NCBI GenBank assembly: GCA_026392935.1
Contig: JAPLBE010000014.1
Coordinates: forward strand, 1-64,000
Direction: 5' to 3'
DNA length: 64,000 nucleotides
Source of the DNA: Actinomycetota bacterium
Lineage (GTDB): Bacteria; Actinomycetota; Actinomycetes; Nanopelagicales; Nanopelagicaceae
Shown here piece by piece: positions 1 through 64,000 of the stretch. Position 1 is the stretch's first letter. Every line of letters begins with the position of its first letter. Made by a program: the position numbers and the translations under genes. The notes below the pieces were generated by a model. It searched no databases and was not told the origin of the DNA. It was given only the letters and a program-made list of their open reading frames with translations.

Positions 1-657
1 CTTAAGTTTTAAGCCCACTGTATGGCCACATACAGAAACAAAACCAACAGCGCCCACAGATAGGAAAGGCAGATTGAGAATGTCATCACCTGAATAAACC
101 GGTATGTCGCAACGTTTAATTACCCAAGAGGTTGCAGCGATATTTCCTTTTGCATCTTTAAGGGCGACGATGTTCTCTACGGTTTCAAAGAGTTTCACAA
201 TTGTGTCTGATTCAATTTCAACACCAGTACGTCCAGGGATGTCATACATCATGATTGGCAGATCTGTTGCAGCAGCGACGGCACGGAAGTGAGCTTCGAT
301 GCCCGCTTGCGGAGGTTTGTTGTAATACGGAGTCACAACTAACAATCCATCTGCTCCAGCATCTTGTGATCGCTTAGCTTGTTCGACAGTGTAAGAAGTT
401 TCGTTATCTCCAGCACCTGAAAGAACTGTGACGTTCTTTCCCACGACGCTCTTTACAACTTTAATGATTTCAAGTTTTTCTGAAGATTTAGTCGTTGGAG
501 CTTCACCGGTCGTGCCGTTAACAGCAATGCCGTCGTGTCCCGTATCAACTAAATGTTGAGCAAGCTTGGCAACGCCATCCCAGTCGATTGATCCATCTTG
601 TGAAAATGGAGTCACCATTGCGGTGATTAAACGACCAAAAGGAGGCTGGATACTCAT
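1..657 (-). CDS. dapA: 4-hydroxy-tetrahydrodipicolinate synthase, 3' end cut by window
   Basis: Condenses pyruvate with aspartate semialdehyde, the first committed step to diaminopimelate and lysine in the cytoplasm. The gene reads to the window edge without a stop, so only the first 219 residues are present. The TIM-barrel landmarks are visible: GTTGE at about 48-52, the VTPYYNKP loop near 108-115, the catalytic-triad Tyr in YDIPGRT (about 138) and the Schiff-base Lys in ALKDAKG (about 167). The start chosen gives MSIQPPFGRLITAMVTPF, the usual beginning of actinobacterial DapA. It lies 16 nt downstream of thyX on the same strand and is probably co-transcribed with it. dapB, the next enzyme of the pathway, is about 2 kb away. 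Confidence 0.95.
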   Translation of the reverse strand, partial: MSIQPPFGRLITAMVTPFSQDGSIDWDGVAKLAQHLVDTGHDGIAVNGTTGEAPTTKSSEKLEIIKVVKSVVGKNVTVLSGAGDNETSYTVEQAKRSQDAGADGLLVVTPYYNKPPQAGIEAHFRAVAAATDLPIMMYDIPGRTGVEIESDTIVKLFETVENIVALKDAKGNIAATSWVIKRCDIPVYSGDDILNLPFLSVGAVGFVSVCGHTVGLKLK

Positions 658-673
658 CTGTGAATCTTATCGC

Positions 674-1393
674 TTAAGGCGCGATACGACCAGATTTTTC
701 AAATGCTCCGTAGGTAAGGGGCATTAATTTCGCGAATTCTGCTTCCATTTTTTCGGCAACCATCTCAATTTCGCGTTGAGGGTAGCTAGGAAAATGTGAT
801 CCTTCACGGGATGTGCGCAGTGAAAGAAAATTCATCAGTGCGCGTGCATTCATGGTTACATACATGGACGAATATGTTGCAACAGGCAAGACTGCGCGTG
901 CAACTTCACGCGCTACGCCAGCTTCAAGCATTTTCTGATATGAATCGTATGCAACAACATATGCATCTTTCATTGCCTTTACAGTTATCTCATACTGTTC
1001 AACTGTTCCGTCTTCAAATGTGTATGCACCCGTCTTGCCTACCTGAATCAGCTTTCGCTCTTTTGATGGAACGTAGAAAACAGGCTTGAGTTCGCGGTAG
1101 CGTCCGGACTCTTCGTTATAAGACGCGATTCGGTGGCGCATGAATTCACGGAATACAAAAATAGGCGCAGATACAAAAAAAGTCATTGATGTGTGTTCAA
1201 ATGGTGAGCCATGACGTTCGCGCGCTAAATAATTGATCAAGCCCGCAGAACGTGCAGGATCTTCACCGATCTCATCCATTGATTGTTCACCTGCAGTGGA
1301 TACGCGAGCTGCCCAAATAACATCAGCATCACTGGCGCTTGATTTAATCAGCTCTACAGATACATCGTCTCTAAAAACTACGGTCTCAGACAT
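674..1393 (-). CDS. thyX: FAD-dependent thymidylate synthase ThyX
   Basis: Makes dTMP from dUMP using methylenetetrahydrofolate, FAD and NADPH. The diagnostic ThyX signature RHRxxSxNExSxR is present as RHRIASYNEESGR at residues 86-98. The length of 239 residues is normal for the family. The ATG at 1393 is preceded by AAGG 7 nt upstream. The gene is followed by dapA and is divergent from azlC, so the 60 nt between them must carry both promoters. The dapB-thyX-dapA neighbourhood is common in actinobacteria; here azlCD and a redoxin gene sit between dapB and thyX. Confidence 0.97.
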   Translation of the reverse strand: MSETVVFRDDVSVELIKSSASDADVIWAARVSTAGEQSMDEIGEDPARSAGLINYLARERHGSPFEHTSMTFFVSAPIFVFREFMRHRIASYNEESGRYRELKPVFYVPSKERKLIQVGKTGAYTFEDGTVEQYEITVKAMKDAYVVAYDSYQKMLEAGVAREVARAVLPVATYSSMYVTMNARALMNFLSLRTSREGSHFPSYPQREIEMVAEKMEAEFAKLMPLTYGAFEKSGRIAP

Positions 1394-1453
1394 GTGCGCA
1401 CCTTATCTATTAACCCCCCTGCTCCTTATGGATATATAGGGCAGAATGTCCGC

Positions 1454-2122
1454 GTGTCCAAAGTGAACCGTGCCACCGTTACTCAAAGTCTGAGCGTTTC
1501 CTTCACTGTTGGCTTGTATGGAACAGCTTTTGGAGCAGCAAGTATTGCTGCAGGGTTCTCGCTTCTCCAAACAAGCCTGCTCTCGCTTCTTACATTTTCT
1601 GGAGCATCACAGTTTGCAATCGTAGGCGTTATGGGCGCAGGTGGTAGCGCCATTTCTGGAATTGCTACTGCATCGCTGCTCGGAATTCGAAATGGACTCT
1701 ACGGATTACGAATGGCTCCAATTCTTAAAGTACGTGGTGTTAAGCGAGTTTTTGCGGCGCAAGTAACTATTGATGAATCAACTGGCGTTGCAATAGGACA
1801 AGAAGATCTTGGCACTGATGCAATGAAGGCAGGTTTCTGGTTAACAGGTTTTGGCGTTTATATCTTTTGGAATTTCTTCACGATACTCGGAGCCCTCGGT
1901 GCGCAAGCAATGGGAAATCCTTCTGCATGGGGTCTCGATGCTGCAGTCCCAGCAGCATTTCTTGGGCTCGTGTGGCCGCGCCTTCATGGAAAATATGAAA
2001 AAGGTTTAGCCGCGCTTTCGCTCTTAGTTGCAGTTGCTCTCTCCCCCGTTATTTCCGCGGGATTACCCATCATCGCAACCGCGCTTTTAGCTGTCGCACT
2101 CGGATGGAAGGCTCGCTCGTGA
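1454..2122 (+). CDS. azlC: AzlC family branched-chain amino acid exporter, large subunit
   Basis: Polytopic membrane protein of the AzlC/LIV-E family, which with AzlD exports branched-chain amino acids or analogues. The characteristic block around FSGASQFAIVGVMGAGG and the GIRNGLYGLRMAPIL segment are present, with several hydrophobic helices. The frame stays open back to a GTG at 1394, but that would put the gene start next to the thyX start and leave no promoter room. GTG 1454 (VSKVNRATVTQSL) or GTG 1463 is more likely; neither has a clear Shine-Dalgarno sequence, so a leaderless transcript is possible. It overlaps azlD. It is on the opposite strand to its neighbours, inserted in the dap cluster. 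Confidence 0.85.
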   Translation: MSKVNRATVTQSLSVSFTVGLYGTAFGAASIAAGFSLLQTSLLSLLTFSGASQFAIVGVMGAGGSAISGIATASLLGIRNGLYGLRMAPILKVRGVKRVFAAQVTIDESTGVAIGQEDLGTDAMKAGFWLTGFGVYIFWNFFTILGALGAQAMGNPSAWGLDAAVPAAFLGLVWPRLHGKYEKGLAALSLLVAVALSPVISAGLPIIATALLAVALGWKARS

Positions 2123-2424
2123 ACGCACTCTGGGTTGGAGTTATCGGAACTAGCGTTTTTGCATTTGCGCTCAAGTATTTAGGTCACTCTGTCCCCGAAA
2201 AATTCTTAACCAATCCTCGTGTACTGAGAATCAACGCTTTGATTCCAATTGCACTTCTGAGCGCGCTGGTTGGCGTACAGACAATTACTGATAAAGGTAA
2301 ATGGGTTATTGATCAGAGACTTGCAGGTGTTGCTGTGGCATTTATAGCGCTGGCGCTTAAGGCGCCTTACTTTGTAGTTGTTATCTCAGCAGCGGTGACA
2401 TCTGCTGTGCTTTATCGAATCTAA
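2119..2424 (+). CDS. azlD: AzlD family branched-chain amino acid exporter, small subunit
   Basis: Small hydrophobic protein of about 100 residues with three to four membrane segments, typical of AzlD, the partner of AzlC. An ATG at 2104 is in frame, but GTG 2119 is preferred because it gives the GTGA stop-start overlap with azlC, a standard coupling arrangement. The protein then starts VNALWVGVIGTSVFAF. Its stop codon overlaps that of the convergent glutaredoxin-like gene by a few bases, leaving no room for a terminator between the two. Confidence 0.82.
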   Translation: MNALWVGVIGTSVFAFALKYLGHSVPEKFLTNPRVLRINALIPIALLSALVGVQTITDKGKWVIDQRLAGVAVAFIALALKAPYFVVVISAAVTSAVLYRI

Positions 2425-2678
2425 ATAATGCCCAAAGCAGTGAGTTTTGCTTTTAAATCGTTATCTGATGGCTCTGTAAGGTGAGTTCCATCTGAAAATA
2501 CAATTACCGGAATTGATTTGGCTCCGCCATTAATTTCCTGAACTTTTGCTGCTGCAGATTGATCAGCTTCAACATCGATGTGATTAACCTGGACATCGAG
2601 CTCTTCGAGAAGTCGCTTTGAGCGACGGCAATCTCCGCACCAATCTGCTCCGTACATTGTTATATCTGCGTGTGCCAT
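2421..2678 (-). CDS. Glutaredoxin-like (mycoredoxin-type) protein
   Basis: Thioredoxin-fold redox protein of 85 residues. The active-site motif CGDC lies at residues 14-17 in the context MYGADWCGDCRRSKRLLEE, and the conserved Ser-Ile-Pro-Val (cis-Pro loop) lies near residue 56. This matches the actinobacterial glutaredoxin-like family that includes mycoredoxin, which uses mycothiol to reduce mixed disulfides. The partner thiol is inferred from taxonomy. It is 9 nt downstream of dapB on the same strand and probably in the same transcript. Confidence 0.85.
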   Translation of the reverse strand: MAHADITMYGADWCGDCRRSKRLLEELDVQVNHIDVEADQSAAAKVQEINGGAKSIPVIVFSDGTHLTEPSDNDLKAKLTALGII

Positions 2679-2687
2679 GACTACTCC

Positions 2688-4696
<2,009 letters not shown>

Positions 4697-5176
4697 TTAT
4701 TCAGCTGCTGGAGTTGTTCCATCTTCAAGAACTGGTACCAAAGAGAGCTTGCCCTTTGGATCAATCTCTCCGATTTCAACCTGAATCTTGTCGCCAACCT
4801 TCATGACATCTTCAAGGTTTTCAATGCGCTTTCCGCCATGCATCTTGCGAATCTGAGATACGTGGAGAAGGCCATCTTTACCCGGCATCAATGAAACGAA
4901 TGCACCGAATGTTGCAAGCTTTACCACTGTACCGAGGTAGCGCTCTCCAACTTCTGGCATCTGTGGGTTAGCAATTGCGTTGATCTGTGCGCGAGCTGCT
5001 TCAGCTGAAGGTCCATCGGTTGCACCGATGTAGATGGTTCCATCATCTTCAATTGAAATATCTGCGCCAGTTTCATCTTGAATCTGGTTAATGATCTTGC
5101 CCTTAGGACCAATCACTGCACCAATCTGAGCTACTGGAATCTTTACAGAGATGATGCGAGGAGCGTATTGGCTCAT
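4697..5176 (-). CDS. pnp: Polyribonucleotide nucleotidyltransferase, C-terminal KH-S1 fragment
   Basis: This frame carries the C-terminal third of PNPase. It begins at [15 protein letters not shown], followed by the KH domain with its GxxG loop ([10 protein letters not shown]) and then the S1 domain ([26 protein letters not shown]), ending in a normal PNPase tail. It is in a different frame from the catalytic part encoded upstream. The frame is open a little further (to about 5224), but that upstream part is out-of-frame translation of the catalytic domain. The ATG at 5176 has only AAGG directly before it, a poor ribosome site, so independent translation is doubtful. See the N-terminal fragment and the first finding. 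Confidence 0.85.
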
Positions 5177-6842
5177 CCTTAGCCTGGTGAAGAGCGCCAG
5201 CAAGTACAGATGCAGGAATTCCATCGAGCTTTGTATCTAGCTGAAGAGCTGTCACAAAGTCTTTTGTTCCTGCGACCTTAAAGTCCATATCTCCGAATGC
5301 ATCTTCTGCACCGAGAATGTCTGTCAGTGCAACGTATTCAACTTTGCCATCGACAGTATCTGAGATAAGACCCATTGCAATACCTGCAACTGGAGCCTTA
5401 AGTGGAACGCCTGCTTGAAGCATTGAAAGTGTTGAAGCACATACTGAACCCATTGAGGTAGATCCATTTGAACCAAGCGCTTCAGAGACCTGACGGATTG
5501 CGTAAGGGAACTCTTCACGTGTTGGAAGTACTGGAATCAATGCGCGCTCTGCAAGTGCACCGTGGCCGATTTCGCGACGCTTTGGTGTACCAACACGACC
5601 TGTTTCACCAGTTGAATATGGTGGGAAGTTGTAGTTGTGCATGTAACGCTTTGATGTTTCAGGGCTCATTGTGTCGAGCTGCTGCTCCATCTTTAGCATA
5701 TTAAGTGTTGTGACTCCGAGGATCTGAGTCTCTCCACGTTCGAAGATTGCTGAGCCGTGTACGCGAGGAATAACTTCTACCTCTGCAGAAAGCGCACGAA
5801 TATCACGAAGTCCGCGACCATCGATACGAATCTTGTCGCGCAATACGCGCTGACGTACAAGCTTCTTTGTGAGTGAGCGGAACGCTGCTGGAACTTCTTT
5901 CTCGCGGCCTTCGAATGCTGCAGAAACAGATTCCTTTGTAGAAGCAGAGATTTCATCAATCTTTGTTTCGCGCTCTTGCTTTCCTACGATTGTAAGAGCT
6001 TTTGCAAGATCATCCTTTGCGGCCTTTTCAACTGCTGCAAATACATCATCCTGATAATCCAAGAAGACTGGGAAATCTGCTGTTGGCTTTGCAGCAACTG
6101 CTGCAAGCTTTGACTGGGCTTCGCAGAGAATGCGAATAAATGGCTTTGCAGCATCTAGCCCTTGCGCAACGATCTCTTCTGTTGGTGCTTTTGCACCTTC
6201 AGCGATAAGACCAATTGTGCGAGTTGTCGCTTCTGCTTCAACCATCATGATTGCAACATCGTCAGCTGTTACGCGACCTGCTACGACCATATCGAATACT
6301 GCGTTCTCAACCTGTGAGTGATTTGGGAATGCAACCCATTGACCTTCGATAAGTGCAACACGTACACCACCGATCGGGCCTGAGAATGGCAAACCTGCAA
6401 GTTGTGTAGACATTGACGCTGCATTGATAGCAATGACGTCGTACATGTGATCTGGATCGAGTGCCATTACTGTCACAACGATCTGTACTTCGTTACGAAG
6501 TCCCTTGATAAATGATGGACGCAATGGACGGTCGATCAAACGGCAAGTAAGAATTGCCTCTTCTGATGGACGACCTGCGCGACGGAAGAATGAACCAGGA
6601 ATGTTTCCAATTGCGTACATCTTCTCTTCTACATCAACTGTAAGTGGGAAGAAGTCGAATTGATCCTTAGGTGTTTTTGATGCTGTAGTTGCTGAGAAGA
6701 TCATTGTTTGATCATCTAGATATACAGCTGCAGCTCCTGCTGCTTGCTTTGCGAGACGACCAGTTTCAAACTTAATCTCTCTTTTTCCGAACTTTCCGTT
6801 ATCGATAACGGCTACTGCTGTTTTAACGTCTTGACCCTCCAT
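5103..6842 (-). CDS. pnp: Polyribonucleotide nucleotidyltransferase, N-terminal catalytic fragment, frameshifted
   Basis: 3'-5' phosphorolytic exoribonuclease of RNA decay. Residues 1 to about 555 match PNPase: first RNase PH domain, helical linker, then the second RNase PH domain with [17 protein letters not shown] and the catalytic-aspartate segment [17 protein letters not shown]. After GALHQAKDE the frame departs from PNPase, runs about 23 unrelated residues and stops at 5103. The expected linker (family pattern ARLxILxVMxEAIDxPDEM) is missing, and the next frame resumes at MSQYAPR. The start at 6842 has an AAAAGGAGG ribosome site a few nt upstream; an in-frame start at 6890 would place that site inside the gene. 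Either a damaged gene or a sequence error. Confidence 0.88.
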
Positions 6843-7011
6843 GGGTCCTCCTTTTATACGATTTGTTTCAACTCCAATGTGCACACGCACAAGGCGGAGC
6901 GGTAATTACCTGCAAGGCGAAACAAATGAATCTTCGATCGAAGTTCACAGATGCAACATCTGGAAACCACTACCGAGGACCATTAGTCCCCCGGCGGGTA
7001 ATTGTTCTTAA
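6843..7011 (-). promoter_or_regulatory. rpsO-pnp intergenic leader with several inverted repeats
   Basis: The 169 nt between rpsO and pnp are rich in potential stems on the transcribed (minus) strand: an interrupted hairpin at 6973-6994 (GGAC/GTCC and CCG/CGG arms), a perfect 6-bp stem with 3-nt loop at 6948-6962 (CAGATG/CATCTG), the 12-nt palindrome CTTCGATCGAAG at 6932-6943 and the palindrome GGTAATTACC at 6901-6910. A structured leader is known before pnp in actinobacteria (the Actino-pnp RNA motif), and enteric pnp leaders are processed by RNase III. Assignment to that motif is inference; no T-run follows any stem, so it is not a standard terminator. Confidence 0.5.
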
Positions 7012-7281
7012 TTAGCGGCGAATACCGAGCTTCTCGATAATTGCGCGATAACGATTGATATCTGTCTTTGCGAGGTACTGCAAAATACGACGACGCTGAC
7101 CTACGAGCAACAACAGACCACGACGGTTGTGGTGATCATGTGGGTTGGTCTTTAGGTGTGTAGTGATGTCTTCGATTCGACGTGACAACAAAGCAACCTG
7201 AGCTTCAGGGCTTCCTGTATCAGTAGCTGATGATCCGTACTTCGCAATGATTTCTTTCTTTACTTCTGGTGTTAGTGCCAT
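7012..7281 (-). CDS. rpsO: 30S ribosomal protein uS15
   Basis: The 89-residue protein is full length and matches uS15 throughout, including [15 protein letters not shown] at about 22-36, the [18 protein letters not shown] block that contacts 16S rRNA helices 20-22, and the terminal LGIRR. It assembles early in the small subunit. A purine-rich AAAAGGAAAT site precedes the ATG. It lies upstream of pnp, the usual order in actinobacteria. Confidence 0.98.
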
Positions 7282-7329
7282 TTCTTTATTTCCTTTTCAT
7301 GTTAAGTACGCAGGTACTGTTCAAGAGGC

Positions 7330-7351
7330 TTCCCGGTTTGATTCACGGGAA
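7330..7351 (-). promoter_or_regulatory. Inverted repeat in the ribF-rpsO intergenic region
   Basis: Arms TTCCCG (7330-7335) and CGGGAA (7346-7351) can form a perfect 6-bp stem with a 10-nt loop about 50 nt upstream of rpsO. No T-run follows, so it is not an obvious intrinsic terminator. It could belong to a uS15 leader or be incidental. The rest of this 142-nt gap shows no gene. Confidence 0.3.
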
Positions 7352-7423
7352 ATCACTTTCTCGTTGGACAGGCGAAAGTTTACCTGCGGGCTGTGGATAA
7401 GTGAAATTGAGCCTAGATACCGC

Positions 7424-8311
7424 TTACTTCTCGGTTAATTCGCGGGCCTTGTCGCAATCTTTCTTCATCTGAACCAGAAGCTCATCCAAGCCATCAAATT
7501 TCAACGTTGGTCGTAAATACCAACCAAATTCAATTGATGCGTTCTTATCGTAGAGCTCGAGTCCTTCTTGATCGAGTGCATACGCCTCGACTTGTCGCCC
7601 TCTGACACCTTCGAATGTTGGATTTGTTCCGATAGAGATTGCTGCAGGCCAGAAATTGATTCCAACAGTTAGCCATCCTGCGTACACGCCATCAGCCGGA
7701 ATTGTCTGACCTTCCAAGTTTCCAAGATTTGCAGTGGGGTATCCAATTTCGCGTCCACGTTTTTCACCGTGCACAACCACTCCATCAAGTCTGTGAGGTC
7801 TGGAAAGTAGTTGGCGGGCATCTTCTACTTTTCCTTCAATAACAAGTTTGCGAATACGTGATGATGAGATGACTTCACCATCCGCTTTTAGCTCTTGCGC
7901 ATCCACCGTAAAGTTATGTTTAAGGCCATCTTTAATCAGCGTCTCTACATTCCCTGCGGCTGTATGGCCATAGGTAAAGTTCTTTCCCACAATCACTGTA
8001 CTTGCATGAAGTTGGCTAACTAGTACGGTTGATACAAAATCTTCAGCTGACATGGCAGCAAATTTCTCGTTGAATTTCATCACTGCGACTTGATCAGCGT
8101 TATGAATTTTCAGTAACTCAACGCGATCAGCTAACGTCGTAAGCATGGTTGGAGCTTTATCTGGTGCAAAAACTGTTGTTGGATGTGGATCAAAGGTGAG
8201 GACCACGATTGGTCGACCATCTGCAATCTCATTGGCGCGGTTAAGCAGAGATTGGTGTCCCTTATGGACTCCGTCGAATACGCCGATTACAACGACGTTT
8301 GTCTCAGACAT
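7424..8311 (-). CDS. ribF: Bifunctional riboflavin kinase / FAD synthetase
   Basis: Phosphorylates riboflavin to FMN and adenylylates FMN to FAD. The N-terminal nucleotidyltransferase part has the HxGH motif in GVFDGVHKGHQ (His 16 to His 19) and the SSRIRKLV segment. The C-terminal riboflavin kinase part has GYPTANL near residue 190, whose Thr-Asn bind magnesium and nucleotide. At 295 residues it is slightly shorter than many homologues because the N-terminus begins almost directly at the nucleotide-binding strand. It sits between truB and rpsO as usual. FAD is needed by ThyX in the same region. Confidence 0.95.
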   Translation of the reverse strand: MSETNVVVIGVFDGVHKGHQSLLNRANEIADGRPIVVLTFDPHPTTVFAPDKAPTMLTTLADRVELLKIHNADQVAVMKFNEKFAAMSAEDFVSTVLVSQLHASTVIVGKNFTYGHTAAGNVETLIKDGLKHNFTVDAQELKADGEVISSSRIRKLVIEGKVEDARQLLSRPHRLDGVVVHGEKRGREIGYPTANLGNLEGQTIPADGVYAGWLTVGINFWPAAISIGTNPTFEGVRGRQVEAYALDQEGLELYDKNASIEFGWYLRPTLKFDGLDELLVQMKKDCDKARELTEK

Positions 8312-8329
8312 AGGCCAATCTTGCCTTAC

Positions 8330-9205
8330 CTAGTTCGCAGCCGCAAAAACTGCAATGGGTTTTGCCTTTTTACCTTCGTCCTTAAGCAAGGCAATCAATC
8401 TGTTATCAGGTGATAGCGCTGCTGCAATTAAGGTGTGACCATTTTCCGCAAGTGGTCTTCCAAAGGAAAGCTCTTGAACTTCTTCCAGTGTCAGCTCGCG
8501 TACCGCAAATGTAGAACGTGCAACAGCGGCTAAATCAAGAGGGGTAAATACACCCGCTTTAAGGTTGTCAAAGGTGACAGCATCTTTTTCAGTAAAGCCA
8601 GCAACGCGAGTTCTGCGTAGCGCGCTGAGGTGACCACCTACTGCAAGCGCCGAACCTAAATCACGAGCTATAGCGCGAATAAATGTCCCTGCAGAACATG
8701 TCACTTCAATATCTACTTCAGTAGTTTTCTCACAATGGCGAATAGCTTGTACATCTAGTTGTGTAATTGTTACCTTGCGAGCCTCCAGCTCAAAGGTTTC
8801 ACCAGCGCGAACGCGATCATAGGCTCGCTCTCCCCCAACTTTTACTGCAGAGACTGAGGATGGACGCTGAGCAATTGTGCCAACCATTCCAGCAAGTACT
8901 TTCTTAATTTCATCATCGGAGACTGCAGATGCATCCGTAGATGTAAGTACTTCACCCTCTTTGTCATCAGTGACAGTGGATGCGCCCAAAATTATTGTTG
9001 CGATATATGACTTGTCGCCATCGGTAATGTACTGAAGCAATCTAGTTCCATTACCAAAACCCAGAACAAGGATTCCAGTAGCCATCGGATCTAGGGTGCC
9101 GGCGTGACCTACTTTGCGTGTACCGAGGGCTTTACGTCCAACTGCCACAACATCGTGACTTGTCATTCCCCCGGCTTTATCTACTACCAGGAATCCATCT
9201 GTCAT
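8330..9205 (-). CDS. truB: tRNA pseudouridine(55) synthase
   Basis: Converts U55 to pseudouridine in the T loop of tRNAs. The catalytic Asp is Asp 39 in KVGHAGTLDPMATG, and the family block SAVKVGGERAYDRVRAGE follows mid-protein. A C-terminal PUA-like region completes the 291 residues. The start codon overlaps the rbfA stop by one base (TAATG), so the two are coupled. The phosphoesterase and MATE genes often found between rbfA and truB in larger actinobacteria are absent here. Confidence 0.96.
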   Translation of the reverse strand: MTDGFLVVDKAGGMTSHDVVAVGRKALGTRKVGHAGTLDPMATGILVLGFGNGTRLLQYITDGDKSYIATIILGASTVTDDKEGEVLTSTDASAVSDDEIKKVLAGMVGTIAQRPSSVSAVKVGGERAYDRVRAGETFELEARKVTITQLDVQAIRHCEKTTEVDIEVTCSAGTFIRAIARDLGSALAVGGHLSALRRTRVAGFTEKDAVTFDNLKAGVFTPLDLAAVARSTFAVRELTLEEVQELSFGRPLAENGHTLIAAALSPDNRLIALLKDEGKKAKPIAVFAAAN

Positions 9206-9645
9206 TAGTTGTTGAATTTATCTTCGACTACGCGTGCAGGTTTGTACGCATCTTCCACAACTGGCTTTGCATTCTCGCGCGCTTTAGCAACTTCTGCATC
9301 GAGTGCGTGAACACGTTCTAAGAGTGAATCAAGTGCCTTTGCTGATTCAGGCAGACCATCAAGAATAAATTCAAGGGAAGGTGTTATGCGTGTACCTAAA
9401 TCTTTTCCTACTGCGCTTCGGATAACACCTTTAGCTGATTCCAGCGCCGCAGCAGTTGCAGCTCGCTCATCATCTCCACCAAGGACGGTGTAGAAGATAG
9501 AGGCGTTCTGGAGATCTCCAGTAACGCGCGCATCAGTAACAGTGACAAAACCAAGACGCGGATCTTTAATCTTTGTCTCGAGTAGTTGTGCCACTACTAC
9601 TTTGATGCGGTCTGCAACTTTTTGGCTGCGGTGTGAATTACCCAT
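9205..9645 (-). CDS. rbfA: Ribosome-binding factor A
   Basis: Small KH-like 30S maturation factor that binds near the 5' end of 16S rRNA. The 146 residues begin with [23 protein letters not shown] in outline and include the conserved [21 protein letters not shown] region. A charged C-terminal tail of about 30 residues extends past the KH-like fold, as in other actinobacteria. It is separated from infB by only 2 nt and overlaps truB by one. Confidence 0.96.
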
Positions 9646-9647
9646 GG

Positions 9648-12374
9648 CTATGCGCGCTTCTTCTCACGCATCTCAAAGACTTGAATGATGTCTCCCACTT
9701 GAAGATCAGTACCCTTGCCTACGCCGATACCGCACTCAAAGCCCTCGCGGACTTCAGTGGCATCATCTTTAAATCGCTTGAGAGATTCGATGGTGACCTC
9801 TTCTGCAATAACTGCTCCGTCACGCAATACGCGCGCCTTAGCATTTCGGCGAATGATTCCATCGGAAACGATAGAGCCTGCAATAGTGCCAACCTTTGAA
9901 GACTTGAAGAGATCGCGTACTTCGGCGTTACCGAGGACAACTTCTTCGTACTCTGGCTTTAGAAGACCCTTAAGTGAGAGTTCGATTTCTTCGATTGCGT
10001 TATAGATAACTGAATAGAAGCGAACTTCAACGCCTTCTTGATCAGCGTAAATTGCAGTTTGTGGCTCTGGCTTAACGTTAAAGCCGATCACTACTGCAGT
10101 GGAAGCGGATGCAAGAGTGATATCGCTCTTGGTAATCGCACCTACGCCGCGGTGAATAACACGGAGATCAACTTCTGCTCCGACATCGAGTTGCATGAGT
10201 GCATCTTCGAGGGCTTCAACAGAACCTGAAACGTCACCCTTAAGAATGAGGTTAAGTGTTGAAATCTTGGATTGCTCCATGAAGTCTTCAAGTGAAACCT
10301 TCTTACGTGCCTTCGCAAGTTGAGCGTTACGTTCTGCTGCCTGACGCTTTTCAGCAATCTGACGAGAAGTACGATCATCTTCAGCAACTAAGAATGTGTC
10401 TCCAGCATTTGGAACCGATGTAAATCCAAGAACCTGTACTGGACGAGATGGGCCTGCTTCTTCAACATTGTTTCCATCTTCATCATGCATCGCACGAACG
10501 CGACCAAATGAACCACCGGCAACAATTGCATCTCCCACTTTAAGTGTTCCGCGTTGAACAAGAACTGTTGCAACTGGACCACGACCACGGTCGAGGTGAG
10601 CTTCAATAGCAACACCGCGAGCAACATCTAGTGCAACTGCGCGTAAATCAATAGCTGCATCGGCAGTAAGCAAGATTGAATCAATCAGGTCATTTACACC
10701 GACACCTGATTTAGCAGAAACGTTTACGAAGATTGTGTCTCCGCCGTACTCTTCAGCGATCAAGTTGTACTCAGTCAACTGCTGGCGGACCTTATCTGGG
10801 TTCGCGCCTTCTTTATCAACCTTGTTAACGGCAACAACGATTGGAACATCAGCAGCTTGAGCGTGGTTAAGCGCTTCAATTGTCTGAGGCATGATTCCGT
10901 CATCTGCTGCAACAACGAGTACCGCGATGTCAGTTACCTTCGCGCCACGTGCACGCATGGCTGTAAAAGCTTCGTGACCTGGTGTATCAATAAATGTAAT
11001 TGCGCGATTGATGCCATCATGGTCGTGGTGAATTTGGTAAGCACCAATGTGCTGAGTAATTCCACCAGCTTCGCCCTTGATAACTTCAGTCTTTCGAATC
11101 GCATCAAGAAGAGATGTCTTACCGTGATCCACGTGACCCATGACAGTAACAACTGGTGGGCGTGGAGTGAGGTTTTCTTCATCAAATTCGCTGAGTTCTG
11201 CAGCTAAATCGATATCGAATCCCTGTAGCAATTCACGATCTTCTTCTTCTGGGGAAACAACTTCGATAACGTACCCAAGTTGTGCGCCAAGAATTTCAAA
11301 GGTGTCTGCATCTACAGATTGAGTTGCAGTAACCATTTCACCGAGGTGGAATAGCGCTGATACAAGCGCTGCTGGATCTGCACCAATTTTCTCTGCAAAG
11401 TCAGCTAGCGATGCACCGCGGCGCATACGAATCTTTGTTTTACCATCACCGTGAGGAACAACTGCTCCACCAAGTTGTGGTGCTTGCATATTGTCGAATT
11501 CTTCGCGCAGCGCCTTGCGAGATTTCTGCTTACGCTTTGAAGATTTACTTGCATTCTTTCCAAATGCACCTGCTGTTCCACCGCGACCTGGGCCACGATT
11601 AGGAGCACCGCCGCCTGGACGTTGTGGACCACCTGCTGCGCCACCTGCTGGTGCGCTTCCTTGCGAACGATATGGACCTGATGAAGTTGGTGCGCCACCT
11701 GTACGTGGTGGATAGTTTCCAGTTCCTGTTCCTGCACCTGCTGGTCGTGATGAACCTGGACGCGCAGCAAAACCTGGACGAACAGAACCTGGTCGTGCAC
11801 CTGCCATACCTGGACGTGGTGCACCAGTTGAACCTGCTGGTCCACCAGGTCTTTGTGGTGGACGTGGAACTGCGCTACCAGTTGAAAATGGATTATTTCC
11901 AGGTCTTGGTTGACTTGGACGTGGTGGACGCGGAACTGCGCTACCAGTTGAAAACGGATTATTTCCTGGACGTGGAGTCGCAGGTGCTGGAGTTATAGGA
12001 GCTGCAGGTGTTGCTGCGGCTTCAGTTGCTGCAGCTTTTGCTTCCTCAACTGCAACTTTCTCCGCATCACGCGATGCTTTAAGGGCTGCAAGATCTACAC
12101 CAAGTTCTGCTGCAAGTTCAGCAGCGAGCTCTGGATTAACTTCTGCACTTTTCTTTGAAGCAGCAGTTTTCTTAGCAGCTGCTTTCTTAACTGGCTTCGC
12201 ATCGGAAGCTGGTTTTGCATCTGGGTATAGCGCAACTAACTTGCGCACCACAGGTGCTTCGACTGTCGATGAAGCTGATCGGACGAATTCGCCCATTTCT
12301 TGGAGCTTTGCAAGGACTTCCTTGCTCTCCATACCGAGTTGCTTTGCTAACTCGTGTACGCGGACCTTTGACAC
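9648..12374 (-). CDS. infB: Translation initiation factor IF-2
   Basis: GTPase that brings fMet-tRNA to the 30S subunit and promotes subunit joining. The protein has an N-terminal IF2_N domain (residues 1-50), an Ala/Lys/Glu-rich linker, then a long Pro/Gly/Arg-rich disordered segment (about 130-270) with a duplicated [17 protein letters not shown] unit. A second IF2_N-like segment follows, then the G domain with G1 GHVDHGKT near 413-420, the DTPGHE and NKVDKEG motifs, and the C-terminal beta-barrel and fMet-tRNA-binding domains. The size (908 residues) is typical for actinobacteria. It lies directly before rbfA. Confidence 0.98.
11857..11966 (-). repeat. Duplicated 44-nt segment inside infB
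   Basis: Two near-identical 44-nt copies (11857-11900 and 11923-11966, 66 nt apart) encode the repeated [17 protein letters not shown] unit of the disordered IF-2 linker. Only a few third-position differences separate the copies, which suggests a recent duplication or conversion. Repeated PGNNPF-type units are usual in actinobacterial IF-2. Confidence 0.7.
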
Positions 12375-12494
12375 ATTTCTCCTGTCTTGGCCCGCATTAA
12401 AAATTGTGGGATGCGAGCCCTAGTTGTTCGACCTCATGATGTAAACGAGCTCATTTGAGTTTCATATCTTTCGCATCCATTTCAGTAGTTCTAC

Positions 12495-12508
12495 TCGCAC
12501 TTGTGCGA
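12495..12508 (-). promoter_or_regulatory. Perfect inverted repeat in nusA-infB gap
   Basis: TCGCAC-TT-GTGCGA forms a perfect 6-bp inverted repeat in the 172-nt gap between nusA and infB. No T-run follows. The gap has no ylxR-like open frame, although ylxR normally occupies this place. The gap may hold an infB promoter or leader; I cannot assign one with confidence. Confidence 0.3.
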
Positions 12509-12546
12509 TGGATTAAGTCTATCGAATGAGGCTGAAAATCCCTATT

Positions 12547-13515
12547 TCACGCGGGAGTATCAGGGTGAATATCTATTCGCCAGCCCGTAAGTCGCGCAGC
12601 AAGTCGGGCATTTTGCCCATCTTTTCCGATGGCCAATGACAGTTGGTAATCAGGGACAACAACTTTTGCTGAACGTGTTGCCTCATCAACGATAGTCACA
12701 CTGGAAACTTTTGCTGGCGCAAGTGCGTGAGCAACAAACTTAGCTGGATCTTCATCCCAATCGACGATATCGATTTTCTCTCCATGTAATTCATTCATAA
12801 CGGCTTGTGAACGTGCGCCCATTGGTCCGATGAGAGAACCTTTAGGAGAAACTCCTGCACGATGCGAACGCACTGCAATTTTTGTACGATGCCCTGCCTC
12901 ACGTGCAACTCCCATAATTTCAACAATACGATCTTGAATTTCAGGAACTTCCAGTGCAAATAACTGTTTTACAAGTGCTGGGTGGCTTCGTGAAAGCATT
13001 ATCTCTGGACCTTTAAGTCCTTGCTTTACTTCTACAACAAAACATTTGATGCGATCTCCGTGGTTAAAGACCTCACCAGGAACTTGTTCTTGTGGTGGAA
13101 CACGGCCTTCAATGCGCCCAAGATTGACGTGAATCATCTTTGGATCGCGACCTTGCTGCACTATGCCAGAGATTACATCTCCGACAGATGCTGTGAACTC
13201 TCCAACAATTTCAGCATCATTAGTAGCTCGCATCTGGTGCTTAATAACTTGGCGAGCAGTCGAAGTTGCAACGCGTGCAAATCCCTCGACTTCGAGAATG
13301 CTCTCGCTGACTCTCTCACCGAGCTCGTTGAAGGATGGAACAAATATATTTATCTCACCAGTCTCGCGATCTAATTGCACGCGGGCGTAACGATGTGGTT
13401 CTAGAGTTTCGTTATACGCAGTGAGCACACCAGCTTCGATTGCTTGAATTAATTGCTCTAACGGCATGCCCTTTGCTTCAGTAAGTTGGAGAAGCGATGG
13501 AATATCGACGCCCAT
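12547..13515 (-). CDS. nusA: Transcription termination/antitermination factor NusA
   Basis: RNA polymerase-binding factor that modulates pausing, termination and antitermination. The order is an N-terminal polymerase-binding domain, an S1 domain (about 130-200, around GDVISGIVQQGRD), then two KH domains (EAGHRTKIAVRS; VVPDYQLSLAIGKDGQNARLAARLTGW), ending shortly after. There are no C-terminal acidic repeats, as is usual in actinobacteria. ATG 13515 overlaps the rimP stop (TGATG), and a GTG at 13518 is an equally coupled alternative start. It is part of the rimP-nusA-infB operon. Confidence 0.97.
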   Translation of the reverse strand: MGVDIPSLLQLTEAKGMPLEQLIQAIEAGVLTAYNETLEPHRYARVQLDRETGEINIFVPSFNELGERVSESILEVEGFARVATSTARQVIKHQMRATNDAEIVGEFTASVGDVISGIVQQGRDPKMIHVNLGRIEGRVPPQEQVPGEVFNHGDRIKCFVVEVKQGLKGPEIMLSRSHPALVKQLFALEVPEIQDRIVEIMGVAREAGHRTKIAVRSHRAGVSPKGSLIGPMGARSQAVMNELHGEKIDIVDWDEDPAKFVAHALAPAKVSSVTIVDEATRSAKVVVPDYQLSLAIGKDGQNARLAARLTGWRIDIHPDTPA

Positions 13516-13991
13516 CACTTATCTCCGTCTTTACGATTAAATTCAATTTCGACAGTTGCGCGCTTGATATCTGAAAACGTTATAAATACTTCTTTGGTCT
13601 CTTTTTTCTCTGCAACTAGCAACGTTACATCGGTTTCTGAACTAGAACTGATGCGACCAGTTACAACGTCGCCATCTGTTTTAACGACCTTAAGCAGGCG
13701 GTCAACATTCTTTCTAAAGTGTCGGGGTTGCGTGAGCGGACGATCGACTCCGGGGGACGTTACTTCGAGAGTAAAAGGCGTATCTCCCATAAATGCTGCC
13801 TCATCGAGGAGTTCTGAAATTGCACGAGAGACGCCCGTAACCTGATCCATATTGAGGGAAGTTTCGCCATCAACGATGCATGTAACGATGCGATGTTTAC
13901 CAGGAGAGACAAGCTGAACTTCCTCAAGGAAGAATCCTTGAGCTTCAACTGCAGGTGTGACCAGTTGGGAGATTTGATCTGTGATTGCCAT
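13515..13991 (-). CDS. rimP: Ribosome maturation factor RimP
   Basis: Assists 30S assembly. The 158 residues match RimP: an N-terminal domain with GFFLEEVQLVSPGKHRIVTC (about 18-37), the central SRAISELLDE and LEVTSPGVDRPL motif (about 102-113), then a small beta-barrel C-terminal domain. It is the first gene of the rimP-nusA-infB run and is coupled to nusA by a stop-start overlap. Confidence 0.95.
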   Translation of the reverse strand: MAITDQISQLVTPAVEAQGFFLEEVQLVSPGKHRIVTCIVDGETSLNMDQVTGVSRAISELLDEAAFMGDTPFTLEVTSPGVDRPLTQPRHFRKNVDRLLKVVKTDGDVVTGRISSSSETDVTLLVAEKKETKEVFITFSDIKRATVEIEFNRKDGDK

Positions 13992-14035
13992 TTCTAGCCC
14001 TTCGTATTTAATTGTTGTGAAGTTTTTTTACCGCT

Positions 14036-14809
14036 TTAGAACAAGTCAAATAATACCCTGACAATGAGTGCAAAGGTAACCAGAAGATAGAAGCGACGTA
14101 CGAATTCTGAACCTTTCTGGATTGCCACATGTGAACCGATAAGCCCTCCAATTAAATTACAGACACCTAGGGCAATTCCTACCTTCCACATGATGGAGGC
14201 GTTAAATCCAATCACTAGAATCGAAGCGAAGTTGGTAGCCACATTTACCACTTTTGCTATTGCAGATGCACCCACGAATGCAAAACCAAGTGAGGCCACC
14301 AGCACAATCATCAATAAGGTGCCCGTGCCGGGGCCGATTAATCCGTCGTAAAAGCCGATAACAAAACCTGAGACAACTGCAATCTGAATCCGTCTTGCTT
14401 GGCCATGCTTGAAAATCTCAAACTTTCCTAAATCCGGATGAATGAGCGTGTAGAGAAAGACTGCAACGAGCATCACAACAATCCCGGACTTTAACTGTGT
14501 TGTAGAAATCTGAGTTGCTAAGAGTGAGCCAATACCCGAGCCAACAAAAGCAGGGGCAACCATCGCAATCAATAATTTCGGATCAGACTTGATATGCCTG
14601 CGGTAATTAATCGCTGCCGCGGATGTTCCCCAAATGGCACCAGTTTTACTCGTACCAACTACTTCAATCACATCTTTATTGGCAAAAGCAATAAGCATGG
14701 CAGGAAGTTGGATTAATCCCCCGCCGCCTGCGATTGCATCAATAAAGCCTGCAGCCAGCGCAGCTGTGAGAATCAACGCAAGTGTAAGCGTCGAGATATC
14801 TTCAAACAT
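14036..14809 (-). CDS. TSUP (TauE/SafE) family membrane permease
   Basis: A 257-residue integral membrane protein with about eight hydrophobic helices. The two family repeats are recognisable from GFIDAIAGGGGLIQLPAML near the N-terminus and GFYDGLIGPGTGTLLMI in the second half, the conserved glycine-rich loops of TauE/SafE proteins. Members move sulfite, sulfoacetate or other sulfur and organic anions; the substrate here is unknown. Its start overlaps the proS stop (TAATG), so it is translated from the proS transcript. Confidence 0.88.
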   Translation of the reverse strand: MFEDISTLTLALILTAALAAGFIDAIAGGGGLIQLPAMLIAFANKDVIEVVGTSKTGAIWGTSAAAINYRRHIKSDPKLLIAMVAPAFVGSGIGSLLATQISTTQLKSGIVVMLVAVFLYTLIHPDLGKFEIFKHGQARRIQIAVVSGFVIGFYDGLIGPGTGTLLMIVLVASLGFAFVGASAIAKVVNVATNFASILVIGFNASIMWKVGIALGVCNLIGGLIGSHVAIQKGSEFVRRFYLLVTFALIVRVLFDLF

Positions 14810-16533
14810 TAGCTCAGGGTAGGTAGGAGCGCCGCAATTGCATCAACAGCTGCTGCAACTGCGACTTCAGATTTCTCGCCACTCTTACGTGCGCGAACTT
14901 CTACATTTCCTTGCTCAAGTGCCTTACCGACTACAAGAATGACTGGAATCCCGATGAGTTCAGCATCTTTAAACTTCACTCCGGGGCTAGTGCCACGGCG
15001 ATCATCGAGCATCACTGAAATTCCACGGGCTTCAAGATCTGCTGCAATCTTTTCAGCAGTTTCAAAGACCACATCTTCTTTTCCGGTGGCTACTACATGC
15101 ACCTTTGCTGGCGCGACTTCAACTGGCCAACATAGACCAATCTCGTCATAACTTTGTTCTGCAATTGCAGCAACTGCGCGAGATACACCAATTCCATATG
15201 AACCCATTGTGACAATTTGTGACTTTCCATTCTGATCAAGAACAGTCAGGTTAAGTGCCTCTGCATACTTGCGACCCAGTTGGAAGATGTGACCAATTTC
15301 GATTGCTCGATCAATGATTACTGGCGTCGAACATTTAGGACATGCATCGCCTTGGCGAATCTGAGCAGCTTCAACATAGTGATCAACAGTGAAATCTCTG
15401 CCGTTGACTACATTGCGAGCATGCTTATCTTTGGCATTTGCACCCGTAACCCATGATGTACCCGGTGCAATGCGAGGATCTGCATACACAGTAACTCCGC
15501 TTTTCTTCGCATCTTGTGGTCCGATATAACCTTTTACAAGTCCTTTGAACTTTGCAAAGTCGGCATCTTCAAAAACTCTAATTTCGCTTACACCTGCAAG
15601 GTTTGCCTGAAGTCGCTTGAGATCTACTTCGCGATCTCCTGGGACCAAAACTGCAATAGGTTTCTCATCAGCCATCAACATGACGTTTTTCAAAGTCATA
15701 GAGCCGTCATATCCCCCACCGAACTTGGCATTGAGAAGTTCAACCAGTGTGTCGATTGTCGGTGTATTCGGTGAATCAAAGACGTCGAGTGCAGCAATAC
15801 CTGAAGGATCACTTGCAGCGATGACTGTTGTAACAGCTTCAACGTTTGCCGCATACCCACATTTTTCGCAAAGCACATAGGTGTCTTCGCCGGTTTCACA
15901 TGGCGCTAAGAACTCCTCTGATGCAGAACCACCCATAGCGCCAGATACAGCGCTGACGATGTTGTACTTCATGCGCAGACGATCGAAAGTTGAGATATAG
16001 GCAGCTCTATGGCGCATATATGACTCAACGAGTCCCTCATCTGTAACATCAAATGAATATGAATCTTTCATAACGAATTCACGTCCGCGAATAATTCCGG
16101 AACGTGGTCGTGCTTCATCTCGATACTTTGTTTGGATTTGATACAGAGAAAGTGGCAAATCTTTATACGAGGAATACTCGCCCTTAACCATCAAGGTAAA
16201 CATTTCTTCATGCGTTGGACCCAAAAGGTAATCTGCACCTTTGCGATCTTGAAGTCTAAATAGATCTGGGCCGTAATCGGTCCAACGTCCAGTTTGTTCG
16301 TAAGCATCACGCGGCAATAGAGCTGGGAAATGTACTTCCTGGAATCCGGCTTTATCCATTTCGTCGCGAACAATATTTTCAATGTTGCGAAGTGTGATGA
16401 CACCAAGTGGAAGCCACGAGTAAATTCCTGCAGCGATTCGGCGAATGTAACCAGCTCTTACGAGAAGTCGATGGCTTGGAACTTCCGCATCTGCCGGATC
16501 ATCGCGCAAGGTACGCAAGAACAGTGTGGACAT
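14809..16533 (-). CDS. proS: Prolyl-tRNA synthetase, bacterial type with editing domain
   Basis: Charges tRNA-Pro. Class II synthetase of about 574 residues. Motif 1 is near the N-terminus ([19 protein letters not shown]), motif 2 is in [19 protein letters not shown] and motif 3 in [13 protein letters not shown], followed by an anticodon-binding domain. The long insertion between motifs 2 and 3 (about 220-390) is the editing domain that removes Ala-tRNA-Pro. ATG 16533 ([12 protein letters not shown]) is preferred over an in-frame ATG three codons upstream. It lies in a run with ispG upstream and a TSUP permease downstream. Confidence 0.97.
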
Positions 16534-16563
16534 TCGCAACATAATGCGAACCCTACCGGACGA

Positions 16564-17715
16564 TTACGAAGTAATGACGGAAGGTACTCCTGATGCAACG
16601 CCTGCGGCTTCCATTTCTTCAGCAAGGCGCATCGCTTCTTCGATGAGAGTTTCAACAATCTGTGCTTCTGGGACAGTCTTAATGACTTCGCCCTTCACAA
16701 ATATTTGACCTTTACCGTTTCCGGATGCGACGCCAAGATCTGCTTCACGTGCTTCTCCTGGACCATTTACAACACAGCCCATTACAGCAACACGAAGTGG
16801 GACAGTCATTCCTTGTAATCCGGCTTGAACTTTTTCAGCCAATGTATACACATCTACTTGTGCGCGACCACATGAAGGGCATGAAACGATTTCGAGCTTA
16901 CGTTGGCGCAAATTAAGTGATTCCAGAATCGAGATTCCAACTTTAACTTCCTCAACAGGAGGAGCAGAAAGTGAAACGCGAATAGTGTCTCCAATACCTT
17001 CGGCGAGAAGAATTCCAAAAGCTGTCGCAGATTTAATTGTTCCTTGAAAAATTGGTCCTGCTTCTGTCACGCCTAAGTGCAATGGGTACTCACACTTTGC
17101 AGCAAGAATTCGGTAGGCATTGACCATTGTTACTGGGTCGTGATGCTTGACCGAAATCTTGAGATCGCTAAATCCATGCTCTTCGAAAAGTGACGCCTCC
17201 CAGAGTGCGGACTCAGCAAGTGCTTCTGGGGTTGCTTTTCCATATTTTGCAAGAAGTCGTGGATCAAGAGAGCCGGCATTAACACCAATGCGAATTGGAA
17301 TTCCAGCATCTCCTGCAGCCTTTGCGACTTCCTTTACCTTGTCATCAAATTGTTTAATGTTGCCCGGGTTCACGCGCACTGCAGCGCACCCGGCATCAAT
17401 TGCTGCAAAAATATATTTTGGCTGGAAGTGAATATCTGCAATCACTGGAATCTGAGATTTCTTTGCAATCTGAGCCAGTGCATCTGCATCATCTTGTGAT
17501 GGAACAGCAACACGAACTATCTGACACCCAGAGGCAGTGAGTTCTGCAATCTGCTGAAGAGTTGCATTGACATCTGATGTGAGAGTCGTGCACATGGATT
17601 GCACGCTTACTGGTGATTCCGAACCTACTCCAACAGCGCCAACTTTAAGCTGACGCGTTTTGCGTCGTGGGTGCAACGTTGGAGGTGGGGCACTTGGAAT
17701 TCCGAGATCAACCAT
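16564..17715 (-). CDS. ispG: 4-hydroxy-3-methylbut-2-enyl diphosphate synthase (flavodoxin/ferredoxin)
   Basis: Penultimate enzyme of the MEP isoprenoid pathway, an iron-sulfur protein that converts MEcPP to HMBPP. The [4Fe-4S] ligands are Cys 279 and Cys 282 ([11 protein letters not shown]) and Cys 314 ([11 protein letters not shown]), with the following Glu 321 as fourth ligand. The N-terminal TIM barrel includes [12 protein letters not shown]. Length (383) is normal for the bacterial two-domain form. dxr, the first committed MEP enzyme, is two genes upstream in the same run. Confidence 0.97.
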
Positions 17716-17756
17716 AAAGCGTATTCTGCCCTATCTCTTTAAATCTTGCTCGAAAG

Positions 17757-18896
17757 CTAAAAATTGAGCGAGATCGGATTGATGATGTCAGCGATGAGCA
17801 GAACTACCGTCAGCACTGCGAGAACGACAAAAACTCCCATAGTAATTGGGGTGAGTACGTTGACATCGATTCCTGCAGGACGAGGCTTTCTGCGAATGCG
17901 TGCAAAGAGTGCGCGGATTTCATCTGCAATGGCAACTGCCATATGGCCACCATCGAGTGGCAAAATTGGCAGGAGATTAAATATTCCTACAAAAATATTT
18001 AAGCTTGCGACAATGAGCATAAATGTTTGCAGTCGTTGATTTCCGCTGAGATTGGTACTTCCAACTGCTTCTCCAGAAACACGCGCGGCACCAACTACTC
18101 CAACAAGGCCATTGGGATCACGTTCTTCGCCCATAAATGTCTGGCGAACAAGTTGTGGAACCTTTGCAGGAAGTGTGAATAAGGATTTCACTGACTCTTT
18201 GCTCAGTGTCCATGTGGCAGTTGACGCACTTTTTAGCGACGGAAAAAGGCCAATCCGCTGAGTGCCAACTTTGGTGATTACCCCAAGTAAATATCTCTTC
18301 TCCGATTCAAGATATTTCGGAGTAGCTTTAATTGTAAGAATCTCACCATCTCTCTTAACGGTGAAAGTGATCTCGCGACCTTCAGATTGTCCAATCTTCT
18401 TGGAATCTATAGCCCAGTTATCCACTTTCTCGTTATCAATGGTGAGAATTCTGTCTCCCACTTTGAATCCGGCAGATTGAGCAGCAGATTGAGGTGAGAT
18501 CTCTTTGATATCAGGAAGTAGCGCCTGGAAACCCACTGCAAAGAAGATAGAGAAAATTAAAAGGAAACCAATAACGAAGTGTGCAAATGATCCGGCGCCC
18601 AGCACGATTAACTTGCGAAGTGATGATGCTGCAAAGAAGGCTCGTCCTTCTTCGCCTGCTGGCATGCGATCCTGAGGAGTCATACCTTCGATGCGGCAAT
18701 AACCACCAGCAGGAATTGCTTTAATTCCAAACTCAGTTTCCCCTCTTGTAAATGACCATAGCCTTTTGCCAAAGCCAAGGAAGAACTCTGAAACTTTCAT
18801 GCCAAATTTACGCGCAGTGAGGTAATGCCCAAACTCGTGCACCATCACCGAAAACAAAAGTGCAACGACAAAAGCAATTATTCCGAGTAACTCCAT
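17757..18896 (-). CDS. rseP: M50 site-2 protease (RseP/Rip1 family)
   Basis: Intramembrane zinc protease that cleaves anti-sigma factors and other membrane proteins. The zinc-binding HEFGH is at residues 20-24 in the first membrane helix, the second active-site motif is in NLLPILPLDGGH in the third quarter, and one PDZ domain (around GFKVGDRILTID, about 140-155) sits between. Additional hydrophobic helices are at the C-terminus. Length 379. It overlaps dxr by one base (TAATG) and precedes ispG, the standard actinobacterial arrangement. The target anti-sigma factor is not in this window. Confidence 0.94.
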   Translation of the reverse strand: MELLGIIAFVVALLFSVMVHEFGHYLTARKFGMKVSEFFLGFGKRLWSFTRGETEFGIKAIPAGGYCRIEGMTPQDRMPAGEEGRAFFAASSLRKLIVLGAGSFAHFVIGFLLIFSIFFAVGFQALLPDIKEISPQSAAQSAGFKVGDRILTIDNEKVDNWAIDSKKIGQSEGREITFTVKRDGEILTIKATPKYLESEKRYLLGVITKVGTQRIGLFPSLKSASTATWTLSKESVKSLFTLPAKVPQLVRQTFMGEERDPNGLVGVVGAARVSGEAVGSTNLSGNQRLQTFMLIVASLNIFVGIFNLLPILPLDGGHMAVAIADEIRALFARIRRKPRPAGIDVNVLTPITMGVFVVLAVLTVVLLIADIINPISLNF

Positions 18897-20044
18897 TAGG
18901 CAACAACCTTCTTTACATTGTGATTAGCGATACTACGAGCATTCTCTTCGATTGCACTGACATCGCTTAGGTCACGAAGTTTATTGCCTGCAACATCCCT
19001 CATCTGTTCAACGGTGGAGCTCACAATCTCAATGATTGAGGTAAACGAGACCTTCCCATCGATAAATGCTTGAACAGCTACTTCATTTGATGCATTAAAA
19101 ATCGCTGGTGCTCCCCCACCGATTTCACCGCATGTGCGCGCAAGTGAAACTGCTGGAAAACGCTTGAGATCAATAGGTGAAAAATTCCAAGTATGAGATT
19201 GGCTCCAATTAATTGGTGTTGTGGCGCCAGCAACTCGTTGAGGAAAATGGAGCGCTAGCGAAATCGGACCCTTCATATTCGGTGGAGATCCTTGGGCGAT
19301 TGTCGAACCATCAACGAATTCAACCATCGAGTGAACAACTGACTGTGGGTGAATCACTGCCTCAATCTGAGAATACGGAATGCCAAATAAATAATGGGCT
19401 TCAATAATCTCAAGCCCTTTATTCATTAACGATGCAGAGTTAATGGTGACAACCGGACCCATTGCCCACGTTGGATGCGCGAGAGCTTCTGCAAGTGTGA
19501 CGTTAGATAAATCTGTGCGATCGCGGAAAGGCCCACCGCTCGCAGTTAAAATCAATTTCGAAATCTCTGACTTGTTCTCTCCTGTTAGCGCCTGCCAAAT
19601 TGCTGAGTGCTCTGAATCAACAGGCAAGAGTTGGTTCTCTTTCGCACGTGAAACAACCAAATCTCCACCTGCAACAAGTGACTCCTTATTGGCAAGTGCA
19701 ACACGGTTGCCCGCATCGAGTGCGGCTAACGTTGGAGCAAGTCCTATAGATCCAGTAATTGCATTGAGAACTACATCACATGTGATTGCAGCAATCTCAG
19801 TTGATGCATGCGGACCATCAATAACTTGAACACCTGGCAGGGCTTCACGAATGAGCTCAGCGTTCTTCAGAACTCCAACAACTTTAACTTTGAATTTCTT
19901 CGCTTGATCGATAACTACCTGCGGATGGGTTCCAGTAGAGGTAATTGCTATTACTGAGAATAGATTTGGATTAGCTTCAACTATTTCAAGTGCTTGAACA
20001 CCAATTGATCCAGTTGAACCCAGAATTACGAGTTCGCGCGTCAT
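18896..20044 (-). CDS. dxr: 1-deoxy-D-xylulose 5-phosphate reductoisomerase
   Basis: First committed MEP pathway step, NADPH-dependent. The Rossmann motif GSTGSIGVQALEI is at about 8-20, and the metal/substrate block VDSEHSAIWQAL (about 142-153) and TASGGPFRD (about 168-176) are intact. The 382 residues are full length. Its ATG overlaps the potC stop as ATGA, so in this genome an essential isoprenoid gene is translationally coupled to a polyamine permease gene. That is unusual compared with the common rlmN-dxr neighbourhood. Confidence 0.97.
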   Translation of the reverse strand: MTRELVILGSTGSIGVQALEIVEANPNLFSVIAITSTGTHPQVVIDQAKKFKVKVVGVLKNAELIREALPGVQVIDGPHASTEIAAITCDVVLNAITGSIGLAPTLAALDAGNRVALANKESLVAGGDLVVSRAKENQLLPVDSEHSAIWQALTGENKSEISKLILTASGGPFRDRTDLSNVTLAEALAHPTWAMGPVVTINSASLMNKGLEIIEAHYLFGIPYSQIEAVIHPQSVVHSMVEFVDGSTIAQGSPPNMKGPISLALHFPQRVAGATTPINWSQSHTWNFSPIDLKRFPAVSLARTCGEIGGGAPAIFNASNEVAVQAFIDGKVSFTSIIEIVSSTVEQMRDVAGNKLRDLSDVSAIEENARSIANHNVKKVVA

Positions 20045-20835
20045 GAAACTTTGCGCTTACGTCCTACGAATTGACCAAGAATTACAATTGTGAGAGCGAG
20101 AATGAACATCGCAGAACCTATGACATTGGCCTGAGCCGGAATTCCTCGAGCTGCTGAGACATAGATAAATTTGGGGAATGTTGTCATTGTGCCCGAGTTG
20201 AAGTTTGTGATAATAAAATCATCGAATGACAAGCTAAATGCGAGGAGTGCAGCAGCTGCAATTCCTGGTGCAACTAGTGGAAGAGTCACGCGGCGGAAGG
20301 TTTCGCGTTCATTTGCATAGAGATCCATCGCTGCTTGTTCAAGTCGTGGATCTAATGAAGCGATTCGCGCCTTTACAGTAACAACAACGAATGACATACA
20401 GAAAAGCACGTGAGCGATAACAGTTGGCCAAAATCCTGGGTTAATCTGAAAAACTAAGAAAAGCGAGAGAAGAGAAGCTCCGAGGACGATTTCCGGTGTA
20501 GCCATGGGTAAGAAAATCAAGAGGTTCGTAGTTGAGCGACCTTTGAATTTATGGCGACCAATAGCAAAGGCGATCATCGTGCCGAGAATTGTTGAAAAGA
20601 GTGTTGCGAGGAATCCAATCTTGATTGAATTTCCAAGTGCATTACACACTTGAGGCGCACCGCATGGATTCTGCCAATTCGCGAAGGTAAATCCCTTCCA
20701 AATCAAATTGCTCTTTGCGGAATCGTTAAATGAGAAAACAAATGTGTACGCAACGGGAATAAAGAGATATGTGAATGCAATAACTGCATAAATTCTGATG
20801 AGGTTACGGCCAAACCAGCGCGAGATGGTTTTCAT
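20041..20835 (-). CDS. potC: Polyamine ABC transporter permease, PotC type
   Basis: Second inner-membrane permease of a spermidine/putrescine importer. 264 residues with six predicted helices and the EAA loop (QAAMDLYANERETFRRVTLP) that docks on the ATPase. It ends in LGQFVGRKRKVS. It overlaps potB upstream and dxr downstream by 4 nt each. Substrate assignment follows the full potABCD set and the adjacent aminobutyraldehyde-type dehydrogenase. Confidence 0.9.
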   Translation of the reverse strand: MKTISRWFGRNLIRIYAVIAFTYLFIPVAYTFVFSFNDSAKSNLIWKGFTFANWQNPCGAPQVCNALGNSIKIGFLATLFSTILGTMIAFAIGRHKFKGRSTTNLLIFLPMATPEIVLGASLLSLFLVFQINPGFWPTVIAHVLFCMSFVVVTVKARIASLDPRLEQAAMDLYANERETFRRVTLPLVAPGIAAAALLAFSLSFDDFIITNFNSGTMTTFPKFIYVSAARGIPAQANVIGSAMFILALTIVILGQFVGRKRKVS

Positions 20836-21680
20836 ACCAACTCCTCGGTTCCGGCCTTGCGAACATAAATGGTTACCAAAATGAGGATTGCGGCCATTAG
20901 CGTGAATGAAAGAGCTGAGGCGGTTGGGTAATCAACAATTCTAAAGTACCGAGATTCAATGACATTACCCAGCATCTTCGTTTGCGGACTGCCCAGAATG
21001 GCAGCATTGACGTAGTCACCTGCTGCTGGGATAAATGTAAGAAGTGTTCCAGCAACCACACCCGGCATTGACAGTGGAAGAGTCACTTTTCGGAAAGTTG
21101 TGAATCCATTTGCATAGAGATCTCCGGAGGCTTCGAGAGTGCGAGGATCAATGCGATCGATGGATGCATAAAGTGGCAAAGTCATAAATGGTAGGAAGTT
21201 ATACGTCATGCCCATAACCACAGCAAAGGCGCTTGATGTCAGGGTCGTGCTTTCAGAAATAATATGGAGCGATCGCAAAGCGGGCACGACAAAACCTTCT
21301 TCACCAAGAATCTGCTTCCACGCAATTGTTCGTAGCAAGAAGGAGACAAAAAACGGGGCTATTACTAGAACAAGCATTACATTCTTAAATCTTCCACCTT
21401 TAAAAGCAATCGCATATGCAAGTGGATAAGCGATCGCTAGAGCGAGAATTGTTGTAATTAGCGCATAAAGAAATGATCGTCCAAATTGCTCTCTATTTTC
21501 AAGAATTGCGTCGAGATAGTTAGCGAAACGAAATGTTTGTTCATACTGCCCTGTATCTCCACCAACTCTAGGAGTTTGGGTCGAAGTCTGTGCCAGGTTA
21601 AATATTGGAAGGAGAAAGAAGATTAAGAGAAACCCCATTCCCGGAATTAACAGGAGATAAGGCGTGCCTATTTTTCTCAT
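20832..21680 (-). CDS. potB: Polyamine ABC transporter permease, PotB type
   Basis: First permease subunit. 282 residues with an N-terminal helix (YLLLIPGMGFLLIFFLLPI) and five more. The EAA motif is in LEASGDLYANGFTTFRKVTLP. The periplasmic PAAGDYVNAAILGSPQTKMLGN segment is characteristic of PotB/PotH permeases. Four-nt overlaps with potA and potC mark it as the middle of a tight operon. Confidence 0.9.
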   Translation of the reverse strand: MRKIGTPYLLLIPGMGFLLIFFLLPIFNLAQTSTQTPRVGGDTGQYEQTFRFANYLDAILENREQFGRSFLYALITTILALAIAYPLAYAIAFKGGRFKNVMLVLVIAPFFVSFLLRTIAWKQILGEEGFVVPALRSLHIISESTTLTSSAFAVVMGMTYNFLPFMTLPLYASIDRIDPRTLEASGDLYANGFTTFRKVTLPLSMPGVVAGTLLTFIPAAGDYVNAAILGSPQTKMLGNVIESRYFRIVDYPTASALSFTLMAAILILVTIYVRKAGTEELV

Positions 21681-22828
21681 TCTTCGTCTAGATCCTCATC
21701 AGGACTTACTTCAGTTCCAGCTTCAGCATCTTCATCTCCGCGCAACGCAAAAGTAAAGATTGGTTCCCAAGAAATATTGACACCTTCGCCGACGCTAAAT
21801 GGCGCGACACCATCATCATTTTGCTCGAAAACCATGAGTTCTTGTCCCCACGGCATAAGGACTTGATACTGAGTTGAGACACCGATGTATGAAACATCTT
21901 CAACTTTGCCGCCAGTAAGAATGTTTCCCGATGTTGCAGTTTCTAAACGAGAAATGCGGAACTTTTCTGGGCGGATACCAGCGAGAATTGAGTTATCTAC
22001 TGCATGTGAGCGATCTTTTTGCAGCGAAATCTTCTGCCCAAAGAGATCGACTACGTGGTTATTCCCATCAGATCCAGAGATAGTTCCCTTGATGAGGTTT
22101 GACTGTCCAAGGAAGTTTGCAACGAATGCAGTCTTTGGATTGTCATACAACTCTGCAGGTGAACCCATCTGCTCAATTTCGCCTTCATTCATGACAGCGA
22201 TCGTGTCTGCCATGGTCATAGCTTCTTCTTGATCGTGAGTTACGTGCACGAAAGTGATTCCAACTTCTCTCTGAATCCACTTGAGCTCGATCTGCATCTG
22301 GCGGCGAAGTTTGAGATCGAGTGCGCCGAGAGGTTCATCTAGCAGCAACAAGGCAGGACGATTAACAATGGCGCGAGCCAGTGCAATACGTTGCTGCTGT
22401 CCACCTGAAAGTTGCGTTGGCTTACGCTGTGCAAGATGTGGAAGCTCTACAAGATCAAGTGCCTTATTGACCGCATCATCAATATCTTTGAGCCCTCTGC
22501 GACGAAGACCAAATGCTATGTTTTCAAAGATTGTCAGGTGTGGAAAAAGTGCGTAATTTTGAAAAACTGTGTTGATAGGACGCTGATACGGTTTTGTATC
22601 AGTGATATCAGTTGAGCCAAGAGCAATCTTTCCGTGTGTGGGCTCTTCAAGGCCTGCAATCATTCGCAGAGTTGTTGTCTTGCCGCAGCCTGAAGGTCCA
22701 AGTAGTGCAAAAAATGATCCTTCAGGAATGACAAGTGACAAATCATTTACTGCTGTGAAATCACCGTATGACTTGGTGATGTTTGTGAGTTTGAGATCTC
22801 CGCGTGCAGAGCTGGCAACGCCCGTCAC
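21677..22828 (-). CDS. potA: Polyamine ABC transporter ATPase, PotA type
   Basis: Cytoplasmic ATP-hydrolysing subunit. Walker A GPSGCGKTT is at 44-52, the ABC signature LSGGQQQR at 140-147 and Walker B LLLLDEP at about 160-166, with the switch His in VTHDQEEAM. The C-terminal TOBE domain (about 285-360) is followed by an acidic tail rich in Asp and Glu. The GTG start lies immediately after the potD stop codon. Other spermidine/putrescine-class ATPases are similar, so substrate rests on context. Confidence 0.93.
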   Translation of the reverse strand: MTGVASSARGDLKLTNITKSYGDFTAVNDLSLVIPEGSFFALLGPSGCGKTTTLRMIAGLEEPTHGKIALGSTDITDTKPYQRPINTVFQNYALFPHLTIFENIAFGLRRRGLKDIDDAVNKALDLVELPHLAQRKPTQLSGGQQQRIALARAIVNRPALLLLDEPLGALDLKLRRQMQIELKWIQREVGITFVHVTHDQEEAMTMADTIAVMNEGEIEQMGSPAELYDNPKTAFVANFLGQSNLIKGTISGSDGNNHVVDLFGQKISLQKDRSHAVDNSILAGIRPEKFRISRLETATSGNILTGGKVEDVSYIGVSTQYQVLMPWGQELMVFEQNDDGVAPFSVGEGVNISWEPIFTFALRGDEDAEAGTEVSPDEDLDEE

Positions 22829-24004
22829 TTAGTTGCCGGCCACCTTCTGGAATGCCTCTGTCCACTTGGTCTCTTCTGCAGGAGTAAGTGCACGGAATAC
22901 AGAAAGGTTTGCCATTGTCTTTGCACTTGGGAAGATAAATTCACTTGATGCAAGATCTGGATCAATCTTTTCCATCTCAGCTTGCGCACCCTTAACTGGG
23001 CAGACATAGTTCACGTAAGCGGCAACTTCAGCAGCAACTGCTGGGTCGTAGTAGTAGTTGATGAGCTTCTCTGCATTCGCCTTTGCTTCAGCTGTAGCAG
23101 TTGATGGAATCATCATATTATCGCCTGAAATAGTGCCGCCACTTTCTGGAATTGCGAAGTCGAACTTTCCTTCGTTCTCTGACTTCAAAATAAACATATC
23201 TCCAGACCAACCAATTACCGCAGTTGCATCACCCGATGTGAGGTCTTCTGCGTATTCGTTGCCCTTTACGCCACGAATCCAGCCATCAGCACTCTTCTGC
23301 TCAAGAAAGTCGACAGCATTCATAAACTGATCTTCAGTCACTGTTGCAAGACTTACACCTTGTGAACGCAAGATAATTCCGATTGTGTCGCGCATTTCAG
23401 TGAGAACAACAATCTTTCCCTTATTCTGCGGAGAGAAGAGATCTTCAATAGTGCGAATACCTTTTGGATTCTTCTGAGTATTCCAGCCAAATCCACCCAT
23501 GATGCCTTGCCATGTCAACGAACTTTCACGCTTTGGATCAAATGAAGGGCTGGCAAGTGTTTCGAGAATATTTGTTTTATTTGGAATATTTGCTTCATCA
23601 AATTTTTGTGTGTAGCCAAGACGAATCCAACGTGCTGCCATCCAGTCTGTTGGACAGACAAGGTCGTAACCAATGTCTTTCTTTAGCTTTAGTTGTGCTT
23701 GTACTTTTCCAAAGAATTCGTCGTTATCGTTGTAATCTTCGAAGTACTTAACATCAATCTTTGTCTCTCTTGTAAAAGCTTGAAGAGTTGGATATTTCTT
23801 ACCTGAGTCATCAACATCGAGGTAGAGAGGCCAGTTGCCCCAACGAACAGAATTTTTTGCAGAACCAGAGCCTTCGCCTGATCCGCCACATGCAGCGAGC
23901 GCACCTGCACCTGCAACTGCACCAGCGCCTGCCAAAACAGCACGACGTGAAACTTTAGAGTTGATAATTGAACGCGCTTCTGGAGATAGAGACTTCTTAG
24001 CCAT
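22829..24004 (-). CDS. potD: Polyamine ABC transporter substrate-binding lipoprotein, PotD type
   Basis: Extracytoplasmic binding protein, 391 residues. The N-terminus has a Tat twin-arginine signal (SRRAVLAG, Arg 20-21) and a lipobox ending LAAC with Cys 39, so it is probably exported folded and lipid-anchored. The mature part matches PotD/PotF: VRWGNWPLYLDVDD, YDLVCPTDWMAARWI and INYYYDPAVAAEVAAYVNYVCPV. An AAAAGGAG ribosome site precedes ATG 24004. It is the first gene of potDABC. Confidence 0.92.
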   Translation of the reverse strand: MAKKSLSPEARSIINSKVSRRAVLAGAGAVAGAGALAACGGSGEGSGSAKNSVRWGNWPLYLDVDDSGKKYPTLQAFTRETKIDVKYFEDYNDNDEFFGKVQAQLKLKKDIGYDLVCPTDWMAARWIRLGYTQKFDEANIPNKTNILETLASPSFDPKRESSLTWQGIMGGFGWNTQKNPKGIRTIEDLFSPQNKGKIVVLTEMRDTIGIILRSQGVSLATVTEDQFMNAVDFLEQKSADGWIRGVKGNEYAEDLTSGDATAVIGWSGDMFILKSENEGKFDFAIPESGGTISGDNMMIPSTATAEAKANAEKLINYYYDPAVAAEVAAYVNYVCPVKGAQAEMEKIDPDLASSEFIFPSAKTMANLSVFRALTPAEETKWTEAFQKVAGN

Positions 24005-24053
24005 TGTTGGCTCCTTTTAAATTGCCGGAATAAGGGACGGTTTTGCAGGGCTC

Positions 24054-24082
24054 ATTATGTAACCCTTTTACGCTCGAGCCAA
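24054..24082 (-). promoter_or_regulatory. Probable promoter of the potDABC operon
   Basis: On the minus strand TTGGCT (24077-24082) and CATAAT (24054-24059) are separated by exactly 17 nt, a good sigma-70/SigA pair, about 50 nt upstream of potD in the 119-nt gap after the dehydrogenase gene. This would let potDABC (and dxr downstream) be expressed separately from the dehydrogenase. Based on pattern only. Confidence 0.5.
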
Positions 24083-24123
24083 ACCTAAATCGAACTTTTC
24101 TTCCTGTGATTTTTCTGGCTCTG

Positions 24124-25551
24124 TTAGGCGTTGATATTGCTCATCACATGCTTGATGCGGGTGTAATCCTCAAAGCCATAGCTCGATAGATCCTTACCGT
24201 ATCCGCTGCGCTTGTAGCCACCGTGGGGCATCTCGGCCACTAGCGGAATGTGAGTGTTAATCCAGACGCAACCGAAGTCAAAAGCCTTAGCCATTCTCAT
24301 CGCACGCCCGTGGTCCTTGGTCCAGACAGATGAGGCCAAGCCATAGTCGACGCCATTGGCCATCTCCACTGCTTCTGCTTCATCGCTAAATTTCTGAATC
24401 GTTATGACGGGTCCAAAAATCTCAGATTGAATGAGTTCATCGCTCTGCTTGAGATCTGCAATGACTGTCGGAGTAATGAAGTAGCCCGGCATATTAGTTG
24501 GAGCTCCCCCAGCCACGATACGTGCATGTGATGGTGTGCGAGAGATAAATCCGCTGACACGTTCGAACTGGCTCTTGTTATTTACTGGGCCAACCAAAAC
24601 ATCTTCACTTGGCATACCCATTGCAATGTTATCTGTTGCTTGCGCAGCCAGAAGTTTCACCATCTCGTCATACACACCTGCTTGAACCAAAACACGAGTT
24701 GCGGCGGTGCAATCTTGTCCCGCGTTGAAGAATCCTGCGATCGCGATTCCTTCTGCTGCAGCCGCAAGATCTGCATCGTTAAAGACAACGACAGGTGCTT
24801 TCCCACCGAGTTCAAGGTGAACACGCTTTAAGGATTTTGCCGCAGCGCCAGCAACTTCCATTCCTGCTCGTACTGAACCCGTAATTGAAACCATAGCTGG
24901 TGTTGCATGGTCAACAAGTGCTGCACCAGTTTCGCGTTCTCCTGTAATCACATTGATAACACCGTCTGGCAAGAATTCAGACATGATTTGCGCCATGAAT
25001 ACAGTTGATACCGGTGTTGTATCACTTGGTTTTAATACAACTGTATTTCCCGCAGCAATTGCAGGAGCCCACTTCCATACTGCCATCATCATTGGGTAAT
25101 TCCACGGCGTTACTTGTGCGCACACTCCAATAGGTTCGCGGCGTACAAATGAGGTCATTCCGCGCATGTATTCGCCAGCTGATTTGCCCTCAAGATTTCG
25201 TGCAGCACCCGCAAAGAAACGGATCTGATCAACCATAGGTGGCATTTCTTCAGAGGCAGTTAATCCAACTGGTTTTCCACAATTCTCTGATTCGATAGCT
25301 ACAAATTCATCTGCACGGGCTTCAATAGCATCTGCAATCTTTAGTAGTGCGCGTTGACGCTCTGACGGTGTGGAATCACGCCAATCTACAAATGCAGCAC
25401 TTGCCGCTTTCATCGCCTTATCTACATCTGCAGCGTTTGATTTAGGCGCAGTTGCAAAAGCTTCGCCGGTGGCCGGATTTACCAGGGTTGTTGTCTCACC
25501 CGAAGCGCTATCTACTGACTTTCCGTTAATGAAATTCTGGAGCTTCTTCAT
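24124..25551 (-). CDS. Aldehyde dehydrogenase, gamma-aminobutyraldehyde dehydrogenase type
   Basis: NAD(P)-dependent aldehyde dehydrogenase of 475 residues. The catalytic set is complete: Asn 151 in TPWNYPMMM, Glu 247 in LELGGKAP and Cys 281 in NAGQDCTAATR. The sequence around RREPIGVCAQVTPWNYP and LKPSDTTPVST resembles PatD-type aminobutyraldehyde dehydrogenases, which oxidise the aldehyde from putrescine breakdown to GABA. Placement directly before potDABC supports a polyamine-catabolic role. Betaine aldehyde or another amino-aldehyde cannot be excluded. No putrescine aminotransferase or oxidase gene is visible in the window. Confidence 0.85.
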   Translation of the reverse strand: MKKLQNFINGKSVDSASGETTTLVNPATGEAFATAPKSNAADVDKAMKAASAAFVDWRDSTPSERQRALLKIADAIEARADEFVAIESENCGKPVGLTASEEMPPMVDQIRFFAGAARNLEGKSAGEYMRGMTSFVRREPIGVCAQVTPWNYPMMMAVWKWAPAIAAGNTVVLKPSDTTPVSTVFMAQIMSEFLPDGVINVITGERETGAALVDHATPAMVSITGSVRAGMEVAGAAAKSLKRVHLELGGKAPVVVFNDADLAAAAEGIAIAGFFNAGQDCTAATRVLVQAGVYDEMVKLLAAQATDNIAMGMPSEDVLVGPVNNKSQFERVSGFISRTPSHARIVAGGAPTNMPGYFITPTVIADLKQSDELIQSEIFGPVITIQKFSDEAEAVEMANGVDYGLASSVWTKDHGRAMRMAKAFDFGCVWINTHIPLVAEMPHGGYKRSGYGKDLSSYGFEDYTRIKHVMSNINA

Positions 25552-25553
25552 GG

Positions 25554-26024
25554 TTATGCCTGACCCTTCGTAGCGCGCACCATTTGATCACCGTGATCGT
25601 ATGGATGCTTTGTGTAGTTTTCTAGCCAACGTGCAATTGAATACTTTCCTGCCTCGGTATGTTCACCGAACTTCTCGAGATCGCTCTCTTCTAGTCGCTT
25701 TATGAGATCTAATGAGCTTGCGCGCACCGCGGCATACACCGCAATTGAATTAGCAACATCACCATCGACATACCCTAATTTAGGTTCATTGGCCCATGCG
25801 CTTTCGTCGTACCCTTGAATAATTGAACCATTAGGTTCTGCAACTACACGGCGCAGGCGCGCATAGGACTGCGCTTCAGAATCTGCCATGTGATGAATGC
25901 ATTGACGCGCAGACCATTCATTTTCTGCATGCACATCCAATAAATCTGGAGTTACTCCACGTGCAAGATTGAGAAAATATTGAGTACCCGCTTCGTACGC
26001 CGCCGCTGCTTCTTTCATATCCAT
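25554..26024 (-). CDS. DinB-like four-helix metalloprotein
   Basis: A 156-residue protein that fits the DinB/YfiT-like putative metalloenzyme superfamily. An N-terminal helix is followed by NEWSARQCIHHMADSEAQSY with a candidate metal His near 44-45 and a C-terminal helix KHPYDHGDQM with two more His (about 138 and 142), the usual three-His pattern. Family members include mycothiol- or bacillithiol-dependent transferases; the function here is unknown. It lies 2 nt upstream of the dehydrogenase gene and is likely co-transcribed with it. Confidence 0.75.
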   Translation of the reverse strand: MDMKEAAAAYEAGTQYFLNLARGVTPDLLDVHAENEWSARQCIHHMADSEAQSYARLRRVVAEPNGSIIQGYDESAWANEPKLGYVDGDVANSIAVYAAVRASSLDLIKRLEESDLEKFGEHTEAGKYSIARWLENYTKHPYDHGDQMVRATKGQA

Positions 26025-26033
26025 AACGTGATA

Positions 26034-26699
26034 CTAAGCCACGAAGGGAGCACTTTCAACGGTAATACGTGAGACCGCTGTCATTAGCGCAAGTGGCTGC
26101 ACGAAGTTAATCTTCCAGCTACCTGTAAGAGCGTTATATGAAATTCTCAAATATCCGTCGTCGTAACCCACATTTACTTTTGCTTGGTTCACCAAAGTCA
26201 GGGCCCTTCGCGCATATGCCGTATATGCCGCAGATGTTGCTCCTGAGTACACCGTGCTGGTATCAAAAACAGTAAGTAGTGTCGCTGTTCCAGTTTCGGC
26301 TGTCGCTGTCACCGTATCGGTTCTGATAACTCCGACATACATAGGTAACGCAGTTGCAGATGATGAATCATAGAATTGAAAGCGTAAGAATTTACTTGCG
26401 CACTTAACAGGATCGAGACCGATTAATTCCACGGAATCAACTCGTGAATATCCGTTGTACTGCGCCGCAGTAGGAAATAAACCCACCGAGATCCAGCTGT
26501 CGCACGCTCGTACAGTAAAGAGTCCCTGTCCGAATTCAATTCTGCCGTTACCGATTGAAAAGTTCGTAGCCAGCGTCGATCCGCCAAATATAAGCGCAGC
26601 AACTAAACCAAAAATTATTTTAGGATTGCGAAACCATCTCCGCTCAGAAGAATCGGCAGAGTCCTCCTGCGATTCTCCATCCAACATAAATCGGTTCAC
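26034..26699 (-). CDS. Unknown single-pass membrane protein, partner of the giant secreted protein
   Basis: Not recognised. The 221 residues begin with a short acidic cytoplasmic tail (about 1-28, ending RRWFRNPK), then one hydrophobic helix at about 29-47, then a Ser/Thr/Ala-rich extracellular domain of about 170 residues with two Cys (near 65 and 100) that could form a disulfide. The GTG start overlaps the stop of the 1574-residue secreted protein gene as GTGA, so the two are translationally coupled. By inference it could anchor, chaperone or process that protein. It has no similarity I can name. Confidence 0.7.
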   Translation of the reverse strand: MNRFMLDGESQEDSADSSERRWFRNPKIIFGLVAALIFGGSTLATNFSIGNGRIEFGQGLFTVRACDSWISVGLFPTAAQYNGYSRVDSVELIGLDPVKCASKFLRFQFYDSSSATALPMYVGVIRTDTVTATAETGTATLLTVFDTSTVYSGATSAAYTAYARRALTLVNQAKVNVGYDDGYLRISYNALTGSWKINFVQPLALMTAVSRITVESAPFVA

Positions 26700-29600
26700 G
26701 GGGATATCGTAAACGACGGCGTATAGGCCACCCCTCGCGGACTATCGAGCGCGATTACCCCTGTTATTGCGCCAGATGATGGAACGACCACTTGAACATA
26801 AGTACTGGTGACTGCAGTGACCACCGCATCTTCATAGGGCCTAAAGGTGGCAGTGATCTGTGACGGTGTGAGTCCGGCAAAACCAGTTGAGTTGATACGA
26901 ATCGTTGTTCCCGCTGTCGCGCTACTAATTGCATTTCCATTAATGTCAGAGAAGGCAGAGGCTGTAACAGTCTCAGTGCGCACAATTATCTGATTGCCAC
27001 CATTAAGTGGAATCGCATGGTTGCCACCCGGGGATTGAATTGCGTAGTTAGTGCTCCAGGTAATCCAGGTAATGACAGCAGTTGTGGATTCAACAAAGTA
27101 ATTACGAGTACCAGCTTTCTCGGCCCTGATGGTGCAGGTACCAATATTTGTTGCGGTAATAATCGCATTTGAGCCAAGTGTGCAATTTGCGGTTCCCGCT
27201 GAGACCAGAGTTCTAGTTAAAGTCCCAGGACCAGATCCGCCATAGACATTGATGGGGAAGGAAGAAATGTTTGGATAAGACTCGTATTGGCCAATCGAAA
27301 GTGCCCGCTGGCGCGCTTTGTTAATCGTTAACGTGGCGGTCACAGATTCAACGCCTTGGTAATTATTTAAAGTTGCTGAACTTGAGATAGTAAAAGTCGA
27401 TCCCACTCGATAGACACCAGCATCGGTTGGAATCGTGTTACTTGAAAGTGCAGTTGGACTAAATGCCCGAATTGGGCGAACAGACGGATTGTTGCCTTTA
27501 TTGGTTTGTCCAGAGGCGCCCATACTAAAGTCTTGGGACACTCCAGATGTAGTTGGATTAGTAGCGTTCTGTGTTGAAGACCAGTAGCCGGTGCCATCCA
27601 AATTGCTCAAGGAATTAACTTTGAGGTTGCTATAGATCAAGTTCAACTCACCAATGGAAGGAACGAACCAATCAGTGAAATCTTCAGCAGTGGAATCGGC
27701 AGCCAATCGTGATGCAATCCCCGCAGTTGCACATCCAGCATTTATCAAACGTGTATTTTCTGCACCACTGCCTACATCAGAGCTTGTCCCGGAAATATTT
27801 GTACCACTACATCCCCAAGTGGCATTCGGATCTGCTGCAGTTCCACCCCACGTTCGCGGAGCTGTTGCCAGATAGATACCGCCGCTACTAATTCCCGTAG
27901 CAACGTTGATCACAGTTGGCGAAACATAGAAGACATATCCCCCGCCTGGTGCAACATTGCCGATGGCGCAAGTGCCCCCGTACTCGCAAGAATTTCCTAC
28001 ATATGTTGTTGTCACCGTTGCAGTTTCAGAATTAACCAACCCTGTCACCGTCTGTGTCACAGTCACATTTGCGGGTGATTCGGTATAGGTCACAGAGCTT
28101 GTCGATAGCGTTGTTGTAACGGTAATTGTGTCCGCTTTACTGACCGTGATTCTTAAACCCTGAGAAGTAAATGCCGTCACGCTATCTGTCACAGTCAGGG
28201 TTTCGTAATAGGTCCCTATGGGCAGGGCTGTCCCCACGCGCACTGTTGCCGAGTCGCTATTGAGATTGCTCCAGGCTATTCGTCCATTTTGGTTATTGAC
28301 TGTGCTTAATACTGAGGCCGTTCGAGGACCCGTACCAAATGCAAAGGTAAATACTGCCGTTCGTGTATCTCCATACTTCTGCGTAAATATGGCAGAGCCA
28401 GTACTTGAGGTGATTGTATTTCTGGGGTTGATCATCAGATAGACAGCCGTACTGGTATCTACGATAAACAAGCCAGCTGTATCACTATCGGTAACGACGA
28501 CTCTATATTGATATCTAATTCCACTCGTTGTTGTTTCAAGTGTTGGGGTTATGTAGTTCGCCGAAGTTAATCCAGTACCAGTTGTTGCATTAGCCCACGA
28601 CGTTCCAGTATCGGTAGAAACTTGCCACCTGAAGTTACGTGTTAGCGGTGAAGTTGCCGAACCAGAGACTGTGAAAGTTTCCGTTAACCCAGCAGTGAGA
28701 GTGTCAAACCTTGGTCCAGTAAAGATTGGTGCGCTTGCGGTGATCCAGCGAATGATGATGATTCCGGAAGTTCCGTTATAGCCGTTTCCAGATGCTTGGC
28801 CGGTGTTGTATGCAACGTTGCCACCGAATCCAGTATTTGCCTGCCCGAATTGTGATGCGTTGCTAGCGCCCCAATAAATGCTGTAGCCACCGCGTCCATA
28901 TTCAATGGAAGTTGTAGGATCAACAAACCCTGGGCCTGGTGTGCCAGGTTCGTTTCCACATGATCCATTGGTTGCAGCACCACGCGCACCACCGCCGGCA
29001 CCACCCCAGCCCCAGGCTCCTCGACCACCGTTGTTTCCACTACTTGTAATTCCACCGGCAGCGTTAAATCCAGAGCACCCACCACCAGAATATGCATGAC
29101 CCGAGCTACCGCCGCCTGTTGCAACCGTTGCGTCACCAACACCAGAACCACCAGGTGTATAACCAGATCCAAAACTTCCACCCGCACCGCCACCAAGTGC
29201 TGTTGCAGATGATCCATAATTTATTGTGCTGCTCTGACCGCTGCGCAACTGAGCATCATTAGCCTGCGACAAAGCACCAAGGCCACCTTGCCCGACCTTA
29301 ATTGAAGTGACGGAGTTCGGGGTCAATGAAATTGTTGGAAGGTAAGTAACTCCGCCGCCGCCACCCGCACCTGCTGGTTCAGAAGTTCCTGTATTTCCCT
29401 TTCCTCCACCGCCACCTCCGCCGACAACTATGGCCGTGGCCTGAGTAACTCCGCCAGGTACTTTCCAACCGCCACTTGAGGTCAAATAAGATCGAGTAAA
29501 AGTTCTCATTGTGTATGCCTGAAATGTTGAAGCTGTTGCATTCTCCACCCAAGACGGGGAACCAACTATTGTTAAATCGCTCGCTGAAGTGGTTCCACTT

Positions 29601-31420
29601 GCTCGGTTATAAAGTTTAGTACCGGTTCCCTCATTAAAGTCATAGTAGAGAATCAAGTTTGAGGTATCTGTCGGTCCGTAAGTATGCATATCCGAAACAA
29701 TCTGTGCGAGCGACCTCTCACTTCGAAAGACCCGGACTTCATCTACATTGCCAACAAAAGGCGCAGAAAAATTCACACCATCGGATGATCTTCCGCCAAT
29801 AGTGAATGGTTGACTGGAATTGGTTAAGTTGCCGGTAGAAGCACCATCTGCAGTACCCGTCCAAACTAGTTGTCCATTTATATAGAATTTGGCTGTGCTA
29901 CTTCCGGACGCTCGCGTCAAAGCTACGTGCTGCCACTCATTTAGTTGGGTCGAAATTCCAGTATTCACGCCTGCCCATTCGCCTGAACCTTGCAAACCAA
30001 AGTACCAAGTGGTGCCGATCGTCCCGAGTTCATAGGAATTCTCTTTGTTCATGACCATGTTCCAAGTACCTGAAATAGTGGCTGTTTGATAAACCCAGGC
30101 TTCTAACGTGATTGCACTCGTCACATCTAATTCACTGCTGTCGGGCGCCCATGCATATTTTCCCGTACTAAGAGTTAATGCTGTATCAGTTTCGCTCCCT
30201 CCGCCACGAGTAAAGACTCGAGATTCAGAAGTAGTAGCTAATCCTGCGTTACTTGTATAAGTGAGTGTGTATGAATTGCCAGGTATGCCATCGAGCCCAA
30301 GATTATCGAATGTAGCAACACCTTGAACTGCATCAGCCGTAGCGGTGCCAATAATGCGACCACTCAAACCTGTAACTGTTGCTGTGATTATCGTTGAGTT
30401 ATCAGTGGTTACTGTCTGACCATTTGAATCCTGAACAGCCACCTGTGGCTGAACAGACAGCGGTTCATTCAGAGTTGTGCCGACGGATGCTCTATGAATG
30501 CCAAGTTTGGTCGCCGCGGTCGAACTTAAGGTGATTCCATATTTACGCGCTAGATACGTTTCGACTTTGACGATATCTGCGACAGCGAGAATGGTCGGAT
30601 ATGAAATTACCTCAGCAATCTGGAAATCAGAGACCTCCGCTGGGAATTGCCCACCATTTACGACTACAGAATGACCAACAACGCTAGTGCTTGGAGAAAT
30701 TGTCCGATCCGTGCCAAAGGCGCGATATCGACCGTTACATGCTGACGTGCTACTCGACACATAGCCGCAGTCAGCGCTGAGTAACCAATTGTTACCGCTA
30801 TTTCCCGTTAACTCACTTACTGCACTCGAACTTTGCGTAAGCCAACCATAATGAAAGGCAACGCCGGCAGAACAGGCCCAGAATCCCGAAAGCCAGTTAT
30901 TTGCTGTGGATGAAAAAATCCGGTTCTTTTTCGCCGCGTTGTTTGTTATGTGATTTCCAGCCGTATCGCAATAGTTCGCGTTCGTTAAATTAGTCTGTTG
31001 AGGTGCATATCGTGCGACGTGAAAAAATGTATAGTCATTTGGATTGGTTGCATTTCCATATGCAACTGCCGCAGGGAATGTGATGCTGGTTAGGTAACTA
31101 CCCTGGACTGCCACTACTGATTTGTTCGCACCGAGAGTTCCTGCCGTATTTGTTACTTTCAGAGCACTGGAGCTAATTGTTGCTCCTGTTCCACCTCTTG
31201 CTTCAGGCCATGTTGTTGATCCAGATGTATAGCTATCTGCCAGGAATTGATAGACAGTTCCAAGTCCAGACGGCAGATTGTTCGCATCGGCAGCACTAGC
31301 AATTGGAGTCGTCAGTTGAGGTGCAAGTACTGGGGGAACTACTACCTGAAGAAGCGAGAGCAGGAGAATCGCCGATACTGCACGCGCGATGCGTGCTGGG
31401 CTCAACCTATTGGCTCTCAT
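26696..31420 (-). CDS. Giant secreted multidomain protein (LamG, glycine-rich, DUF1566-like, TIG-like)
   Basis: The 1574 residues start with a signal peptide (basic start, hydrophobic core about 12-33, Ala-rich cleavage region near 43). Then come: a concanavalin-like region to about 300, ending in the typical VETYLARKYGI; an Ig-like or cadherin-like segment; a second LamG domain (about 410-590: LEAWVYQTA, EWQHVALTR, VDEVRVFRSERS, LILYYDFNEGTG); a glycine-rich domain (about 650-895) ending GTSGIIIIRW; Thr/Val-rich beta repeats; a DUF1566/Lcl-type domain (about 1150-1320: WFVPSIGELNLIYSNL, GYWSSTQ, RPIRAF); and a C-terminal TIG-like domain. It has no sortase motif, C-terminal helix or catalytic motif I recognise. 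Probably a surface or released binding protein. Confidence 0.82.
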   Translation of the reverse strand: MRANRLSPARIARAVSAILLLSLLQVVVPPVLAPQLTTPIASAADANNLPSGLGTVYQFLADSYTSGSTTWPEARGGTGATISSSALKVTNTAGTLGANKSVVAVQGSYLTSITFPAAVAYGNATNPNDYTFFHVARYAPQQTNLTNANYCDTAGNHITNNAAKKNRIFSSTANNWLSGFWACSAGVAFHYGWLTQSSSAVSELTGNSGNNWLLSADCGYVSSSTSACNGRYRAFGTDRTISPSTSVVGHSVVVNGGQFPAEVSDFQIAEVISYPTILAVADIVKVETYLARKYGITLSSTAATKLGIHRASVGTTLNEPLSVQPQVAVQDSNGQTVTTDNSTIITATVTGLSGRIIGTATADAVQGVATFDNLGLDGIPGNSYTLTYTSNAGLATTSESRVFTRGGGSETDTALTLSTGKYAWAPDSSELDVTSAITLEAWVYQTATISGTWNMVMNKENSYELGTIGTTWYFGLQGSGEWAGVNTGISTQLNEWQHVALTRASGSSTAKFYINGQLVWTGTADGASTGNLTNSSQPFTIGGRSSDGVNFSAPFVGNVDEVRVFRSERSLAQIVSDMHTYGPTDTSNLILYYDFNEGTGTKLYNRASGTTSASDLTIVGSPSWVENATASTFQAYTMRTFTRSYLTSSGGWKVPGGVTQATAIVVGGGGGGGKGNTGTSEPAGAGGGGGVTYLPTISLTPNSVTSIKVGQGGLGALSQANDAQLRSGQSSTINYGSSATALGGGAGGSFGSGYTPGGSGVGDATVATGGGSSGHAYSGGGCSGFNAAGGITSSGNNGGRGAWGWGGAGGGARGAATNGSCGNEPGTPGPGFVDPTTSIEYGRGGYSIYWGASNASQFGQANTGFGGNVAYNTGQASGNGYNGTSGIIIIRWITASAPIFTGPRFDTLTAGLTETFTVSGSATSPLTRNFRWQVSTDTGTSWANATTGTGLTSANYITPTLETTTSGIRYQYRVVVTDSDTAGLFIVDTSTAVYLMINPRNTITSSTGSAIFTQKYGDTRTAVFTFAFGTGPRTASVLSTVNNQNGRIAWSNLNSDSATVRVGTALPIGTYYETLTVTDSVTAFTSQGLRITVSKADTITVTTTLSTSSVTYTESPANVTVTQTVTGLVNSETATVTTTYVGNSCEYGGTCAIGNVAPGGGYVFYVSPTVINVATGISSGGIYLATAPRTWGGTAADPNATWGCSGTNISGTSSDVGSGAENTRLINAGCATAGIASRLAADSTAEDFTDWFVPSIGELNLIYSNLKVNSLSNLDGTGYWSSTQNATNPTTSGVSQDFSMGASGQTNKGNNPSVRPIRAFSPTALSSNTIPTDAGVYRVGSTFTISSSATLNNYQGVESVTATLTINKARQRALSIGQYESYPNISSFPINVYGGSGPGTLTRTLVSAGTANCTLGSNAIITATNIGTCTIRAEKAGTRNYFVESTTAVITWITWSTNYAIQSPGGNHAIPLNGGNQIIVRTETVTASAFSDINGNAISSATAGTTIRINSTGFAGLTPSQITATFRPYEDAVVTAVTSTYVQVVVPSSGAITGVIALDSPRGVAYTPSFTISP

Positions 31421-31429
31421 GATGTACTG

Positions 31430-31435
31430 ATTTTA
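31430..31435 (-). promoter_or_regulatory. Possible -10 box for the giant secreted protein gene
   Basis: TAAAAT on the minus strand lies 9 nt before ATG 31420. No Shine-Dalgarno sequence is present in that space, which fits a leaderless or nearly leaderless mRNA. The -35 candidate at 31453-31458 (TTTCAA, 17 nt spacing) is weak. Confidence 0.35.
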
Positions 31436-31464
31436 ATTGCTGGTACTTGGGATTGAAAGTCGAC

Positions 31465-32583
31465 TTACTTAGCCTTTTCGGCTGCAGCCAACTGCCCACA
31501 TGCCCCATCGATTTCACGGCCCCTAGTGTCACGAACTGTTACCGGAACACCGTAGGACTCAAGAATTCGCACAAACTCAGCCTCATCTTCGCGGCGAGAT
31601 GCAGTCCACTTAGAACCTGGTGTTGGATTTAAAGGAATGAGATTGACATGCGCATTGCGATTTTTCAGCAATCGACCCAGCAAATCTGATCTCCATGATT
31701 GATCATTGATATCGCGAATCAACGCGTATTCAATTGAGTAACGACGCCCAGTCTTCTTCTCATAGGCATCAGCTGCTGCCAGTACTTCACGAACATTAAA
31801 TCTGTTATTAATTGGAACTAGAGAATCACGTAGTTCATCATCTGGTGTGTGAAGTGAGACGGCTAAGGTGCAGTTGATTCCTTCATCCATCAGCTTTTCA
31901 ATTCCTGGAACCAGGCCAACAGTTGAAACAACTACTGAACGAGCAGAGATGCCAAGTCCATCAGGGTTGGGGTCGGTGATGTTACGCAGCGTGCGCACCA
32001 CTGCGTTGTAGTTAGCAAGTGGTTCACCCATTCCCATAAAGACAATGTTGGATAGTCGAGTTGGTCCACCTGGCATCTCACCATTGGCACAGGCACGAGC
32101 TGCGGCAACTATTTGATCGGTAATTTCTGCCGCCGATAAATTGCGGGTAAGGCCAGCTTGGCCCGTGGCACAAAATGGACAGTTCATGCCACATCCTGCT
32201 TGGGATGAAATGCAGACTGTTGTGCGATCTGTGTAACGCATCAAGACTGACTCAACGAGAACTCCATCGTGTAACTTCCACAAGTCTTTGCGAGTCATGC
32301 CACCATCGGTCGTGCGAGTGGTGACTAGCTCAATCATCTTAGGAGTCAGCGCATCAGCAATTACTTGGCGCTCGGCTGCCGGGATATCAGACCAATCATC
32401 GGGTGTGTGAGATAAATGAGAGAAGTAATGAGTTGCAACTTGGGCTGCGCGAAATGGTTGGAAACCAAGTTCCTTCGCCCATGCTTTTCTATCAGCCGGT
32501 GCCAGATCAGCTAAATGTTTAGGAGCCTTCTTGCGTTGTACTGGCTCATCAAAGACTAATTTTAACTCTGAATTAGTTGTCAT
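31465..32583 (-). CDS. rlmN: Dual-specificity 23S rRNA/tRNA adenine-C2 methyltransferase RlmN
   Basis: Radical SAM enzyme that methylates A2503 of 23S rRNA and A37 of some tRNAs. The CxxxCxxC cluster is Cys 131, Cys 135 and Cys 138 in [14 protein letters not shown]. The other expected features are present: the GMGEPLANY motif, [13 protein letters not shown], and the C-terminal Cys in EIDGACGQL, which forms the protein-RNA methylene bridge. 372 residues. It overlaps cdsA by 4 nt. In most actinobacteria dxr follows closely; here the accessory block intervenes. Confidence 0.97.
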
Positions 32584-33440
32584 AACAGACCTGAATCTTG
32601 CGCACGTCGCACAATTTCAAGTGCGAGCCACAAGGCAGGGGCGGCAAAGAGAACTGAATCGAGGCGATCCATAACTCCCCCATGTCCAGGCAGAAGAGTT
32701 CCCATATCTTTAATGGCAACATCACGTTTTAGCGCAGATTCAATGAGATCTCCGGCAGTTGCGGTAAAGACGGTGAGCACTCCAGCTGCTGCACCTAACC
32801 ACCAATCAGAGCCCATAATGTAATGAAAAGCGAGTGAACCACCGATTACCGTAAAGATCAGAGAGCCAACAAGACCTTCAATAGTCTTCTTCGGGCTGAT
32901 CTTTGATGCCAGTGGGCGCTTACCAATCAGAACTCCGGTCAGATAAGCAAAAGTGTCGTTGCACGAAACCAGAATGACGAAGGTCATTACGCGCTCAAGT
33001 CCGTTATAGGGGCGAGCCAGCAGAATCAAGAATCCTGCCAGAAATGGTAGATAGATCAGGGCAAGAGCTGAAGCGGAAGCGGTCTTGACGAAGCTTTCAG
33101 TTCCACGCGGTAGCAAGAGAACTAGTAATGCTGGGAAGGAGATTGCGGTTGCAACAGCTAAACCAGAGACTCCCCCAAGCCAGGTTGATGCACACAGTGC
33201 AATCGAGGCGGTAGTTAAGGACCAGAGTGGAATGTGAATATCTACGGCCGTAAAAGCGCGATTGATCTCACGGATTCCAAGAATGACTGCGCCAGTAACT
33301 AGAACAGCAAATAGAACTCGGAAGGTTGAAAGTGATAACCAGACAAGGAGAAGGATTCCCAGGCTGACCAGGATGGAGGGCAGAAGTTTTCGACCAGCGC
33401 GCTTATTAATAGCCTCGTTAATCGAATGTAAATCAGACAC
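32580..33440 (-). CDS. cdsA: Phosphatidate cytidylyltransferase
   Basis: Makes CDP-diacylglycerol for phospholipid synthesis. A 286-residue membrane protein with about eight helices. The family signature is present as [20 protein letters not shown] followed by VMDRLDS near the C-terminus, with SPKKTIEG upstream of it. GTG start at 33440. It follows frr by 23 nt and overlaps rlmN by 4 nt. Confidence 0.95.
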
Positions 33441-33463
33441 GGTAAGTGAGCCTCAAGGAAGTC

Positions 33464-34027
33464 TTAGACTTCTAGAAGCTCAGCCTCCTTATGCTTTAAA
33501 AGGTCATCAATCTTGGCCACATGATCTGATGTGATCTTCTCAAGCTCTTTTTCACCACGGCTTAAATCATCTTTACCGATATCGCCATCTTTTTCTAACT
33601 TCTCCATCAATTCTTTTGCCGTGCGGCGGATATTGCGCACGGAAATCTTTGAATCCTCCGCCTTAGTCTTTGCCACCTTGATGTAATCCTTACGACGCTC
33701 CTCCGTTAACTGCGGAAAGCTCACTCGAATCACTGCGCCATCAGATGCTGGATTAACTCCTAAATCTGATTCCCGGATTGCTTTTTCAATTGAGGCACTT
33801 GCGCCCTTATCAAAGGGAGAGATGATTGCCATCCGTGGCTCCGGGATCTGAATAGAGGCAAGCTGTGAAAGTGGAGTGTAGGTACCGTAGTAATCGACCA
33901 TGATCTTGTTAAACATGGCAGGGTGAGCACGGCCGGTGCGAATAGCACCAAAGTCATCTTTGGCAACTTGCACAGCCTTGTTCATCTTCTCGGTGGCTTC
34001 ATGAAGTGCGTTGGTTACATCTGCCAT
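33464..34027 (-). CDS. frr: Ribosome recycling factor
   Basis: Dissociates post-termination ribosomes together with EF-G. 187 residues, full length: FGAIRTGRAHPAMFNKI, YYGTYTPLSQLASIQIPEPR, then the long helical domain with LTEERRKDYIKVAKTKAED and VRNIRRTAKE. It lies in the canonical rpsB-tsf-pyrH-frr-cdsA order. Confidence 0.98.
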   Translation of the reverse strand: MADVTNALHEATEKMNKAVQVAKDDFGAIRTGRAHPAMFNKIMVDYYGTYTPLSQLASIQIPEPRMAIISPFDKGASASIEKAIRESDLGVNPASDGAVIRVSFPQLTEERRKDYIKVAKTKAEDSKISVRNIRRTAKELMEKLEKDGDIGKDDLSRGEKELEKITSDHVAKIDDLLKHKEAELLEV

Positions 34028-34047
34028 GGTCTGTGCTCCTTATGTAT

Positions 34048-34069
34048 CTCTCGTTCTAAGAAACGAGAG
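34048..34069 (-). repeat. Inverted repeat over the pyrH stop codon
   Basis: CTCTCGTT (34048-34055) and AACGAGAG (34062-34069) form a perfect 8-bp stem with a 6-nt loop that contains the pyrH stop codon (34056-34058). There is no T-run, so read-through into frr is expected; it may reduce or stabilise downstream mRNA. Confidence 0.45.
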
Positions 34070-34778
34070 TTCCAATCTTTTCACCACGTACTGCGCGGCC
34101 AATATTTCCATTGGTCATCAAGTCAAAGACCACGATAGGTAGGTGGTTCTCGCGACATAAGCTAAATGCGGCAGCATCGGCTACTGCCAGTGACTTCTGC
34201 AAAACCTCGTCATAAGAAATTGTGTCAAACATCGTGGCGTTCTTATCTTTACGTGGATCTGCGTTATAAACGCCATCGACGCCAGATTTTGCTAGCAGGA
34301 GCGCGCCTGCTCCGATTTCAAGTGCGCGCTGGGCGGCAACGGTATCTGTTGTAAAGAACGGCATTCCGGCGCCAGCACCAAAGATCACAACGCGACCCTT
34401 TTCCAAGTGGCGAATAGCACGGCGTGGAACATATGGCTCAGCAACTTGACCCATCGCAATAGCGGTTTGAACGCGAGTATCAACGCCCTCTTTTTCAAGG
34501 AAGTCTTGCAGTGCTAAACAGTTCATCACTGTGCCGAGCATTCCCATGTAGTCAGCGCGAGAGCGCTCCATGCCACGCTCAGATAGTTCGGCGCCCCGGA
34601 AGAAATTACCGCCACCGACAACAATGGCGATTTGAACTCCACTGCGAACTACATCTGCAATCTGTTTTGCCACATCTGCTAAGACATCGGGATCAACACC
34701 GATGCCCTTATTGCCTCCGAAAACTTCGCCAGAAAGCTTAAGGAGCACCCGCTGATACGTTCCTCTTGTACCTGGCAT
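34056..34778 (-). CDS. pyrH: Uridylate kinase
   Basis: Phosphorylates UMP to UDP. Amino-acid-kinase fold of 240 residues. The phosphate-binding [11 protein letters not shown] (about 12-22), [10 protein letters not shown] (about 54-63) and [18 protein letters not shown] blocks are all intact. It sits between tsf and frr as expected. Confidence 0.97.
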
Positions 34779-34805
34779 TGGTGCTCCCCTCGCTCTACTT
34801 CGTTT

Positions 34806-34822
34806 TAAATCCTTAGGATTTA
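34806..34822 (-). repeat. Palindrome between tsf and pyrH
   Basis: TAAATCCT-T-AGGATTTA is an 8-bp near-perfect palindrome just downstream of the tsf stop. On the minus strand it is followed by AAAA rather than T residues, so it is at best a weak terminator or processing site. Confidence 0.3.
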
Positions 34823-34824
34823 GT

Positions 34825-35652
34825 TTACTGACCTACGCGGAAACGGTGGAATGCCTTGACGGCGGTTCCTGCCTCATCGAGGATCTGCTTCACAGTCTTC
34901 TTGGCATCCTTAGCAAAAGCCTGCTCGATAAGTGAAACTTCCTTCACAAAACCGGTAACGCGGCCTTCGATAATCTTTGAAAGTGAAGCCTCAGGCTTAC
35001 CTTCTGCGCGAGCTGTCTCCTCTGCTAGGCGACGCTCGGTTTCAATGAGGTCTGCTGGAACATCTTCACGATTAACAAAACGTGGTGCAAATGCTGCGAT
35101 GTGCTGTGCAACATCTTTACCCACTTCTGCTGCTTCCTTTGCAAGTGAGACCAAAACGCCAACCTGTGGTGGCAAATCTGGACTTGTCTTGTGAAGATAA
35201 AGTCCAACTGGACCTTGGATTACCGCAACGTTGCGAATTTCAATCTTCTCACCCAGCGTGGCATTTCCTTCATCAATCACAGACTGAACAGTCTTGCCGT
35301 TAGCCATCGTTGATGCCAGGAATGTTGCCACATCTGCTGACTTAGCAGAAAGCAGGTGCTCGATCATTTCATCGCCAAGTGCGATAAAACGCTCGCCCTT
35401 TGCCACGAAGTCTGTCTCGCAGTTCAGCTCTAGCATGACGCCAACGTCACCTGAAACCTTTGCTACGACCAAACCATTTGAAGTTAAACGACCTTCGCGC
35501 TTAGTAACGCCCTTTTGTCCCTTAACCCGAATGATTTCAACAGCCTTGTCATAGTCACCATCTGCTTCATCAAGTGCCTTCTTGCAATCGAGCATTCCTG
35601 CTGCAGTTGCTTCGCGAAGGCGCTTTACATCATTTGCTGAATAGTTAGCCAA
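34825..35652 (-). CDS. tsf: Elongation factor Ts
   Basis: Nucleotide exchange factor for EF-Tu. 275 residues with the N-terminal UBA-like domain ([19 protein letters not shown]), the core [12 protein letters not shown] motif that contacts EF-Tu, and a C-terminal domain ending FHRFRVGQ. Length and order are typical of actinobacteria. It is 5 nt downstream of rpsB. Confidence 0.98.
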
Positions 35653-35657
35653 TTTAC

Positions 35658-36452
35658 TTATGCCTCCACTGGTGCATCGGTTGCTGGTGCTGATGCTTGC
35701 AGGATCTCTGTCTCAAGAGCTTCTGCTGCTGCAGCCTCTGCAGTTGCAACTGGAGCTGGCGCAGCTGCGGTGCGAGCCTTTAGGCCCTCAACAATTGCAT
35801 CAGTAATTACACGAGTAAGAAGTTCGATTGAACGAATAGCATCATCGTTACCTGGGATCTTGAAATCAACTTCATCTGGATCGCAGTTTGTATCAAGGAT
35901 TGCAATTACTGGAATACCAAGCTTCTTAGCTTCGGCAACTGCAAGGTGTTCCTTCTTAGTATCGACAACCCAAATTGCTGAAGGCAACTTAGTCATGTGG
36001 CGAATACCGTCGAGGTTCTTAAATAGTTTTTCGCGCTCACGACGAAGAACAAGGAGTTCTTTCTTTGTAAGCAAGAGATCATTTGCTGTCTCAAGAGCTT
36101 CTAGCTCCTTGAGGCGCTGAATACGCTTATAGACAGTTGGGAAGTTTGTCAGCATTCCACCTAACCAGCGCTCTGTAACTGTTGGCATTCCAACGCGAGC
36201 TGCTTGATCGATGATTGGCTTGTGAGCCTGCTTCTTAGTTCCTACGAATAGTACGTGGCCACCCTTTGCAACTGTGTCCTTAACGAATGCATAAGCAGAA
36301 TCGATAAGTGCGAGTGATTGCTGGATGTCGATGATGTAGATGCCATTGCGTTCTGTGAAAATAAAACGCTTCATCTTTGGATTCCAACGACGAGTCTGGT
36401 GTCCGAAGTGGACTCCGCTGTCGAGGAGTTCGCGCATTGTTACTACTGCCAT
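35658..36452 (-). CDS. rpsB: 30S ribosomal protein uS2
   Basis: Late-assembling small-subunit protein. The start at 36452 ([22 protein letters not shown]) is the conserved beginning; the frame is open 19 codons further but lies in the structured leader. 264 residues, including [23 protein letters not shown] and [11 protein letters not shown] blocks. A C-terminal Ala-rich tail of about 40 residues is an actinobacterial trait. No clear Shine-Dalgarno site precedes the ATG. Confidence 0.97.
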
Positions 36453-36601
36453 GCTACAACGCCGACCGCTAATTTCTATGCGGACCGAAGTGGCTTGTAT
36501 TCCCTGCAAAGCAGTTCATACATAGATGCTGAGATGTCATCAATCTCGCGATTGATGCAGGGCAAATCTTACCTGCCCGAAAGGGGTGCAAATTACGCGA
36601 G
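36453..36601 (-). promoter_or_regulatory. Structured leader upstream of rpsB
   Basis: The xerC-rpsB gap can form three stems on the minus strand: GGGCA/TGCCC (36560-36564 with 36574-36578), an 8-bp perfect stem CATCAATC/GATTGATG capped by a GNRA-type GCGA tetraloop (36538-36557), and CTGC/GCAG (36504-36514). A stable tetraloop stem 80-100 nt before a ribosomal protein gene suggests an autoregulatory uS2 leader, known in other bacteria. This assignment is inference. Confidence 0.45.
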
Positions 36602-37513
36602 CTAAGCGCGAGGGTGAGCCTGTTTAAAGGCTTTCTGCAATCTCTCTGTAGATACATGGGTGTAGATCTGGGTCGTGGCCAGCGATGCGTGTCCCAATAT
36701 TTCTTGGACTGTACGCAAATCCGCGCCGCCTTCAAGTAAATGTGTTGCAGCCGAATGGCGAAGTGCATGTGGGCCCATTCGCTCTACGCCTTCCAGTGCA
36801 GAGAGTGCCTCATAAACAATTGTGCGCACTGTGCGCTGATCGATTCTCTTGCCTCGCGCACCAAGAAAAACTGCTGAATCCTTGGCGGTCGAAAGAACTT
36901 CAGAGCGTGCGTTCTTAATCCAGTCATTGAGTGCTTTCATCGCAGGATTGCCTAAAGGAATAGTGCGCTCTTTATTTCCTTTACCTAGTACTCGAATCGT
37001 ATTTCGGCTGTAATCGATGTCATCAAGATCTAATCCGCAGAGCTCTGAGACTCGGGCGCCAGAGGCATAGAGAACTTCTAAGATTGCACAATCACGTTTT
37101 GATAGCGGAGTTTCTTCTTCAGCAACTCGGGTAGCTAATGAATCCATGGCAGTGGTTGCATCAGAGATGCTCAGTACGTCAGGAAGAGTTCTATGTCCCT
37201 TGGGTGTTGCAAGAGTTGCTCCTACATCTTTAGGTAAATAACCTTTTTTAGCTGCCCACTTGGTAAAGAGTCGAATTGAAACAGCTCGTCTAGATAGTGA
37301 TGTTCGAGCGACGCCTTTGACTTGCTGAGTCGCTAACCAAGAGCGAATATGAGCGATAGTGATGGAAGAAATATCTTCGATTTTCTGAAGTTCAAGATTG
37401 TCAAAGAAACTGGAGAGATCTCCCAGGTAGGCACGAGTTGTGTGTTCAGAGAGTGAGCGTTCTTGAGTCAGATATCGAGTGTATTCACTCGTTACTTTCT
37501 CAAAAGTAGGCAT
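36602..37513 (-). CDS. xerC: Tyrosine recombinase XerC
   Basis: Resolves chromosome dimers at dif together with XerD. 303 residues with an N-terminal SAM-like DNA-binding domain and a C-terminal catalytic domain. The catalytic set is complete: Arg 154 (SGARVSELCG), Lys 178, His 249 and Arg 252 (PHALRHSAATH), His 275 (LGHASLATT) and Tyr 284 (IYTHVS). Position upstream of rpsB is conserved in actinobacteria. Phage integrases share the fold, but there are no other phage genes here. Confidence 0.94.
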   Translation of the reverse strand: MPTFEKVTSEYTRYLTQERSLSEHTTRAYLGDLSSFFDNLELQKIEDISSITIAHIRSWLATQQVKGVARTSLSRRAVSIRLFTKWAAKKGYLPKDVGATLATPKGHRTLPDVLSISDATTAMDSLATRVAEEETPLSKRDCAILEVLYASGARVSELCGLDLDDIDYSRNTIRVLGKGNKERTIPLGNPAMKALNDWIKNARSEVLSTAKDSAVFLGARGKRIDQRTVRTIVYEALSALEGVERMGPHALRHSAATHLLEGGADLRTVQEILGHASLATTQIYTHVSTERLQKAFKQAHPRA

Positions 37514-37521
37514 GCGTTAAG

Positions 37522-37527
37522 AATATA
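37522..37527 (-). promoter_or_regulatory. Possible -10 box for xerC
   Basis: TATATT on the minus strand lies 8 nt upstream of the xerC ATG (37513), in the 28-nt gap after cimA, with no Shine-Dalgarno sequence between. This would give a leaderless mRNA. The -35 region is poor. Confidence 0.35.
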
Positions 37528-37541
37528 TGCCAGAAGGTTTA

Positions 37542-39134
37542 TTACTGGGGTTTGCGACCTTGGCGCAGTAAACCAAATGTAAGCGCGTCTTCAAGAGCCA
37601 TGGCAGATGCGGCAATCACGTTTTCGTGAACGCCAACTGTGTTCCATTCGCCTTTGCCATCTGAGGTTTCAACTAGAACGCGAGTCACCGCACCCGTACC
37701 GAGTCGGCCTTCAAGGATGCGTACTTTGTAATCTGTAAGTTCAAGTGAAGCAAGCTCTGGGTAGAGTTGATTTAGGCCATCACGCAACGCATTATCAAAA
37801 GCGTTAACTGGACCGTTTCCAGAACCAGAACACGTGATTTCTTTTCCTTGCGCCGTGACAGTAACTTCTGCCTTAGTAACAATTGAATTATCTATTGCGC
37901 GCTCTGTTGTAGTCAGCCAGTGATCAATAGTGAAAAACGACGGACGCTTTCCTGTTGCTTCTTCACGAAGCAAGAGTTCGAAAGATGCATCTGCAGCTTC
38001 AAAGGTGAATCCGCGGGATTCCATCTCTTTGACTCGTTCTACAACTCGACCAATGAGTTCGCGGTCTCCCCCAAGATCAACTCCAAGTTCCATTGATTTC
38101 AATTCAATAGATGCTCGCCCAGCCATGTCAGAGACCAGCATGCGCATATCGTTTCCGACAGATACTGGATCTTCGTGCTGATAGAGAGATGGATCAACTT
38201 TTATTGCAGAGGCGTGAAGACCTGCTTTATGAGCAAAGGCAGATACACCTGTGTATGGCTGTCGTGGTGAAGGAGAAATGTTTGTTACTTCAGCGACAGC
38301 ATGTGAGATTCGGAAAGATTCGCGTAGCGCATTCTGCGGCAGTACTTCCTTCTTCTTCTTTAACTCTAAGTTGGCAATGATTGTGACAAGGTCAGCGTTA
38401 CCTGTTCGCTCGCCATAGCCATTAAGAGTTCCCTGAACATGGGTTGCGCCAGCTGCAACAGCGGCCATTGAGTTTGCGACCGCGCATCCGGTGTCGTTGT
38501 GGCAATGGATTCCAAGGCGCGCAGATGATGCGCCAAGAATGTCGTGCACTACATCTGCGATTTCATCAGGAAGCATTCCACCGTTGGTATCGCAGAGAGC
38601 TACGACATCTGCACCTGCTTCAGCTGCAACACGAATAACTTCTAGAGCGTAGGCACGATTAGCGCGATAGCCATCAAAGAAGTGCTCGGCATCAAGAAAC
38701 ACTCGTTGTCCTTCTTGGCGAAGGTGTGAAACAGAGTCGCGAATCATCTCTAAGTTCTCATCGAGTGTTGTTTTAAGTGCAAGATCGACATGGCGATCGT
38801 AAGCTTTTGCAACAAGTGTTACAGCAGGTGCTCCGGAATCGCGAAGTGCACCAAGTAATACATCGTCAGCAGCTTTCACATTGGGACGGCGTGTTGCTCC
38901 GAAAGCAACAAAAGTCGCGTTCTTTAGTTTCAATTCTTTCTTTGCCAGTGCAAAGAATTCAGTATCTTTTGGGTTAGCTCCAGGCCATCCGCCTTCGATA
39001 AAACCAACGCCTAAATCATCCAAGTGGCGCGCAATAGTGAGCTTGTCATGAACTGAAAGATTGAGACCTTCTTGCTGTGCACCATCACGCAAAGTGGTGT
39101 CATAGATATGTAGAGCCTCTTTATCAAAGGTCAC
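37542..39134 (-). CDS. cimA: Citramalate synthase
   Basis: Condenses acetyl-CoA with pyruvate to citramalate, the entry to isoleucine via 2-oxobutyrate without threonine. 530 residues: HMGL-like TIM barrel with DTTLRDGAQQEG (about 12-23), GGWPGANPKD and GIHCHNDTGCAVAN, then a LeuA-type C-terminal regulatory domain ending near residue 520. GGWPG and the AYDRHVDLAL segment separate CimA-type proteins from 2-isopropylmalate synthase. The start overlaps ilvE by 4 nt. It is the last gene of the ilv-serA-leuB run. Confidence 0.9.
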   Translation of the reverse strand: MTFDKEALHIYDTTLRDGAQQEGLNLSVHDKLTIARHLDDLGVGFIEGGWPGANPKDTEFFALAKKELKLKNATFVAFGATRRPNVKAADDVLLGALRDSGAPAVTLVAKAYDRHVDLALKTTLDENLEMIRDSVSHLRQEGQRVFLDAEHFFDGYRANRAYALEVIRVAAEAGADVVALCDTNGGMLPDEIADVVHDILGASSARLGIHCHNDTGCAVANSMAAVAAGATHVQGTLNGYGERTGNADLVTIIANLELKKKKEVLPQNALRESFRISHAVAEVTNISPSPRQPYTGVSAFAHKAGLHASAIKVDPSLYQHEDPVSVGNDMRMLVSDMAGRASIELKSMELGVDLGGDRELIGRVVERVKEMESRGFTFEAADASFELLLREEATGKRPSFFTIDHWLTTTERAIDNSIVTKAEVTVTAQGKEITCSGSGNGPVNAFDNALRDGLNQLYPELASLELTDYKVRILEGRLGTGAVTRVLVETSDGKGEWNTVGVHENVIAASAMALEDALTFGLLRQGRKPQ

Positions 39135-40213
39135 AGTGCAACCTTTTTCATCCAGTTGTGCTTATCGTCAATCGTTCCGTGCTGGATTGCAAGCAGGTGA
39201 TTGCGAATCTGCATTGTGATATTTCCTGGCTGTCCATCTCCGGTTACCCAGGTGCCCATAGCTGATTTTGCTTGGCCGACTGGTGAAACTACCGCCGCTG
39301 TTCCGCATGCAAAAATTTCTGTGATTTCCCCTGATGTAACACCGTCGCGCCAATCATCGACAGAGAGCATTACTTCTTCAGTCTTATAACCAAGATCTTT
39401 TGCAACAGATAAAATTGAGTCGCGAGTGATTCCCGGAAGAAGAGTTCCGGTTAACTTTGGTGTGATGACAGTTGCATCTGCACCTTTACCTTTAACAAAG
39501 TAAAGATTCATGCCGCCCATCTCTTCTACCCATTTACGCTCTATTGCATCAATCCACACAACTTGATCGCAGCCTTCTTTAGCTGCAGCTTTTTGTGCAA
39601 CCAGTGATGCCGCATAGTTTCCGCCGCACTTAGCTTCACCGGTTCCGCCTTGTGCGGCCCGTACGTACTCAGTTGAAATCCATACTGAAACTGCCTTAGA
39701 TGGATCAAAATATGCTCCTGCTGGAGTAGCAATAAGAATGTATGTGGCTTTATTCGTTGGGCGAACTCCCAAACCAACTTCTGTTGCAATCATAAAAGGA
39801 CGGATGTAGAGAGCTTCTCCAACTTTTCCAGGAGTCCAGCCCGCGTCCTGCTTAACAAGTGCATGCACTGTCTCTAGGAATAACTCTTCAGACATTTCTG
39901 GAAGAGCTAAACGATTTGCTGATTTTGCAAAACGTCGAGCATTCGCCTCTGGTCTAAAGAGTGAAACGCCACCATCAGGTTGGCGATATGCCTTCATGCC
40001 TTCAAATATTTCTTGACCATAATGAAAAACTGCAGTTGCGGGATCGAGAGTGAGCGGGCCGTATGGCTTTAACTCTGGCTCTTGCCAACCGCCACTTTCA
40101 GTCCACTCGCAGACGACCATATGGTCGGTGTAATACTTTCCAAATCCGCAATTCGCGACTTTTTCTTCGCGCTCTGCGGCAGGAACTGCTTGTGGGTTGA
40201 GAGTTATCTTCAT
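39131..40213 (-). CDS. ilvE: Branched-chain amino acid aminotransferase
   Basis: PLP enzyme for the last step of Val, Leu and Ile synthesis. Fold-type IV, 360 residues. The PLP Lys is Lys 195 in GEAKCGGNYAASL, and FHYGQEIFEGMKAY (about 63-76) and FACGTAAVVSPVG (phosphate loop) are intact. The start abuts the leuB stop (TAAATG) and the end overlaps cimA. Confidence 0.96.
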   Translation of the reverse strand: MKITLNPQAVPAAEREEKVANCGFGKYYTDHMVVCEWTESGGWQEPELKPYGPLTLDPATAVFHYGQEIFEGMKAYRQPDGGVSLFRPEANARRFAKSANRLALPEMSEELFLETVHALVKQDAGWTPGKVGEALYIRPFMIATEVGLGVRPTNKATYILIATPAGAYFDPSKAVSVWISTEYVRAAQGGTGEAKCGGNYAASLVAQKAAAKEGCDQVVWIDAIERKWVEEMGGMNLYFVKGKGADATVITPKLTGTLLPGITRDSILSVAKDLGYKTEEVMLSVDDWRDGVTSGEITEIFACGTAAVVSPVGQAKSAMGTWVTGDGQPGNITMQIRNHLLAIQHGTIDDKHNWMKKVAL

Positions 40214-41253
40214 TTACTTCACCAATTCTGCTAACGCTGAACCGATATCGGTAGTACTTCTCTTTGCATCGCCACGAGATGCTAAATCAGCTGCCACAGC
40301 TTTTTCAACATCGCGAGCTGCATCAATTAAACCTAAATGATCAAGCATCATTGCAACCGACATCACGGTGGCAGTTGGGTCAGCTACGTTCTTACCAGCA
40401 ATATCTGGAGCACTGCCATGCACGGGTTCAAACATAGATGGGAATGCACCTGTTGGGTTGATGTTTCCAGATGCTGCAAGACCGATACCGCCACAGATTG
40501 CTGCTGCAATATCAGTAATGATGTCTCCAAAGAGATTATCTGTAACAACTACATCGAAGCGCTCTGGGTTAGTTACAAAGAACATTGATGCTGCATCTAC
40601 ATGTAAGTAATCTGTTGTCACGGTTGGGAACTCTTTGGCAACATGATTGAAGGTACGTGTCCAAAGGCTTCCAGCACGGGTGAGAACATTGTTCTTATGA
40701 ACCAGAGTTAACTTCTTGCGATCACGGGCAGCAGCACGTGTAAAAGCATCACGAATTACTCGCTCGGCACCACGTCGAGTGTTGAGAGATTCCTCGGTTG
40801 CAATTTCTGCATCTGTTCCCTCCGCAAGGACTCCTCCAGCACCAACATATGGTCCTTCGGTTCCTTCGCGAACAACTATGAAATCAATGGGAGCCTTAGT
40901 TGCAAGTGGTCCAGTTACTCCTGGCATCAATTTTGCAGGGCGCAAATTAACGTAGTGATCAAAGGCAAAACGAATCTTGAGCAAAAGTCCTCGCTCTAAT
41001 ACTCCACTTGGAACTGTTGGATCTCCAACAGCGCCAAGCAAAATTACATCAGCTTTTGCAAGGTCTGCAAGAACTGAATCAGGAAGAACTTCTCCGGTGC
41101 GGTGCCAGTAGCCGGCGCCTAAGTCGTAGTTAGTCTTGTTAAATGTCACTCCGTACTTAGCAGAGACGACATCTAGAACCTTAAGACCTTCAGCGACGAC
41201 TTCGGTGCCGATTCCATCACCTGGAATGACAGCAAGATTAATTGTGCGTGCCA

Positions 41254-41254
<1 letters not shown>
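40214..41254 (-). CDS. leuB: 3-isopropylmalate dehydrogenase
   Basis: NAD-dependent oxidative decarboxylation in leucine synthesis. 346 residues. The N-terminal [12 protein letters not shown] (about 9-20), the [12 protein letters not shown] block, the catalytic-aspartate segment [14 protein letters not shown] and the nucleotide-binding [13 protein letters not shown] are present. The start overlaps the serA stop (TAATG). leuA and leuCD are not in the window. Confidence 0.95.
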
Positions 41255-43903
<2,649 letters not shown>

Positions 43904-44203
43904 TTAGTTTTGGTAGTCGGGTTGGGTGTCGTGCACTTCAGTCGCATTTCCATTCAAGATTTCCTTGATCGAAATTACGCTAATTAACTTGTCGAGTTGA
44001 GCAATAACTTGCTCAAGAGAGTGTCCTTCGACACCCACGACAATAAGCATCTTTGAAATAGCTGGATTTTCCGTTGGTCCAACATTGAGCGAATCAATGT
44101 TGAATGCACGACGTGAGAATAGACCAGCCACGCGTGCGAGAACACCTGGTGCGTTCTCAACTAAAACTTCGAGTGTGTGCTGACGGCGGGGCGCTGTAGT
44201 CAT
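43904..44203 (-). CDS. ilvN: Acetolactate synthase small subunit, short form
   Basis: Regulatory subunit that binds valine and stimulates IlvB. The ACT domain is intact (TLEVLVENAPGVLARVAGLFSRR, residues 10-32; FNIDSLNVGPTENP). At 99 residues it lacks the C-terminal domain of about 70 residues found in most actinobacterial IlvN (typically about 165-175 residues). In size it resembles enteric IlvN. The tail after about residue 80 is not a frameshifted version of the missing domain in either other frame. It overlaps ilvB by one base. Confidence 0.9.
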   Translation of the reverse strand: MTTAPRRQHTLEVLVENAPGVLARVAGLFSRRAFNIDSLNVGPTENPAISKMLIVVGVEGHSLEQVIAQLDKLISVISIKEILNGNATEVHDTQPDYQN

Positions 44204-45966
44204 TAGAGCTCCTGTGAATCCCAGTCAGGCGCGGTAGCGCGAGCAATCATGATTTCATCATTAGATGTTCCTGCTGCAACCATCGGCCACACCATTGCAT
44301 CTTTTTGTACACGGAAATCAACGACTACTGGTTGATCATTAATCGACATTGCCATTTCAATAGTCTTATCAAGATCTGCTGGATTATCACACGCAAGGCC
44401 AACGCATCCCATTGATTCAGCAAGCATTGGGAAATTAGGTACTCGCTTTGAATCTAGAGAAGTGTTTGAGTAGCGACCTTCGTAGAACAAGGTCTGCCAC
44501 TGACGAACCATTCCGAGTGATTCATTGTTGATAATTGCAACCTTGATTGGAATGTTATTGAGTGCACATGTAACTAACTCTTGGTTAGTCATTTGGAAAC
44601 AACCATCTCCATCGATTGCCCATACTGTGGAATCTGGTGCACCAACTTTTGCACCCATTGCTGCAGGAACTCCGTAACCCATTGTTCCCGCGCCACCTGA
44701 GTTCAACCAAGTGCGTGGATGTTCGTAGGAAATGAATTGTGAAGCCCACATTTGATGCTGGCCAACACCTGCAGTAAATATTGTATCCGTACCTGAAATC
44801 TGACCAATACGCTGGATTACATGTTGAGGAGACAAGCTTCCGTCGGTTGGTAAGTCATAACCAAGTGGATATGTAGATTTAAGTGAATTCATCTGACGAA
44901 GCCATGCTGAAAGATCAGGCTGGTTCTTTGCAAGTGCGGCCTTCAGTGCGGGAATAAGTGCGCTGATTGTCTCTTTCACATCGCCAACAACGCCAACATC
45001 TGCATGACGATTCTTACCGATTTCAGCTGGATCGATATCTGCGTGAAGAATCTTTGCGTTCACTGCGAATGTAGAAAGTTTTCCTGTAACACGATCATCA
45101 AAGCGAGCACCTAAAGTAATAAGCAAATCTGCCTTTTGCAGCGCAGTTACGGCAGCAACCGTTCCGTGCATTCCTGGCATGCCCATATGCAATGGATGTG
45201 AATCTGGGAAAGCACCGCGTGCCATAAGAGTTGTTACGACGGGCGCGCCAAGTAATTCAACAAGCTGGCGAAGTTCTTTATGCGCATTAGCTTTTATAAC
45301 TCCCCCACCAATGTAGAAAACCGGCTTAGAAGATTGTGTAATGAGCGCCGCTGCATCTGCAATTGCTTGAGCATTAGGAGAAATCTGTGGCTTGTATCCC
45401 GCTAAATCAATTGATGAAGGCCAATTAAATTTTGTCATCTTCTGCAATGCATCTTTTGCGATGTCTACCAGAACTGGACCGGGACGACCTGTTGTTGCAA
45501 TGTGGAATGCCTCGGCAAATGCACGAGGAATTTCATCAGGATCAGTAATCAAATAACTGTGCTTAGTGAATGGCATAGTGATGCCGCGAATGTCAGCTTC
45601 TTGAAACGCGTCCGTTCCGATTGCTGCAGATGGAACCTGACCAGTGATTGCAACTAACGGAACAGAGTCCATCGCTGCATCCATCAGTGGAGTGACAAGA
45701 TTTGTTGCACCAGGTCCAGATGTTGCAATGCAGACTCCAGCACGGCCAGTTACTTGGGCGTACCCAGTTGCAGCGTGCCCGGCGCCTTGTTCGTGTCGAA
45801 CCAAAATGTGGCGAATTGTTGAATCAAAGATTGGATCGTATGCAGGAAGAATTGCGCCACCAGGCAAACCGAACATGACTTCAACGCCTGCTGCTTCAAG
45901 GCTTTTCACCAATGAAGTAGCTCCGGTCATTTCCGTGCCGTTCGGTGTATGAACGTGTGTTGCCAT
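44203..45966 (-). CDS. ilvB: Acetolactate synthase large subunit
   Basis: ThDP enzyme that makes acetolactate or acetohydroxybutyrate. 587 residues. Catalytic Glu 59 is in [14 protein letters not shown]-domain features lie mid-protein, and the ThDP-Mg motif runs from IDGDGCFQM (near 450) to [12 protein letters not shown] 45966 ([10 protein letters not shown]) has a GGAG site 8 nt upstream; an in-frame GTG three codons earlier is less likely. It is first in ilvBNC-serA-leuB-ilvE-cimA, preceded by an attenuator. Confidence 0.97.
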
Positions 45967-46018
45967 CTTCTGCACTCCTTTCTTTTCTATTCTCTTGCGT
46001 ATGAAACTTTGTTAAATG

Positions 46019-46042
46019 AAAAAACCCTCAGATATCTGAGGG
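46019..46042 (-). terminator. Intrinsic terminator (attenuator) before ilvB
   Basis: CCCTCAGAT-ATCTGAGGG (46025-46042) is a perfect dyad followed on the minus strand by six T (46024-46019). It lies between the leader peptide gene and ilvB, about 53 nt before the ilvB start, which is the position of a transcription attenuator. A second stem just upstream (GCACGTG ... CACGTGC, about 46044-46065) could be part of the switch. Confidence 0.9.
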
Positions 46043-46064
46043 CGCACGTGCGTGAAGGCACGTG

Positions 46065-46112
46065 CTATCGAATCACCACCACTGAAGCTACTGAAGAACG
46101 TGTTGATTGCAT
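46065..46112 (-). CDS. ilvL: ilv leader peptide
   Basis: A 15-codon frame encoding MQSTRSSVASVVVIR, with three consecutive Val and an Ile next to the stop, ends 22 nt before the terminator hairpin of the ilvB leader. This is the hallmark of ribosome-mediated attenuation as known for ilvBNC of corynebacteria. There is no Leu codon in the run, so valine and isoleucine charging should be the signal. A promoter can be placed so that the transcript starts at or next to the ATG (leaderless). Confidence 0.85.
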   Translation of the reverse strand: MQSTRSSVASVVVIR

Positions 46113-46118
46113 GACCCT

Positions 46119-46147
46119 ATTCTCCAGCGTGCAGGGCTAGGCGTCAA
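46119..46147 (-). promoter_or_regulatory. Promoter of the ilv operon
   Basis: TTGACG (46142-46147) and GAGAAT (46119-46124) are separated by 17 nt on the minus strand. The -10 box ends 6 nt before the ATG of the leader peptide, so transcription is predicted to start at the ATG itself. It lies in the 77 nt between the ilvD end and the leader peptide. Confidence 0.6.
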
Positions 46148-46189
46148 GAGGTGAGATGAACGTCTCAATAAATGGGATATCGAAACTAC

Positions 46190-47863
46190 TTACTTCCAGA
46201 CTGCGCCCTCTGAGGCTGAACTAACTCCCTTGGAAAACTTGGAAAGCACTCCTCGAGTGAACTTATGTGGGAGTGGCTTCCAACCCACTTTACGAGATTC
46301 AAGTTCTGCCGGGTCCACAAGCAAATCCAGTGTGCGATTTACGACATCGATGCGAATTAGATCGCCATCCTTTACAAATGCAATTGGTCCTCCGTCAACA
46401 GCTTCTGGCGAAATATGTCCGACGCATAGGCCAGTTGAACCACCAGAGAATCGACCATCAGTGAGTAACAAAGTTTTTTTGCCAAGACCCGCACCTTTTA
46501 TAGCGCCAGTAATCATTAACATTTCGCGCATGCCTGGTCCACCCTTTGGACCTTCGTAACGAATTACTACGACATCGCCTTCTTTGATAGTTCCATTTTC
46601 AAGTGCATCCATTGCTGCTTGTTCGCGTTCAAATACTCGCGCTGGACCTTCGAAAGTTTTCACGCCGATTCCTGCTGTCTTACAGACTGCGCCTTCGGTG
46701 GCAAGTGATCCACCAAGAATTGTGATTCCAATATCTGTAGAAAGTGGCTTATCGATAGCGCGCAAAACATCGCCATCTGCAAATGGAGGGTTAACGTCGG
46801 CTAAATTTTCGGCCATTGTCTTTCCGGTAACCGTTAAGCAATCTCCATGTAAGTAACCTGCATCGAGAAGGACGCGCAAGACGACTGGGATTCCGCCCAC
46901 TCTATCTACATCAGACATCACATACTTACCGAAAGGCTTGAGATCGCCAAGGAGTGGCACCTTGGATCCGATGCGATGGAAATCCTCGAGAGTGAGATCT
47001 ACTTCTGCTTCGTAGGCAATTGCCAATAAGTGAAGGACAGCATTAGTTGATCCACCGAGAGCCATCAAGATTGTGATTGCGTTCTCAAATGCTTTTTTAG
47101 TCAAGATATCGCGGGTTGTTATCCCCTTGCGGATGAGTTCAACTACTGCCGCCCCTGACCTAATTGCATAATCGTCGCGGCGACGATCAACAGCAGGAGG
47201 CGCCGCAGATCCCGGAAGAGATAAACCGATAGCTTCACCAATACTCGCCATGGTGTTCGCGGTGAACATGCCGCCACATGCGCCTTCACCTGGACAGATG
47301 GCACGTTCAATTGCATCAACGCGATCTCTGGTGATCAACCCGCGAGCGCAAGCACCTACTGCCTCAAAGGCATCGATAATGGTGACATCTTGTCCATCTA
47401 CATTTCCTGGCAGTGTCGAACCCGCATAAACAAAGACAGATGCAACATCAAGGCGCGCAGCAGCCATCATCATTCCTGGAAGTGACTTATCGCAATCTGC
47501 AAATGTAACCATTCCATCGAAACGTTCAGCATTCATAACAGTCTCTACTGAATCAGCGATAATTTCTCGAGAGACGAGTGAGAAGTGCATTCCTTCGTGG
47601 CCCATTGAAATTCCATCAGAGACAGAAATTGTTCCAAATTGCATAGGAAATCCACCAGCATCAATTACACCTTGCTTTGACGCCTTTGCGAGTCGATCGA
47701 GTGAAAGATTGCACGGGGTGATTTCATTCCATGAAGATGCGATGCCAATCTGTGGCTTTACCCAATCTTCATCGCCCATACCAACAGCACGAAGCATTCC
47801 TCGAGCAGGGGCTCTTTCTAGACCATCAGTAACAACTCCGGAGCGAGGTTTCATCGTAGACAT
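46190..47863 (-). CDS. ilvD: Dihydroxy-acid dehydratase
   Basis: Iron-sulfur dehydratase that forms 2-keto acids in Val/Leu/Ile synthesis. 557 residues. The Fe-S region [15 protein letters not shown] (Cys near 125), the [18 protein letters not shown] block and [10 protein letters not shown] are intact, with a C-terminal catalytic-Ser region in [16 protein letters not shown]. It is upstream of the ilvL-ilvB operon on the same strand but separated from it by the ilv promoter, and divergent from the MFS gene. Confidence 0.97.
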
Positions 47864-47930
47864 GAGAGAATTCTATCCTTAGTCGCGCTATTTGCGATAA
47901 ACCAATTTCTACGTAAAAGGAGACACCTCT

Positions 47931-49394
47931 GTGTCAAAGCAAGCCCAAGAGCAGACTTTAGACCCCACCCGCTGGCGTACTTTATTTGTCGTAGCAATAT
48001 CTCAATTAATGATCGTTTTGGACAGTTCAATTATGAACATTGCTATTCCCAGCGCGAAGATTGACTTAGGAATCAGTGATGCGAATCAGCAGTGGGTAAT
48101 TACTGCCTACACCTTGGCATTTGGTTCGCTGCTCTTACTTGGTGGTCGCATCGGTGACTACATGGGGCGAAAAAAGATATTCCTCATTGGTCTTGCAGGT
48201 TTTGCATTGGCTTCAGCACTCGGAGGCATCGCATCAACACAAGGATTGCTCTTTGCATCACGTGCACTTCAAGGTGTCTTTGCTGCGCTCCTTGCGCCAG
48301 CAGCTTTAGCAATCATTTCAGTAACTTTCACAGTTCCATCAGAGAGAGCTAAAGCCTTTGGTGTAATCGGTGCAATCTCAGGTGGTGGCGCTGCAATCGG
48401 TTTGATCCTCGGCGGAACCCTCACCGAATACGCATCATGGCGTTGGTGCTTGGGTGTTAATACCCCCATCGCAGTTATCGCCGGAATTTTGGCGCTGAAA
48501 TTTGTCCACGAATCAAAGGCTGCGGGAGATAACACCTACGACATCCCAGGCGTTATTACCGCGACATCGGGGCTCTTTGCACTTACATACGGTTTCAATG
48601 AGGCAGCAACAAAGGGCTGGTCTAACTCGTTGACGATTTCTTTCTTCGTCGCAGCAGCAATCCTCTTAATCATCTTCGTAATTATCGAATCAAAGGTTGC
48701 GAATCCTTTGATGCCACTTCGGGTTATCACCGAACGTAACCGCGGTGGATCATACTTAGGTTCACTTGTTGTAGGCGCTGGACTTTTCTCCATGTTCTTA
48801 TTCCTTGGTCTCTACCTTCAGGTAATTCTTGGATTTAGCCCCCTGAAATCTGGTTTTGCATTCTTACCATTTACCGCCGGAATCATTATCTTCGCTGGCG
48901 TCGCATCACAACTTCTTCCAAAAGTTGGGCCAAAGCCACTCATGGTTCCTGGGTTGATTTTTGCGGGAATCGGATTGCTGCTTCTTGCTCGCATCACTCC
49001 TGATACTGGCTATTTCACACATGTCGTTCCATCACTTCTAATCATGTCTAGCGGTATGGCCCTTGTCTTTATTCCATTAACGTCGACATCTCTGCACGCT
49101 GTTTCATCTCACGACACGGGTGTGGCAAGTGCGATGCTCAATACATCTCAGCAAATCGGTGGATCACTTGGAACAGCGCTGCTTAACACGGTCTCAGCTA
49201 CCGCAGCTGCTACGTATGCAGCATCAAATACAGAGCTAGGCAAAATGGTTCAACCGTTTGCGATGACTCATGGATTTACAGTTGCCTTTAAGTTCAGTGC
49301 AGTGTTGCTCTTTATAGGCGCAGTCGTGCTCTTCTTCTTTATCAATATTGGAAAAGATTCACTCGTTGAAACAGAGGGCGTAATCGCCCACTAA
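47931..49394 (+). CDS. MFS drug exporter, DHA2 (EmrB/QacA-like) family
   Basis: 487-residue membrane protein with about 14 helices. The N-terminal helix carries MIVLDSSIMNIAIPSAKIDL, typical of 14-helix proton antiporters, and motif A is GGRIGDYMGRKK (about 75-86). The GTG start has AGGAG 8 nt upstream. Family members export drugs, dyes or amino acids; the substrate is unknown. It is on the plus strand, divergent from ilvD and convergent with gatB, with only 3 nt between stops and no terminator visible. Confidence 0.88.
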   Translation: MSKQAQEQTLDPTRWRTLFVVAISQLMIVLDSSIMNIAIPSAKIDLGISDANQQWVITAYTLAFGSLLLLGGRIGDYMGRKKIFLIGLAGFALASALGGIASTQGLLFASRALQGVFAALLAPAALAIISVTFTVPSERAKAFGVIGAISGGGAAIGLILGGTLTEYASWRWCLGVNTPIAVIAGILALKFVHESKAAGDNTYDIPGVITATSGLFALTYGFNEAATKGWSNSLTISFFVAAAILLIIFVIIESKVANPLMPLRVITERNRGGSYLGSLVVGAGLFSMFLFLGLYLQVILGFSPLKSGFAFLPFTAGIIIFAGVASQLLPKVGPKPLMVPGLIFAGIGLLLLARITPDTGYFTHVVPSLLIMSSGMALVFIPLTSTSLHAVSSHDTGVASAMLNTSQQIGGSLGTALLNTVSATAAATYAASNTELGKMVQPFAMTHGFTVAFKFSAVLLFIGAVVLFFFINIGKDSLVETEGVIAH

Positions 49395-49397
49395 GTA

Positions 49398-50903
49398 CTA
49401 GCTAACGCCAAGGTGGCCAAGTAGAAGTTCGCGTACACGCGCAGCATCTGCTTGGCCCTTTGTCTCTTTCATGACTGCGCCAATGAGCGCACCCGCGGCA
49501 GGTAAGTGTCCCCCGCGAACTTTTTCAGCAGTCTCTGCTTGTTCTGCGCAGACTTTTTCAATAGCGGCCATCAACGCACCATCATCATTAACAACTTTAA
49601 TTCCGCGCTTAGCCACAACTTCTGATGGCTTACCTTCGCCAGCAATTACCCCTTCAACAACTTGGCGGGCAAGTTTGTCTGTAAGTTCGCCCGCTGCAAC
49701 GAGTGCAACAAGTTCTGCAACATCTGCTGGCGTGATTGCTAAATCAGCAACTCCAACGTTTTTATCGTTTGCAATACGTGAAATTTCTCCAAGCCACCAG
49801 GTACGAGCTTTTGTTGGATCCGCGCCAAGCAACACTGTCTCTTCCACGATATCCAAGACGTCGGCATTAATCATTGCCTCCATCTCTTTATCTGGCACGT
49901 TCCACTCTTCTTTGATGCGCTTACGACGAAGTGATGGACGCTCGGGCAGCGTGGCACGAAGTTCTTCAATCCACGCTGCTGCAGGAGTTACGGGAACTAA
50001 ATCTGGATCTGGGAAGTAGCGATAATCCTCTGCTTGCTCCTTTGAGCGACCTGAACGAGTGAGTCCCGTGTCTTCTTGGAAATGTCGAGTCTCTTGTTTT
50101 ACCTTCTTGCCATCATTTAATAGCTCGGCATGTCGAATCATTTCGCCACGGATAGCGCGTTCAACTGAACGAAGTGAGTTCACGTTCTTTGTCTCTGAGC
50201 GAGTTCCAAGTACATCTGAGCCAATTGGCTTAAGTGAAACATTTGCATCGCAACGTAGAGAACCTTGCTCCATCTTTACATCAGAGACTTTAAGACCGCG
50301 CAAGATATCGCGAAGTTCGGCAACATAGGATTTCGCAACTTCTGGAGCATATTTGCCGGTGCCCGGAACAATCTTTGTAACAATCTCAACAAGAGGGATT
50401 CCGGCGCGGTTGTAATCAAGTAATGAGTAATCAGCACCGTGGATACGACCCGTCGCGCCACCTACGTGAAGAGACTTTCCAGTGTCCTCTTCCATGTGTA
50501 CGCGTTCGATTTCAATGCGGAATTGCTTGGTACCTTCTTCGGTTTCGATTTCGACATCAACAAATCCATCAAAACAAATTGGCTCGTCGTACTGTGAAAT
50601 CTGGAAGTTCTTTGGCATATCTGGGTAGAAGTAATTCTTACGAGCGAAGCGGCTATACGGAGCAATCTTGCAATTCAGTGCCAGGCCAATCAGTATGGTT
50701 GATTCAATTGCTTTCTCGTTTACAACAGGAAGTGCGCCAGGTAAAGCCAAGCAGACTGGGCATGTTTGAGTATTTGGTTCTGCGCCAAATTCTGTTGCAC
50801 ATGAACAGAACATTTTGCTGTGAGTGTTTAGTTCGACGTGGACTTCCAGACCAAGGACTGGATCCCACTTAGCAATTACTTCTTCATACGTTGGAAGCGC
50901 CAT
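49398..50903 (-). CDS. gatB: Asp/Glu-tRNA amidotransferase subunit B
   Basis: Part of GatCAB, which converts mischarged Asp-tRNA-Asn and/or Glu-tRNA-Gln to the correct species. 501 residues: [17 protein letters not shown] at the N-terminus, the GatB signature around RCDANVSL and ETKNVNS, and a C-terminal tRNA-binding YqeY-like domain. The ATG overlaps the gatA stop (TAATG). Confidence 0.97.
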
Positions 50904-52399
50904 TATTTGCTTCCTCCTAACGCAGGTGCCTTATCAAGAATTGGTGCGCCCCACTTTGAAAGTAGTGCTGCTTCAAGTGCCGCACCTGCTTGATAGAGAC
51001 GATGATCTTGCATTGCGGGTGCCATTATTTGGAAGCCAACTGGCAAGTTATCTTCTTCTGCTAAACCTGCTGGAAGTGACATTCCGCAGATTCCTGCAAG
51101 GTTGACTGGAATCGTTGCGACATCGCCTAAGTACATGGCCATTGGGTCATCAACCTTTTCACCAATTTTATACGCTGTCGTTGGCGCTGTAGGTGAAACC
51201 AAAACATCAGCCTTTGTAAAGGCTTTTGCATAATCTTGAATAATCAATGTACGAATTTTCTGTGCTGATCCGTAATACGCATCGTAATATCCAGATGAAA
51301 GTGCGTAAGTACCAAGAATGATGCGGCGCTTAACTTCGCGTCCGAAACCAGCGTCGCGAGTAGCGCTCATAACAGCTTCTGCTGATGCGCCATTGACATC
51401 ACCGGTGCGAAGTCCATAACGCATGGCATCAAAGCGGGCGAGGTTTGAAGAACATTCAGATGGTGCGATTAAGTAATAAGCAGCAAGTGCATATTCAAAG
51501 CTTGGGCAATCAACTTCAACAATTTCGGCGCCTAAGGAAGCGAGTACCTGCAGTGACTCATCAAAACGAGCTTGCACGCCTTTCTGATATCCCTCGCCTT
51601 GCAACTGTTTGATTACGCCAATCTTCATTCCCTTAACATCGCCACTCTTTGCTCCAGCAACAACTGCAGGCACTGGCGCATTAATACTTGTTGCATCTTT
51701 AGGGTCGTGACCAGCCATAACTTCATGAAGCAGCGCGGTATCTAATACCGTGCGACCAAATGGACCGGCTTGATCAAGACTTGATGAATAAGCAATCAAA
51801 CCAAAACGTGAAACAGCGCCGTAGGTTGGGCGAACACCAACAATTCCAGTGAGTGCAGCTGGTTGTCTGATTGATCCACCAGTATCTGAACCGATAGCAA
51901 GTGGTGCTTCAAAAGATGACACTGCTGCTGCAGATCCACCTGAAGATCCACCTGGTGTGCGTGTTAAATCCCAGGGATTAAATGTTGGTCCGTAACCAGA
52001 ATTTTCAGTTGATGAACCCATTGCGAATTCATCCATATTGGTTTTACCCATGATGACAACGCCAGCATCTTTAAGTTTGCTGACAACCGTTGAGTCATAT
52101 GGTGGGCGCCAGCCTTCAAGAATCTTTGAACCAGCAGTGGTTGGAACTCCTTTTTGTGCAAGCACATCTTTTAGTGCAAGTGGGATACCCGCTAGTGGAG
52201 AAAGTTTTTCGCCGCTCTTGCGTCTTGCATCAACGCTCTTTGCTTGCGCGAGTGCACCTTCTGCATCTACATGAAGAAATGCTTTGACCTGACCATCAAC
52301 AGCTGTAATGCGATCTAAATGTGCTTGAGTTAATTCGACAGAAGTTGTTTCACCCTTGGCAAGAGCGCCTGCCATCTCTACAGCGGACTTCCGAATCAT
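50903..52399 (-). CDS. gatA: Asp/Glu-tRNA amidotransferase subunit A
   Basis: Amidase subunit that releases ammonia from glutamine. 498 residues. The Ser-cisSer-Lys triad is complete: Lys 77 in LALKDVL, Ser 152 in TPGGSSGGS and Ser 176 in [11 protein letters not shown]. The start overlaps the gatC stop (ATGA) and the stop overlaps gatB. Confidence 0.97.
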
Positions 52400-52695
52400 T
52401 CTGCCTCCCCCAAAATTTGAGGAACGCGGAAGCGTGATTCTTCTTGAGCAGGTGCACCAGAGAGTGCGTCTTGCGGAGAGAGACTTGGAAGAACGACATC
52501 TGGTCGAGCCACATTTTCAAGAGGCTGTGGGTGCGAAGTTGCTTTGACTCCGGTGAGATCTACTTCTTGAACACGAGCAACAGCGTCAAGAATCATTCCG
52601 AATTGCGAAGAGAGATTTACGAGTTCTTCCTCGGTCATTTCAATGCGAGCGAGTCCTGCAAGTTTCGCTACTTCATCGCGGGAGAGGCTGCTCAT
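52396..52695 (-). CDS. gatC: Asp/Glu-tRNA amidotransferase subunit C
   Basis: Small subunit (99 residues) that stabilises GatA-GatB. Typical sequence: [21 protein letters not shown], then [12 protein letters not shown] and the tail [13 protein letters not shown]. First gene of gatCAB. It follows proA by 36 nt, so the set may be read from the obg-proBA transcript. Confidence 0.95.
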
Positions 52696-52731
52696 GTTGG
52701 GAGTCTATAAAACTTAGGTCAAATATCCGAA

Positions 52732-54000
52732 TCAGATACGAATCTGACCGGTGCCGGTAACAATCCAGGTAGTTGTAGTCATTGCTTCAAGACCCATCGG
52801 GCCGCGGGCGTGCAATTTCTGATTTGAAATTCCAATTTCTGCGCCAAATCCCATTTGTTCGCCATCTGTAAAGCGTGTGGATGTATTGACCATTACGGCA
52901 GCGCAATCAGAGAGAGCGATAAAGCGTTCTGCATTCGCTTTATTTTCAGTAACGATTGCCTCTGTGTGGTTGGTGCCAAATTTTGCAATGTGATCTGCGG
53001 CGGCATCTACTGAGTCCACAACACCAACATTCATCTCTAGGACTCCGTACTCAGTTGACCAGTTCTCATCTGTTGCAGCAGTTGATGCAATGTTGAACTT
53101 CTCAGCTACTTTCTGTGCAGTTGCATCTGCATGAATAATGACACCAGCTTCTGAGAGCGCTTTAAGTGCCATAGGCAAGAATGTTGGAGCGATGGACTTG
53201 TGCACAAGAAGGGTCTCTGCTGCATTGCAGACACTTGGGCGATGAGTTTTTGAATTAACAAGAATAGGTAAAGCTTTCTCAATATCTGCAAACTCATCGA
53301 CATAGACGTGACACACCCCAGCGCCTGTTTCAATGGTAGGAACTGTGGACTCATCAACAACCATGCGGATGAGCGCTGCGCTTCCGCGGGGAATAACAAG
53401 ATCAACTTTTCCGCGAGCTGTAAGAAGTGCCTTTGTGGTTGCACGGTCTTCGGATGGGACCAACTGAATAACATCCGGAGAAATCTTTGTTGCAGCAAGT
53501 GCATCTCTCATGACTTGTACAAGGATTTCATTACTATTTCGCGCAGTAGATGAACCACGCAAGAGCGCTGCATTTCCTGACATCAAGAGAATTACTGCGG
53601 CATCTACTGTGACATTTGGCCTAGCTTCATAGACCATGCCAATTACGCCAAATGGGACAGAGATTTGCTTAAGTTCTAGTCCGTTAGGAAGTGTGGATTG
53701 GCGCAAAGTTATTCCGAGAGGATCTGGTAGATCTGCAACTTGTCGCGCACCAGAGGCTATTCCTTTAATACGTTCAGGTGTGAGCAACAAACGATCTTGC
53801 ATCTGTGTATGCATATTCTCTGAACGCGCTACTGCCATATCTTTTTCATTTGCCACAAGAATTTCTGCGCTGCGAGACTCTATTGAATCTGCGATCGCAT
53901 GAAGTGCAGCTTTGCGTTGGGCCCCAGTTGCAGTCGAAAGAGTGCGAGCAGCAGTTCGAGCTGTTACAGCTAACTCAGCAACGATTGTTTCGGCGCTCAT
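52732..54000 (-). CDS. proA: Glutamate-5-semialdehyde dehydrogenase
   Basis: Second step of proline synthesis, NADPH-dependent reduction of glutamyl phosphate. 422 residues. The catalytic Cys is in HRPSVCNAAETLLVH near 257; ALLRGSSTARNSN and PRGSAALI are family blocks. It overlaps proB by 4 nt. Confidence 0.97.
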   Translation of the reverse strand: MSAETIVAELAVTARTAARTLSTATGAQRKAALHAIADSIESRSAEILVANEKDMAVARSENMHTQMQDRLLLTPERIKGIASGARQVADLPDPLGITLRQSTLPNGLELKQISVPFGVIGMVYEARPNVTVDAAVILLMSGNAALLRGSSTARNSNEILVQVMRDALAATKISPDVIQLVPSEDRATTKALLTARGKVDLVIPRGSAALIRMVVDESTVPTIETGAGVCHVYVDEFADIEKALPILVNSKTHRPSVCNAAETLLVHKSIAPTFLPMALKALSEAGVIIHADATAQKVAEKFNIASTAATDENWSTEYGVLEMNVGVVDSVDAAADHIAKFGTNHTEAIVTENKANAERFIALSDCAAVMVNTSTRFTDGEQMGFGAEIGISNQKLHARGPMGLEAMTTTTWIVTGTGQIRI

Positions 54001-55112
54001 AGGAGAACTAAATCATCTCTGTGTACGAGTTCGCGCTCATATTCGGCGCCAAGTGATGCGGCAAGTTCTTTTGTAGAACGCCCAAGCATTTGCGGAATTT
54101 CCTGCGAATCAAAGGCGACTAAGCCACGCGCAATAACCTTGCCCGCAACGGATGCGAGTTCAACGGTATCTCCTGAGATGAAATCACCTTCGACTGCTGT
54201 TACTCCAGCAGGCAGCAAAGAGACTCCTCGTTCAAGAATCGCTTTCACGGCGCCGTCATCGAGAATTAATCTGCCACGCGGAGTCGATGCATGTGCCAAC
54301 CATAAGAGACGTGAATTAGTTTTTGATGCGTGGGATTCAAAATAAGTTCCGAGGTCTTCACCGCTTACAGCGCGAGTGGATTCGTTGAGAGAGGTAAGCA
54401 ACATTGGAATTCCAGCGCTCGTTGAAATGCGTGCCGCTTCAACTTTAGTAACCATTCCGCCGCTGCCGACTCCGGCTGAGCCGGCGCCACCCAAAGTGAT
54501 TGAATCAATATCTGAAATCGATGCCACATATCGAATTGGTTTTGCCCCGGCTTGTGTTGGTGGAGCGTCATAAAGAGCATCAATATCTGAAACCAGTACG
54601 AGCAAGTCTGCGTTAATTAAAAGAGCAACAAGTGCTGCTAATCGATCATTATCACCAAAGCGAATCTCTTGAGTACCAACTGTGTCATTTTCATTAATGA
54701 TTGGAATGACGCCAAGCGATAGCAATTTTGTAAGAGTCTGCTGCGCATTTTGATAGTGCGAACGACGCACGACATCTTCTGTAGTCAGAAGTACCTGCGA
54801 AGAAATAATTTTATGAGCAGTAAATTTTTCGTTGTACTGAGCAATGAGTAATCCCTGACCAACTGAGGCGGCAGCCTGTTGTGTAGCTAGATCCTTTGGC
54901 CGCGTCTTAAGGCCAAGTGGAGCCAACCCTGCAGCAATCGCGCCAGATGAAACGAGGACCACTTCAGCGCCACGTGATTTAAAGGAGAAGGCCAGATCGA
55001 CGACTTTCTGAACGGCGTGTGGATCTAACTCTGATCCTGCAGAACCTGTCAAAGATGATGAGCCAATTTTAATTACAACGCGCTTGGCGTTGGTAAGCGC
55101 TTCGCGACTCAT
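53997..55112 (-). CDS. proB: Glutamate 5-kinase with PUA domain
   Basis: First step of proline synthesis. 371 residues: amino-acid-kinase domain ([12 protein letters not shown] at about 11-22; [28 protein letters not shown]) and a C-terminal PUA domain from about 280. Feedback inhibition by proline is usual for the family. It overlaps obg and proA by 4 nt each. Confidence 0.97.
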
Positions 55113-56623
55113 TTGTCGTTACTTTCTACTTCGCTCTCTTTAAGTTCTTCAAGAGATATTTTGATTTCAGGATTACGTGGTTCGGCAACGTTGTACTCCC
55201 ACTGGCGAGCAATTTCTTCATCGGTAAGGACATCAGCTTCGCGTTCTACAGCTTGCCATGCACCTTCAAGGCGTGAATCTTCTCCACGGCGATGTAAGAA
55301 CCCGGCAAGTTGTTCTGCTCCAGCTTCGATTGTTGGTTCCCATTCAAAAACAACTTCGTTATCACCTGAACCAATTCGAACTTCCGAACCAGCCACAGCG
55401 CCCTTCTTGAACAATTCTTTCTCTACTCCAAGTTGAGCAAGGCGATCAGCTAAATAACCGATAGCTTCAGCATTCTTAAAGTTTGTCTGTCTGACCCAGC
55501 GGACAACTTTCTGGCCACGCACACTAAATGAGCCGTCTCCATTTTTCTGCACAGTAAATCCAGAGTCATCAACTGCAACAGGGCGCAGAATAATTCGCGT
55601 GCGCTCTTCTTTTGCTGCCTCAGCACGTTCGCGTTGTACTAAACGAGCCATCGCATACATAAGTTCTGGCAGGCCTTCGCGACTTGCGGCAGACACTTTA
55701 TAAACTTCGTAGCCCTTCTCTTTAAGCTGCTCTTCGACCATATCTGCCATTGCTTTTCCATCAGGCAAGTCAATTTTATTGAGCGCGATGATTCGTACAC
55801 GATCTTCGAGCCCGCCATAGAGCGCTAATTCATTTTCAATTGCATCTAGATCATCAATTGGATTTCGATCCGTCTCTAGTGTTCCGCAATCAAGAACATG
55901 AACAAGTGCCACACAACGTTCGACGTGACGTAAGAATTGAAGTCCTAAACCTTTACCTTCAGAAGCTCCCGGAATGAGTCCTGGTACATCCGCAACGGTA
56001 AAACGAGTATCGCCAGCCTGTACTACACCAAGATTTGGAACAAGAGTTGTGAATGGATAGTCAGCAATCTTTGGGCGTGCAGCAGAGACTGCTGCAATCA
56101 GAGATGACTTTCCCGCACTTGGAAAACCAACCAGTGCGATATCTGCAACAGATTTGAGTTGAAGAGTGAGTTTTCGTTCTTCGCCTGGTTCACCAAGGAG
56201 TGCGAATCCTGGTGCTCGACGCTTCGAAGAAGAGAGACCTAAATTTCCGAGTCCCCCATGTCCACCACGGGCTGCAAGAAAAGTTGTTCCGATTCCTACA
56301 AGGTCAGCAATCTGTTCGCCATCTTCGTCGTAGATAACAGTTCCATTTGGGACAGCAAGGATTAAATCTTCTCCAGATACGCCATCTTTGCGATCGCCAT
56401 AACCTTGATGTCCTGAAGTTGCTTTGCGATGTGGTGAATGGTGAAAATCTAGAAGTGTCGTCACAGATGAATCAACGACGAGAATGATGTCTCCGCCACG
56501 TCCACCGTTGCCGCCATCTGGTCCACCGAGTGGCTTAAATTTTTCTCGCTTTACAGAGACGCAACCATCTCCACCTTTTCCGGCAGAGGCAAAGAGAGTG
56601 ACGCTGTCAATGAATGTTGTCAT
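55109..56623 (-). CDS. obg: GTPase Obg (CgtA)
   Basis: Ribosome-assembly and stress GTPase. 504 residues: N-terminal glycine-rich Obg fold ([25 protein letters not shown]), G domain with [10 protein letters not shown] near 166 and [24 protein letters not shown], then the C-terminal OCT domain ([13 protein letters not shown]) and an acidic tail. The AGGAAGGAGAG ribosome site is upstream of the ATG. It follows rpmA after a terminator and overlaps proB. Confidence 0.97.
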
Positions 56624-56664
56624 TTCGTACTCTCCTTCCTAGTCATTTCTTTTGTGATAAAAAC

Positions 56665-56696
56665 AAAAAAGCGGACCGCGATAAATGCGGCCCGCT
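56665..56696 (-). terminator. Intrinsic terminator after rplU-rpmA
   Basis: AGCGGGCCGC (minus strand, 56696-56687) pairs with GCGGTCCGCT (56679-56670) as a 10-bp stem with one G-T pair and a 7-nt loop, followed by TTTTTT and then G and more T residues. It lies 20 nt after the rpmA stop and separates the ribosomal pair from obg. Confidence 0.9.
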
Positions 56697-56715
56697 CCTT
56701 TAAGAGAAACCTTAA

Positions 56716-56970
56716 TTAAACTGCAGGGACTACATTCACTACGCGACGACCGCGAGCGCGACCGAATTCAACTGCTCCTGCTGCAAGAGCAAAGAGTGTG
56801 TCGTCCTTACCGCGTCCTACGTTCTTGCCTGGGTGGAAGTGTGTTCCACGCTGACGAACGAGAATTTCTCCTGCATTAACTTCTTGGCCACCAAAACGCT
56901 TAATACCTAAATACTGTGGGTTTGAATCGCGACCGTTACGTGTTGAGGAAACACCCTTCTTACTTGCCAT
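56716..56970 (-). CDS. rpmA: 50S ribosomal protein bL27
   Basis: 84 residues, full length: [59 protein letters not shown] and a basic tail. The N-terminal arm reaches toward the peptidyl transferase centre. It is downstream of rplU by 25 nt and upstream of a strong terminator. Confidence 0.98.
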
Positions 56971-56995
56971 TTATTTGCTCCCTTAACCGGTTCGC

Positions 56996-57184
56996 TTACT
57001 TAGCACCGCTGATTGCGGTGATCTTTACTCGTGTGTGCTGTGCACGGAAACCTTGACGACGGCGATGGCCTGTCTTGTTCTTGTAACGAAGGATGTCGAT
57101 CTTTGGACCCTTTACGGTGATGGTCTCGCCAACAGTAACTTTCTCCTGGCGTCCGCCAGCTTTAACGATTGCGTACATGCTCAT
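56996..57184 (-). CDS. rplU: 50S ribosomal protein bL21 with internal deletion
   Basis: The two ends match bL21: [18 protein letters not shown] and [20 protein letters not shown] through to VKITAI. Only 62 residues are encoded against the usual 101-106. About 40-45 codons between GETITV (residue 24) and KGPKID (residue 25), the middle strands of the beta-barrel, are missing in frame; the junction is near 57110-57115. A start at either 57184 or 57178 is possible. The neighbours rpmA and rne are normal. Either a real shortened protein or an assembly deletion. Confidence 0.85.
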
Positions 57185-57214
57185 TGCCTCAGTTCTAGTA
57201 ATTATCTACGCCTT

Positions 57215-57266
57215 AACCACCTTAAGTAGTGGTTGGGCAGACGCTAAGGGTACGGATTTCGTACCC
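57215..57266 (-). promoter_or_regulatory. rplU leader with two stems
   Basis: In the 105-nt rne-rplU gap, GGGTACG/CGTACCC (57248-57266, 7-bp stem, 5-nt loop) and AACCAC/GTGGTT (57215-57234, 6-bp stem, 8-nt loop) lie in tandem upstream of rplU. No T-run follows either. The first could be a weak terminator of rne or an element of a bL21 leader. Confidence 0.35.
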
Positions 57267-57289
57267 CATGGGTCAAATTGGGGTGGAAT

Positions 57290-59401
57290 TTAAGCGGTTA
57301 TGACCCCGGAGCTCGCTGCCCTGCGGCGGCGCTTTCCCTTGGGAGTAATGACTGCCTCGGCTTCTTCCGGTGCTTCTTCATTTAACGTCTCATGGAATTC
57401 GTGGTCTGTCGCACTATCTTCTTCAACATCTGGGTGATGCGCACTCTGTGAATTCACTTGTGGCATTGGTGCTTTCATCTTTACTGGATCCATATGAACA
57501 TGGATTCCACGACCATTACATGAATCACATGTTGTTGAGAATGCTTCGATGAGGCCTTGTCCAACACGCTTACGTGTCATTTGAACTAAGCCAAGTGATG
57601 TCACTTCAGCAACTTGATGCTTAGTGCGATCGCGGCCAAGACATTCAACAAGTCTACGAAGAACTGCATCTCGGTTAGATTCAAGAATCATATCGATGAA
57701 GTCAATGACAACGATTCCACCTAAGTCGCGCAGGCGAAGTTGACGTGCAATTTCTTCCGCTGCTTCTAAGTTGTTCTTGGTTACAGTCTCTTCGAGGTTT
57801 CCGCCCTTACCGATGAATTTACCGGTGTTGACATCGATGACAATCATCGCTTCAGTGCGATCAATAACAAGTGATCCACCTGAAGGCAGATAAACCTTGC
57901 GATCAAAAGCTTTAGCTAGCTGCTCTTCGACGCGGTAATCAGCGAAGAGATCGCCATTGCCTGAATACTTTTCAATCTTGGTTACAAGTTCTGGTGCAAT
58001 CGAGCCAAGGTATGAGCTGATTTCATCCCAAGCTTCATTACCCTGAATGATGAGCTTGCGGAAATCTTCGTTGAAGATGTCACGGATAACGCGGACTGCA
58101 AGGTCAGGCTCTGAAAGCAAAAGAGCAGGGGCATGGAAATTAGGGTTTTCAGACTTCTGAAAAATATCTTCCCACTGAGCTTTTAGGCGCTCTACATCTG
58201 CTGTCAGTTCAGCTTCGGAAACACCTTCGGCAGCGGTACGAACAATTACACCTGCTGTGTCAGGAATCAGGTTTTTCAAAATTGACTTGAGTCGTGTGCG
58301 CTCTGATTCAGGAAGTCTCTTTGAGATTCCGCTCATGCCACCACCTGGAACGTAAACAACATAACGTCCTGGCAATGAAATCTGGCTGGTAAGGCGTGCA
58401 CCTTTTTGACCAATTGGATCCTTGGTTACCTGTACAAGTACTGGCTGCCCAGTCTTAAGAACCATTTCAATTTTGCGTGGTTCGGATTCAGAGATACCTG
58501 CAGCATCCCAATTAACTTCACCTGCATAGAGAACCGCGTTACGACCCTTGCCAATATCTACGAATGCAGCTTCCATGGAAGGAAGTACGTTCTGAACGCG
58601 ACCGAGATAGACGTTTCCAACGTATGAAACGTTGGCATTACGGTTTACATAATGTTCCACCATCACGTTATCTTCAATAACGGCAATTTGAATTCGGTCT
58701 CCAACTTGACGGACAACCATTTCGCGATCAACGTTTTCGCGGCGTGCTAGGAATTCTCCATCTGTGATGATTGTTCCGCGACGTCGATAAGGCTCGCGAT
58801 ATTCGCGTGACTCTCCCCTATCGCGACCACGTTCACGGCGATTTCGAGTTCCTCGCTCTGTGCGATCACGTGATGGACGTTCACTCTTTTCGCGAACTTC
58901 ACGAACTTTGACAACGGTTACTACGCCATCTTCATCAATTACTTCACCTGGCGTAACACCTTCACCAGTTGCGCGACGGCGACGGCGACGACGATGTGTT
59001 GTTCCTTCTGCGCTCTCTGAAGAATCTTCAGAAGCTTCATCAGAATTCTCAGTTGACTCATCTTGGTTTTCAACGCCATCACCTTGTGACTTGCGGCGTC
59101 CACGACCTCCACGACGGCGACGACGATTGCGACCTGTGCGTGAATCATCATCATCGGCAGCTAAAGCCGCAGAATCATCTGCGGGTTCGGCCTTTGCAGT
59201 AGCTTTCTTTGCACGTTTAGGTGCAACTGCATCTACTGGAGCCGCTTGGAAGATCGGCACCGGAATCGATGCTGCCTTCTTACGTGACTTTGGAGCTGCA
59301 TCACCTTCGGTTGTCTCTATTTCTACAACTTCGGGAGCAGCATCTTTACTTTTACTTTTCTTTACCGCACGTTTGCGCGGTGATTTTGGCTCGATAGCCA
59401 T
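57290..59401 (-). CDS. rne: Ribonuclease E/G family endoribonuclease
   Basis: 703 residues. A Lys/Arg/Glu-rich disordered N-terminal third (about 1-230, with RNRRRRRGGRGRRK) precedes the catalytic core. The core has an S1 domain (YLGRVQNVLPSMEAAFVDIG near 265), a 5' sensor/RNase H-like region, the metal-binding Asp pair in MIVIDVNTGKF and IVVIDFIDM, and the Zn-link CDSCNGRG near 620. A short acidic C-terminal tail replaces the long scaffold of larger homologues. With PNPase it would form the RNA decay machinery, but pnp is broken in this sequence. Confidence 0.95.
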   Translation of the reverse strand: MAIEPKSPRKRAVKKSKSKDAAPEVVEIETTEGDAAPKSRKKAASIPVPIFQAAPVDAVAPKRAKKATAKAEPADDSAALAADDDDSRTGRNRRRRRGGRGRRKSQGDGVENQDESTENSDEASEDSSESAEGTTHRRRRRRRATGEGVTPGEVIDEDGVVTVVKVREVREKSERPSRDRTERGTRNRRERGRDRGESREYREPYRRRGTIITDGEFLARRENVDREMVVRQVGDRIQIAVIEDNVMVEHYVNRNANVSYVGNVYLGRVQNVLPSMEAAFVDIGKGRNAVLYAGEVNWDAAGISESEPRKIEMVLKTGQPVLVQVTKDPIGQKGARLTSQISLPGRYVVYVPGGGMSGISKRLPESERTRLKSILKNLIPDTAGVIVRTAAEGVSEAELTADVERLKAQWEDIFQKSENPNFHAPALLLSEPDLAVRVIRDIFNEDFRKLIIQGNEAWDEISSYLGSIAPELVTKIEKYSGNGDLFADYRVEEQLAKAFDRKVYLPSGGSLVIDRTEAMIVIDVNTGKFIGKGGNLEETVTKNNLEAAEEIARQLRLRDLGGIVVIDFIDMILESNRDAVLRRLVECLGRDRTKHQVAEVTSLGLVQMTRKRVGQGLIEAFSTTCDSCNGRGIHVHMDPVKMKAPMPQVNSQSAHHPDVEEDSATDHEFHETLNEEAPEEAEAVITPKGKRRRRAASSGVITA

Positions 59402-59555
59402 GGCACCAAATCCTTTAATAAATCTTTAGTTGAATAATCTTCTGTGTTAGTTCTTCTGTGAGTCCGCCGCAGGCGCGATTAAGATCGCTGGCCGCGCTGA
59501 ACTGTTGGATGAAGTATGACAGATGAAAGGGGCGAAAGGCTATTTTGAGCGTGAT

Positions 59556-60716
59556 TTAGCTGCGGTGGCTTGCGTGAACATTCTGTAATAGCCCGAAACC
59601 GATGAGGTTGGCAAACATGCTCGATCCTCCATACGAAAGAAACGGTAAAGGCACGCCAGTCATGGGCATCAGACCAAGTGTCATTCCCACATTTTCAAAT
59701 ATCTGAAATGCAAACCACGCAATCACGCCAGTACACACAAGTGTCCCGTAGGGGTCCGTCGATCGCCGTGCAATTCCAAAAGCTCGCATTAAAATTGTGA
59801 GCAGTAGCAAAATAATAATTCCGCTACCGACAAAACCTAGCTCTTCACCTGCAACAGTGAAAATAAAGTCAGTTTGTTGTTCTGGAACAAATCGACCATT
59901 TGTTTGTGGTCCATTGAATAGCCCAGTTCCAATTAATCCACCCGAACCAACTGTAATTCTGGCCTGCCGCAACTGATAACCAGCACCTTGTGAATCAGCA
60001 GTTGGATCAACGAAGGATTGCAGACGCTTTACTTGGTAATCACTAATGACTCCAGCCTTGACTGCTACAAAACCACCAATCAGTGCAAGCAAGATCAACC
60101 CAACCACCCATCGAGTGGGCGCACCCGATACTGCCAAAATTGTGACTACCGATGCACTGATAATGAAAACTGTGCCCATATCTGGTTGCCTGAGAATTAA
60201 AAGAATAGGAAGTGCGGCAACTGCAAGCGCTTTAAGGATGTCATTCTTAGATGGTTCGTCAGAATCGTGGGTACGCTCTGAGAGCAACATTGATATTCCA
60301 ATAATGATAGAAATCTTTGCAATTTCTGCCGGCTGAATTTGGAATCCACCCGGCAGTGGAATCCAAGCCCGCGCACCGTTAACTTCACTTCCCAATCCGG
60401 GAATCAAAACGAAGATCAAACCGGCAACTCCCGCCAACCAAATAAATGGTGTGTATGCACGCAATAAGCGGTAATCAATAATGGTTGTCCCCCATGCAAG
60501 GGCGATACCAATCACGATATTGATCACGTGGCGCTTTAAGTAATACTGGGGATCTAGTCCATTTCTTGCATACCAGTCACGCGTTGCCGCATAAACGAGC
60601 AGCGTTCCAATAACAAGTAGCACTGCTACTGCACCGGTCAGAATCGGATCAAAGCCTGAAAAAACTGAGGTGCTTCGAGCGCGGCGATAGGGGTTTCGGT
60701 TTCTGAATGTACTCAT
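59556..60716 (-). CDS. rodA: Rod-shape peptidoglycan polymerase RodA
   Basis: SEDS-family glycosyltransferase, 386 residues, about ten helices. Diagnostic segments are NGARAWIPLPGGFQIQPAEIAKI, RQPDMGTV, FVPEQQTDFIFTVAGEELGF and the terminal GVPLPFLSYGGSSM. It works with the class B PBP encoded just upstream (mrdA), whose stop overlaps its start (TAATG). The 154-nt gap downstream to rne shows no gene or clear terminator. Confidence 0.95.
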   Translation of the reverse strand: MSTFRNRNPYRRARSTSVFSGFDPILTGAVAVLLVIGTLLVYAATRDWYARNGLDPQYYLKRHVINIVIGIALAWGTTIIDYRLLRAYTPFIWLAGVAGLIFVLIPGLGSEVNGARAWIPLPGGFQIQPAEIAKISIIIGISMLLSERTHDSDEPSKNDILKALAVAALPILLILRQPDMGTVFIISASVVTILAVSGAPTRWVVGLILLALIGGFVAVKAGVISDYQVKRLQSFVDPTADSQGAGYQLRQARITVGSGGLIGTGLFNGPQTNGRFVPEQQTDFIFTVAGEELGFVGSGIIILLLLTILMRAFGIARRSTDPYGTLVCTGVIAWFAFQIFENVGMTLGLMPMTGVPLPFLSYGGSSMFANLIGFGLLQNVHASHRS

Positions 60717-62833
60717 TACTTCTTTACCGCCCCTTCTGGATTAAGAGTCGATGCACTTGGTTTAGTTACAGGCGAAATCTTAGGCAGCTTTACTGGTGGC
60801 TTCCCCTTGGGAAATAGTGCCAGCTCTGGCTTCACAATGTTTCCTTGCACGCCAAAGAGCGCTTCATAAATTTTCTTAACTCCAGCACCAGATGTACTTG
60901 CACCGAAACCACCTTGGCTCACCATCATCACAACTGCATACTGCGGGTTCTTGTAAGGAGCATAAGACGCATACCAAGATGTATCCGACTTCAGAGATCC
61001 ATTTAAGTTCTTTCCAAAGACTTGAGCAGTGCCTGTCTTTCCCGCAGTCGGCACAGCAAATCTTGAGAATAGCCCCGCTGATGTTCCGCTCAAAGTAACT
61101 TCATGGAGCGAACCTTGAAGGAATTTCAGGGTCTGCTTATCTACTCCGATATCACCTAACTTCTTTCCTTCGAAACTTTTAATGACTTTGCCTTCTGTAC
61201 TGACGATTGCCTTAGCCACGGTTGGCTGCCAAAGAGTTCCACCGTTGGCTATTGCTGCATACATCTGCGTCAATTTAATTGGAGTGATTACAGAATCGCC
61301 TTGTCCAATTGAGAAGTTAACCGCATCGCCGGCTCGAACTTTGTCACCATCGAGGCAATTTTCTCGCGCTAGTTGGAGTAAGAATGTGGTCTGCTGTGCC
61401 TTGCTTGCCCGATCTTTGTAATTGCAGTAAAAATCCTTATTTTGCTCATGCCATTCTTTGCGCCACTCACGATTAGCTAGGCGCCCCTGTGATTCAGATG
61501 GCAGATCTACACCGGTCTTCTCCCCCATCTGGAATCGTTCTGCAGCTTTGAAGAAGTAATCATTCGGTGATGATTTCGGCTTTAGTCCACCATCGCGCAG
61601 CCATTCGTCGAAAGCAATGCGATACCAAATTGTGTCGCATGAAACAGCTATTGCCGTTTTCAGACCGATAGTTCCTTGCGCCTTGCTATCAAAGTTCTGA
61701 AATGCACGAGTACCCACCTGAACCTCAGATGGACACTCATATCTTTTGTTTAAGTCATAGCCTGCATCCTTTGCGGCAATCAGTGATACTGCTTTGAATG
61801 TTGAAGCCGGCGCATAGAGTGCTTGTAGCGAACGATTAAGCGCGGGAACACCTTTGGCTTCACTATATAAAGCACTAGCTTCTGCGACAGTTAATCCGCG
61901 TTCATATGCATTAGGATCAAATGTTGGATACGAAGCCATGGCTAAAATTTGTCCGTTGTGTACATCCATAACAACTGCCGCTCCGCCGTCAGCTTGATAA
62001 CCAGATGCGCGTGCACGAAGAACAGCTTCGCCGAGTGCTTTCTCTGTCGCAGACTGAAGTCTTACATCAAGGCTTGTGACTAAGTGGTTTCCTGCAATTG
62101 GTTTCGTGTTTTGGCTTGTATTTGTCACCGCTTCTTTGCGATCGACAATGAATGTTTTTATTCCGGGAGTTCCACGCAGATACTCGTCATACTCTATTTC
62201 GAGTCCAGCTTTTCCAATGGATTCTGATCGGAAATATGAGCGACCATTATCGCCAGCTAAATCACCTTCAGTCAGTGGTCCCACATACCCAAGTACATGT
62301 CCCCCATTAACCCCAACGGTGTTTGGATAATTTCTTATTGCTATCGGAGTAGCAGAGATTCCTGGGTAGCGATCTGAGCGCTCAACAATTCTTAACGCAA
62401 TTTCTGGGTCAGCAGATTTAGTTATTGGGATTGGTTGAAAACGAGAACCAGTCCAGCATCCAGCCTTCTGTCCTCGAGGAAGTTCCCCGCACAGTCTTGT
62501 TCGTTGCCACACATCGACAAATTTCAAATCGAGTAACTTCACGAGAGCGCGCAAAACAGCATCGCCTTTATCGGGCAGTGCATCTATTTTGGTGCGATCT
62601 ACAGTGATTGCAAGACCAACTTTGTTCAGGGCAAGAGGAACACCCGAAGAGTCAACAATAAACCCGCGATTTGCAGGCGTAACTACGTCACGACTTTGAA
62701 TACTCAGTGCTGCATCTCGGTACGTAGGACCTGCCGCAACTTGTAAGTAAAAGAGCCTGCCCAGTAAAGCGAGCATTAAAGATGCAATAAATATCTGAAT
62801 GACGAGAAGATTTAGCCGAGAGCGCTGATTCAT
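60716..62833 (-). CDS. mrdA: Penicillin-binding protein 2 (elongation class B)
   Basis: Transpeptidase for lateral wall growth. 705 residues with one N-terminal membrane helix, a dimerisation domain and a transpeptidase domain. The active-site Ser is in YAPASTFKAVS near 341, the SxN motif is present as SCD (AVSCDTIWYRI), and KTG as AGKTGTAQ near 597. A Pro/Lys-rich tail follows the domain. It overlaps mreD (ATGA) and rodA (TAATG). Confidence 0.95.
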   Translation of the reverse strand: MNQRSRLNLLVIQIFIASLMLALLGRLFYLQVAAGPTYRDAALSIQSRDVVTPANRGFIVDSSGVPLALNKVGLAITVDRTKIDALPDKGDAVLRALVKLLDLKFVDVWQRTRLCGELPRGQKAGCWTGSRFQPIPITKSADPEIALRIVERSDRYPGISATPIAIRNYPNTVGVNGGHVLGYVGPLTEGDLAGDNGRSYFRSESIGKAGLEIEYDEYLRGTPGIKTFIVDRKEAVTNTSQNTKPIAGNHLVTSLDVRLQSATEKALGEAVLRARASGYQADGGAAVVMDVHNGQILAMASYPTFDPNAYERGLTVAEASALYSEAKGVPALNRSLQALYAPASTFKAVSLIAAKDAGYDLNKRYECPSEVQVGTRAFQNFDSKAQGTIGLKTAIAVSCDTIWYRIAFDEWLRDGGLKPKSSPNDYFFKAAERFQMGEKTGVDLPSESQGRLANREWRKEWHEQNKDFYCNYKDRASKAQQTTFLLQLARENCLDGDKVRAGDAVNFSIGQGDSVITPIKLTQMYAAIANGGTLWQPTVAKAIVSTEGKVIKSFEGKKLGDIGVDKQTLKFLQGSLHEVTLSGTSAGLFSRFAVPTAGKTGTAQVFGKNLNGSLKSDTSWYASYAPYKNPQYAVVMMVSQGGFGASTSGAGVKKIYEALFGVQGNIVKPELALFPKGKPPVKLPKISPVTKPSASTLNPEGAVKK

Positions 62834-63351
62834 AGGAGTGAACGCGTTCCAAAGACATTTGAATGAGTAAAACTAATTACCTTAAGCAAGAGCGGGGAAA
62901 TAATTGCTGTCCAGAAAGCAGATCCTGCAAGCAAGAACAAGATGTGTGAAGTGCTACCAATTTCTTGGCCTAGCAAGAGTCCTAGAAGCAGAAAGACAAA
63001 CTGACTCGCTACAACACCGATGGTTGTGATAAAAACGATGTTGATCGGATTAGCGCGAATATTGTCATCTCCATACCCCAGAAATGCGACTGTGTATCCA
63101 GCAAGGATTAACACGAGCGTCCAATGACCCATTGGTCCCGGTGAACTCTGGGATAGATCCATCAATATTCCTGCGCCGAAACCGGTCAGTGCGCCAATCT
63201 CGGGTGTGCTCATGGCTGCCCAAATGAGCGTAAAAATAAGCAAGAGCGAAAATCCACCAAATGGAACTCTTAGTTGGGTTACAACCGACTCTTGCACAAT
63301 GAAAATGAAAGCGAAAATCGGGATGGATAGTAAATATCTACGAAGTGCCAT
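62830..63351 (-). CDS. mreD: Rod shape-determining protein MreD
   Basis: 173-residue hydrophobic protein with about five helices (RYLLSIPIFAFIFIVQESVV at the start), including the PEIGALTGFGAGILMDLSQS region of MreD. It links MreC to the elongation machinery. Position between mreC and mrdA supports the call, because sequence conservation in MreD is low. Confidence 0.88.
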   Translation of the reverse strand: MALRRYLLSIPIFAFIFIVQESVVTQLRVPFGGFSLLLIFTLIWAAMSTPEIGALTGFGAGILMDLSQSSPGPMGHWTLVLILAGYTVAFLGYGDDNIRANPINIVFITTIGVVASQFVFLLLGLLLGQEIGSTSHILFLLAGSAFWTAIISPLLLKVISFTHSNVFGTRSLL

Positions 63352-63353
63352 GG

Positions 63354-64000
63354 TTATCTGGTTGCACTTGATTTGCTTGGACTTGGCTTAGTTGGACTTG
63401 GCTTAGTTGGACTTGGTGACTGTGAAGCTGTTGCGGTATCCGGGCTTGCATACACGGTCACAGTTGGAAGTGGGGTTGGGCGTGGCTTTGGAGGTACGAG
63501 TGCATCTCGAGGATCAGATTTCGGATTCGATACTACAACTGCAACAACACCTAACGTTGAGAAATTCGCGAAGAACTTTACCTCTGCCGTTTGCGATACC
63601 GCCCCTGGAGAGTTATCTACGGAGGTCACTTCACCAATAGGTGCACCAGGCACAAAGGGACGGCCATTTTGACTTCCGCGGGCTAGCAAAACATCCCCGA
63701 CTTTCACCTGCGTAGTGTTATCGAGCAGTTGCAGAACTCCCTTGCGAGTGCCCTGGCCGCTAAGAATTCCTATTTGTTGAGTTCCAGCAATGCGCACGCC
63801 TATTCGGAATGCGGGATCAGATGCTAACTGGACAAGAGCGCTATTTGCATATGCCGCTTTTACCACACCGACTAAACCAAAACCAGAGATGACAGTCATG
63901 TTCTGCGTGATACCAGAAGAAGTTCCTGCATCAATTGAAACAGTTTGAGTAAATGATGTACTAGAACCCTGTGAAATCACTCTTGCGCTAACAACTTTGT
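63354..64000 (-). CDS. mreC: Cell shape-determining protein MreC, N-terminus beyond window
   Basis: The frame is open to the window edge (KVVSARVISQGSS at the edge), so the coiled-coil and membrane anchor lie outside. The visible part holds the periplasmic beta-domains: DAGTSSGITQNMTVISGFGL, VLLARGSQNGRPF and VDNSPGAVSQTAEVKFFA, then a Pro/Ser/Thr/Lys tail with SPTKPSPTKPSP. It organises PBP2-RodA. A GTG at 63980 is in frame but internal. Confidence 0.92.
   Translation of the reverse strand, partial: KVVSARVISQGSSTSFTQTVSIDAGTSSGITQNMTVISGFGLVGVVKAAYANSALVQLASDPAFRIGVRIAGTQQIGILSGQGTRKGVLQLLDNTTQVKVGDVLLARGSQNGRPFVPGAPIGEVTSVDNSPGAVSQTAEVKFFANFSTLGVVAVVVSNPKSDPRDALVPPKPRPTPLPTVTVYASPDTATASQSPSPTKPSPTKPSPSKSSATR
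63377..63416 (-). repeat. 15-nt tandem repeat in the mreC tail
   Basis: TTGGACTTGGCTTAG occurs twice in tandem (63377-63391, 63392-63406) with a partial third copy (63407-63416). It encodes the SPTKP repeat of the MreC C-terminal tail. Such short repeats can vary in number between strains. Confidence 0.75.

Follow-up and report, generated by a model that had tools for sequence, protein, structure and literature searches.

A candidate surface-display gene pair of Nanopelagicaceae encoding a giant adhesin-like protein and a small, putatively Ig-like partner

Few bacteria in fresh water are as abundant as the acI/Nanopelagicaceae actinobacteria. In the sample studied here, Nanopelagicaceae genomes measure about 1.3 Mb, and several of them devote 3–10 kb to one surface protein. 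The locus described below bears on the question of how large adhesin-like proteins that lack an LPxTG motif stay on the cells of these bacteria. It lies within a 64,000-nucleotide stretch of Nanopelagicaceae DNA (the window), and encodes a giant secreted protein and a small partner.

The overlapping genes and their products

The ORF list bore out the two reading frames given in the initial annotation, together with the GTGA that serves both as the stop of the giant gene and as the start of the small one. The resulting four-base overlap makes translational coupling of the two proteins probable. The features of the locus, all on the minus strand, are as follows:

26696–31420, minus strand: gene for the giant secreted multidomain protein, 1574 aa, ATG start (ORF, Pfam)
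31292–31420, minus strand: predicted signal peptide of the giant, residues ~1–43 (site placed by eye from the sequence)
30200–31291, minus strand: giant residues ~44–407, a variable N-terminal region unmatched in the sister giant of genome G275 (blastp against the L159 giant, E 1e-5)
29699–30166, minus strand: Laminin_G_3/ConA-like domain, giant residues 419–574 (Pfam, E 5.5e-23)
28745–29467, minus strand: Gly_rich_2 domain, giant residues 652–892 (Pfam, E 2e-10)
27467–27712, minus strand: Lcl_C/DUF1566-like domain, giant residues 1237–1318, below the Pfam cut-off (E 1.7e-6; resembles an Lcl–module fusion protein encoded in this genome)
26699–27343, minus strand: conserved C-terminal tail, made up of a presumed Ig-like domain, in which two Cys are invariant, and a terminal TIG-like domain (alignments; leave-one-out E 2.1e-36 for residues 1361–1573; TIG in 10 of 19 tails)
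26034–26699, minus strand: gene for the small exported partner, 221 aa, GTG start over the giant's stop codon (ORF; pair comparison)
26568–26699, minus strand: small protein residues 1–44, N-tail plus signal-peptide-like stretch, ending in S-T-L-A (Ala-44 invariant in 19 of 19)
26520–26567, minus strand: small protein residues 45–60, a conserved stretch at the start of the presumed mature form, with alternating bulky hydrophobics at 47, 49, 54, 56 and 60 (column counts; pLDDT <50 for residues 39–58)
26037–26519, minus strand: small protein residues 61–221, modelled as a beta-sandwich, Ig-like by weak structural match (AF2 model; VIA Z 5.3 to Ig V domains)
26696–26699, minus strand: GTGA gene overlap, probable translational coupling (ORFs; pair comparison)

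Pfam analysis confirmed the LamG-like and glycine-rich domains that had been predicted for the giant. The predicted Lcl/DUF1566 domain was matched by Lcl_C (PF07603), but its score of 28.8 bits is under the gathering cut-off of 34.9. The TIG-like end was likewise supported in part: no match to Pfam TIG (PF01833) was found in the giant of the window, but 10 of the 19 aligned giant tails matched it at E-values up to 0.1 (best, 3.8e-9). The NCBIfam search gave no match in either protein, and Pfam gave none in the small one, the outer domain of which had been described as being of no recognised family. The giant was also described as having no anchor of its own, and this agrees with the absence of LPxTG from the 20 giants searched and with their C-termini, which are not strongly hydrophobic (within the last 60 residues, no stretch of 19 had more than 14 drawn from A/I/L/M/F/V/W/G). 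Among the related giants, PA14, SUEL lectin, fn3 and SWM domains occur. Based on its length, its secretion, the two Pfam domains above the cut-off and the domains of these relatives, the giant shows the features expected of fibrillar-adhesin-like proteins, and presumably acts in adhesion.

Paired giants differ in their N-terminal and middle parts and have the C-terminal tail in common. Leave-one-out profiles, from which the tested giant and its near twin were omitted, recovered this tail of ~215 residues in every one of the 19 paired giants whose C-terminus is visible; the E-values, calculated for a nominal search space of 1000, ranged from 1e-18 to 5e-64. The N-terminal variation is seen between the giant of the window and its sister in G275, which are 91.5% identical over residues 408–1574 (blastp, E 1e-5), while nothing aligns before residue 408, that is, about 400 N-terminal residues are unrelated. 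Despite these unrelated N-termini, the small proteins of the two genomes are 99% identical. The idea that the small protein and the giant's tail represent the same domain was rejected, as their comparison revealed no similarity.

Recurrence of the pair and spread of the small module

In total, 21 pairs of a small and a giant gene were found in Nanopelagicaceae, that of the window included. The giant precedes the small gene in six pairs and follows it in 15; the genes overlap in 10 of the 21, and either overlap or lie at most 4 bases apart in 12. Start codons were set at the beginning of the longest frame or, by eye, at the nearest plausible codon, so that gaps of 10 bases or more are approximate. 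One of the pairs (G099) has a small gene that reads with in-frame stops and may be broken or misassembled; the tails of two giants (G184 and G201) are out of sight because these giants leave the contig at the 3′ end, and the paired giant of G271 has its 5′ end off the contig. The recurrence of the pair in related genomes, in both orders and often with overlapping genes, supports a dedicated two-gene unit, and the overlap of the giant and the small gene is a genuine pairing, not a chance one. No relative was found in viral contigs.

The family of the small protein extends well beyond the pairs. The initial annotation had treated the small protein as standing alone, and this was not borne out: the genome of the window contains six further intact genes with the same module, seven in total for one pair, and the small protein was accordingly rejected as an orphan. 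Five of these six genes were examined and found to be fused to Lcl, RCC1 or BNR domains. One of the fusions (C17, 369 aa) joins the module to an Lcl domain resembling that of the giant, and an Lcl-module fusion is also present in genome G092. In relatives, tandem clusters of the module without any giant exist. It had been proposed that a wide occurrence of the small protein without the giant would speak against the pairing; because of the six other genes and the giant-less clusters, such an occurrence is found for the family at large, but not for the closest stand-alone relatives. Among the best 28 of these from 251 genomes, 19 lie beside a giant, five in tandem clusters, two (G080:C21 and G243:C220) beside neither, and two at contig edges. 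This set comprises open frames of up to 260 residues with E-values up to 3e-38, a limit chosen after inspection of the list so that stand-alone rows down to G222:C13 were included; up to 12 candidates were scored per genome, and some genomes may hold more. The cluster of G064 was classified from coordinates alone, and G222:C13, where the small gene leaves the contig, was counted as an edge; the 2191-aa frame 12 bases upstream of it has no match to the giants.

The two stand-alone relatives beside neither speak against a display unit, as do two giants without a small neighbour (G045 and G098), which lack the tail. In the reverse search, starting from the tail, ten strong matches that had not entered the profile were inspected (G151, G271:C67, G178:C13, G224, G184:C83, G184:C68, G243, G222:C14, G173:C57 and G143), and none of them shows a small gene downstream; the upstream side is off the contig in nine of the ten, and a local scan re-found the tail in eight (not in G178:C13 and G143). 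The tenth, G271:C67, starts beside rlmN; the likely continuation of this contig is G271:C26, on which a giant end and the small gene are located.

These counts bear on the possibility that the two proteins are neighbours without contact, i.e., separate surface genes that are inherited together at variable loci, with the giant working alone and the small protein with other modules. Such an arrangement would agree with modules found in tandem clusters and fusions without a giant, and with the tail-bearing giants outside pairs, whose upstream neighbour is mostly out of view. The distances between small proteins and between tails are correlated in 18 pairs (Mantel test, r 0.85, 0 of 5000 permutations), which is no proof of co-evolution because shared species history alone yields such a value; in G264, the nearest neighbours of two paralogous pairs do not match, a mild argument against strict co-evolution that fits the absence of contact. 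On the other hand, the pairs recur at different loci, in both orders and with repeated four-base overlaps, 19 of the 28 closest relatives adjoin a giant, and the tail is present in 19 of 19. Neighbourhood without contact is considered very unlikely.

Export, fold and processing of the small protein

The initial annotation described the small protein as a single-pass membrane protein. An uncharged stretch of 18 residues does exist (11–25 in the 19 aligned members), but its bulky part comprises only the 11 residues I28–F38. It is followed by G-G-S-T-L-A, in which Ala-44 is invariant in 19 of 19 aligned relatives and comes after S/T-x-bulky in all of them. With its short bulky core and this motif, the segment looks more like a signal peptide that is cleaved at a signal-peptidase-I site than like a membrane anchor, which renders the single-pass assignment doubtful. 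Ahead of it lies an acidic N-tail of about 25 residues, in which S-D-x-Y-H-D-D-P-I-E-E is conserved in the paralogs of the same genome.

In relatives, the module family adjoins SipW-type (TIGR02228) signal peptidases. Both are present in 17 genomes of the genus, and in 14 of these they lie within ~3 kb of each other, judging by coordinates. The peptidase occurs in 17 of the 22 genomes with the module and in 10 of the 79 other genus genomes at E<1e-12, or in 15 and 10, respectively, by the curated cut-off (Fisher p 1.5e-8 and 8e-7; both figures ignore phylogeny and completeness). Ten genomes of the genus have a SipW-type peptidase with no detected module. The genome of the window, which is 96% complete, yielded no such peptidase: its two weak TIGR02228 matches (E 6.6e-5 and 2.0e-4) are below the cut-off and resemble those in nearly all genomes of the genus, and a similarity search with a cluster peptidase, run without a positive control of its own, found nothing. 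Modules without a SipW-type peptidase are also found in G065 (one contig, 100% complete), G003, G005 and G006. The small protein of the window would therefore be processed by another signal peptidase, or not at all.

If not processed, the small protein could be an uncleaved single-pass anchor whose Ig-like ectodomain holds the giant's tail. The lack of a SipW-type peptidase in this genome is compatible with such an anchor, as are the uncharged stretch, of membrane-spanning length in many members, the acidic N-tail, unusual for a plain signal peptide, and the giant's need for an anchor. The 11-residue bulky part, the invariant Ala and the dedicated peptidase of related clusters argue for cleavage, and an uncleaved anchor is regarded as unlikely.

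Models of two different members best matched Ig V domains (VIA Z 5.3 and 5.4; Foldseek E 0.16 and 0.016). These matches are weak and may reflect no more than a common arrangement. The alignments reach only residue ~97–108 of chains that are mostly 110–130 long, and the module is therefore read as an Ig-like sandwich that seems to be without its last strand, a reading with weak support from the models. The conserved N-terminal segment was unplaced and below 50 pLDDT in both models. TasA, TapA and pilins were not among the Foldseek/VIA matches listed, most of which were Ig V domains at Z ~5; this excludes nothing. The structure search found no known unrelated family for the small protein, in line with the initial annotation. 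Membership in the TasA family was rejected: PF12389 (TasA/camelysin) gave no match in 19 module members at E-values up to 0.1, and hhalign against actinobacterial PF12389 matches gave a probability of 1.5% with 18 rows, or 0.7% with 19, one of which was mis-extracted. The module profile also resembled viral fusion-glycoprotein chains (E 1.6e-4 for one chain, at least 0.15 for eight others), a resemblance dismissed as chance, as it concerns one short stretch around a Cys.

Proposed surface display and comparison with known systems

A surface-display unit of Nanopelagicaceae made up of the two genes, in which the small protein would tie the giant's tail to the surface, is considered about as likely as not. 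The two proteins probably cooperate to display the giant on the cell by a hitherto undescribed route; none of the published titles and abstracts searched describes the pair or the module. The exported giant would carry domains that vary by species in its N-terminal and middle portions (LamG/ConA-like, PA14, SUEL lectin, fn3 or Lcl) and end in a conserved tail of two domains, the last of them TIG-like; no anchor is recognised in it. The small protein would be exported as an Ig-like module, its signal probably being cut after S-T-L-A, and would recognise this tail and tie the giant to the surface, acting as a short fibre or as the base subunit of a fibre. The likeliest linkage would be by donor strand, with the first ~16 mature residues inserting into a neighbouring incomplete Ig-like domain, either of another module copy or of the giant's tail. 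Translational coupling would keep the two proteins in step. With a conserved partner gene that overlaps the giant's, a tail that is conserved and tips that are swapped, both anchoring and the contact with cells or particles can be tested directly.

A wider system can be put forward only tentatively. It would be a sortase-independent one of Nanopelagicaceae, where donor-strand Ig-like subunits, unrelated to TasA in sequence and processed by a SipW-type or an ordinary peptidase, build or seed fibres and catch anchorless giants by their Ig/TIG tail; the tips would be exchangeable, and a tip (Lcl, RCC1 or BNR propeller) would sometimes be fused to the subunit.

The closest parallel is SipW/TasA/TapA (camelysin) of Bacillus. 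According to PMC9674648 and PMC10151520, an N-terminal donor strand completes the V-set Ig-like unit in TasA filaments, and SipW cleaves the signal; TapA, as described in PMC10151520, is also a cargo of SipW, has a V-set Ig domain and starts TasA filaments with its N-terminal strand. By analogy, a donor-strand assembly of the module is plausible, if unproven. The TapA precedent also raises the possibility that the small protein assists in assembly, serving the giant's export or folding as a chaperone or nucleator while staying outside the final structure. The overlap of the genes in either order and the donor-like N-terminus of the small protein would suit such a factor. However, module copies outnumber paired giants in several genomes, that of the window among them; since stand-alone and fused modules exceed the giants, a structural role fits better than that of a chaperone for one giant, and the assembly-factor reading is judged very unlikely.

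The pair shares with the Bacillus system small beta-sandwich proteins with putative signal peptides and a putatively Ig-like core, a conserved hydrophobic N-terminal segment directly after the presumed cleavage site, and a stop/start codon overlap in the operon (there between TapA and SipW, as noted in PMC10151520); in the window's relatives, a gene for a SipW-type peptidase also lies close by. It differs in that the module has no detectable sequence homology and two conserved Cys, that its partner is a giant adhesin-like protein, and that no SipW-type peptidase was found in the genome of the window. Chaperone-usher and archaeal donor-strand pili resemble the module in a putatively Ig-like domain seemingly without its last strand and in a conserved N-terminal extension with alternating hydrophobics; here, no usher or chaperone was seen, the host is monoderm, and donor-strand exchange is presumptive. 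Similar to the fibrillar adhesins of monoderms, many of which have no known anchor according to PMC9210967, the giant is large and secreted, and combines repeated stalk-like with lectin-like binding domains; unlike them, it comes with a small partner gene that recurs and overlaps its own, and its C-terminal tail is conserved.

The overlapping gene pair and its conservation

The initial annotation had described a giant gene overlapping a small one, and both reading frames and the 4-base overlap (GTGA) were confirmed:

26034..26699, minus strand, small gene (221 aa, GTG start)
26696..31420, minus strand, giant gene (1574 aa)
31465..32583, upstream neighbour of the pair, probably rlmN as judged from its sequence

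Pfam assigns the neighbours downstream of the pair to DinB_2 and aldehyde dehydrogenase. The genome is 1.35 Mb in size, is divided into 22 contigs and is 96% complete.

The small protein represents a domain family (hereafter, the module) that occurs alone or fused. The family search yielded 28 stand-alone module genes (open frame ≤260 residues, E ≤3e-38), 19 of which adjoin a giant gene on the same strand. Five others sit in tandem module clusters, four of them with a visible SipW-type signal peptidase (genomes G028, G048, G064 and G280), while the contig of G265 ends first; two have no giant (G080:C21 and G243:C220), and two lie at contig edges (G005 and G222:C13). With G007 and locus L125 added, the total is 21 pairs, two of them in G264. 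The order is giant–small in six pairs and small–giant in 15. The genes overlap in 10 of the 21 pairs (by 4 bases in seven, 8 in two and 14 in one); the gap is at most 4 bases in 12 pairs, and 10 to 152 in the other nine. The order rlmN–giant(s)–small–dehydrogenase is kept in the window's own genome, its sister genome G275, G061 and G013, where three giants in tandem precede one small gene, and probably also in G271, split over two contigs. The occurrence of the pair at several loci and in both gene orders favours a functional link over a single inherited neighbourhood. Searches of a literature collection with few subscription journals listed no account of either the pair or the module.

Giant proteins and their shared C-terminal tail

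The recognisable domains of the giants differ. LamG_3 and Gly_rich_2 were found by Pfam in several of them, PA14 in G013, the SWM repeat in G129, DUF5122 in G264, and fn3 in G099 and G168, the latter also with a SUEL lectin domain; the giants of G118 and G003 had no Pfam match at E 0.01. Paired giants whose C-terminus is visible have their last ~215 residues in common: a first domain, containing two invariant cysteines, is followed by a TIG-like one that reaches the C-terminus or nearly so. Pfam TIG matches 10 of 19 tails, and leave-one-out profiles, from which the giant and any near twin were excluded, recover the tail at the C-terminal end of all 19 giants (E 1e-18 to 5e-64). Comparison across genomes strengthens the earlier idea of a coupled surface unit. 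Neither an LPxTG motif nor a strongly hydrophobic C-terminus was present in any of the 20 giants checked.

The giants of the window and G275 share 91.5% identity across residues 408–1574 and do not align before residue 408, and their small proteins are 99% identical; as judged from this alignment, the two giants have a constant base and a swapped tip. In G168, G224, G243, G118 and G080, tail-bearing proteins also occur about 5 kb or less from a module/peptidase cluster. The tail profile matches 87 of 251 family genomes, many of the matches being weak or single-domain; domains resembling the tail are therefore more widespread than the pairs. Proteins of 630–690 aa in G045 and G098 match the LamG/Gly region of the giant, with no tail and no small neighbour. 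Other secreted-looking tailless proteins of this size that match the same region (L088:2996-4924, L089:4500-6398 and L085:15717-17771) terminate in R-x-G-x-R, possibly a second attachment route.

The module family and signal peptidase clusters

The small protein is probably an exported Ig-like module of a Nanopelagicaceae protein family that is linked elsewhere to SipW-type signal peptidases. The module is present in 22 of 101 genomes of the genus and in 44 of 251 at family level (7 of 17 genera). The order-level search found it in 45 of 251 genomes, every one from the same family, and the class-level search in 9 of 296, of which three, with weak matches, lie outside it. Eleven named relatives found through the module are MAGs; they carry the labels Candidatus Planktophila, Candidatus Nanopelagicaceae, Actinomycetota, uncultured actinobacterium and, once, Streptomycetaceae. 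On this basis, a freshwater actinobacterium of the Nanopelagicaceae is the very probable source of the window.

Elsewhere in the window's genome, intact copies are located on contigs C17 (two), C19 (two), C4 and C18 (a protein of 407 aa). The five copies examined are larger proteins in which the module makes up ~190 residues at the N-terminus; fusions are to an Lcl-like domain (369 aa), sortilin/BNR repeats (494 and 520–555 aa) and RCC1 repeats (537 and 541 aa). Both RCC1 fusions are tandem paralogs on C19 (L009:11804-15269) with almost identical N-termini, and would represent exported RCC1 propellers in a bacterium. An extra copy at C9:117227-117650, in two pieces with in-frame stops, is apparently a decayed gene.

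Two to four related module genes can stand in tandem, with a TIGR02228 (archaeal/SipW-type) peptidase scoring over the cut-off after them; these clusters also hold a ~510-aa membrane-protein-like protein and a collagen-like protein (285 aa at L077:4030-4887). Proteins at the equivalent position in clusters L083, L085, L172 and L219 show a weak module match. At E<1e-12, the peptidase was detected in 17 of the 22 module genomes of the genus versus 10 of the 79 module-free ones (15 and 10, respectively, at the curated cut-off), and in 14 of the 17 genomes with both, peptidase and module lie about 3 kb apart or less. The window's genome and the one-contig genome G065, both with modules, have no SipW-type peptidase over the cut-off; a similarity search of the window's genome with a cluster peptidase, run without a positive control, was also empty. 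The ten genus genomes with a peptidase and no detected module (G010, G037, G041, G053, G067, G073, G078, G087, G089 and G100) may carry more divergent cargo. In a distant actinobacterium, a SipW-type peptidase fused to an EAL-type, c-di-GMP phosphodiesterase-like C-terminal part (L245:8806-10200) lies ~1.7 kb from one of the three weak homologs outside the family.

Other genes were observed beside the clusters. L076:291-5666 encodes a protein of 1791 aa with animal haem peroxidase, RTX repeats, fn3 and He_PIG. A one-helix protein of ~160–170 aa recurs (L077:2593-3087, L085:5607-6089 and L217:1507-1998), accompanied by a ~240–265-aa partner; the motif of the one-helix protein is GW(M/L)(Y/F)AD.(F)LALMVIFLATISFVP, and its helix is MotB-like by eye.

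Predicted export and fold of the small protein

In Pfam, the 19 aligned module members matched nothing at an E-value below 0.02, and no member scanned matched NCBIfam. The earlier description of a membrane protein of no family is revised to that of a probable exported member of the module family. All aligned members have Ala-44, preceded by a bulky residue at position 43; S/T occupies position 41 in 19 of 19 members and position 42 in 13, and a small residue follows Ala-44 in 17 of 18. The uncharged stretch before this site spans 18 residues in the window's protein, ~11 of which form a continuous hydrophobic core, and 11 to 25 in the others. Together, these features read as a signal-peptidase-I site pattern, which makes a predicted cleaved signal more likely than a membrane anchor. 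The pattern resembles the G-T-x-A of PF12389 (TasA/camelysin) relatives.

AlphaFold2 models of the window's protein (19 rows) and a cluster member (17 rows) both had a pLDDT of 73 and are mostly beta, from residues 61 and 40, respectively. Residues 39–58 of the former and 15–39 of the latter fall below pLDDT 50, and these segments contain the best-conserved part of the sequence (..N-[IL]-S-[IL]...[IV]-E-F-G-Q-G). In this unplaced segment, bulky hydrophobics occupy positions 47, 49 and 56 in 19 of 19 rows, position 60 in 89% and position 54 in 79%; such residues are nearly absent in between. The best structural matches, both weak, are Ig V domains: 1zv5_A (Z 5.3, rmsd 3.7, 98 residues aligned) for the window's protein and 7lzp_B (Z 5.4, rmsd 3.6, 98 aligned) for the cluster member. 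For both models, the alignment ends at V-domain residue 97–108 in nearly all matches listed, a point which, by Ig numbering, presumably precedes the last strand. A donor strand and an open Ig-like groove would have this appearance. Since a Z near 5 can mean a mere common arrangement, donor-strand assembly of the module is regarded as a tentative and rather doubtful reading.

Published accounts describe the TasA filament unit as a V-set Ig-like subunit whose fold is completed by a donor strand, namely the start of the mature protein once SipW has cut the signal, and TapA as a complete V-set Ig fold whose N-terminal strand starts filaments (PMC9674648, PMC10151520). The module does not belong to that family by sequence; by analogy, it may work like TasA and TapA.
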